From: Coriobacteriia bacterium
Lineage (GTDB): Bacteria > Actinomycetota > Coriobacteriia > WRKU01 > WQUG01
Assembly: GCA_009781115.1 (NCBI GenBank)
Contig: WQYT01000013.1
Span: forward strand, 1-33,766
Reading direction: 5' to 3'
Length of the DNA stretch: 33,766 nt
The position numbers were made by a program, and so were the translations under genes. Every line of letters begins with the position of its first letter. Positions within the stretch are counted from its first letter, which is position 1. This document shows, piece by piece, positions 1-33,766 of the stretch. Below the pieces are notes generated by a model. The model did not search any database and was not told the origin of the DNA. It was given only the letters and a program-made list of their open reading frames with translations.

Positions 1-1
1 T

Positions 2-1015
2 AATCACCTGCTAATCAATTCCGTTTCCTTCATTGATGGCTCCAAGTTTAGGAACACCAAAGCCGACTACCACGCCCTGCGTAAGACATCAGATCAGCTT
101 TGCCACGAGTACGGACTATCAGTCATTGAGAACCCGCAAAGCGGTAAGTCAAAACACCATGCAGAATGGGAAGCGGAATACGGCGGCAAACCTACTTGGA
201 GATCGGTCATCAAGTCCGACATCGACGAGTGCATCGCCCGAGCAAGAACCGAGCGACAGTTCTTTGCGAACCTGGATGCGATGGGTTACGAATACAAGAT
301 CGGCGCAGACATCTCGGTAAGGCCGCCAGATAAAGAACGCTTTTTTTGCCTCGGTCGAAACTTCGGCGACGGCTATGCCCCAGAAGGAATCCGCGCTCAG
401 ATACGAGAGGGCGTTCATCGCCGTCAGATACTGCCTGTGCCGACGCGCCGCCACCCCGACTTCGTGCCGCCCAGGAAGCTCCCGGTCTTTGCTCGTGGTT
501 CGTTTGTAGCCCTGCATCGCCATTACCTCTATCTCCTCGGCTACTATCAACAGCACGGCAATCCTTCGACTAACGCTCGAATGCATTGGTTGTTGCGTGA
601 GGACATTCGCAAGCTCGATGAATACATCGACGACACAAGACTGCTGGGACGCGAGAACATTGAGACTTCCGAACAGCTCCAAGCATTCAAGACAGTATGT
701 GAATCTGGCATAGCCGATCTGATACAGGGGCGCACTAAGCTCAGAGCTGAAATCCGCGCAGAGGTCGGACCCGGAAACCCCTACACCACAAAAGACAATC
801 CTCGCTATCAAGAGATCAACGCGCGATTGCGAACACTTAGAAAAGAGCTGGCTCAGTGTGAGCGTATAGAGGAGCGATCACAGGCGCTGGCTCAACATAT
901 CGAACGCATAGAGCATGACGAGGAAAAGAAGCTGCAACCATCACCGAATAGAAACCTCAGGCGCAATGAAACGGGCGGCAGATCGAAGAATTCTGACGGC
1001 GCTTTTCAGCGATAA
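2..1015 (+). CDS. Relaxase/mobilisation nuclease, C-terminal part (5' end outside window)
   Basis: The frame is open from base 2 to the stop at 1013-1015 (337 codons), and the ATG at 281 is only internal. The first visible residues, NHLLINSVSFIDGSKFRNTK, match the H-x-H-like core and following strand of VirD2/MobP-type relaxases (Pfam Relaxase family) that nick oriT and pilot DNA transfer. The typical C-terminal region follows: a VRPPDKERF segment, then HYLYLLGYY, then an LREDIRKLDEY helix and a coiled-coil tail rich in Arg and Glu. The catalytic Tyr and the first metal His lie upstream of the window. Downstream lie repeats and the recombinase of the same element. The family call is secure; the subfamily is inferred. 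Confidence 0.82.
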   Translation, partial: NHLLINSVSFIDGSKFRNTKADYHALRKTSDQLCHEYGLSVIENPQSGKSKHHAEWEAEYGGKPTWRSVIKSDIDECIARARTERQFFANLDAMGYEYKIGADISVRPPDKERFFCLGRNFGDGYAPEGIRAQIREGVHRRQILPVPTRRHPDFVPPRKLPVFARGSFVALHRHYLYLLGYYQQHGNPSTNARMHWLLREDIRKLDEYIDDTRLLGRENIETSEQLQAFKTVCESGIADLIQGRTKLRAEIRAEVGPGNPYTTKDNPRYQEINARLRTLRKELAQCERIEERSQALAQHIERIEHDEEKKLQPSPNRNLRRNETGGRSKNSDGAFQR

Positions 1016-1070
1016 GCAATGCAGCCCATCAGAAAGAAGTTACGAAAATTATTGCGGCAGACCCCCTATT

Positions 1071-1408
1071 ACCCCCTCCGAGTCTGGAAGTAAGTAGGAG
1101 ACGCGTTCTCCTGGACACTTTGATATGAGGAGTCTTCAAGGAAGTTTGCGAAACAGACCCCCCGATACCCCCTCTAAGTGTCCAATACAGTGGAGGGCAA
1201 CTCCCCCACAAGCGCTTTGAGAAAAGTGACGGTTCTGTATCGCTTTAAGAAACAGGGTTAAAAAAACACCCCCTGAGTCTGGAAGTAAGTAGGGAACACT
1301 TTCTCCCCCAGCGCTTAGAGGAAAAGTGACGGTTCTGTATCCTTTCGAAAAACAGACGGTCCATTACCCCCTCTAAGTGAGGTATATAGTGGGGAGCATT
1401 TTCTCCCG
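1071..1408 (+). repeat. Four degenerate tandem repeats, period about 98 bp
   Basis: Four copies start near 1071, 1167, 1268 and 1366. Each opens with ACCCCCT, continues with a motif like AGTCTGGAAGTAAGTAGG or AAGTG..ATA.AGTGG and ends in a short hairpin of the GGGAG..CTCCC type. The spacers share a second motif, AAAAGTGACGGTTCTGTATC, at 1224 and 1324, followed by GAAACAG. The hairpin arms differ between copies but stay complementary: AGGAGA/TCTCCT in copy 1, GGAG/CTCC in copy 2 and GGGAG/CTCCC in copy 4. This suggests that the structure is kept. No open reading frame explains the conservation. The block lies just after the relaxase stop. Confidence 0.7.
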
Positions 1409-1439
1409 CGCGAACTTTGACAACAGAATACCCATTCAT

Positions 1440-1910
1440 CAGGTACGTTCCTGTCCAGGAGCTGTAAGGCTCCGAGCCGTGTAAGGTGGCTGCGCGATGA
1501 CGCTGACCAGAGTTTTCTCTTCGGTCGGTTAAGCGGCAACATCACCCACCTCGTAATCCGGGTTGCACCCGGAAGGCGCTGACCAGTGGCAGGCACAATG
1601 ATACTCACACCGACCGGTAGCCGGAGCGTTGAAGCGGGACTTATCCCGTGAGCCGTCGCACGCAGCCGGGGTGTCTCAGCAAGAGCTGAGGGGGTAGAGC
1701 CCGTGGAGCCTATAAGCACTAGGCCGCCTGATGATTCCTAAAGCCCTGGGGTGTCGAGGACAAATAAGGGCATCAAGTGCAGGAGCGTTCAGCTCCCTGC
1801 GCCAACTATCGAAGCAACAAAGCCGGACGGCAGCTCGGAACGCTTGCTTCTATCAATCACTACCGATGTATTAGCACTCCTCTGTTCGCGTATCTGCCGT
1901 CCGCGCTACA
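1440..1910 (+). ncRNA. Candidate structured non-coding RNA region within the mobile element
   Basis: No credible coding frame covers this stretch. It is dense in stem-loops: GGAGC/GCTCC at 1458-1473; GGTGG at 1485 pairing with CCACC near 1546, enclosing a GACCAGAG..CTCT..GGTC hairpin; CCGGGT-TGC-ACCCGG at 1558-1572; CGGGA-CTTA-TCCCG near 1635; CTCAGC-AAGA-GCTGAG at 1675-1690; GCAGGAGC..GCTCCCTGC near 1780-1800; and GGACGGCAG at 1825 pairing with CTGCCGTCC near 1893. GC is higher than in the flanking element genes. The strand is assumed from the surrounding genes. Families of large mobile-element RNAs (HEARO/omega RNAs, group II intron cores) are possible relatives, but I cannot assign one, and no IscB/IsrB or LtrA gene is visible. 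Confidence 0.45.
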
Positions 1911-1931
1911 TACCGGAGGAGGTGTGAGTAA

Positions 1932-2102
1932 ATGGTCAATACCGACTACAAGCTAGAAAACAATGCTGAAATGCCCGTCGAGAAATACACCTACATCGTG
2001 AACTCATATTTCCTGATAGCAGGGAGTCGCGATGCAGGTCAGAGAATGGAGGCGCTTATCGAAAAGAAAGCAATTCGCACAATTGAAAGCAGCAAACAAT
2101 GA
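1932..2102 (+). CDS. TnpW-like small transposon-encoded protein
   Basis: A 56-residue frame begins at ATG 1932 behind a strong GGAGGAGGTG ribosome site at about 1915-1924 and stops at 2100-2102. The protein starts MVNTDYKLENNAEMPVEKYT and contains YIVNSYF followed by a short helix ending RMEALIEKKA. This fits the TnpW family of small proteins encoded just before TnpX/TndX-type recombinases, where the usual pattern is a TYIV..YF-like strand followed by a helix. The function of TnpW is not established. It lies 58 bp upstream of the recombinase start, almost certainly in the same transcript. The assignment rests on size, motif and position. Confidence 0.65.
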   Translation: MVNTDYKLENNAEMPVEKYTYIVNSYFLIAGSRDAGQRMEALIEKKAIRTIESSKQ

Positions 2103-2160
2103 TGCTACGTTTGGTAGCGCAAACACCATGTGGCCGCTATGCAGGGAAAGGAGGGTTGCA

Positions 2161-3843
2161 ATGAGCAAGAATCAGAACACAGCAGCGCTCTACATGAGGC
2201 TCTCGCACGACGACGAGCTTCAAGGCGAAAGTAACAGCATCACCAACCAGCGTAAGCTACTGAGGAAAGTGGCCACGGACTTAGGGTTTTCAAGAACTGC
2301 CGAATATATCGACGACGGCATCTCAGGAACGACCTTTGATCGTCCGGGATTTCTTCGGATGGAACAAGACATCATAGAGAGAAAACTCAGCACGGTCATT
2401 GTCAAAGACATGTCCCGACTTGGGCGTGACTATCTCAAAGTCGGTTATTACACCGACTCGTTTTTCCCTGAATACGACATCCGCTTCATCGCCGCAAACG
2501 ACGGAGTGGACAGCGATAAAGGTGACAATGACTTCGTACCATTTCGCAATCTCATTAACGAGTGGTACGCCAAAGACAGCAGCCTAAAGATCAGAGCATC
2601 GTTTAAGGTGCGAGGCATGTCAGGTGAACCGTTGGGTTTTCCGCCCTACGGCTATATAGTTGATCCCGACAACAAGAAACGCTGGATCATCGACTACGAA
2701 GCTGCCAGCATTGTACGCCGTATCTTTGACATGACGCTTGCCGGAGTAGGAACTAATCAGATCGCAGACGCACTATGCTTTGATGGAATACTAACCCCGC
2801 TAAACTACTGGGCGTCCAAAGGCATCCGTCGTCCCAACCGTCCAACCAAAGACGGAGACTGCAACTGGGTGCATTCCACCGTTGTTAAGATTTTGGGAAC
2901 ACGCGAGTATTGCGGCGACTTGGTCAACTTCAAGACTTACTCCAAGTCTTACAAGCATAAGGCACGTCGCAAATCAGACCCCAAGAACCTCGTGATCTTT
3001 GAGGATGTTCATGAGCCGATTGTCAGCCGCGAAGACTGGGAGCGCGTACAAAGAATGCGATCAAACAGACGACAGCGCAAGCCCACCAACAAGCGCAATA
3101 TCTTTTCAGGGATGCTTCGCTGCGCAGACTGCGGCGCCACGCTTCGCTTCCAGGCCAAGCAGGAGAATCCAGACAACACCTATTACCTTTGTCCGAATAA
3201 CAACAATACCCGTCGTACCTGTCCATCAACGCACAGTGTAAGGGCAGACTTTCTGGAAAAGGTAGTGTTACAAGACATCCGGCGAATCACCAAAGACGCG
3301 ATGATTGATGAACATTACTTTGCGCAGCGACTTCATGATCTCGTGGTTCAGGACAGCGAACAGGCACAAGCCGCTCGTAAACAACGCTCTCAGGCTCTCA
3401 GGCGGCGTATGACGGAACTGGATGCTCTGTTCAAGCGAATCTACGAAGACAGGGCACTGGGCGCTCTGGGAGACGAACGCTACGCCAAGCTCGCAAGTGA
3501 TTATGAAACTGAACAGGTTGAAGTTGAAGAGATGCTGGCAGCCATTACTCAGGAAATTGAACAACACCAGAACAAGACTGCCTCGGTAGATGAATTCGTC
3601 AAGATCATTCGTAAGCATTCGCAGATCAGGAAGTTGACGCTGGCTCTCGTGCGTGAGTTCATTGATGAGATTCACATCCATCAGGCGGTCCGCAAAGACG
3701 GGCGCATTACCCAGCAGATCGACATTTACTACAACTGCGTAGGAATGATACCCCTAAGTCAAAGGTCAACAGACAATGTGAAACCCGTTGAGCAGACAAT
3801 AAGAAAGGGTGTAGCAATCTGCCGCACCCCGTTGGCTGCTTAG
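2161..3843 (+). CDS. Large serine recombinase (TnpX/TndX type), element integrase
   Basis: The protein has 560 residues. The ATG at 2161 is chosen over an in-frame start at 2032 because it has AGGAGGG eight bases upstream and gives the usual N-terminus. Ser15 in LYMRLSHDD is the expected nucleophile of the resolvase domain (about residues 5-150), with the conserved VKDMSRLGRDYLK helix. The recombinase domain follows (about 170-300). A zinc ribbon uses Cys321, Cys324, Cys344 and Cys354. A coiled coil (about 400-480) comes next, then a C-terminal DUF4368-like region ending in IDIYYNCVG. Such enzymes catalyse excision and insertion through paired cleavage at a central dinucleotide. All key residues are present, so the element may still be mobile. 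Confidence 0.93.
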   Translation: MSKNQNTAALYMRLSHDDELQGESNSITNQRKLLRKVATDLGFSRTAEYIDDGISGTTFDRPGFLRMEQDIIERKLSTVIVKDMSRLGRDYLKVGYYTDSFFPEYDIRFIAANDGVDSDKGDNDFVPFRNLINEWYAKDSSLKIRASFKVRGMSGEPLGFPPYGYIVDPDNKKRWIIDYEAASIVRRIFDMTLAGVGTNQIADALCFDGILTPLNYWASKGIRRPNRPTKDGDCNWVHSTVVKILGTREYCGDLVNFKTYSKSYKHKARRKSDPKNLVIFEDVHEPIVSREDWERVQRMRSNRRQRKPTNKRNIFSGMLRCADCGATLRFQAKQENPDNTYYLCPNNNNTRRTCPSTHSVRADFLEKVVLQDIRRITKDAMIDEHYFAQRLHDLVVQDSEQAQAARKQRSQALRRRMTELDALFKRIYEDRALGALGDERYAKLASDYETEQVEVEEMLAAITQEIEQHQNKTASVDEFVKIIRKHSQIRKLTLALVREFIDEIHIHQAVRKDGRITQQIDIYYNCVGMIPLSQRSTDNVKPVEQTIRKGVAICRTPLAA

Positions 3844-3893
3844 AGTTAATGTTGTTGGGAAAGACCACTCAGGTACTTTATGGACACTCGCTA

Positions 3894-3969
<76 letters not shown>

Positions 3970-4025
3970 GCCTCACGCGTTTCAGACTCGCATACGCGCC
4001 CATCCATGATAGCAAGCAACAGGTA

Positions 4026-4064
4026 ATCAGACAAGGACGGGACGACCTGTCGCCCCTGTCTGAT
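4026..4064 (-). terminator. Strong hairpin downstream of the GST-like gene
   Basis: ATCAGACA at 4026-4033 pairs with TGTCTGAT at 4057-4064 and the stem continues inwards with GG/CC pairs. It lies between the GST-like gene stop (4103) and the tRNA-Gly gene. There is no clear U tract, so it may act as a terminator or processing signal only weakly. Confidence 0.4.
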
Positions 4065-4102
4065 CGCTTGCCAGAATCCGCTATCCGCAGTTGGATCGAA
4101 GC

Positions 4103-4819
4103 CTACTCGCTGCCAACTACCTGGCGCAGTGAGGCCTCGATCTGTCCCCCACAGTACGCGTCGCCATAGCGCTCATGTGTGTCCTGACCAAAATTCGCAA
4201 GAGCTTCCGTCGCCCACATCCGGTGCGCCAGCGCGGCTGTCAGGGGCGCCTCCTCCATCAGCATTTTGCCAATCGGGTGGAAGCGCTCGCACATGGTCAC
4301 CCACAGGGTTGCGGTGGCGACATCAGCGATTGTTGGCCCGGGCGTACCCAGCAGGTAGCCGTCTGTTTCTGTAAGACCGTAGCGCGCGCCCAGGGCCTCC
4401 CACATGCCCATCCAGCGCCGCAGGTTTGGGAGCCATGCCTGCCAGCTCTCATCGGTCCACATCAGCATGCCGCCCTGAAGCGTGATCTCGTCAAGGACGT
4501 CATTGGTGTCGTTGACAACTTTCAGGCACAACGCGCGGCCTTCCGGAGCATCAGGCAGAAGACCAAGCGCCTCGCCCAGATAAAAAGCAATCGCCGGCAT
4601 CTGCGAGAGCGCAAAATCGCGAGTGTGATCAATCAGCAGAGGCAGCCCCATGAACGGAACCGGCTGGTCTGTGGGCGCGGCGTTCATTACCTGCGCGCCA
4701 TAACCAGGGTCCCCCTCCTCCCAGTCTGCGCCCGCAAAACTGAGTATGGCGCGAAGAATGTGCCCCCGAAGCGGTACCGGCCAGTAATAAAGCGTATAGT
4801 CAGGGTTTTCCGTTGTCAT
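4103..4819 (-). CDS. Glutathione S-transferase-like protein
   Basis: The protein has 238 residues, starting at ATG 4819 behind AAGGAG. The N-terminal half has the thioredoxin-like GST pattern (YTLYYWPVPLRGHILRAILS, then VPFMGLPLLID and the SQMPAIAFYLGE segment that holds the Ser of the glutathione site). The C-terminal helical half ends with DGYLLGTPGPTIADVATATLW, the folding motif of GST-C domains. Family members conjugate glutathione or related thiols to electrophiles, but many bacterial members have no known substrate. Most Actinomycetota do not make glutathione, so the thiol used is unknown. It stands alone between a tRNA gene and the protease gene. Confidence 0.8.
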   Translation of the reverse strand: MTTENPDYTLYYWPVPLRGHILRAILSFAGADWEEGDPGYGAQVMNAAPTDQPVPFMGLPLLIDHTRDFALSQMPAIAFYLGEALGLLPDAPEGRALCLKVVNDTNDVLDEITLQGGMLMWTDESWQAWLPNLRRWMGMWEALGARYGLTETDGYLLGTPGPTIADVATATLWVTMCERFHPIGKMLMEEAPLTAALAHRMWATEALANFGQDTHERYGDAYCGGQIEASLRQVVGSE

Positions 4820-4846
4820 GGTGACTCCTTAACGTCTGTTTCCAAC

Positions 4847-4879
4847 GGTGGCAAAAGGCGCCAGACACCTTTTGCCACC
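4847..4879. repeat. Perfect 12-bp inverted repeat, terminator or dispersed palindrome
   Basis: GGTGGCAAAAGG at 4847-4858 pairs exactly with CCTTTTGCCACC at 4868-4879 around a nine-base loop. It sits just upstream of the GST-like gene and downstream of the protease gene. Both arms carry A/T runs, so it could terminate in either direction. It resembles the palindrome at 31556 in type but not in sequence. Confidence 0.7.
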
Positions 4880-4900
4880 AATTTTCACAACTCATTCAAA

Positions 4901-4918
4901 CAAGGGTCCAAACCCTTG
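4901..4918 (-). terminator. Terminator of the secreted protease gene
   Basis: On the minus strand CAAGGGT-TTGG-ACCCTTG forms a perfect seven-pair stem eight bases after the stop of the protease gene and is followed by TTTG. This is a short intrinsic-type terminator. Confidence 0.6.
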
Positions 4919-4925
4919 CAGTCCT

Positions 4926-7900
4926 CTACTTCTTCTTCCATACGGCATACAGGGTTGCAGCGCAATTCGCTGTATACTTGCCACCAGCTTTGTAGGTCGG
5001 CGATGTCGCGGCCTTTCTCGTGGACCAGCCCAGGAACTTGTAGCCCTTGCGCGTGGGAATGGTCTTGCGAAGCGTCAGCGTCTTTCCGTAGGTTTTTGTC
5101 TGCGCAGCCGGGGCCTTGCTTCCGCCATTGGCATTGTATTTGATAGTGTAGGTATTTATTTTCCAGACCGCATACAGCGTAGCGGGAGCATTTGCCGTGT
5201 AGCTGCCCTGAGCTTTATAGGTGGCAGACTTCGCGGTTTTGCTCGTAGACCAACCAAGGAACGTATAGCCGGTGCGCGCAGGGACTGCCCTGCTCAGCGT
5301 CAGCACCTGCCCATACGTTTTAGTCTGCGCAGCCGGGGCGCCACTTCCGCCATTAGCATTGTATTTGATGGTGTAAGTATTTATTTTCCAGACCGCATAC
5401 AGTGTAGCAGAGGCGTCTGTCGTATAGCTGTCCCCAGACTTGTAGGTTGCCGTAGTTGCCCTGCTGCTTGCAGACCAGCCCAGGAATGTGTAGCCGGTGC
5501 GACTTGGCACCAGTAAGCTCAGCTCCAAAGCCTGTCCGGCGGTTTTGGTCTGCGAGAGAGGGGCGCCTGTGCCGCCATTAGCGTTGTAGGTGATGGTGTA
5601 GGTAGTCAGAGCAGGAGCTACCGCCGCTTTCCATACGGCATAAAGCGTGGTGTCTGCGTCAGCGGTAAAACTGCCTCCGCACGCATAGGTCGCCGTTGCC
5701 GCGGTGCTGCTCGCAGACCAACCCAGGAACGTATAGCCAGCACGTGTCGGGGCGACCTGACTGAGCGTTAAAGCCTGCCCGGAGGTTTTAGTCTGCGCGC
5801 CAGGAGCGCCGCTCCCGCCATTGGCATTGTAGGTAATAGTATAGGTAGCCGCCGTCACGGTTACCATGCAGTCACTATAAGGACCGCTTGATCCGGCGCC
5901 CGTCAAATAGGCCCTGATCCGCGCCGTACCGGGCGAAACGGCATGAATGGTTCCGCCCTGGTCTACCGTTACAAAGCTGGGGTCATAGGAGCACCATGAC
6001 ACCGTCTTATCCGTTGCGTTTGACGAGCTCACCGTTGCCTGCAAACTGTCAGAGTCACCCACCGTGAGAGCGTCGCTATACTTGTTCAGCGTTATGGTGC
6101 CCGTAACCGGAGCTACTGCAGGAGCATCAAGGTAGTCAATTACCCACTTTTGCGCATCGTTGCCGATATCGGTATTGATGGTCAGCGTTTGACCGCTGGC
6201 ATTACCCTGTAAGACCCTGCCGCTTGAAAAGACGGTCTGGATTTTATAGGTGCCATCCCCATTTGGCACAATTGACCAGTTTTGCGCATCGGGACAAGGG
6301 GTGTTGAGCATATACAAGTTAACTGAATTATTTTCTTTGTCAAAAATATTATAAATATCTAAAACGGTGTTTGGCTTGGAGCTGTCGTAGATTAAGTACG
6401 TGTCGCCATTATTCTGAATAAGCCATTTTTGAGGAGTAGTGCTGAAACTAAGAGCGGTTCCTGGCGTAGGCACCAAATACGTATCCGTCGCCACATTTTT
6501 GAGCGTGAATTGGCCTGATTGCAACGGAGTCGCATCGTTGATTATCCATTTTTGCGAATCGCTGCTGCCGCCCGCAGGTGGCATATTGATAGTTAATGTT
6601 GAACCGCTGCTATTACCCTGCAAAACCCTGCCAGGGTCATCGGTAAAAATTGTTCCTATTGTATAGGTACCGTCACCGTTTGGAAGGATGGACCAGTTTT
6701 GGGCATTAGCAAACCCGGTAGGCACACACATATTCACGGTGTTTCCATCGTAGTTAAAGATATTCCAAATATCAAAAACTCGAGCTTTCTGAGAGTCCCA
6801 AATCTGATACGTGCCATCATCGCTGTATACAATCTGCCATTTATAGGGCGTGTCACTGTAGCTAATGGTGTTATTTGACGGATCTGGCGATGGTGCCAGA
6901 TACAAACCAGTAGCCTTATTTTTGATTGCGAATGAACCTGACGGCACAGTAGCCGCTGGCGCCTGAATGATCGGTCTGATACAGAAATTGCCATAGGCGC
7001 CAAGTATTGACTGAGATTGATAGCACGCATATAAATCAGCCCAACCGCCACCAGCATCGGCGGCATACCAGCTTTGACCAGGCGCCATATTGCAGGGATG
7101 AGCATTCGCAGAATCAGAATACTCTACGCTTACTTCCTTTCTTGACGCATTCGTAAGATCATACTTTACAATTACTGCATATTTGCCCGTACTGGGCACA
7201 ACATAGGGGTTAGTAAGCGTGGCAGTCATATAACCTGAATACATTACTGTTCCCCTGGCAAGCACCGGCTCAGACGACAGAGAACTCAGGGCAACTTGCG
7301 GCATGCCATCATTGGCTGCCGGCACGATGTATACGGAATAGCTTGCTCCAACAGCCGGAGAGTAAATCATCACGTCAGAAACCGTAGAATTTGCAACCAT
7401 TGCGTAGCTGTTGGCGGCATAAGCTGTCGAGGAATGAAAATCCAGATTACCAAAACTCCACATATGATCGTAAGAAAGGATATGCTCCGATGGATTAGCC
7501 GAGCGGTCCTGTGTTATCGCGAAAGCGCTCACGGTTGGAAGAACTGGATCTTGATACGAGAGCCAGTAATAGCCCTTGATCCCGTAATCTTCACCCCAAC
7601 TGTTTCGCACCAGCCAGGCGCCATTGCTATTTGGCTGATGCCCCGCATTAAAATTGCTCACCGAGTAATTGTCATCCCACCCGACTATTTCGACCGCATG
7701 ATCATATGAATCTGTATAATCTTGGTATGAAGCACCATTTTCCGGATTATAGTAGACACCATAACCATATTCAAACGCATCAGCATTTATGTATACTTCC
7801 ACAGCGCCGTACTGCTGAATAGCAGATTTCATAGAAGACGCGTCTGTCGGGATAGTCTCTGTGCCCGTGACATGCGTCACAGTTGGCTTGTCCATTTCTG

Positions 7901-8492
7901 AAGCGGGCCAATCTGTCCCATCATAAGGCACGCCAGGCGCAAGCACCAGGCCACTCCAGTTGGTCATATAGTTCGCGATAGACTCATAATTTGTTGCTTC
8001 ATGTACCGGACGATCAGCAGTAAAATCAAGCACGTCGGCTGACGCAGGATTTTTATTACTGAGGAAAAAGTCCGCGTGTTCCTCGGAGTAGTCGTTTGCC
8101 ACATGATTAACCAGGCTGTCATGTATCTCAGCCAATCCAACGGTCGCATACAGCGCGCAGGTACCGCCTATTTGGCTCTCGACGCCAAGTGGCGTCAGGT
8201 AATCGGTAGAAGTGCCAGCAGGGATAAGTGGGTTATAGACTGCCGGAGGCAAAGCTCGCGTCAATGACAGGGGCGCGCTGGGATTATACGGAGAAGGAAT
8301 AAGTCCGTTGTACTTGGCGGTATCGCCCGCTTTTTCATCTTCAAGATAACGCAGATAAGCCTGAGAATAGTTTGTGTCGGGCGTTGGTTCTGTCGGAGCC
8401 GCGCCTGCTGCTGAAGCGGAACTTACCGGAATAATCAAAAGAACGCTCAACGTAAAAACTAAGATTACCAGACATACTTTTTTCAGCTTCAT
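4926..8492 (-). CDS. Secreted multidomain papain-like cysteine protease with ricin-type, Ig-like and InlB-type repeats
   Basis: The protein has 1188 residues. The ATG at 8492 has GGGAGGA upstream and opens a clear signal peptide (MKLKK, hydrophobic core, SSASAAGAA). An in-frame extension to 8642 lacks a site and spoils the signal. A C1 peptidase domain has Cys112 in GGTCALYATVG, His265 in DHAVEIVGWDD and Asn297 in VRNSWGEDYG. A lectin-like beta domain follows (about 340-500). Then come two ricin-type trefoil segments (about 515-660 and 660-800; QNWSILPNGDGTY and QNWSIVPNGDGTY repeat), one Big_2 Ig-like domain (about 805-885) and four InlB/Flg_new repeats, each ending GYxFLGWS...TLYAVWK. There is no LPXTG motif, so it is probably released or held by the repeats. 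A host-surface or mucin-degrading role is inferred. Confidence 0.9.
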   Translation of the reverse strand: MKLKKVCLVILVFTLSVLLIIPVSSASAAGAAPTEPTPDTNYSQAYLRYLEDEKAGDTAKYNGLIPSPYNPSAPLSLTRALPPAVYNPLIPAGTSTDYLTPLGVESQIGGTCALYATVGLAEIHDSLVNHVANDYSEEHADFFLSNKNPASADVLDFTADRPVHEATNYESIANYMTNWSGLVLAPGVPYDGTDWPASEMDKPTVTHVTGTETIPTDASSMKSAIQQYGAVEVYINADAFEYGYGVYYNPENGASYQDYTDSYDHAVEIVGWDDNYSVSNFNAGHQPNSNGAWLVRNSWGEDYGIKGYYWLSYQDPVLPTVSAFAITQDRSANPSEHILSYDHMWSFGNLDFHSSTAYAANSYAMVANSTVSDVMIYSPAVGASYSVYIVPAANDGMPQVALSSLSSEPVLARGTVMYSGYMTATLTNPYVVPSTGKYAVIVKYDLTNASRKEVSVEYSDSANAHPCNMAPGQSWYAADAGGGWADLYACYQSQSILGAYGNFCIRPIIQAPAATVPSGSFAIKNKATGLYLAPSPDPSNNTISYSDTPYKWQIVYSDDGTYQIWDSQKARVFDIWNIFNYDGNTVNMCVPTGFANAQNWSILPNGDGTYTIGTIFTDDPGRVLQGNSSGSTLTINMPPAGGSSDSQKWIINDATPLQSGQFTLKNVATDTYLVPTPGTALSFSTTPQKWLIQNNGDTYLIYDSSKPNTVLDIYNIFDKENNSVNLYMLNTPCPDAQNWSIVPNGDGTYKIQTVFSSGRVLQGNASGQTLTINTDIGNDAQKWVIDYLDAPAVAPVTGTITLNKYSDALTVGDSDSLQATVSSSNATDKTVSWCSYDPSFVTVDQGGTIHAVSPGTARIRAYLTGAGSSGPYSDCMVTVTAATYTITYNANGGSGAPGAQTKTSGQALTLSQVAPTRAGYTFLGWSASSTAATATYACGGSFTADADTTLYAVWKAAVAPALTTYTITYNANGGTGAPLSQTKTAGQALELSLLVPSRTGYTFLGWSASSRATTATYKSGDSYTTDASATLYAVWKINTYTIKYNANGGSGAPAAQTKTYGQVLTLSRAVPARTGYTFLGWSTSKTAKSATYKAQGSYTANAPATLYAVWKINTYTIKYNANGGSKAPAAQTKTYGKTLTLRKTIPTRKGYKFLGWSTRKAATSPTYKAGGKYTANCAATLYAVWKKK

Positions 8493-8580
8493 ACCAGTCT
8501 TCCTCCCAGAACTCGGTCCATTTTTCTCTTCTGTTTTGTCAAGATTTTGTGTGCGTGGCAGATCCGCGCTGCCGCTATTA

Positions 8581-8608
8581 ATTGTATGCTTATTGCAAGA
8601 AAATGCAA
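8581..8608 (-). promoter_or_regulatory. Candidate sigma-70-type promoter of the protease gene
   Basis: On the minus strand TTGCAT (8608-8603) is followed after 16 bases by TACAAT (8586-8581), about 90 bp upstream of the start codon. The TTGCA arm also forms an inverted repeat with TGCAA. Confidence 0.45.
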
Positions 8609-8753
8609 TATGAAATCTGTCTTTACGGATAAATCCAGCCACACTGGCATCTGCTATCAGATTGGTTCTGGTGAGTACGAGGGTGCCACGATGAAAGCTG
8701 ATGCGTAGCTGCCTGCCTGAAGCCTTCGTCGTGGCGGCTCTGTGCCGCCAAAG

Positions 8754-8830
<77 letters not shown>

Positions 8831-8843
8831 ACTCGCGCGTTTA

Positions 8844-8849
8844 AGTATA
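8844..8849 (-). promoter_or_regulatory. Extended -10 promoter element of tRNA-Pro
   Basis: On the minus strand TGTTATACT contains a TG-extended TATACT hexamer, 13 bases before the mature 5' end. No good -35 is seen at the right distance. Confidence 0.45.
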
Positions 8850-8967
8850 ACATTATGTTCAGGTAGCAGCATATCGACGCAGTGGTGCGTGCCGCTCTGG
8901 GTGAAACTGAACGCATGGCGCGTTGCCACTCCGGGCAGAGGCGCGGGGCTAGCGCTCTGCTCCGCTG

Positions 8968-8988
8968 AAAACGAGCCACTGGCTCGTT
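8968..8988 (-). terminator. Terminator-like hairpin after the PASTA protein gene
   Basis: AAACGAGCC-ACT-GGCTCGTTT is a perfect nine-pair stem with a three-base loop. On the minus strand it is followed by TTC. It lies 78 bp past the stop of the PASTA gene, in a 235-bp gap that otherwise shows no gene. Confidence 0.5.
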
Positions 8989-9065
8989 TCCGGGCGCTCC
9001 GCACTGGGTCCCCGCGCGCTACGCATGAGTTGGGGCTCGTTGCCAGGTGGGGCGAGCGGGCTGCT

Positions 9066-10169
9066 TTACTTTGTGAGGGTTTTGCCCAGGGACATGTAGA
9101 GGGCGCGGGCTATGTTGTCGCAGAACAGGTCATCGGTGAACAATGCGCTGTTGGCCTTAGAGTCAGACCTGCCCAGTGACAGGGCGACACTGTGGGCCGG
9201 TGGCGCGGCACTGCTGATCGCGCTGTTTGTAAATATCGCCGTGGACGATACCCACTTCAGCTCATCAAACAGCGCCTGCCCGAGCGAGCCGGCCTGTTGC
9301 CGGGCAGAAACGGCCAGAACAGCGCTGCTGCTCCCATTTATCGTGATCGCCACCGACGCCGTGGGGTGTGCGCGACGGGCGCGATCACTCAGCACCTGGG
9401 CCGACACGGTCGTCTCGGTCGAGGCGCGCGTTATGACTGCCTTGCCTCCGGCGGCCTGCACCAGCGCGGACAGGCGCTGCGCCACATCGTAGGTAACGTC
9501 TGCGTCAGAGAAGGCCCCGCAGTATCGCGGCTCGATAACAACGGTCTGTTTGCTCAGGTTATAGTCAACCAGCGTGATGACTTCGGTTGCACTGGCAATA
9601 TGGATGACCACCGTATCGCCAATATAGAGTCGCGTCCCTGCAACCGGCACGCTTGAGACGACCGTACCGGGTTTTTCCTGGGACGTCTGGCTGATGTCGT
9701 TGACCAGAAGTCCCAGCGCCTCCAGGCGCGCGATCGCTTCTTTGCGGGACAGGCCTATCAGGCCCGGAACCGTCACGCGCTCGGTCCCGCCCGAAATTGA
9801 TACGACGATCGTGCGCCCGGTGCGAACCCGGCTTCCTGCCCGGAAGCTCTGGCCTAAGACCGTGCCTTTGGGGCGCGTTGAGTACAGGCGCTGTCCCACG
9901 CTCAACTTAAGCCGGCGCCGCTTAAGGCTTGTGCGGGCGGCGCTCTCCTGGAGCCCGACTAAAACCGGCACCTTTGCCGTCTGGCTCGTTATCACATAGC
10001 CGGTCAGCGCGCCGGCAATCAGCACACATCCCACGATGCAGATAAGAACCAGACGGACCTTTCCCGGATCTATCAGCGCTTCGCGCGGCTCGCGTGGCCG
10101 CTTCAGCGCGGGGAGCTTTGCCAGCTCATCAGAAAAGACTTCAGAGCTCAAACTGCCCCTCGCCCGCAT
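9066..10169 (-). CDS. Membrane protein with two PASTA domains and a degenerate amidase_3-like domain
   Basis: The protein has 367 residues if started at ATG 10169, overlapping glpX by 29 bases. A TTG at 10154 with GAGGGG upstream is an equally good start. A transmembrane helix (about 38-60) is followed by two PASTA domains (about 65-128 and 130-195; GTVLGQSFRAGSRV and GTVVSSVPVAGTRL), which usually bind peptidoglycan or muropeptides. The C-terminal 165 residues have the N-acetylmuramoyl-L-alanine amidase strand order (VVIEPRY, DVAQRLSALVQAAGGKAVITRAS, SVAITING). The zinc ligands are missing: the DPGHGG site reads EPRYCG and the SIHxN site reads TINGS. It is probably a non-catalytic wall-binding protein. 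It ends the def operon, where relatives often carry a PASTA kinase. Confidence 0.72.
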   Translation of the reverse strand: MRARGSLSSEVFSDELAKLPALKRPREPREALIDPGKVRLVLICIVGCVLIAGALTGYVITSQTAKVPVLVGLQESAARTSLKRRRLKLSVGQRLYSTRPKGTVLGQSFRAGSRVRTGRTIVVSISGGTERVTVPGLIGLSRKEAIARLEALGLLVNDISQTSQEKPGTVVSSVPVAGTRLYIGDTVVIHIASATEVITLVDYNLSKQTVVIEPRYCGAFSDADVTYDVAQRLSALVQAAGGKAVITRASTETTVSAQVLSDRARRAHPTASVAITINGSSSAVLAVSARQQAGSLGQALFDELKWVSSTAIFTNSAISSAAPPAHSVALSLGRSDSKANSALFTDDLFCDNIARALYMSLGKTLTK

Positions 10170-11091
10170 GGCGATACACCGATTCGATAAAGCGTACCGA
10201 GTGATCGCGATTATCCATGACCAGCGAATGGGCACGACTGGTACCGCGGACGCCCTTAAGCAGCTCGCCGTCGGTGACGCCGGTGGCAATAAAGGCCGCC
10301 TCGTCGCTTCGCACCAGCAGGTCAAGGGTCAGCGGCGCGTCGATGTCTACGCCGGAGGTCTTCAGCGCGCGCTGCCGCTCGCTGTCATTGCGGAAGAAGA
10401 AACGGCCTTCAAAACCACCGCCGATGCAGCGCATGGCGGTTGCTGCCAGGACACCTTCCGGCGCAGCCCCGCTGCCCAGGTACAAGTCAATGCCCGAGCC
10501 CTCGACGGCTGTCTGCAGCACACCAAAGACATCGCCGTCACCGATCAGACGCACACGCGCGCCCGCCGCCCGCACGCCGGCGATCATCTCGGCATTGCGG
10601 TCGCGGTCAAGCAGGCAGACCGTCAGCTCGCTGACCGGCTTGCCCAGAGCCGCCGCCACGTTGCGGCAGTTTTCCTCGGCGCTTGCGTCAATGGCAATCG
10701 CGTCTTTTGCCGCAGGACCGGTTGCGACCTTCCACATGTAGGTATCAGGCGCGTAGAGCAGGGCGCCGCGCGGAGCGATGGCCATCACGCAGATGCTGTT
10801 AGGCTGGGAGTAAGCGCACATGTTGGTGCCCTCCAGCGGATCGACCGCGATATCGATCTCCTCGCCGCCCAGGCCGAGCTCCTCGCCAATGTAAAGCATC
10901 GGCGCCTCGTCGCGCTCGACTTCCCCAATGACAACGCGCCCTGATATCGCCAGCTTGCCCAACTCAGCGCGCATCGCCTCGGTCGCGGCGCCATCAGCCG
11001 CCATCTTGTCGCCCTTGCCAATCCACTTCCCCGCCGCAAACGCGGCCTGCTCAGTCACGGTCAGTATCTCGTTTACGCGTGTGCTGTTCAT
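10141..11091 (-). CDS. glpX: Class II fructose-1,6-bisphosphatase
   Basis: The protein has 316 residues from ATG 11091, which follows AAAGGA; a TTG two codons earlier is less likely. It hydrolyses fructose 1,6-bisphosphate to fructose 6-phosphate in gluconeogenesis. Family motifs are clear: GKGDKMAADGAATEAMR near the N-terminus, IAVDPLEGT for the metal site and LYLGSGAAPEGVLAATAMR for the substrate loop. Length is normal for GlpX (about 320-335). It lies 33 bp after rsmB and overlaps the PASTA gene, so it is transcribed with the def-fmt-rsmB genes. Confidence 0.95.
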   Translation of the reverse strand: MNSTRVNEILTVTEQAAFAAGKWIGKGDKMAADGAATEAMRAELGKLAISGRVVIGEVERDEAPMLYIGEELGLGGEEIDIAVDPLEGTNMCAYSQPNSICVMAIAPRGALLYAPDTYMWKVATGPAAKDAIAIDASAEENCRNVAAALGKPVSELTVCLLDRDRNAEMIAGVRAAGARVRLIGDGDVFGVLQTAVEGSGIDLYLGSGAAPEGVLAATAMRCIGGGFEGRFFFRNDSERQRALKTSGVDIDAPLTLDLLVRSDEAAFIATGVTDGELLKGVRGTSRAHSLVMDNRDHSVRFIESVYRHAGEGQFEL

Positions 11092-11124
11092 GTCCAATCC
11101 TTTCCAGTTGCGACACTTATCATT

Positions 11125-12498
11125 TCAACGACGCCGCAGGCGTGCGATGAAATGGCCATCCGGTCCTTCGGGCTGCGGGAATGACTGAAAGCAGCCCCTT
11201 TGATCTATAAAGGAGCGCAGGGAGCGAGGGACTTCTTCGGGCGCAAGCGCCGCTATCGAGAAGCCTCGCCCTGCCTCGGCGTGCAGGAATTTTTCGAGCA
11301 CGTCGAAGTTCTCCTCTGCTGTCATTGTACACGTAGAGTAGATGAGCGTGCCACGGCGGTCGACCAACGGGGCGCTTTGGTTGAGTAATTCGATGTTTTG
11401 CTGCGCCAGCGCGGCGATGTCTGCGGGGCCCGTGCGCCAGCGCCTGTCCGGGTGGCGGCGCAGGGTTCCCAGCCCGGAGCAGGGCGCATCAAGAAGCACC
11501 ACATCGGCGCGAGTGGACAGCCCGGTGCCTTGCAGGACCGGCGCCAGCGGCGCTGTCGCGTCAGCAGGCAGCGCCGTGATCTCGTCATAGCCCAGATACG
11601 CGGCGTCCTGGGTGATGATCTCGGTCTTAAACGCATGAAGATCGATTGCGACCAGACGCGCGGAACCACCCCGCATACGCGCGCGCGTTGCCGCAAGAAG
11701 CGTCTTGCTCCCGCGCCCCGCGCCCACCTCGATGAAGCGCTGCCCGGGCCGCAGGTCGGCCAGATGCACCGCAAGCTGGGCGCAGTAATCCATAACCAGA
11801 AGACGGCGCGCGTGCAAGCCCGACAGGCCGCGAATTTTCGCCGGCTCTGCGGCCAGGAGCGCGCCGGGCAGCTCAAGGGCCTGGGGGCCCGCGCCGATGC
11901 GCGTCAGAGTGGACAGGGCCTCAGAGGCGGACAGGACCGGCTCCATGACCGCCAGATAGGTTGGCGCCGCTTCGTTGTTGGTCTGCATGATGAGGTCGGC
12001 CTGCTCATAGCCAAAACGCTCGCGCAGCAGTTGCGCCAGCCAGACCGGGTGCCCCCTGAGGCGCGCGTGGGCCTCGACGTCAGCTTTGGGGTCGCCCCAA
12101 GGGAACAGCTCCCGCTCGCGCCCGATGCGGCGCAGGATCGCGTTGGTGGGGCTGGCGTAGCGGGTCCTGAGGGCTTTTGCCAGCAAGACCCCCTCGCTTA
12201 CCGTGGCATAGAGGGGCGTATCGGTGAAGAGAAGTTCGTAGGTAGAGAGCAGCAGACTGTCGCGCAGGAGCGGGTCGGTCTTGCGCGGATTGCGCAGGCG
12301 GCGATCGACCACCTCTTCGAGCGTGCCGTAGCAGGCGATCGCGCCGTAGGCAAGACGCGTGGCCAGCGCGCTGTCGCAGTCGCTGAGCGAGGGATGGCGC
12401 GACAGCACGCGATCAAGCGACTCGTGCGCGTAGGCGCTGCGCTCGCGGACCCGCGTCAAAGTTTCGCGCGCGGCCAGGCGCGCCTCACTCAGCGCCAT
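11125..12498 (-). CDS. rsmB: 16S rRNA (cytosine-967-C5)-methyltransferase
   Basis: The protein has 457 residues. An N-terminal NusB-like helical domain (about 1-140) is joined to a SAM-dependent RNA m5C methyltransferase fold. Motif IV DAPCSGLGTLRRHPDRRWR and motif VI YSTCTMTAEEN carry the two catalytic cysteines. The SAM-binding motif I is unusual: the common AAPGGKT loop reads GAGRGSKT. It overlaps fmt by 10 bases and precedes glpX, matching the common def-fmt-rsmB order. The function, methylation of C967 in 16S rRNA, is taken from the family. Confidence 0.93.
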   Translation of the reverse strand: MALSEARLAARETLTRVRERSAYAHESLDRVLSRHPSLSDCDSALATRLAYGAIACYGTLEEVVDRRLRNPRKTDPLLRDSLLLSTYELLFTDTPLYATVSEGVLLAKALRTRYASPTNAILRRIGRERELFPWGDPKADVEAHARLRGHPVWLAQLLRERFGYEQADLIMQTNNEAAPTYLAVMEPVLSASEALSTLTRIGAGPQALELPGALLAAEPAKIRGLSGLHARRLLVMDYCAQLAVHLADLRPGQRFIEVGAGRGSKTLLAATRARMRGGSARLVAIDLHAFKTEIITQDAAYLGYDEITALPADATAPLAPVLQGTGLSTRADVVLLDAPCSGLGTLRRHPDRRWRTGPADIAALAQQNIELLNQSAPLVDRRGTLIYSTCTMTAEENFDVLEKFLHAEAGRGFSIAALAPEEVPRSLRSFIDQRGCFQSFPQPEGPDGHFIARLRRR

Positions 12499-13457
12499 GA
12501 GAGCAGCGCCTCCTCCGGATCCAGGCGCAGGCCGCGCAGCCAGTCCGCTGTTGTTTGCGGACGCTTGCCCGCTGGCTGCAAGAACATAACGTCAACGCAG
12601 TCAATATCCGCCGGCGTACACATCAACTCCAAGTAGTCAAAATCCTGATTAATGAATGCCGTACCAGGCGTTGCGGCACTCATAGGCTGCGCGAACACTC
12701 TCCGCGCAGCACACAGGACCCGCAGAGTAATCTCCTTGCTCCCAGCCATGAGAGTCAGACGTGCTGGGGCATTATCCGAAGAGGCCAGTACTCTGCGCAC
12801 ATTAATAACTGCCGCCTGCTCTGGAGACAGATCGAGCTCATGCTTATCGATTTTGTCAGCATAGGTCACCTGGGTCTCGTCTTGCTTCTTCCAGATAACT
12901 GCATCATTGATGAGCTTCGGAAGCTCTGTGACCAACAACTCGGCGCCTATGACTGCAAGTTGATCGATAAGCAACTCAGAGTTTTTACTCGTGACGCTCA
13001 CCTCTGCCTGCGCACAATAGGGTCCGGTATCTAACCCAACTTCCATACGCATGATGCTAACACCCGTCGTTTTATCACCAGCCAAAATCGCACGCTCGAT
13101 GGGCGCCGCCCCACGCCATCGCGGCAACAGCGAAGCGTGCACATTGATCCAGCCTTGACGAGGGATTTCCAAGAGAGCAGGTGAGATGATGCGTCCATAA
13201 GCAGCTAACACTACACAGTCTAAGTCGAGCGCACGTAATCGTGCAGCGAATGCAGGATCACGCAAGTTGTCCGGTTTTTCCAGCGCCAGCCCCTCACGAG
13301 TCGCCACCTCTGCTACCGCAGAAGGCCAGAGCTTGCTCCCCCGCCGGGAGGCGGCGTCCGGTTGCGTCACCACAAACTCAGGACGCAGGCCGGCCTCAAG
13401 CAGGAGCTCCAGTATCCGGGCCGCAAAGGGTGGTGTTCCAAAAAAGGCAAAGCGCAT
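12489..13457 (-). CDS. fmt: Methionyl-tRNA formyltransferase
   Basis: The protein has 322 residues. It transfers a formyl group from 10-formyl-tetrahydrofolate to the initiator Met-tRNA. The N-terminal Rossmann start FFGTPPFAARIL, the VVLAAYGRIIS strand, the catalytic NVHASLLPRWRGAAPIERAI with Asn and His, and VGLDTGPY are present. A C-terminal OB-fold-like domain follows (about 205-320). It begins downstream of def and overlaps rsmB. The part of the gene between about 12550 and 13260 is clearly poorer in GC than both gene ends and the flanking genes, which suggests a recombined segment, but the reading frame is intact. Confidence 0.95.
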   Translation of the reverse strand: MRFAFFGTPPFAARILELLLEAGLRPEFVVTQPDAASRRGSKLWPSAVAEVATREGLALEKPDNLRDPAFAARLRALDLDCVVLAAYGRIISPALLEIPRQGWINVHASLLPRWRGAAPIERAILAGDKTTGVSIMRMEVGLDTGPYCAQAEVSVTSKNSELLIDQLAVIGAELLVTELPKLINDAVIWKKQDETQVTYADKIDKHELDLSPEQAAVINVRRVLASSDNAPARLTLMAGSKEITLRVLCAARRVFAQPMSAATPGTAFINQDFDYLELMCTPADIDCVDVMFLQPAGKRPQTTADWLRGLRLDPEEALLSWR

Positions 13458-13496
13458 GCCAGGTGTTCTCTCTTTCGTGCTCTTCGGTCGCGAGCT

Positions 13497-14072
13497 CTAC
13501 AGCCCGGGACCCGTCGATGTTTTGCCGGGCGCTTTATCAGAGCCGTTGCTGCTGCTTCCGCCCCCCGGCAGCCCAAAGTACTCGCGCAGCGCCTGCTGGC
13601 GTAGCGCATCATCCATGCGGTTAAGCATCGTCAGACCCTCAAGATGGTCGATCTCATGCTGGAGTACCCGCGCCAGAAAATCCTCGGCATCAAGGGTGAC
13701 CGGCTTGCCCTTTGCGTCAAGCCCCTCAACGCGCACCTTGGTCGCGCGCTCAATTGGCTCGAACAGATTCGGGAACGACAGGCAGCCTTCGTCGGCGGTC
13801 TCGCAAGACTTTGAAGTCTCAACAACGCGCGGATTGATCAGGGCATGAAGATCGTCCTGCTCCTCGCTGACATCATAGACCAGCAGGCGCTTGGCGACGC
13901 CGACCTGGATCGCCGCCAGCCCGCAGCCTTCATTTTCGTACATGGTACGTCCCATATCTGCAATAAGCTCGCGCATCTGGGGCAGCTCGTCTGCCGTCAG
14001 CTCCGCACTGGACTGCGACAGGATCGGATCAGGATGGATGCGCAGGGGTAGTAATTTGGGTTTCTTAAACAC
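13497..14072 (-). CDS. def: Peptide deformylase
   Basis: The protein has 191 residues. The start is GTG 14072 behind AAGGAG; the frame runs open further upstream but without a site. It removes the formyl group from new proteins. The three PDF motifs are visible: GCGLAAIQVG (usually GxGLAAPQ, here Ile replaces Pro), EGCLSFP with the metal Cys, and QHEIDHLEG with both metal His residues and the catalytic Glu. The C-terminal 20 residues are a Gly/Ser-rich tail. It is the first gene of the def-fmt-rsmB-glpX-PASTA operon and has its own promoter-like site upstream. Confidence 0.95.
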   Translation of the reverse strand: MFKKPKLLPLRIHPDPILSQSSAELTADELPQMRELIADMGRTMYENEGCGLAAIQVGVAKRLLVYDVSEEQDDLHALINPRVVETSKSCETADEGCLSFPNLFEPIERATKVRVEGLDAKGKPVTLDAEDFLARVLQHEIDHLEGLTMLNRMDDALRQQALREYFGLPGGGSSSNGSDKAPGKTSTGPGL

Positions 14073-14100
14073 GCTCAGTACTCCTTGTTCAGCATCTTTC

Positions 14101-14106
14101 AGTATA
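14101..14106 (-). promoter_or_regulatory. Extended -10 promoter element of the def operon
   Basis: On the minus strand TTTGTTATACT holds a TG-extended TATACT hexamer ending 28 bases before the GTG start of def. The same TGTTATACT core precedes tRNA-Pro. Confidence 0.5.
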
Positions 14107-14118
14107 ACAAACGTGCGA

Positions 14119-14148
14119 GGCGCCCCACCGGAATCCCGGCAGGGCGCC
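14119..14148 (-). terminator. GC-rich hairpin between permease and def genes
   Basis: GGCGCC at 14119-14124 and CCGG at 14129-14132 pair with CCGG at 14136-14139 and GGCGCC at 14143-14148, giving a long stem. It separates the end of the permease gene from the def promoter. No full U tract follows, so its strength as a terminator is uncertain. Confidence 0.5.
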
Positions 14149-14174
14149 ACAAAGAAACCTGAATTACAACACAG

Positions 14175-15542
14175 CTAACTGAAGAGTTTGATGATCGGCC
14201 CTTGAAGGAATACCACCAAAAACGCAGCAGCCGCAATCCACATGAGTGGCTTGACCTCTTTGACTTTGCCCCGCAGAAGTTTCATGATCACGTAGACGAT
14301 AAAGCCAATCCCAATACCATTGGTGATGCTGTAGGTCAGAGGTATCGTAATGAGGATCAGAAATGCCGGGAATGCCTCTTCAAACTTCTCCCACTCGATA
14401 TCTTTGATCGACATCATCATAAGAAAGCCGACCACAATCAGCGCGCCAGCCGTTGCCGACTCTGGCACCAGCGCGATGATCGGTGAGAAGAATACGCAGA
14501 GCGCAAACAGCAGCCCGGTAACAATGACCGTGAGCCCCGTACGACCGCCGTCGCCGACGCCCGAAGCGCTTTCTATGTAGCTTGTGATCGAACTGGCCCC
14601 CAAAAAGCCGCCCGTCGCCGCAGCAACCGAGTCGACTATCAGCATCTTCTTGGCGTCATCGACATTGCCGTCTTTGTCGGTAAAGCCCGCCTCTGAGCCC
14701 ACGCCGACCAGCGTGCCCATCGTGTCAAAGAAGTCCGACATCATAAGAGCAAACACAAAGATGATGAGGGCAGGCGTAAATATCTGCAGGATTGCAAACT
14801 TGCCATTAACCTTCTGGAAGGGCGCGGCAAAGGTTGAAAAGTCCGGCTTCGCAAAGACTGTTTTCAAGCTGCTGAGGTGCGGCAACACCGTCGAATGACT
14901 GAAGATCACGCCCAGAACCAGAGCAAAGACTGTCGCCACGATGATGCCAATCAAAATATCGCCTTTGACCTTGAAGGCCCTCAGCACGATGGTAACCACC
15001 AGGCCGGTCGCCCCGACCCAAAGCACCGGGCTGGTGAAATCGCCGAGTTTTACCAAGGTGGCTGCATCGGCGGTCACAAATCCCGCCGACTTCAGCCCGA
15101 TGAAGGTGATGAACAGACCGATACCAACGCCGATGGCGCGCCGCAGGTTGACCGGAATCGCGTTCATGATCGCTTCGCGCAGACCAAACAGAACCAGCAG
15201 TAAAATAAGTACGCCTTCTGCAAAGATGACCGACATGGCCACCTGCCAGGGCACTTTCATTCCGATGATCAAGGTAAACGCGACAACCGCGTTGATACCC
15301 ATGCCCGAAGCCAGGGCTATCGGGCGATTGGCAAAAATGCCCATGAAGATGCACATCACAGCCGCGCCAATACAGGTCGCCGTCAGCACGCCGTTAAATG
15401 ACATCACTCCCCCGGTGGCGCCCGCCAGGATACCCGGATTAACAAAGATGATGTAGGCCATCGCGAGGAAGGTCGTCAGCCCCGCAACGACCTCGGTAGT
15501 GATCGACGAACCTCGTTCGCTGATCTTGAAGAACTTGTCCAT
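14175..15542 (-). CDS. NCS2-family purine (adenine/guanine/hypoxanthine) permease, AzgA/PbuG type
   Basis: The protein has 455 residues from ATG 15542 behind AAAGGA; the longer frame to 15686 runs into dut. It starts MDKFFKISERGSSITTEVVAG and AMAYIIFVNP, the signature of the AzgA-like branch, and has about 12 membrane segments. The conserved SDFFDTMGTLVGV segment lies in a substrate-site helix and the SYIESASGVGDGGRTGLT motif is present. These transporters import nucleobases with protons. It lies 91 bp downstream of dut on the same strand, so it may share the nrdR-dut transcript, which would join nucleotide pool functions. I see no purine riboswitch in the leader. Confidence 0.93.
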   Translation of the reverse strand: MDKFFKISERGSSITTEVVAGLTTFLAMAYIIFVNPGILAGATGGVMSFNGVLTATCIGAAVMCIFMGIFANRPIALASGMGINAVVAFTLIIGMKVPWQVAMSVIFAEGVLILLLVLFGLREAIMNAIPVNLRRAIGVGIGLFITFIGLKSAGFVTADAATLVKLGDFTSPVLWVGATGLVVTIVLRAFKVKGDILIGIIVATVFALVLGVIFSHSTVLPHLSSLKTVFAKPDFSTFAAPFQKVNGKFAILQIFTPALIIFVFALMMSDFFDTMGTLVGVGSEAGFTDKDGNVDDAKKMLIVDSVAAATGGFLGASSITSYIESASGVGDGGRTGLTVIVTGLLFALCVFFSPIIALVPESATAGALIVVGFLMMMSIKDIEWEKFEEAFPAFLILITIPLTYSITNGIGIGFIVYVIMKLLRGKVKEVKPLMWIAAAAFLVVFLQGPIIKLFS

Positions 15543-15633
15543 GTACGCATCCTTTCTGGTTGGGTCCATCCAACGTATCTGACCAGCGGGCCAACTCCCA
15601 CCGGTACTACCCTTTTGAGCACGCCGCTCGTTG

Positions 15634-16122
15634 CTACTGCATGCCACTGCTCCCAAAACCTGCCGCGCCGCGCTCGGTCTCATCAAGTTCTGCGACTTCG
15701 CAGACCGTAAGCGCCGGCACGGGAAGAATCACCAACTGGGCGATCCGGTCGCCCACTTCAATGCTGAGGGGTGTCTCCGGGTCAAGATTTATGGCGATCG
15801 CCTGGAGCTCGCCGCGATAACCGCTGTCAATCAGGCCGGGAGTATTGGGAAACGAGAGGCCCAGGCGCAGCGCGTTGCCACTGCGCGGCATGACAAAGCC
15901 CGCAAACCCTGCGGGGATGGCGACCTGCACGCCGGTGGGGATCAGCTTGCGCTGCAGCGGACGCAGGGTGCAGGCCTGCGCCGCGCAAAGGTCAAGGCCC
16001 GCGTCGCCCGGGCGGGCCTGTCGCGGCAGCTGCGCATGCGGGCGGCAGCGCCTGACTTGCAGCACCAGGGGCTCGCTTTTACCTGAAGGATCAAACACTA
16101 CGGGGTCTTGACGGTCGCTCAT
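15634..16122 (-). CDS. dut: dUTP diphosphatase (trimeric dUTPase)
   Basis: The protein has 162 residues. It cleaves dUTP to dUMP, lowering uracil misincorporation and feeding dTMP synthesis. All five motifs of the trimeric family are seen in order: PGDAGLDLCA, PRSGNALRLG, NTPGLIDSGYRGE with the catalytic Asp/Tyr, GDRIAQLVI and RGAAGFGSSG. The start codon directly abuts the nrdR stop, so the two are translationally coupled. The pairing of a ribonucleotide reductase repressor with dUTPase makes sense for deoxynucleotide control. Confidence 0.95.
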   Translation of the reverse strand: MSDRQDPVVFDPSGKSEPLVLQVRRCRPHAQLPRQARPGDAGLDLCAAQACTLRPLQRKLIPTGVQVAIPAGFAGFVMPRSGNALRLGLSFPNTPGLIDSGYRGELQAIAINLDPETPLSIEVGDRIAQLVILPVPALTVCEVAELDETERGAAGFGSSGMQ

Positions 16123-16566
16123 CTAAAGCTCCCCGAGCTCACGGGTAAATTCATCAAGATTCTGGAAGTCTTTGTAGACCGAAGCAAAGCGGATATAGGC
16201 GACACCGTCAAGCTCTTTCAAGCGCCGGAGCACCATGTCGCCGAGCACAGCTGAACTTACTTCATACTTCATGGAGTTCTGGAGGTTGGTAATGATGTCA
16301 GTAATAAGTGCGTCGATCGCGCCTGCACCGATCGGTCGCTTGACGACTGCGGTCATGATACCACGCCGCAATTTATTGAAGTCAAAAGGTTCTGCAGAAC
16401 CATCACGCTTTGTCACCAGAAGAGGGCGTTCCTCGATTCTTTCGTAGGTGGTAAAACGCGTGCAACACTGCAGGCATTCACGGCGTCTTCTTATCGCATC
16501 CTGAGAATCTGAAGTCCTCGAATCGATAACTTTGCTTTCGGCATAGCCACAGGCCGGACAATTCAT
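16123..16566 (-). CDS. nrdR: Transcriptional repressor NrdR of ribonucleotide reductase genes
   Basis: The protein has 147 residues, the usual NrdR length. An N-terminal zinc ribbon (CPACG and CLQCCTRF) is followed by the ATP-cone domain beginning ERPLLVTKRDGSAEPFDFNKL. NrdR binds ATP/dATP and represses nrd operons when dATP is high. Start ATG 16566 has GGGGA upstream. It leads an operon with dut and probably the purine permease. No nrd gene is in the window, so its targets lie elsewhere. Confidence 0.96.
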   Translation of the reverse strand: MNCPACGYAESKVIDSRTSDSQDAIRRRRECLQCCTRFTTYERIEERPLLVTKRDGSAEPFDFNKLRRGIMTAVVKRPIGAGAIDALITDIITNLQNSMKYEVSSAVLGDMVLRRLKELDGVAYIRFASVYKDFQNLDEFTRELGEL

Positions 16567-16604
16567 GCAGTCCCCAATATGTAGTGGTCCTAACGATGTA
16601 ATCC

Positions 16605-16633
16605 ACTATAACTGGTATGAATTATCAAGTCAA
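16605..16633 (-). promoter_or_regulatory. Promoter of the nrdR-dut operon
   Basis: On the minus strand TTGACT (16633-16628), a 17-base spacer and TATAGT (16610-16605) form a near-consensus sigma-70-type promoter. Just downstream TAGTGG and CCACTA (near 16583 and 16604) form an inverted repeat with a 15-base gap, a possible regulator site. Confidence 0.7.
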
Positions 16634-16781
16634 CGACAAATTTGATCGAGCACGTGAAAATATTCCTGCAAACCCAAGGCAAAATCCCACTCAAAACACC
16701 CGTGAGCGTACGCCCCCCGCAAAGTTTTGCCTGTCCAGCACAGCGATCGCCGAACGTCTGGAGCAGCGCGGGGCTACAAGG

Positions 16782-16895
16782 TTACAGCGGCATGAACAAC
16801 AGCGCGATCACGACCGCGCAGGCAATGATGCCCGAGAAGGCGTAGAGCGGGCGCTCGTAGAAAGTATCGGCAACTCCGGCTATAAGACGTGACAT
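16782..16895 (-). CDS. 37-residue single-pass membrane protein, divergent from lexA (candidate SOS-induced small protein)
   Basis: The gene is short. ATG 16895 follows AAAGGAG with ideal spacing, and the frame ends with TAA at 16782. The protein starts MSRLIAGVADTFYERPLY, then has one hydrophobic helix (about residues 18-36, rich in Ala, Ile, Val and Leu) and ends FMPL. It is transcribed away from lexA, and a consensus promoter with a nearby LexA-type box precedes it. Position and form recall small SOS-induced division inhibitors: YneA beside lexA in Bacillus and the 29-residue SidA in Caulobacter. There is no LysM domain, so it is not YneA itself. The division-block role is inferred. Confidence 0.7.
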   Translation of the reverse strand: MSRLIAGVADTFYERPLYAFSGIIACAVVIALLFMPL

Positions 16896-16955
16896 GGGTG
16901 ACTCCTTTTCTCGCTGGTACGTTACCAGTATGGCTGCCGGTACTGACAAGACAGC

Positions 16956-16969
16956 CGCACGGGTGTTCG
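16956..16969. promoter_or_regulatory. LexA-type operator at the small-protein promoter
   Basis: CGCAC-GGGT-GTTCG (read on the minus strand CGAAC-ACCC-GTGCG) matches nine of ten positions of the Gram-positive SOS box CGAAC-N4-GTTCG. It lies just downstream of the -10 hexamer of the small membrane protein gene, at or next to the predicted start of transcription. Confidence 0.65.
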
Positions 16970-16976
16970 TATTCAT

Positions 16977-17005
16977 AGTATCGCGCACAGACGTCCGCCT
17001 GTCAA
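16977..17005 (-). promoter_or_regulatory. Promoter of the 37-residue membrane protein gene
   Basis: On the minus strand TTGACA (17005-17000), a 17-base spacer and GATACT (16982-16977) make a near-perfect sigma-70-type promoter, about 85 bases upstream of the start codon. Confidence 0.75.
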
Positions 17006-17014
17006 GAGTTTTTC

Positions 17015-17028
17015 CGTACATTTGTTTG
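17015..17028. promoter_or_regulatory. LexA-type operator at the lexA promoter
   Basis: CGTAC-ATTT-GTTTG matches the CGAAC-N4-GTTYG SOS box with one mismatch (T for A at position 3). It overlaps the lexA -35 hexamer. A second, weaker copy, CGGAC-GAAT-GTTTT, lies at 17036-17049 over the spacer and -10. Autoregulation of lexA is expected. Confidence 0.65.
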
Positions 17029-17054
17029 TTTTTTTCGGACGAATGTTTTATACT
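17026..17054 (+). promoter_or_regulatory. lexA promoter
   Basis: TTGTTT (17026-17031), 17 bases, and TATACT (17049-17054) lie 35 bases before the lexA start codon. Confidence 0.65.
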
Positions 17055-17088
17055 GGTATCAGCAAGCCAATTTCGAAGGAGCAGACTC

Positions 17089-17733
17089 ATGACTACTGAC
17101 CATTCTGACCTCACCCCCAAGCAAAAGATGATCTATGATTTTATCGTCAGCTACTACCAGCATGAAGGCATCTTTCCCAGCGTGCGCGAGATTGGGAGCG
17201 GGGTCGGGCTCAGCTCAACGGGCACGATTCAGACCCACATCAACAAGCTGATCGAAAAGGGCTACCTCCAGCGTGACAACGGCAAATCGCGCGTCTTCTC
17301 TCTTTTGCGCGAGGAGGCTTCCGTCTCTGATACCGCCTATGACCGCGGCGAGATCATTGATCTGCCTCTGATCGGGCGCGTGGCCGCCGGGACGCCCATC
17401 CTGGCTGAAGAGAACCGGGAGGAGACTCTCCCCCTGCCCGCCTCCCTGATCAAGGGCGGCGCTGACGGTAGTTTTCTTTTGCGAGTCCATGGTGAATCCA
17501 TGATCGACGCGGGTGTTCTTGACGGAGACCTGGTCATCGTGCGGGCGCAAAAGACTGCTCAGGCCGGAGACATGGTCGTAGCGCTCATCGATGGTGAGGC
17601 GACGGTTAAGTATTACTACCCAGAGGCAGACCGCATCCGCCTGCAACCAGCCAACGAAAGCTTCGATCCGATTTTCTCCCGCGAGGTCGAGATCGCCGGC
17701 GAAGTAATCGGCGTCCTGAGGATATTTCGCTAA
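17089..17733 (+). CDS. lexA: LexA repressor of the SOS response
   Basis: The protein has 214 residues. ATG 17089 has AAGGAG upstream; a longer in-frame start at 16894 would cross the promoter and operators and is rejected. The N-terminal winged helix (LTPKQKMIYDFIVSYY, PSVREIGSGVGLSSTGTIQT) binds SOS boxes. The C-terminal S24 peptidase domain has the self-cleavage site Ala100-Gly101 in GRVAAGTPI and the catalytic pair Ser137 (GESMID) and Lys174 (EATVKYYY). RecA filaments trigger cleavage after DNA damage. It is the only long rightward gene in the chromosomal part, and it diverges from the small membrane protein. Confidence 0.97.
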   Translation: MTTDHSDLTPKQKMIYDFIVSYYQHEGIFPSVREIGSGVGLSSTGTIQTHINKLIEKGYLQRDNGKSRVFSLLREEASVSDTAYDRGEIIDLPLIGRVAAGTPILAEENREETLPLPASLIKGGADGSFLLRVHGESMIDAGVLDGDLVIVRAQKTAQAGDMVVALIDGEATVKYYYPEADRIRLQPANESFDPIFSREVEIAGEVIGVLRIFR

Positions 17734-17885
17734 ACAAGGGTACAGTGCTTTTAGCTTCCGCTCACTTTGTGTGCTGCCTGGATCCTACAACTGGCGCCCG
17801 CGATGACAGAGACTGGAACGCAGAACACGATCCTTGTGCACATGACAACAGTAAGCGGAGTGCGGAAAACAAGATCACCCCTGTC

Positions 17886-17930
17886 ATGCTGCGCGTAGTC
17901 GCAGCATCCAGTACGACGCCAGCGGGCGTC
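17886..17930. repeat. Dispersed palindromic repeat between lexA and hflX
   Basis: ATGCTGCG-CGTAGT-CGCAGCAT (17886-17907) is a perfect inverted repeat, followed by GACGCC-AGCG-GGCGTC (17915-17930) just past the hflX stop. The TGCTGCGCG-AGTCGCAG core recurs near 21318, so this is a genomic repeat family. The hairpins may also end the two convergent transcripts. Confidence 0.55.
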
Positions 17931-17938
17931 CAGCACGT

Positions 17939-19078
17939 TTAAGTGCTTAATACGGAGAGGCGACGGCGTAGCTCATCTATGCCGTCTCCTTTAAGGGCTG
18001 AGGCCGCAACACTGCCCGGCCAGCGCGACAGGAGCGCCTCGCGCTCTCCCGTATCAAGTTCGTCGCTCTTGTTAAATACGAGCAGCTGAGGTTTTTTCTC
18101 TGCGCCCAGTTCCAGAAGCACCTCCTGCACCGAGGCGATCTGCGCCGACGCCACCGGGGAGGCCGCATCGACCACATGAAGCAGGAGGTCTGCCTCGCGC
18201 ACCTCGTCAAGCGTCGACTTAAATGAGGCGACCAGCGTATGCGGCAACTTGTTGATGAAACCGACCGTGTCGGTCAACGTAGCCTGATGCCCATCCTCAA
18301 ATCCAATGCGGCGCGTGGTCGCGTCAAGCGTGGCAAACAGCTTGTCATAGACCAGGACTTCAGCTGCGCTCAGGCGGTTAAGCAAGGTGGACTTTCCCGC
18401 GTTGGTGTAGCCAACCAACACGGTGCGAAAAATGCGTGAGGCCTGGCGCCGCCCACGCTGGGTCAGGCGCTCACGCTCGACCGCCGCGATCTTGCCCTTG
18501 AGTAAGGTGATGCGCTTGCGTATTATGCGCCGGTCGCTTTCCAGTTGCGACTCGCCGGCCCCAAAGCGCGTACCGGAGCCGGTACCGCCGCGAAGTTTTT
18601 CCTTGGTCAGGTGCGACCACTTGCCCCGCAGGCGCGGCAGCTCGTATTCCAGTTGCGCCAGCTCAACCTGAAGCTTGCCTTCACGCGAGGTCGCATGATC
18701 GGCAAAGATGCTTAAGATAAGCGCGGTCCGATCAACGATCATGACCGCATCGGCGAACTCACGCGTTAACGCAGATTCCTGACGCGGGCTGAGCTCATCA
18801 TCAAAGACGACCACGTCGGCGCCCTGTGCCCGGCACAGCTCCTTGAGCTCCCCAACTTTGCCGCTGCCCAGATAGGTGACGTTTTGCGGGGCAGCCAGCT
18901 TCTGGCTGAGCCGACCTGCCACCTCAAGATCAGCAGTTTCTGCCAAGCGCTCCAGCTCATCAAGCGAGTCCTCAGAAGACCACAGCCCTGCAGCTCCCGT
19001 ATCAACGCCAACCAGCACCGCGCGCAACTGCTCACTTTTTACTTCATAGGTTCCCAGAGTTAATCGGCCTTTCACCAT
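17939..19078 (-). CDS. hflX: Ribosome-associated GTPase HflX
   Basis: The protein has 379 residues. The N-terminal HflX domain carries the glycine-rich stretch KLRGGTGSGTRFGAGESQLESDRR, and the G domain shows GYTNAGKST (P-loop), DTVGFI (G3) and NKSD (G4). HflX splits stalled or heat-damaged 70S ribosomes. The C-terminus stops soon after the G domain, so the protein is short for the family but within range. Start ATG 19078 has only a weak site. It is the last gene of the leftward miaB-miaA-dapF-dapL series, 71 bp after dapL. Confidence 0.95.
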   Translation of the reverse strand: MVKGRLTLGTYEVKSEQLRAVLVGVDTGAAGLWSSEDSLDELERLAETADLEVAGRLSQKLAAPQNVTYLGSGKVGELKELCRAQGADVVVFDDELSPRQESALTREFADAVMIVDRTALILSIFADHATSREGKLQVELAQLEYELPRLRGKWSHLTKEKLRGGTGSGTRFGAGESQLESDRRIIRKRITLLKGKIAAVERERLTQRGRRQASRIFRTVLVGYTNAGKSTLLNRLSAAEVLVYDKLFATLDATTRRIGFEDGHQATLTDTVGFINKLPHTLVASFKSTLDEVREADLLLHVVDAASPVASAQIASVQEVLLELGAEKKPQLLVFNKSDELDTGEREALLSRWPGSVAASALKGDGIDELRRRLSVLST

Positions 19079-19149
19079 AACTTACCCGGACAAAAGGGTA
19101 CAGGCCCACCTTTAACCGATTTGCCACTTAGACGCCGCCCAAACGAAGA

Positions 19150-20310
19150 TCAGAGCTTGCTCATGCGGTCAAGAGCCTCTACCAGCCGATCGTCCTCGCA
19201 GGCAAGCGACATGCGGAACCATCCCTCGCCATCAGGACCATAGGCCGTGCCAGCGGCAACGATGACGTGTGCCTCCATCAGCACTTTCTCCGCATACTCG
19301 GCAGACGTATAGCCCTCCGGCACGCGCGCCCACATAAAGATCGTGCCCTTGGTGTAGGCGTAGCGGATGCCCATCTTATCAAGGGTCGCCATGACCAGGT
19401 CACGACGATGCTGATAGAGCGCGACCATGTTCGCGATCTCGTCCTGCGGGCCAGTAAAGGCCTCGATCGCCGCATCCTGGACGGCCGTAAATATGCCGGA
19501 GTCGATGTTGGACTTTACAACGCCAAAGGTCTTGATCGCCTCGGTATTGCCCGCCACAAACGCGCAACGCCAGCCCGTCATGTTGTAGGACTTCGACGTG
19601 CTGAAGAACTCCAGGCAACAGTCCATGGCGCCCGGGCGCTCAAGAATGCTTGTGGGCTTAAAGCCATCATAGGCAACGTCGCAGTAGGCGTTGTCGTGGA
19701 TCAGCAGCAGGTTATGGGCCTTGGCATAGGCAATCGCGCGATCAAAGTACTCGGGGTCCGCCGCCACGCCCGTCGGGTTGTTGGGATAGCTGATGATCAT
19801 CATCTGCGCCTTGGCCACAATGTCATCCGGCGTAGACTCAAAATCAGCCAGAAAACCGTTCTCCTCAGTCATAGGCATCCAGTGAGAAAGCGAGTCATTT
19901 AAAATAGCGCCGCCAGAATAGACCGGATAGCCAACGCCCGGGATCAGCGTGTAGGCGCCCGGATCGACAAAGGCCGGGAACAAGTGAGCGATGCCCTCTT
20001 TCGAGCCGATCATAGCCAGCACCTGGGTCGCAGGGTCAACTTCAACGCCAAAGCGAGTCTTCATGAACTGCGCGCAAGCCTTGCGGTAGGCGGGCGATCC
20101 GGCATACGAAGGATAGTGATGATTCTTTGGGTTGCGAATAGCCGCAGCCATCGCGTCAACAATGTGGTTCGGCGTCGGCTTGTCAGGGTCGCCGATCCCC
20201 AGAGAGATCACGTCGTGGCCCTCTGCTTCCAGTTCGGCTTTCTTGCGGTCGATCTCCGCAAACAGATAGGGCGGAAGATTCTCAAGACGTTGGGCGGCGA
20301 AGTGTGACAT
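19150..20310 (-). CDS. dapL: LL-diaminopimelate aminotransferase (PLP-dependent)
   Basis: The protein has 386 residues from ATG 20310 behind AAAGGA. It is a class I/II aminotransferase: SLGIGDPDKPTP, YPNNPTGVAA, the HDNAYCD segment, and the PLP lysine in STSKSYNMTGWR, with the phosphate Arg in the same motif. DapL converts tetrahydrodipicolinate to LL-diaminopimelate in one step. The specificity is inferred from the close match of motifs to DapL and from the next gene, dapF, which uses the product. Together they give meso-diaminopimelate for peptidoglycan and lysine. Another substrate, such as alanine or aspartate, cannot be excluded by eye. Confidence 0.85.
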   Translation of the reverse strand: MSHFAAQRLENLPPYLFAEIDRKKAELEAEGHDVISLGIGDPDKPTPNHIVDAMAAAIRNPKNHHYPSYAGSPAYRKACAQFMKTRFGVEVDPATQVLAMIGSKEGIAHLFPAFVDPGAYTLIPGVGYPVYSGGAILNDSLSHWMPMTEENGFLADFESTPDDIVAKAQMMIISYPNNPTGVAADPEYFDRAIAYAKAHNLLLIHDNAYCDVAYDGFKPTSILERPGAMDCCLEFFSTSKSYNMTGWRCAFVAGNTEAIKTFGVVKSNIDSGIFTAVQDAAIEAFTGPQDEIANMVALYQHRRDLVMATLDKMGIRYAYTKGTIFMWARVPEGYTSAEYAEKVLMEAHVIVAAGTAYGPDGEGWFRMSLACEDDRLVEALDRMSKL

Positions 20311-20333
20311 GATATTCCTTTCTCATCGCGCTT

Positions 20334-21161
20334 TTATAACAGGATACTACCAATGAACACGGTTTGCGCCGGTCCAGTCATCATAACGTTGAGCGTGTCG
20401 GGATCAATTATGATCTGGAGTGGCCCTCCCGGCAACCGCACCGTGACCCGCGCGTCGCAGAGCCCCTTGCGATACGCCGCAACCGCCGTCGCACAGGCGC
20501 CCGTGCCACAGGCAAGTGTCTCGCCTGCGCCGCGCTCCCAGACGCGCAGCCGCAGCGTCGCGCGATCTGTCACCTGGGCAAACTCGACGTTGGTCTTGTC
20601 AGGAAAAGCTGCGTCGCACTCGATAACGGGCCCAAGCGTGGTCACGGGGGCGGCCTCGACGTCGGCAACAAACGTGATCGCATGCGGGTTGCCCATCGAG
20701 ACACAGAAGAGCTCCGTACCTGCCACGGTAAGTGACTCGCTGGTGATGACCGCGCGACCCATATCAACTTCGGCGGCCTCAAACGATCCGCTCTCATCGC
20801 GCAGAACGCGAATGCTGACGATACCTGCGCCCGTCTGGATAGCCACGCGGTCCTGATCGGGGGCAATCAGCCCGTTGCCGACCAGAAACGCGGCGACGCA
20901 ACGGATGCCGTTGCCGCACATCTCAGCAACCGAACCGTCCGAGTTGAAAAACTGCCAGGAAAAGTCCGCGGCAGAATCGGCTGCCTCGTGCAGCACAATC
21001 AGCCCGTCTGCCCCAATACCAAAGTGTCGGTCACAGAGCCGACGCGCCTCTTCCGATGTCCACTCGCGCGCCTCGCCACAACCGTTCATCACGATAAAGT
21101 CGTTACCCAAGCCCTGCATCTTCGCAAACGCGCGGCCTCTATAATCAGATACAGTAAGCAT
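20334..21161 (-). CDS. dapF: Diaminopimelate epimerase
   Basis: The protein has 275 residues. It interconverts LL- and meso-diaminopimelate. The two catalytic cysteines lie in AEMCGNGIRC and ACGTGACAT, and the N-terminal FAKMQGLGNDF is typical. The N-terminus is slightly extended before that motif. The ATG at 21161 has no clear ribosome site, but a TATACT hexamer ends six bases upstream, which predicts a leaderless message. It is 23 bp upstream of dapL. Confidence 0.95.
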   Translation of the reverse strand: MLTVSDYRGRAFAKMQGLGNDFIVMNGCGEAREWTSEEARRLCDRHFGIGADGLIVLHEAADSAADFSWQFFNSDGSVAEMCGNGIRCVAAFLVGNGLIAPDQDRVAIQTGAGIVSIRVLRDESGSFEAAEVDMGRAVITSESLTVAGTELFCVSMGNPHAITFVADVEAAPVTTLGPVIECDAAFPDKTNVEFAQVTDRATLRLRVWERGAGETLACGTGACATAVAAYRKGLCDARVTVRLPGGPLQIIIDPDTLNVMMTGPAQTVFIGSILL

Positions 21162-21167
21162 TTTTCC

Positions 21168-21173
21168 AGTATA
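21168..21173 (-). promoter_or_regulatory. -10 hexamer six bases before the dapF start
   Basis: On the minus strand GGCTATACTGGAAAAATG places TATACT so that transcription would begin at or one base from the A of ATG. No convincing -35 is seen. Confidence 0.4.
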
Positions 21174-21254
21174 GCCTACGCTGCCTTGCCTGGCGTTGCC
21201 GTTACCGCAGCGTCAGCAAACGCTGAAATATTACTGATAGCTATAGTAATAAAC

Positions 21255-21374
21255 TACCCCGCAGCAGAGACTGTGGGGTACCAACTCAGGCAGACCTGGA
21301 TTCTGCGACGGAGCCTGTGCTGCGCGCAGTCGCAGTACGCAGAATGACAATCAACGCAGCAAAGCTGCGGGGTA
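21255..21374. repeat. 120-bp MITE-like element with 11-bp terminal inverted repeats
   Basis: TACCCCGCAGC at 21255-21265 and GCTGCGGGGTA at 21364-21374 are exact inverted repeats. Inside, ATTCTGCG (21300-21307) and CGCAGAAT (21338-21345) form a second perfect pair around a TGCTGCGCGCAGTCGCAG core that resembles the repeat at 17886. It lies in the 250-bp gap between miaA and dapF and has no coding frame. Confidence 0.55.
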
Positions 21375-21412
21375 TTAGACCCTACGAAGAATAAATGGCT
21401 CAAAATTAAGTG

Positions 21413-22453
21413 TCATGCATTGAGGTAGGGCATTGCCATTAGTAGTGGAGAGGTGTCGGTATCGGCGTTGAGCCAGTGGAGGCGGGGGTCGGCTTTGAAG
21501 AACGTGAGTTGGCGTTTGGCGTAGCGGCGGGTGTTTTGTTTGATGGCGGCTACGGCGTCGTCGTAGGAGCTGGCGCCGTCCAGCCAGGTCAAAAGCTCCT
21601 TGTAGCCGATGGCCTGGCGAGCGGTCAGGCTTTCTGCCAGGCCTTGCGTCTGCAGGGCGCGGACTTCTGCGGCCAAGCCCGCTTCCAGCATAGCGTCAAC
21701 GCGCGCATCCAGGTCGCGATAAAGCTCTGCGCGATCTTTGCTCAGGCCCAGCCAGCACACATCAGCGTAGTAAGGCTGAAAGCTCTTGAAACCCTCCGTG
21801 CTTTGGGCGTAGGACTCCCCCTGGTCGCACAGCTCCAGCGCCCGAACCACCCGGCGCACGTTGTTGGGATGTATCAGCGCCGCTGAAGCGGGGTCACGCT
21901 GCTGCAGCAAGTCATGGAGCGCTTCTGCGCTCTGGGTGGCCGCCAACGCCTCATAGTGCGCGCGCAGTGGGTTGTCTTCTTGCTCCCCTGCCGGGAAATC
22001 GAACTTATCCAGAGCGGCGCGTACATAGAGTCCGGTCCCACCACAGACGACCACGGACTGGCCCCGAGCAAGATGTTCATCGATGATGCCACGGGCATAA
22101 GCCTGGTAGAGTGCGGCGGAATAGGGTTGACGCACGCTGACCAGATCAAGGCCGTAGTGTGGGACCCGGCGCGCGCTCTCGGGGATCTTCGCCGTGCCGA
22201 TATTCAGCTCCCGGTAGACCTGCAGGGCATCAGCGGAGAGCACCACGCCGCACGTGCGCTCGGCCAGTTGCTGTGCCAGCTCGCTCTTGCCGGTCCCGGT
22301 AGGACCAACGACCGCATAGAGGCGGGGCGGGGCTACTGGATTGCCGCGTCGCTGCGCTCCTCGCAATGACAAGGGGGGAGCAGGATTGCCACAGTGCTGC
22401 GCCTCTTGCTCTGACAAAGGGGGGTCAGGAGTGTCGCGGGGCGGGGCGGGCAC
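21413..22453 (-). CDS. miaA: tRNA dimethylallyltransferase with repeat-derived N-terminal extension
   Basis: The protein has 346 residues from GTG 22453, which follows GGAG inside the end of miaB. It adds a dimethylallyl group to A37 of tRNAs reading UNN codons. The P-loop GPTGTGKSE is at residues 50-58, DALQVYRELNIGTAK follows, and the C-terminal TRQAIGYKEL and RRYAKRQLTFFK motifs are intact. MiaA normally has its P-loop near residue 10. The extra 40 residues are encoded by two copies of a dispersed DNA repeat. The next enzyme, MiaB, is encoded directly upstream. Confidence 0.93.
   Translation of the reverse strand: MPAPPRDTPDPPLSEQEAQHCGNPAPPLSLRGAQRRGNPVAPPRLYAVVGPTGTGKSELAQQLAERTCGVVLSADALQVYRELNIGTAKIPESARRVPHYGLDLVSVRQPYSAALYQAYARGIIDEHLARGQSVVVCGGTGLYVRAALDKFDFPAGEQEDNPLRAHYEALAATQSAEALHDLLQQRDPASAALIHPNNVRRVVRALELCDQGESYAQSTEGFKSFQPYYADVCWLGLSKDRAELYRDLDARVDAMLEAGLAAEVRALQTQGLAESLTARQAIGYKELLTWLDGASSYDDAVAAIKQNTRRYAKRQLTFFKADPRLHWLNADTDTSPLLMAMPYLNA
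22333..22424. repeat. Two tandem copies of a dispersed repeat inside the 5' end of miaA
   Basis: The units at about 22333-22378 and 22379-22424 share GGATTGCC, a variable GCGTCGCTGCGC or CAGTGCTGCGCC centre, CTC, then AATGACAA or CTGACAAA and a GGGGGG end. On the other strand copy 1 reads LSLRGAQRRGNP, a translation typical of such interspersed repeats. Confidence 0.65.
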
Positions 22454-22456
22454 GGG

Positions 22457-23791
22457 TTACTCCAGGGTGCCTTGCAGGTAGAAGGCCTGCGTGCCCGTGA
22501 TGCGGACCAGTAGCTCTTTGCCGCGCAGGGCGGACTGGTCGGCACCGGCCGGTACGGGAACATGCACGAGCTTGTAGCCGCGTGTGCGCCCAGTCATCAG
22601 AGCGGGGTCGCGCTTTGAGGGGCCCTCAAACAGCACCGACTGCGTGCTGCCTTGCAGCGCGGCGTTGCGCTCCGTGGCGCTTGTCTGCACCAGCGCGGCC
22701 AGGCGCTCAAAGCGCTCCAGCGCCAGCTCATGGGGGATCTGGTCTGGCAGGGCGGCTGCCCGGGTCCCCTCGCGCGGCGAATAGATGAAGGTGAAGGCCT
22801 GGTCAAATCCTACCTGGCGCACCAAATCAAGCGTGTCTTCGAACTGCGCTTCTGTCTCTCCGGGAAAGCCCACGATGATATCGGTCGAGAGCGTGATGTC
22901 CGGGATGGCCGCGCGCAGGGCGCCCACGCGCTCCAGATACTGCGCGCGCGTATAGACGCGGCGCATGGCGGCAAGCACCTCATCGTTACCATGCTGGACT
23001 GGCAGGTGCAGGTAGCGCAGCACCGCGGGCGTGGCGGCCATCACGGCAATTGTGGCGTCAGAGAGGTCCTTGGGGTGGCTCGTGGCAAAGCCCAGACGGC
23101 TGACGCCACAGGCCGCAACCGCCTCCAGAGCTTCTGCAAAGCGCGGCTCTCCGTAACGGTCACGCCCGTAGGAGTTGACGTTTTGGCCCAGCAAGGTAAT
23201 CTCGCGCACGCCGTCTGCCACCAGCTCACGGGCGGCCTCAACAATCTCATCAAGCGGGCGTGAGACCTCGCGGCCCCGTACGTAGGGCACAATGCAGTAG
23301 CTGCAGAAGTTGTTGCAGCCTACCGAGATGGGCAGCCAGGCATGGAAGGGGTGCTCGCGAAGCTCGGGCGCCAGGCGCTCGAAGTCTGCCGCCGAGCTGT
23401 CCTCCCAGCGCGAGACCTGCGGGGTCTTGCTGGCTGCAGCCCGCTGCAACAGCGACACCAGTTCGTTGAGGTTGTGCGTGCCAAAGACCACGTCTATGTG
23501 AGGGATTCGTTTCTGCAGGTCCTCGCCGTCGCGCTGGCCAATGCAACCGCCCACGGCGATCAGCGGTGTCTTGCCGGCTGTTTTCAGCCGCTTGAGGCTG
23601 GCGACCTGCCCGTAGAGACGCTCGTCTGCGCCCTCACGCACGCAGCAGGTCAGAAACACGATGACGTCGGCGTCATCGGGCGCATCAACTGCCCGCAGGC
23701 CCGCGTCTTCAAGGAGCCCCGCAATGCGCTCGCTGTCATACTTGTTCATCTGGCAGCCAAAAGTCTTGATGTGATAGCTACGTCCCAGCAT
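22457..23791 (-). CDS. miaB: tRNA-2-methylthio-N6-dimethylallyladenosine synthase
   Basis: The protein has 444 residues from ATG 23791 with AGGAG located inside the preceding gene. It is a radical-SAM methylthiotransferase that thiomethylates i6A37 of tRNA. The N-terminal UPF0004 domain has three cysteines (TFGCQMN, TCCVRE, GGC) for the auxiliary cluster. The radical-SAM motif is CNNFCSYCIVPYVRG, and a TRAM domain closes the protein (about 375-444). The methylthiotransferase call is certain. MiaB is preferred over MtaB/RimO because miaA follows four bases later. Confidence 0.96.
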   Translation of the reverse strand: MLGRSYHIKTFGCQMNKYDSERIAGLLEDAGLRAVDAPDDADVIVFLTCCVREGADERLYGQVASLKRLKTAGKTPLIAVGGCIGQRDGEDLQKRIPHIDVVFGTHNLNELVSLLQRAAASKTPQVSRWEDSSAADFERLAPELREHPFHAWLPISVGCNNFCSYCIVPYVRGREVSRPLDEIVEAARELVADGVREITLLGQNVNSYGRDRYGEPRFAEALEAVAACGVSRLGFATSHPKDLSDATIAVMAATPAVLRYLHLPVQHGNDEVLAAMRRVYTRAQYLERVGALRAAIPDITLSTDIIVGFPGETEAQFEDTLDLVRQVGFDQAFTFIYSPREGTRAAALPDQIPHELALERFERLAALVQTSATERNAALQGSTQSVLFEGPSKRDPALMTGRTRGYKLVHVPVPAGADQSALRGKELLVRITGTQAFYLQGTLE

Positions 23792-23798
23792 CTGCCCG

Positions 23799-24926
23799 TC
23801 ACTCCTCTTTCATAAACGGCAGCCGGATCGAGATCGCCCGCTTTGTCACCTGGACCTTCACGTCGTCAGAAAGCGTCAGATAGTACTTGTCCGCCAGCTC
23901 ATCGAAGGCATGCTCAACCTGGACCTGAAAATCGCGCAAATCAGCTGGATCGACCTTGAGCCCGCGCGCATCGCGGTAAATGTCAACGGAGGCATCCTTC
24001 GCGTCTGCCTGGGTCCTGCGGCGCATTTGCTGCGCGAGCGACGCCACCGGCGCGACTTCTCCGCGCAGCACCCGGTAGGCGTTGCGCTCAGAGATAGCCA
24101 GGCCCAGAGCCCGTGCCGCTTCAAACAGCTCGGCGCCATCGACAGCCTGTGCCGGCCAGAGCCACACGGGCATCAGCCGCACGTCGCCCGCCGCACCCGC
24201 CACGGCCACGTCCGCAGCAGCCGCGTCCGCCGCGTCCGGCCCCGGCGCACCCACGCGCGCAAGCCCGGCAGTGCGCAAGGTCGCCGCGATCTCTGCCGGA
24301 GAGCCAAAGCTGACTTCAAGCTGCGGATGCTGGCAGGCAAACTCCAGGGCCGTGCGCAGCAGATTGCGCGGTCCGCTCTCGACAGAAAAACCGCCGTCGC
24401 GCGCACGCACCTGCGGCCAGGTGCTCTGGTCGGCGCGCTCGCGCAGCTTGCGCGTGTCCGCACAGACCTCCAGGGCGGCGCCCTGATCCGGGCCGCTCGC
24501 GATCAGGCGGCACAGCTCGGAGTTCTGAGAGATCGAATACAACGCCATCCCGCGCCCATGCACGCCCCAGTCGTCAACGACCATCGTGGCCAGCTTGCTC
24601 GTTACGCGTGGCTCAAAGATCTGCTGCTGCAGCGCAGAGGGCACCCCCTGTCCGTCGTCGATGACGGTCAGGCGGCGCGAACCATCCTCAAGCGAGCTTG
24701 CCACATAGAGGTGCGTGGCGCCCGCGTCGCGCGCGTTGCGCAGCAGCTCTATCAGGATATCTTCAGTGCTTTGAATGTCGTGCTTGGCCTGGCGACGCTC
24801 GGCCTCGCTGACATTAAGACGCACAAAGCCCTCGCCAAGGTCTTCTTCGACTTTCAGGAACGTATCGCCTGAAACAGAAGAGACAAAATCAAGCAAGGGC
24901 TTTGCGGGATGGTCATTATCTGCCAT
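23799..24926 (-). CDS. Orphan GHKL-type ATPase protein, function unknown
   Basis: The protein has 375 residues. The first 150 residues form a GHKL (Hsp90/gyrase/kinase) ATP-binding fold. The N box has Glu60 and Asn64 in ELLRNARDAGA, the G1 box is DDGQG at 90-94, and the G2 box is GVHGRGM at 121-127. No histidine-kinase dimerisation box or MutL/Hsp90 middle domain is visible. Residues 220-250 are an Ala/Gly/Asp-rich linker, and the last 80 residues form a separate domain of unknown type. It sits between rny and miaB, 26 bp from rny and with the miaB ribosome site in its end, so it may work with RNA metabolism, but this is only inferred. Confidence 0.75.
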   Translation of the reverse strand: MADNDHPAKPLLDFVSSVSGDTFLKVEEDLGEGFVRLNVSEAERRQAKHDIQSTEDILIELLRNARDAGATHLYVASSLEDGSRRLTVIDDGQGVPSALQQQIFEPRVTSKLATMVVDDWGVHGRGMALYSISQNSELCRLIASGPDQGAALEVCADTRKLRERADQSTWPQVRARDGGFSVESGPRNLLRTALEFACQHPQLEVSFGSPAEIAATLRTAGLARVGAPGPDAADAAAADVAVAGAAGDVRLMPVWLWPAQAVDGAELFEAARALGLAISERNAYRVLRGEVAPVASLAQQMRRRTQADAKDASVDIYRDARGLKVDPADLRDFQVQVEHAFDELADKYYLTLSDDVKVQVTKRAISIRLPFMKEE

Positions 24927-24952
24927 CGGACTGGTAATCCTGTCCGACGGCG

Positions 24953-26485
24953 CTATTTCGCGTAGTCGACGGCACGGCTTTCACGCACGACCATGACTTT
25001 GATCTGGCCAGGATACTCCAACTGCTCTTCGATCTCTTTTGCGACATCGCGCGCCAGGATAACGGCGTCGCTGTCGCTGACCTCATCAGGCTGGACCATG
25101 ATGCGGACCTCGCGTCCCGCCTGCATAGCATAGGTCTTTTCGACCCCGCCGTGCGAGTTCGCGACCGCTTCAAGCTTCTCCAGGCGCTTGACATAGCTTT
25201 CAAGAGTCTCGCGACGCGCACCCGGACGCGACGCGCTGATCGCGTCTGCGGCCTGGACCAGCACGGCCTCGACCGTCTGGGGCTCAACGTCGTTGTGGTG
25301 CGCCTCGATGATGTGGACGACCTCGGGGTTTTCTCCCATGCGCTTGGCCAGCTCGGCCCCGATGAGCGCATGCGGACCCTCGACCTCGTGGTCGATGGCC
25401 TTGCCCAGGTCATGGAGCAGGCCGGCGCGCTTGGCAAGCGCGACATCGGCGCCCAGCTCTTCTGCCATAACACCGGCAAGCCAGCTTACCTCCAGCGAGT
25501 GGTTGAGGACGTTTTGCCCGTAGCTCGTGCGGAAGCGCAGGCGCCCCAAGGTCTTGACCAGCTCCGGATGCAGGCTGTGGACGCCGGCGTCAAAGGTGGC
25601 CTGCTCGCCATCGCGCTGTATCTGCTCGTTAACAAGCTTCTCGGCCTTGCCAAACACTTCTTCGATGCGCGCCGGATGGATACGTCCGTCAGCGATGAGC
25701 GACTCCAGCGCAATGCGACCAACCTCGCGGCGCACCGGGTCAAAGCTTGACAGCACCACGGTCTCCGGCGTGTCGTCGATAATCAGGTTGATACCGGTAA
25801 TCTGCTCGAAGGCGCGGATGTTTCGGCCCTCGCGACCGATCAGGCGGCCCTTCATTTCATCAGTGGGAATATGGACGACGCTGACGGTGGCCTCTGCCGT
25901 ATGATCGGCGGCAACCCGCTGGATCGCAATACCAACAATACGACGCGCGCGACGGTCAGCCTCATCTTTTGCCTGGGTCTCCGTGTCACGGATGAGCGCG
26001 ACTGACTCGCGCTGGACCTCTTCTTCCAGCGATTTCAGCAGCTCAATTTTGGCCTCATCAGCCGTCATGGAGGCAACGCGCTCAAGGCGGGCGGTCACCT
26101 CAGCAAAGGCTGCGTTCAGCTCTTCTTCACGGTGAGCCAGCTGGCCTGCCTGTGAGCTGAGCTGGTGCTCGCGCTTATCCACGCTTTCCATGCGCCGGTC
26201 GATGGTCTCCTCGCGCTGAACCAGACGATTTTCCAGCGCAGCGATCTCTTTGCGGCGGGTCTTTTCCTCGGCGTCGGCCTCAGATTTCTGCTTGAATATC
26301 TCGTCTTTGGCTTCAAGCAGCGCTTCCTTTTTTAAACTCTCGGCTTCTTTTTCTGCGTGGGCCACAAGGTTTTCTGCCTCCGCTGCGGCCTTGCGCGCTT
26401 TCGTACTGATCAGGTAGTGATCGATGATAAAGCCGAGGGCAAGACCAATGACAGCAGCAATAATTACTTCAACAGCAAGAGTCAT
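24953..26485 (-). CDS. rny: Ribonuclease Y
   Basis: The protein has 510 residues from ATG 26485 behind GGAGGG. It is a membrane-bound endoribonuclease that starts mRNA decay in Gram-positive bacteria. One N-terminal transmembrane helix (about 5-24) is followed by a long Glu/Lys/Ala coiled coil (about 30-200). A KH domain has [15 protein letters not shown], an HD domain has [12 protein letters not shown] with the metal-binding His-Asp, and the typical C-terminus ends [10 protein letters not shown]. It leads a leftward series with the GHKL protein, miaB and miaA. Confidence 0.97.
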
Positions 26486-26670
26486 GGCTTCCCTCCTTCC
26501 GGGTGTCGCTTCAGCGACGTGATAATCTTGACGGAGCTTTGCGGTTTCGCATAGCACAAAGACTGTCCCAGACAGAGACCTCGATTTGACCGGCGCACAT
26601 ACGCCACAATATATCAGGACGGAAGCTACTGCTCCGTGAACAATCTTACTTTTTTATAGTAACCCGCAGC

Positions 26671-28104
26671 TCAGAGCGCCGTCAACTTCTGGGGTCGGGG
26701 AGCAGAGCGGCGGCCCCAGCGGGTAAACGCGAGCTTGCCGCTCGTCCACTCCCGCGAGGCCAGCACTCCTGCGATAAACAGCACCGGCGCCACAAACGGA
26801 TAGCGCGCAAACAGGCAGTCAAAAAGCCCCACGATCAGCATGAAGATGCCGATATAGACACCAAATCGGGGGGCGTCCGGGGTCAGCAGACAGAACAGAA
26901 ACCAGAACAGCAGCGCGCCATACACAAACACCGCAAGCGGCCCGCCCGTCACCCAGCGGTTCAAGAAGTCGTTGTGCGGATGAGTCTGGCGCGCCGTCAG
27001 CAGATAGGGCTGCCCGGTGCCAAAGGGGTGGTGAGCGATAGAAGACAATGCGGCCCCCCAGCGGCTCGACCGCCCCGATGAGATGCTGGAGAGGTCCTGC
27101 GCATCAACGGTGTCTGAGCCCGTGTCTGCGGCAAGCGTCGTCACAGTCTTAAGCGACCGCGAAACACTCTGAAACGTTCCGCCTCCGATCAGGCTGAAGG
27201 CAAGAATGAACGCGAGGCAGCCAGCCAACACGGCCGCAAGCACTTTACCCTGCGCTTTGAACCAGCCCCGCAGCCCCCGGGCGCGCAACTGGACAACCAC
27301 AGAGGCGACCGCAACACAGGCCAGCGCCAGGATCACACTGCGCGACCCGGCAAGAAGAACGCTTGCCAGGCTGAGCAGAAAGACCGCCACGCGCAGGCCC
27401 TTCAGGCCCCGCGCCGCAAGCGCCCAGCAGGCCCCGATCGCTGCGGTAAACGCAAAGCAGTTAGGGTTTGAATTGAGGCCCTGTGCGCGTATCGGCTCAA
27501 TCGGGGTCCACTTCCACACCGCGTACAGGGGATTTGTCGCGGCATTAACCCGAAGCAACCAATACCCTATGGGATTATGGTAGCCGCTCAGATGAAGATA
27601 CTCTGCCGCCGCAACAACAAAAGAGATCGCCAGGACAACAAGAAGCGCAATGCCCAGACGCCTGTTCCCCGCCCGACGATTGGCGAGCCCTAAGAAGAAG
27701 GCGGCAACCGGCGTCGCCGCAAGAAAAAACGCGTTGCCCCACCACCAGGCGGGGGGCAGATAGGCCACAAGCGGATTGATAGTGCGCGTAACGTAAGCAA
27801 ACGCCAGAAACGCCAGGTCAAAGGCGGTAAGCGCTATGACCGGCCAGCACCGCTTGCCCACCGCAAGCCAGCTACGAGAAATCCTCCCGCTAAGCGCGCA
27901 CCAGATCCAGGCGGCAACGGCAACAATGACCAGAAACGGACACGCAAACTGCAGCCGGGGTATGCCGTGCAGAAAGTAAAAATAGCGGGTCGGCACGATC
28001 ATGATCAGCGCGACCACCAACACGGAGGCCGCCCAGAAAATCACCGGGTACTTGCCCGTGCCCGTGCCCCGGATATCTGCTGAGCCTGTTTTGCCCGAAC
28101 GCAT
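26671..28104 (-). CDS. O-antigen ligase/polymerase-like (Wzy_C) polytopic membrane protein
   Basis: The protein has 477 residues with about 12 membrane segments. The large outer loop (about 325-400) contains GRSSRWGAALSSIAHHPFGTG and HPHNDFLNRWVTGG, the Arg/His/HN pattern of the O-antigen ligase/polymerase family. In a Gram-positive cell such a protein would polymerise or attach a surface glycan rather than lipopolysaccharide. AGSRSVILAL, also typical, lies before the loop. It follows lepB by 69 bp on the same strand. No glycosyltransferase genes are nearby, so the polymer is unknown. Confidence 0.8.
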   Translation of the reverse strand: MRSGKTGSADIRGTGTGKYPVIFWAASVLVVALIMIVPTRYFYFLHGIPRLQFACPFLVIVAVAAWIWCALSGRISRSWLAVGKRCWPVIALTAFDLAFLAFAYVTRTINPLVAYLPPAWWWGNAFFLAATPVAAFFLGLANRRAGNRRLGIALLVVLAISFVVAAAEYLHLSGYHNPIGYWLLRVNAATNPLYAVWKWTPIEPIRAQGLNSNPNCFAFTAAIGACWALAARGLKGLRVAVFLLSLASVLLAGSRSVILALACVAVASVVVQLRARGLRGWFKAQGKVLAAVLAGCLAFILAFSLIGGGTFQSVSRSLKTVTTLAADTGSDTVDAQDLSSISSGRSSRWGAALSSIAHHPFGTGQPYLLTARQTHPHNDFLNRWVTGGPLAVFVYGALLFWFLFCLLTPDAPRFGVYIGIFMLIVGLFDCLFARYPFVAPVLFIAGVLASREWTSGKLAFTRWGRRSAPRPQKLTAL

Positions 28105-28173
28105 ATACCTCTACTCCCTTTTTTTACGCAGATACCCGGCGCGGCGGCAGCGCTGAGCTATTCGCCGAACGGC

Positions 28174-28755
28174 TTATTTGAGGGCGCCGAAGTGCTTCAG
28201 GGGCCAGTACGTCCACCATGCCCGCCCATACACCGTGCTTACAGAAATGGGGCCAAAGAGGCGGGAGTCCGCGCTGTTGGTCCGGTTATCACCCATGACC
28301 CAGATGTCTCCGTCGGGCACTCTGAGGGGAAACTGGATGCTGGAGCTTAAGGGCTCGCTCAGCTTGCCATGCGTATAAGGTTCGTCGAGTTTCTGGTCGT
28401 TGACGTACACGTAGCCGTCGCGCAGATCGACCGTGTCGCCCCCTACCGCAATGACCCGCTTGATCAGCTGAGAATACTGCCCGGTAGGATCCTTGAATAC
28501 CACCACGTCTTTGTACTTGGGTTTTCCGCCCACCTTGTAGACCAGCTTGTTTGCAAGCACCATATCATCAAGCTGAATGGTCGGAAGCATTGATCCGGTC
28601 GGGATCCGGTAAGGCTCTATAAGAAAATAGCGCACAGTGGCAGCCAGAATAACCGCGATCAGAATACAGACCGCATAGGTAAGTATCGTGCGCGCAAAGC
28701 TTGGTTGTTTCAGCGCTACGGAGCGCGGGCCACCATAGGGGTTGGCAGGTGTCAA
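28174..28755 (-). CDS. lepB: Signal peptidase I
   Basis: The protein has 193 residues. The start is TTG 28755 preceded by GGAGG; the TTGA sequence also contains the trmD stop, so the two genes are coupled. One membrane helix (about 22-46) anchors the protein. The catalytic Ser55 is in PTGSMLPTI and Lys98 is in [11 protein letters not shown], and the third box [11 protein letters not shown] is intact. It cleaves signal peptides of exported proteins such as the large protease in this window. Placement after trmD is a known actinobacterial arrangement. Confidence 0.95.
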
Positions 28756-29444
28756 CTCTGTCCTCCTTCATCGAGCAGATCGGGGCGTCGCAGAAAAGTG
28801 CGTTTAAAAGCTTGCTCCCTGCGCCACGCCGCAATGTTTGCGTGATGCCCACTGAGCAAAACCTCAGGAACCATCATACCGCGAAATTCTGAGGGGCGCG
28901 TGTACTGGGGATACTCTAACAATCCCTCCACAAACGACTCATCGTCTGCGCTCTGGGCATGCCCCAGCACGCCGGGCAAAAGGCGCGTGACCGCATCGAT
29001 CAGCACGAGCGCCGGCAGCTCTCCTCCCGTCAGCACGTAATCGCCGATCGAGATCTCCTCATCAGCCCAGGCATAGGCGCGCTCGTCGATGCCCTCATAG
29101 TGTCCGCAGACCAGCAGCAGGCGCCCGGAGCCCTCTGACAGCTCGCGGGCGCGCGCCTGCTTAAGCGGCGTGCCGGTCGGGGTGAAAAAGATCACATGCG
29201 CCGGGCGCGGGTCGCGGGTTTTAATGTCTTCGATGGCGCTGGCGAGTGGCTCGACCAGCATGACCATGCCGGGGCCGCCGCCGTAGGGGTCATCATCGAC
29301 CGTGCGGTGAAAGTCATGCGTCCAGTCGCGCAGGTCGAAGAGCTGCACCTCCAGGGCGCCTGAAGCCTGGGCGCGCCCGAGAATGCTGGTATCAAGCACG
29401 GGGGCAAACATATCCGGAAACAGGGTGAGGATGTCGATACGCAT
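28752..29444 (-). CDS. trmD: tRNA (guanine-37-N1)-methyltransferase
   Basis: The protein has 230 residues from ATG 29444, which overlaps the rimM stop (TGATG). It forms m1G37 in tRNAs and prevents frameshifts. The SPOUT-fold sequence is clear: [13 protein letters not shown], the [16 protein letters not shown] loop, the knot segment ending [11 protein letters not shown], and [23 protein letters not shown]. It is part of the rpsP-khpA-rimM-trmD-lepB operon. Confidence 0.97.
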
Positions 29445-30004
29445 CAGCGGTTTGCCTCCAAGAGGCCTTCGAGCAGGCGCACGGTGATGCGACGGCACTG
29501 GTCGTCGCGCTGGATCTGCAGGTCATCGATGACCGGCAGGAGCACCTCCCCGCCTTGCGGGGCAGAGACGACCCAGACCAGGTTGGCGCCCGTCTCGATA
29601 CGGTCGCTCAGCGTGCCGAGCGCCTCGCCCGTGTCCGCGAAGACCTCATAGCCCTGCTCGGGGAAGTCCTCAGCGAGGGTCCGGGCCTGCAGGGCCGCGC
29701 GCTCAGCGTCCGTGAGCTCCGCGGCGCGCAGAAGCAGGGCGCGTCCGCAGGCCTCGTGAGCTTGCTGGCGGTCTGTGATCTCAGCAAAACGGAGCGCCGC
29801 CGCGCCCGGGGCGCCTGGCTCGATCTGCGTCAGATGAAGCTCTTTGTAGTCCAGCAGAGGCGGCGCCAGATAGAAGGTCTCATGAACCCCCAGAAGCAGA
29901 AAAGCTCCTGGTTCAGTTTTAACCAGGAGCTCCCCGTTAACGCCTTTAGTTCGCAGTACTGTGGCGACGCGTAAAAACGGTGAATCTGTCTTAGTCCCTG
30001 ACAT
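29444..30004 (-). CDS. rimM: Ribosome maturation factor RimM
   Basis: The protein has 186 residues from ATG 30004, which overlaps the khpA end by 14 bases; no strong ribosome site is seen, consistent with coupling. It helps assemble the 30S head near S19. The N-terminal barrel begins [22 protein letters not shown] and the PRC-barrel part contains [29 protein letters not shown]. The longer frame to 30232 is khpA in another frame and is rejected. Confidence 0.93.
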
Positions 30005-30242
30005 CGACTTCAACGAGCAGCGGAGAGTCCCCCGCGGCGGCGCGCGCCAGTGTTCTGATCGACTTAATGGTCCGTCCGCTGCGCCCGATGATCTTGCCCG
30101 TGTCTTCTTCTGCCACCTGGATCGTGATGTTGAGGCGATCGTCCTGCTCGTCGGAGAGCAGCGTGACCTGGTCGGGACTATCGACCAGGGCGGTAGCCAG
30201 AAACGTGACCAGCGCTTCGATGCGCTCTGCACATTCAGACAT
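29991..30242 (-). CDS. khpA: KhpA-type KH-domain RNA-binding protein
   Basis: The protein has 83 residues. A single KH domain has the GxxG loop in GKIIGRSGRTIKSIRTL. KhpA binds small RNAs and mRNAs with KhpB in Gram-positive bacteria and affects cell division. It lies directly after rpsP, two bases from its stop, its standard place. Confidence 0.93.
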   Translation of the reverse strand: MSECAERIEALVTFLATALVDSPDQVTLLSDEQDDRLNITIQVAEEDTGKIIGRSGRTIKSIRTLARAAAGDSPLLVEVDVRD

Positions 30243-30244
30243 GG

Positions 30245-30709
30245 TTAGCCCTCGGCGTCAGCATCGGCGGGCGCCTCTTCAGCTGCGACGTCAGCGTCGG
30301 TGGCAGCGGCATCGGCGGCAGCGGCAGCAGCGGCCTCCTCTGCGGCCTTTGCGGCCTCTTCAGCCTCTTTGGCTGCGGCAGCCTTGGCCTCTGCGGCGGC
30401 GGCGGCTTCAGCCTCCTGCTTGGCAACCTGGCGCTTGGTGGGCTTTGCGGCGGCCTCGACCGGCTTCTTGTCGCCGCGCGCGATAGCTATCAGCTTTGCG
30501 GCAGCTTCAGTTGGCTGGGCGCCCTTGGCCAGCCACGCGTCGATGCTCTCAAGATTGAGCTCAACACCAGAAGGCTGCAGGCGCGGATTGTAACGCCCCA
30601 CGATCTCGATGAAGCGCCCGTCGCGCGGCTTGCGCTCGTCGGCCACTACCACGCGGTAAAACGGAGCTTTCTTTGCGCCATGACGCGCCAAACGAATCTT
30701 TACTGACAA
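30245..30709 (-). CDS. rpsP: Ribosomal protein bS16 with long Ala/Glu tail
   Basis: The protein has 154 residues. The start is TTG 30709 with GGAGGTG upstream. Residues 1-80 are normal bS16 ([33 protein letters not shown]). The last 70 residues are a low-complexity Ala, Glu, Lys then Ala/Asp/Glu tail (about 95-154), much longer than in most bacteria but seen in other actinobacteria. It is the first gene of the operon. I see no convincing promoter in the 160 bp upstream beyond a TTGACG near 30787. Confidence 0.96.
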
Positions 30710-30830
30710 GGGTTCACCTCCGGATCAGCGGGCGCAAGCGGGCGCCCGACCGTTAATCACATACGAGTAGTTATCTTACGCTATTGCGTCAAGTCGCCGC
30801 AAGCACAACCAGATAACATCACGCAAACGC

Positions 30831-30848
30831 CATCTGATCAAGCAGATG
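30831..30848 (-). terminator. Weak hairpin after higA
   Basis: CATCTG-ATCAAG-CAGATG is a six-pair stem 24 bp past the higA stop, without a U tract. Confidence 0.3.
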
Positions 30849-30871
30849 CCAATCAGAAGATATGTACTTTT

Positions 30872-31180
30872 TCACAATGCCGCAGCTATCTTCTGCCAGG
30901 GCGTGATCCTGGCAAGCTCACTGGCCAGCTTATCGTGGGCGACCTCAGTGTCGTAAGCGGCTTGTGCCCGCAGCCAGTAGCCATCGGAAAGTCCGAAGAA
31001 CCGAGCCAGACGCAAATCAGTATCTGCCGTAATGGAGCGCTTGCCAGCAACGATCTCTCCAATACGCTGTGCCGGTACGCCGATCTCTTTTGCAAGGCGG
31101 TACTTAGTGATGCCCAGAGGAAGAAGGAACTCCTCGTTTAAGAGTTCCCCCGGACTTATCGGATTCAACTTTTTGGCCAT
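30872..31180 (-). CDS. higA: HigA-family antitoxin (XRE helix-turn-helix)
   Basis: The protein has 102 residues from ATG 31180 behind GAGGTG. The helix-turn-helix reads ITKYRLAKEIGVPAQRIGEIVAGKR, preceded by NPISPGELLNEEFL, which is typical of HigA/VapI antitoxins. It should neutralise the HigB product and repress the operon with it. It lies 10 bases after higB. The toxin-first order is characteristic of higBA. Confidence 0.9.
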   Translation of the reverse strand: MAKKLNPISPGELLNEEFLLPLGITKYRLAKEIGVPAQRIGEIVAGKRSITADTDLRLARFFGLSDGYWLRAQAAYDTEVAHDKLASELARITPWQKIAAAL

Positions 31181-31190
31181 AGTTTTCACC

Positions 31191-31472
31191 TCAATCATGA
31201 TAGTCAATGATCTCAACGCCGTGTGCTTCTGTCCCGATCCAGGTAAAACAAACCCGATACTGATCATTGATACGGATGCTGTGTTGCCCCTTACGCTTAC
31301 CTTCAAGTCCTTCCAGCCGGTTACCTGGTGGAACTTTCAGATCTGCCAGACAAGAAGCGACTTCAAGTTGACGCAGCTTCCTTCTGGCCACTGACTCAAA
31401 GGCCTGAAAGCGCTTCACGCGGTATCCGCGCGCAAGCGCCTCGGTGTCTTTATCAGCGAAGGAAGCTATCAT
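31191..31472 (-). CDS. higB: HigB-family toxin (RelE-like mRNA interferase)
   Basis: The protein has 93 residues. IASFADKDTEALARG, RRKLRQLEVASCLADLKVPP, GNRLEGLEGKRKGQHSIRIN and YRVCFTWIG match HigB/RelE toxins, which cut mRNA on the ribosome. The ATG at 31472 lacks a ribosome site, and the -10 hexamer ends only six bases before it. A chromosomal stabilising or phage-defence role is possible but not shown. Confidence 0.9.
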   Translation of the reverse strand: MIASFADKDTEALARGYRVKRFQAFESVARRKLRQLEVASCLADLKVPPGNRLEGLEGKRKGQHSIRINDQYRVCFTWIGTEAHGVEIIDYHD

Positions 31473-31478
31473 GTATCA

Positions 31479-31507
31479 ATAGTAACGTGTTGCGGTAATA
31501 ACGTCAA
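31479..31507 (-). promoter_or_regulatory. higBA promoter predicting a leaderless transcript
   Basis: On the minus strand TTGACG (31507-31502), 17 bases, and TACTAT (31484-31479) form a near-consensus promoter. The start codon of higB begins seven bases past the -10, where transcription should start. Confidence 0.65.
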
Positions 31508-31516
31508 GCGTTATTA
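31496..31516. promoter_or_regulatory. Palindromic operator of higBA
   Basis: TAATAACG-TCAAG-CGTTATTA is a perfect 8+8 inverted repeat centred on the -35 hexamer of higBA, the expected position for autorepression by HigA or HigBA. Confidence 0.65.
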
Positions 31517-31555
31517 TGAGAGACTTCCATCTTGCCGTGTGACAAAAGGCATAGT

Positions 31556-31601
31556 AGGGGGACGGCTCCTCTTTACCGTAGTAAAGAGGAGCCGTCCCCC
31601 T
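31556..31601. repeat. Perfect 46-bp palindrome (21-bp arms, 4-base loop)
   Basis: The left arm 31556-31576 begins AGGGGGACGGCTCC and pairs exactly with 31581-31601 around CGTA. It lies between higB and the next gene, 11 bp past that gene's stop, and could end transcription. Similar GGGGACGGCTCCT palindromes are known as dispersed repeats in other genomes. Confidence 0.75.
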
Positions 31602-31612
31602 GTCTTACGTAA

Positions 31613-32170
31613 CTAAGTTGACTTCAGGCTATTAATGGTGGCCTGAATCCGCCTCCATGCAAAGACAGAGGTGACGCCCGTGGCAATAACCTCTGTTGCG
31701 CCACCGCTGGTAAGCTTACTTTTTATTAAGAGTTGCTCGGTGCAATAGCCCCTGATCACAGCAAATATCACTCCAATAAAAAGGCCTCCTGCGACTAACT
31801 GCATTACTCCTAAAAACAGAACGGCAAAAATTGAAGCAAAAGGCTCTACAGAATGGACTGCAACAAAGATCAGACCAAAGACAAGCGCAAATACAGCTCC
31901 AATCCCCATAATGATCCATGAGCCACTCGCCACTCCATTGATACGCAACCGATCCACTTTGACCAGGTTTTCATCATCATGAACCGTTACCTTGCGGCGC
32001 TCAGTATCCCCAATACCACAAGCAAATGCTTGCGTCACCTGTTGCGGCGAGGCTGCCACCGGCTTCCTCATGTCTATTGAAACACTCAGTGTGAGAAAGT
32101 TCTTCTGTGTGCGAGCGCCCGTTGCCACTGCACTGTTTTTGCTCGCATACACGTCATCAAATTTGCTCAT
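31613..32170 (-). CDS. Uncharacterised two-helix membrane protein
   Basis: The protein has 185 residues from ATG 32170, which overlaps the preceding stop (TGATG). The N-terminal 85 residues are soluble and rich in Lys, Thr and Val, with no recognised domain. Two membrane segments follow (about 85-108 and 112-138), then a short tail. I do not recognise a family. Coupling to the lipoprotein gene suggests that the two products act together at the membrane. Confidence 0.6.
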   Translation of the reverse strand: MSKFDDVYASKNSAVATGARTQKNFLTLSVSIDMRKPVAASPQQVTQAFACGIGDTERRKVTVHDDENLVKVDRLRINGVASGSWIIMGIGAVFALVFGLIFVAVHSVEPFASIFAVLFLGVMQLVAGGLFIGVIFAVIRGYCTEQLLIKSKLTSGGATEVIATGVTSVFAWRRIQATINSLKST

Positions 32171-33129
32171 CAGTTGCTGTTGCTCCAATCAGATATCCGG
32201 GCCGGTTTACGCGGTCCATGTTTATCAAGGCTGCCAATATCCCCTTTTAGCACCTTAGTAAGTTCAGTTGTCATCTCCGGCGAAAGTGAGCAGATGTTCG
32301 CTGTAAAATCAAAGGAACTGGTCGCGTCATTATAGCTATGCACATAGTATTCACGTGTGGCCTTCGGCCCATAATAAGTAATACGCCAGATAGGGTTGAA
32401 GCCCGATGGAATATCAAGCCTGATCCGCTCTGTATCATTGCGTGTGAAGTCAATGACTGTAGTGCGCCCCACTACAACGTCTCCACCACCCGGCGCATAG
32501 GCAGCCATCCTTACCTGCCACAGCCATCCCGCAGACCTCGCAGCCGTTACAACGCCGGCGGGTAAGGCTATCGGCAAAAATGGATTACTATCGGGTCTAT
32601 TGGCAAGTTTCGTCAGCGTAGAGAGTATGAAGTCATAATGAACCGGCGAGATGTCCCACCGTGGAGTATCACTCACGCTACTTGGAAAAGTAAAATCGTC
32701 CACCTGATTATCAGGAGCAGCCCCACACCAGGAATCAGCCACGTAAAAAGGATGTCCGTATTTCCCCCCACTACCTCTAGGATACATCTCAAATGTGATA
32801 GGCGAAGCGCTGTTCCTGGCCCTTTCCAGAGTAAAAAGAAGACCGGCGCCAGAAGCTGTGCCTGGCTGGGAAGGGACACCTATAATCTGCCGATCCTGCT
32901 TAACCGAATAACCCATACTCTTTGCCTTCACAACAAGCGCCGCAGCATCCTTTTTTTCGGCTACCGTTGTGGTTTTTACAGAGTCGGCTTCAGCGCGCCC
33001 TTTACTGGAAGCAGCAACCCGCCTACCACACCCACTCAGCAACACAATCACAAGCCCGATAACAGTCATAGCTACAATCAAAACAGTTTTTTTGAGTGGC
33101 TTCTTAGGTTTGATGCATTTGGTTTCCAT
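32170..33129 (-). CDS. Uncharacterised lipoprotein
   Basis: The protein has 319 residues from ATG 33129 (AGGAA upstream). A basic start (KPKKPLKK) and a hydrophobic stretch end in the lipobox LLSGC, so Cys is about residue 33 of the mature boundary. The rest is a secreted domain with repeated Asp/Tyr/Trp motifs (GHPFYVADSWCG, GWLWQVRMAAYAPGGGD, IWRITYYGP). No known domain is recognised. It lies 26 bp after the zinc-ribbon gene and is coupled to the two-helix protein. Confidence 0.6.
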   Translation of the reverse strand: METKCIKPKKPLKKTVLIVAMTVIGLVIVLLSGCGRRVAASSKGRAEADSVKTTTVAEKKDAAALVVKAKSMGYSVKQDRQIIGVPSQPGTASGAGLLFTLERARNSASPITFEMYPRGSGGKYGHPFYVADSWCGAAPDNQVDDFTFPSSVSDTPRWDISPVHYDFILSTLTKLANRPDSNPFLPIALPAGVVTAARSAGWLWQVRMAAYAPGGGDVVVGRTTVIDFTRNDTERIRLDIPSGFNPIWRITYYGPKATREYYVHSYNDATSSFDFTANICSLSPEMTTELTKVLKGDIGSLDKHGPRKPARISDWSNSN

Positions 33130-33155
33130 GTAAGCGTTCCTGCCGCATCCAATAA

Positions 33156-33599
33156 TTAATTTGAAGAAAGATGCTGACCGCAGCTCGCGCAAAACTGAGC
33201 ATCGTTACTATTCTTGTACCCACATTTCGTACAGAACTTTGTGTTTACGCTCTCCGGTTTTTTCGCTTGATTCGTTGACGGAATGCTATGCGTGGTTATT
33301 TGCTTTTCCGCTTCATCCTTCTGCCTTTTACGGAAATCAACAAGAGTCTGTTTTGATCCATTTTCTTCAGCATATACCAGCATGATTGTACAGACCGCGA
33401 TGATTACCAACAGGCTAATTCCGGTAGCACGCACAACCCTAATCACCTCACTGGGCGTCTGCACGCGTCGAGCTAAAATATCTTGTCCATACCTGATTGA
33501 TTGCTGTGGATCGTCGGGGCGATCGCATATGCTCTTATACTCTGGTGTCATCTCTATCAATGAAACCATTCTCTGAATATCATGGCCTTTGTAAAGCAA
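33156..33599 (-). CDS. Membrane protein with C-terminal zinc ribbon, probably 5'-truncated by an insertion sequence
   Basis: Residues about 55-77 form one membrane helix. The C-terminus has a double-knuckle zinc ribbon, FCTKCGYKNSNDAQFCASCG. The start is unclear: TTG 33599 and ATG 33569 both lack a ribosome site. The frame stays open further upstream with plausible coding (LNNLEGNPLPASFS) up to the insertion-sequence end at 33644, then meets a stop inside that element. The original gene was probably longer. The function is unknown; zinc-ribbon membrane proteins often serve in envelope sensing. Confidence 0.55.
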   Translation of the reverse strand: MLYKGHDIQRMVSLIEMTPEYKSICDRPDDPQQSIRYGQDILARRVQTPSEVIRVVRATGISLLVIIAVCTIMLVYAEENGSKQTLVDFRKRQKDEAEKQITTHSIPSTNQAKKPESVNTKFCTKCGYKNSNDAQFCASCGQHLSSN

Positions 33600-33643
33600 A
33601 ACAGAAAAGGACGCTGGTAACGGATTGCCCTCCAGATTATTAA

Positions 33644-33766
33644 GGCTCTTCGGTAGGATGTGTGGGGTGATTTAGGCTATAAGTGCAGGTGGCACCCTGT
33701 TTCAGCTATGATTTTTTGTGCTAACGAAAAATCGTAGAAAAGAAAGAAACAAGGTGCCTTAATGAA
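33644..33766 (+). mobile_element. Left end of an ISL3-like insertion sequence
   Basis: GGCTCTTCGGTA at 33644 resembles the GGCTCTTT.GT terminal repeat of the ISL3 family. The eight bases before it, ATTATTAA, are all A/T, as expected for ISL3 target duplications. An ATG at 33762, behind AAGGTG, would open a transposase frame that continues beyond the window. The right end is not visible. Confidence 0.55.
33691..33758 (+). promoter_or_regulatory. Long imperfect hairpin in the leader of the IS transposase
   Basis: GGCACCCTGTTTC at 33691-33703 pairs with GAAACAAGGTGCC at 33746-33758 (one mismatch), and inside CTATGATTTTT at 33706-33716 pairs with AAAAATCGTAG at 33727-33737. The outer arm covers the ribosome site AAGGTG just before the ATG, so it could block translation of read-through RNA. 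Confidence 0.5.

Follow-up and report, generated by a model that had tools for sequence, protein, structure and literature searches.

Here we report a 37-codon gene, transcribed divergently from lexA in a genome of the class Coriobacteriia, whose product is a single-helix membrane protein lacking the LysM domain found in most proteins encoded at the same position across the class. The gene is conserved within its order, its protein is under purifying selection, and its promoter is overlaid by LexA boxes. We propose, with a probability of roughly two in three, that it encodes an SOS-induced single-pass membrane protein that acts through its helix alone as an inhibitor of the septal machinery, and that it descends in position from an inhibitor of the YneA/ChiZ type. 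The region studied, referred to as the window, is the 33,766-nt stretch at positions 1–33,766 of contig WQYT01000013.1 of assembly GCA_009781115.1.

A small membrane protein gene between lexA and nrdR

The small gene occupies positions 16,782 to 16,895 of the minus strand, including the stop codon, with an ATG at 16,893–16,895 and a TAA at 16,782–16,784, and encodes the 37-residue protein MSRLIAGVADTFYERPLYAFSGIIACAVVIALLFMPL. This protein contains one hydrophobic stretch, a purely hydrophobic helix without charged faces, and its N-terminus is predicted to lie on the cytoplasmic side. A ribosome binding site, AAGGAG (16,902–16,907, minus strand), precedes the ATG by about 7 nt, and GGAG is found before the start in all three members of the genus; both the frame and the ribosome site were thus recovered as the original prediction had described them. 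The 5' leader between LexA box A (described below) and the ribosome site carries an inverted repeat, CTGGTA-CGT-TACCAG (16,914–16,928), which is perfect in the window, retains its arms in one same-genus genome (G002) and is incomplete in the other (G003). At 114 nt, the frame exceeds the length limit of some gene callers.

Pfam and NCBIfam searches assigned no family to the small protein. DUF6203 was considered for a relative of the protein and set aside, being a weak match in that one relative (E 0.076) far under the cut-off. A longer in-frame reading, of 112 codons in the window, was also rejected: the open frame in G002 comprises just 47 codons, and the leader shows no conservation at the protein level.

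The divergent orientation with respect to lexA, with nrdR downstream, is likewise as proposed. LexA is encoded at 17,089–17,733 of the plus strand (TIGR00498, 208 bits against a cut-off of 111), and nrdR at 16,123–16,566 of the minus strand (TIGR00244, 178.5 bits, cut-off 124.65). The latter has a separate promoter, TTGACT-N17-TATAGT (16,605–16,633, minus strand), conserved within the genus. Next in the same direction is dut, encoding dUTPase (15,634–16,122, minus strand), which was recognized by eye from its GDAGLDL, PRSG, GLIDSGYRGE and GDRIAQL motifs.

Purifying selection and conservation within the order

The frame was compared between the window's genome (G000) and the two same-genus genomes, G002 and G003, both of which contain it, with protein identities of 95% and 81%, respectively. 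Between G000 and G002 we counted 24 nucleotide differences, 22 of them synonymous, so that only two residues change; random placement of the same 24 changes gave a mean of 14.1 residue changes, and none of 5000 simulations was as low as two. The same synonymous excess was observed in the pairs G000-G003 and G002-G003 and in a pair from a second genus (G008-G006), while a third pair, G011-G012, showed 0.79 synonymous versus 0.17 non-synonymous differences per site. Judged by this pattern of substitutions, which departs from chance, the frame is a real protein gene under strong purifying selection. The competing idea of a chance open reading frame, or of a regulatory leader whose peptide has no importance, would fit the shortness of the frame and its lack of a database family, but it is already contradicted by the overwhelmingly synonymous changes in the three pairs within the genus, in the second genus and in the third pair, as well as by the maintenance of start, frame and length across families, and we consider its chances negligible. 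A chance frame is excluded because the 24 differences alter just two residues against a null mean of 14.1, and likewise in G003 and the second genus.

One-helix proteins of 29–38 residues, hereafter mini-proteins, occupy the same slot beside lexA in 11 of the 14 genomes of the window's order, which forms one group in the LexA tree (support 89/96). The original prediction was to stand or fall in part with the conservation of the frame in relatives, and these 11 genomes bear it out. Examples include MRTLLKNSVKAFHDTPSVGFIEVILLIVALSIVIMPFV, MARFVKSIVKEATAQPPIGLIEISVIALAAVWLFSL and the 29-residue MKKLITDAPVQTTAELVAIVLMVAVLFIR, and the alignment of the mini-proteins shows that residues M1 and P16 are invariant and that the chain ends 0–3 residues past the helix. 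Another 29-residue member, MKKLIQETPVQTTAELLVIVLVLATLFIR from G011, was left out of the profile, yet was matched by it with an E value of 1.4e-6; at its locus lexA starts divergently alongside, and three strong boxes are present. Among the three genomes of the order without a mini-protein, G001 and G004 are incomplete assemblies without lexA, and G013 possesses lexA. At the G013 locus (L015), lexA adjoins nrdR directly, with LexA boxes present and no small gene between them; this member of the order has apparently lost the putative inhibitor.

LexA boxes over the small-gene promoter

The promoter TTGACA-N17-GATACT, described in the original prediction, is present on the minus strand at 16,977–17,005; it matches the consensus at 10 of 12 positions, and its -35 element is identical within the genus. 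Four LexA boxes were found in the intergenic region. Box A, CGAACACCCGTGCG (16,956–16,969, minus strand), matches at nine of ten positions, lies directly downstream of the -10 element and is conserved in G002 and G003. This is the single SOS box that had been noticed before; it is real, but box B and the two boxes on the lexA side had been overlooked. Box B, CGGACGTCTGTGCG (16,984–16,997, minus strand), lies in the spacer between the -35 and -10 elements, 28 bp from box A; it is degenerate in the window and nearly perfect in the same-genus relatives (CGAACGTTTGTACG in G002). On the lexA side, box C, CAAACAAATGTACG, occupies 17,015–17,028 of the minus strand, and box D, CGGACGAATGTTTT (17,036–17,049, plus strand), overlaps the -10 region of lexA, being weak in the window and a better match in G002 and G003. 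The box CGAACNNNTGTWCG, with one mismatch, also occurs upstream of this genome's recA, at a distance of 62 nt.

The layout with one box in the -35/-10 spacer and another straight after the -10 element is genus-wide, and its position over the promoter should block RNA polymerase. The 300-bp regions upstream of lexA at 112 loci of the class contain 306 boxes with at most one mismatch, compared with one in shuffled sequences, and the commonest spacing between the first two boxes of the divergent gene is 28 bp, at loci with and without LysM. Control of the small gene by LexA, as originally claimed, is strongly supported, as far as can be read from the DNA, by the boxes over its promoter and by the occurrence of the same box at recA. 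Elsewhere in the window's genome there are three identical copies of a LexA-like site, CGGACTTGTGTACG (G000:C1:66564, C14:20831 and C14:20935), two of which lie in inverted orientation about 100 bp from each other.

Occupants of the lexA-divergent slot across Coriobacteriia

We extracted lexA from 300 Coriobacteriia genomes and read 112 loci, in which LysM was assigned by motif and corrected by eye, with examples confirmed by Pfam and NCBIfam. At 63 of them the product of the divergent gene is about 105–210 residues long and has one helix and, after it, a LysM domain; at 43 the product has one helix and lacks LysM, and at the remaining six no candidate was called. Two examples of the helix-plus-LysM form scored 28.5 and 21.1 bits with the Pfam LysM model (cut-off 20.9), and 37.9 and 41 bits with the NCBIfam YneA model, below its cut-off of 60. 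The gene order lexA-X-nrdR is common to the window and to those relatives in which X is the helix-plus-LysM protein.

Direct searching with the YneA model gave matches in 105 of 150 genomes of the class and in none of the 14 genomes of the window's order. A search for LysM in the three genomes of the window's genus, not just in the small protein, found none, and a LysM/YneA gene relocated elsewhere in the genome was looked for and not found. With no LysM in the genus and no YneA match in the order, the domain is therefore missing and not moved.

On the tree, at least four changes between presence and absence of LysM are needed. The loss is recurrent, since the LysM-less proteins of G061 (77 residues) and G086 (98 residues) sit inside LysM groups. 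The LysM-less occupants at loci L054 (G260) and L060 (G061), of 46 and 77 residues, belong to unrelated families. Family f6 (L176–L211) consists of LysM-less proteins of 73–128 residues in the lexA-divergent slot, with the helix at the very C-terminus and a conserved N-terminal motif, G[ST]xALKP followed by IIxFP, which is shared with helix-plus-LysM proteins in f4 and f7 (GNLALKP, for example); we know of no described family for the f6 proteins. One f6 locus, L197 in G246, instead contains a 34-residue mini-protein, MENGKELFGFSRLEVLVCSVVSIAISFGPLLFLC, about 125 bp upstream of lexA; it carries a glutamate in the helix that the rest of f6 lacks, which points to a separate miniaturization or to transfer. 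A single-contig, 99% complete Coriobacteriia genome of 1.4 Mb (G163) gave no LexA match and may have lost the SOS switch. In the literature covered by our search, mainly open-access papers, we found none that deals with LexA boxes in Coriobacteriia or with inhibitors encoded divergently from lexA in this class.

Probable descent from the helix-plus-LysM form

The mini-proteins are most likely positional descendants of an SOS division inhibitor of the YneA/ChiZ type, reduced to its helix. Position, orientation, box layout, neighbours and topology argue for descent from the helix-plus-LysM gene, and the sequence itself offers no proof. Scored with a profile of LysM-type helices, the window protein did not exceed shuffled versions of itself (P 0.16); mini-proteins of the sister genera mostly reached P values of 0.01–0.09, and the G061 protein reached 0.001. 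Homology of the helices between the mini-proteins and the LysM forms is suggestive and not established, and because this comparison was mostly not significant, the case for common descent rests chiefly on position. By count on the alignment, 27 of 37 LysM forms of other families have a glutamate at the helix entry. Every mini-protein from the order's other genera has it too, and the window's genus has Ser/Thr-Gly instead. We infer that this glutamate corresponds to E6 of YneA, one of five residues required for toxicity and septal localization (PMC13396833).

Comparison with known SOS inhibitors

Like YneA of Bacillus subtilis (NF010723), the window protein is encoded divergently from lexA, under predicted LexA control, with a single helix and a putative N-in topology, and most of its relatives have the helix-entry glutamate; it differs in lacking LysM, in giving no match to NF010723 and in being about one third as long. 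Both LysM and a match to the model were looked for and are missing, which places the protein outside the YneA family as defined. The YneA helix binds TM7 of FtsW and suffices for septal localization, whereas YneA without LysM localizes without blocking division; the block on septal wall synthesis requires LysM (PMC13396833).

ChiZ (Rv2719c) of Mycobacterium tuberculosis is similarly SOS-induced and encoded beside lexA, in the same lexA-X-nrdR order as in the window, but it has LysM and a reported hydrolase activity. That LysM is dispensable in ChiZ was reported earlier, according to a review (PMC3989709). The original prediction of an actinobacterial counterpart holds for the YneA-like position and needs restating in other respects: ChiZ, with its LysM, was already known, the helix-plus-LysM form fills most slots of the class, and the window's form is LysM-less. 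SosA of Staphylococcus aureus and DivS of Corynebacterium glutamicum, SOS inhibitors encoded next to lexA, likewise have a single helix and lack LysM (PMC6851548), but their chains are longer, and the extracellular C-terminal part of SosA is important for activity, whereas the chain of the window protein ends almost at the helix. Caulobacter SidA, a tiny SOS-induced single-helix membrane protein, has 29 residues, as do the relatives from G011 and G012, and arrests division through FtsW (PMC4211646); it belongs to another phylum and has no known relation to the window protein.

Proposed function and alternative explanations

The precedents of YneA, ChiZ, SosA/DivS and SidA make a helix-only inhibitor the most likely function. 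LexA bound at the two boxes would keep the small gene silent; upon DNA damage, RecA and LexA self-cleavage would release it together with lexA. Once inserted, the protein would have a cytoplasmic N-terminus and a C-terminus at the outer face of the membrane. Its helix would dock on the machinery that builds the septal wall, with FtsW as the most likely partner, delaying division until repair is done. The proposed target exists, since the window's genome encodes SEDS/FtsW-type proteins. If so, the window protein would work like YneA, ChiZ, SosA or SidA. Several observations weigh against such an inhibitor: in B. subtilis, YneA deprived of LysM fails to block division; the window protein scores no higher than shuffles with the LysM-type helix profile; the window's genus has lost the helix glutamate; and G013 has lexA without a mini-protein.

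We rank this function above a different SOS role in the membrane, such as modulating a protease, a transporter or, with nrdR, ribonucleotide supply, or occupying FtsW without blocking it. The last of these is compatible with the isolated YneA transmembrane helix, which binds FtsW without arrest (PMC13396833), and the location of nrdR and dut downstream of the small gene would suit a link to nucleotides; such a role is nevertheless unlikely, given that nrdR has its own conserved promoter and that the small gene shares its locus and box layout with YneA-like proteins. Ranked after it, and also improbable, is a toxic role like that of TisB and DinQ, in which the SOS-induced peptide would depolarize or perturb the membrane and promote dormancy without binding the divisome. 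Against a toxin, the slot beside lexA is occupied by YneA-like proteins across the class examined here. In Escherichia coli, the tisB and dinQ genes are not beside lexA. TisB and DinQ resemble the window protein as LexA-controlled, single-helix small peptides, so its size, helix and control are compatible with a toxin; DinQ is a single-transmembrane SOS peptide (PMC3567139), and TisB is a membrane toxin of the SOS response (PMC11575346). They differ in being type I toxins with antisense RNAs, and no known antisense RNA family was found here by an Rfam scan, which gave no match and detects known RNA families, so that a novel RNA would escape it. The purely hydrophobic helix of the window protein, without charged faces, also speaks against a toxin.

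Implications for SOS division inhibitors

LysM-type actinobacterial counterparts of YneA, such as ChiZ, were already known; what is added here is a LysM-less, reduced occupant of the same slot in one order. It remains disputed which part of the SOS division inhibitors inhibits: LysM is essential in YneA and reported as dispensable in ChiZ, and SidA has little beyond its helix. The window's order presents a natural experiment on this question, in which, at the same locus and with the same LexA boxes, the LysM form has been replaced by a bare helix under strong selection. Since the YneA helix alone binds FtsW without blocking division, the mini-proteins are a natural test of whether a helix suffices. 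We tentatively suggest, at somewhat below even odds, that repeated LysM loss in Coriobacteriia has led to proteins of 29–38 residues in which the helix by itself still arrests septation, a convergence with Caulobacter SidA. The combination of conserved helices and paired LexA boxes divergent from lexA also offers a search route to genes too short for detection by homology. If the bare helix does arrest septation, LysM would be dispensable and the contact between helix and FtsW would be the inhibitory core.
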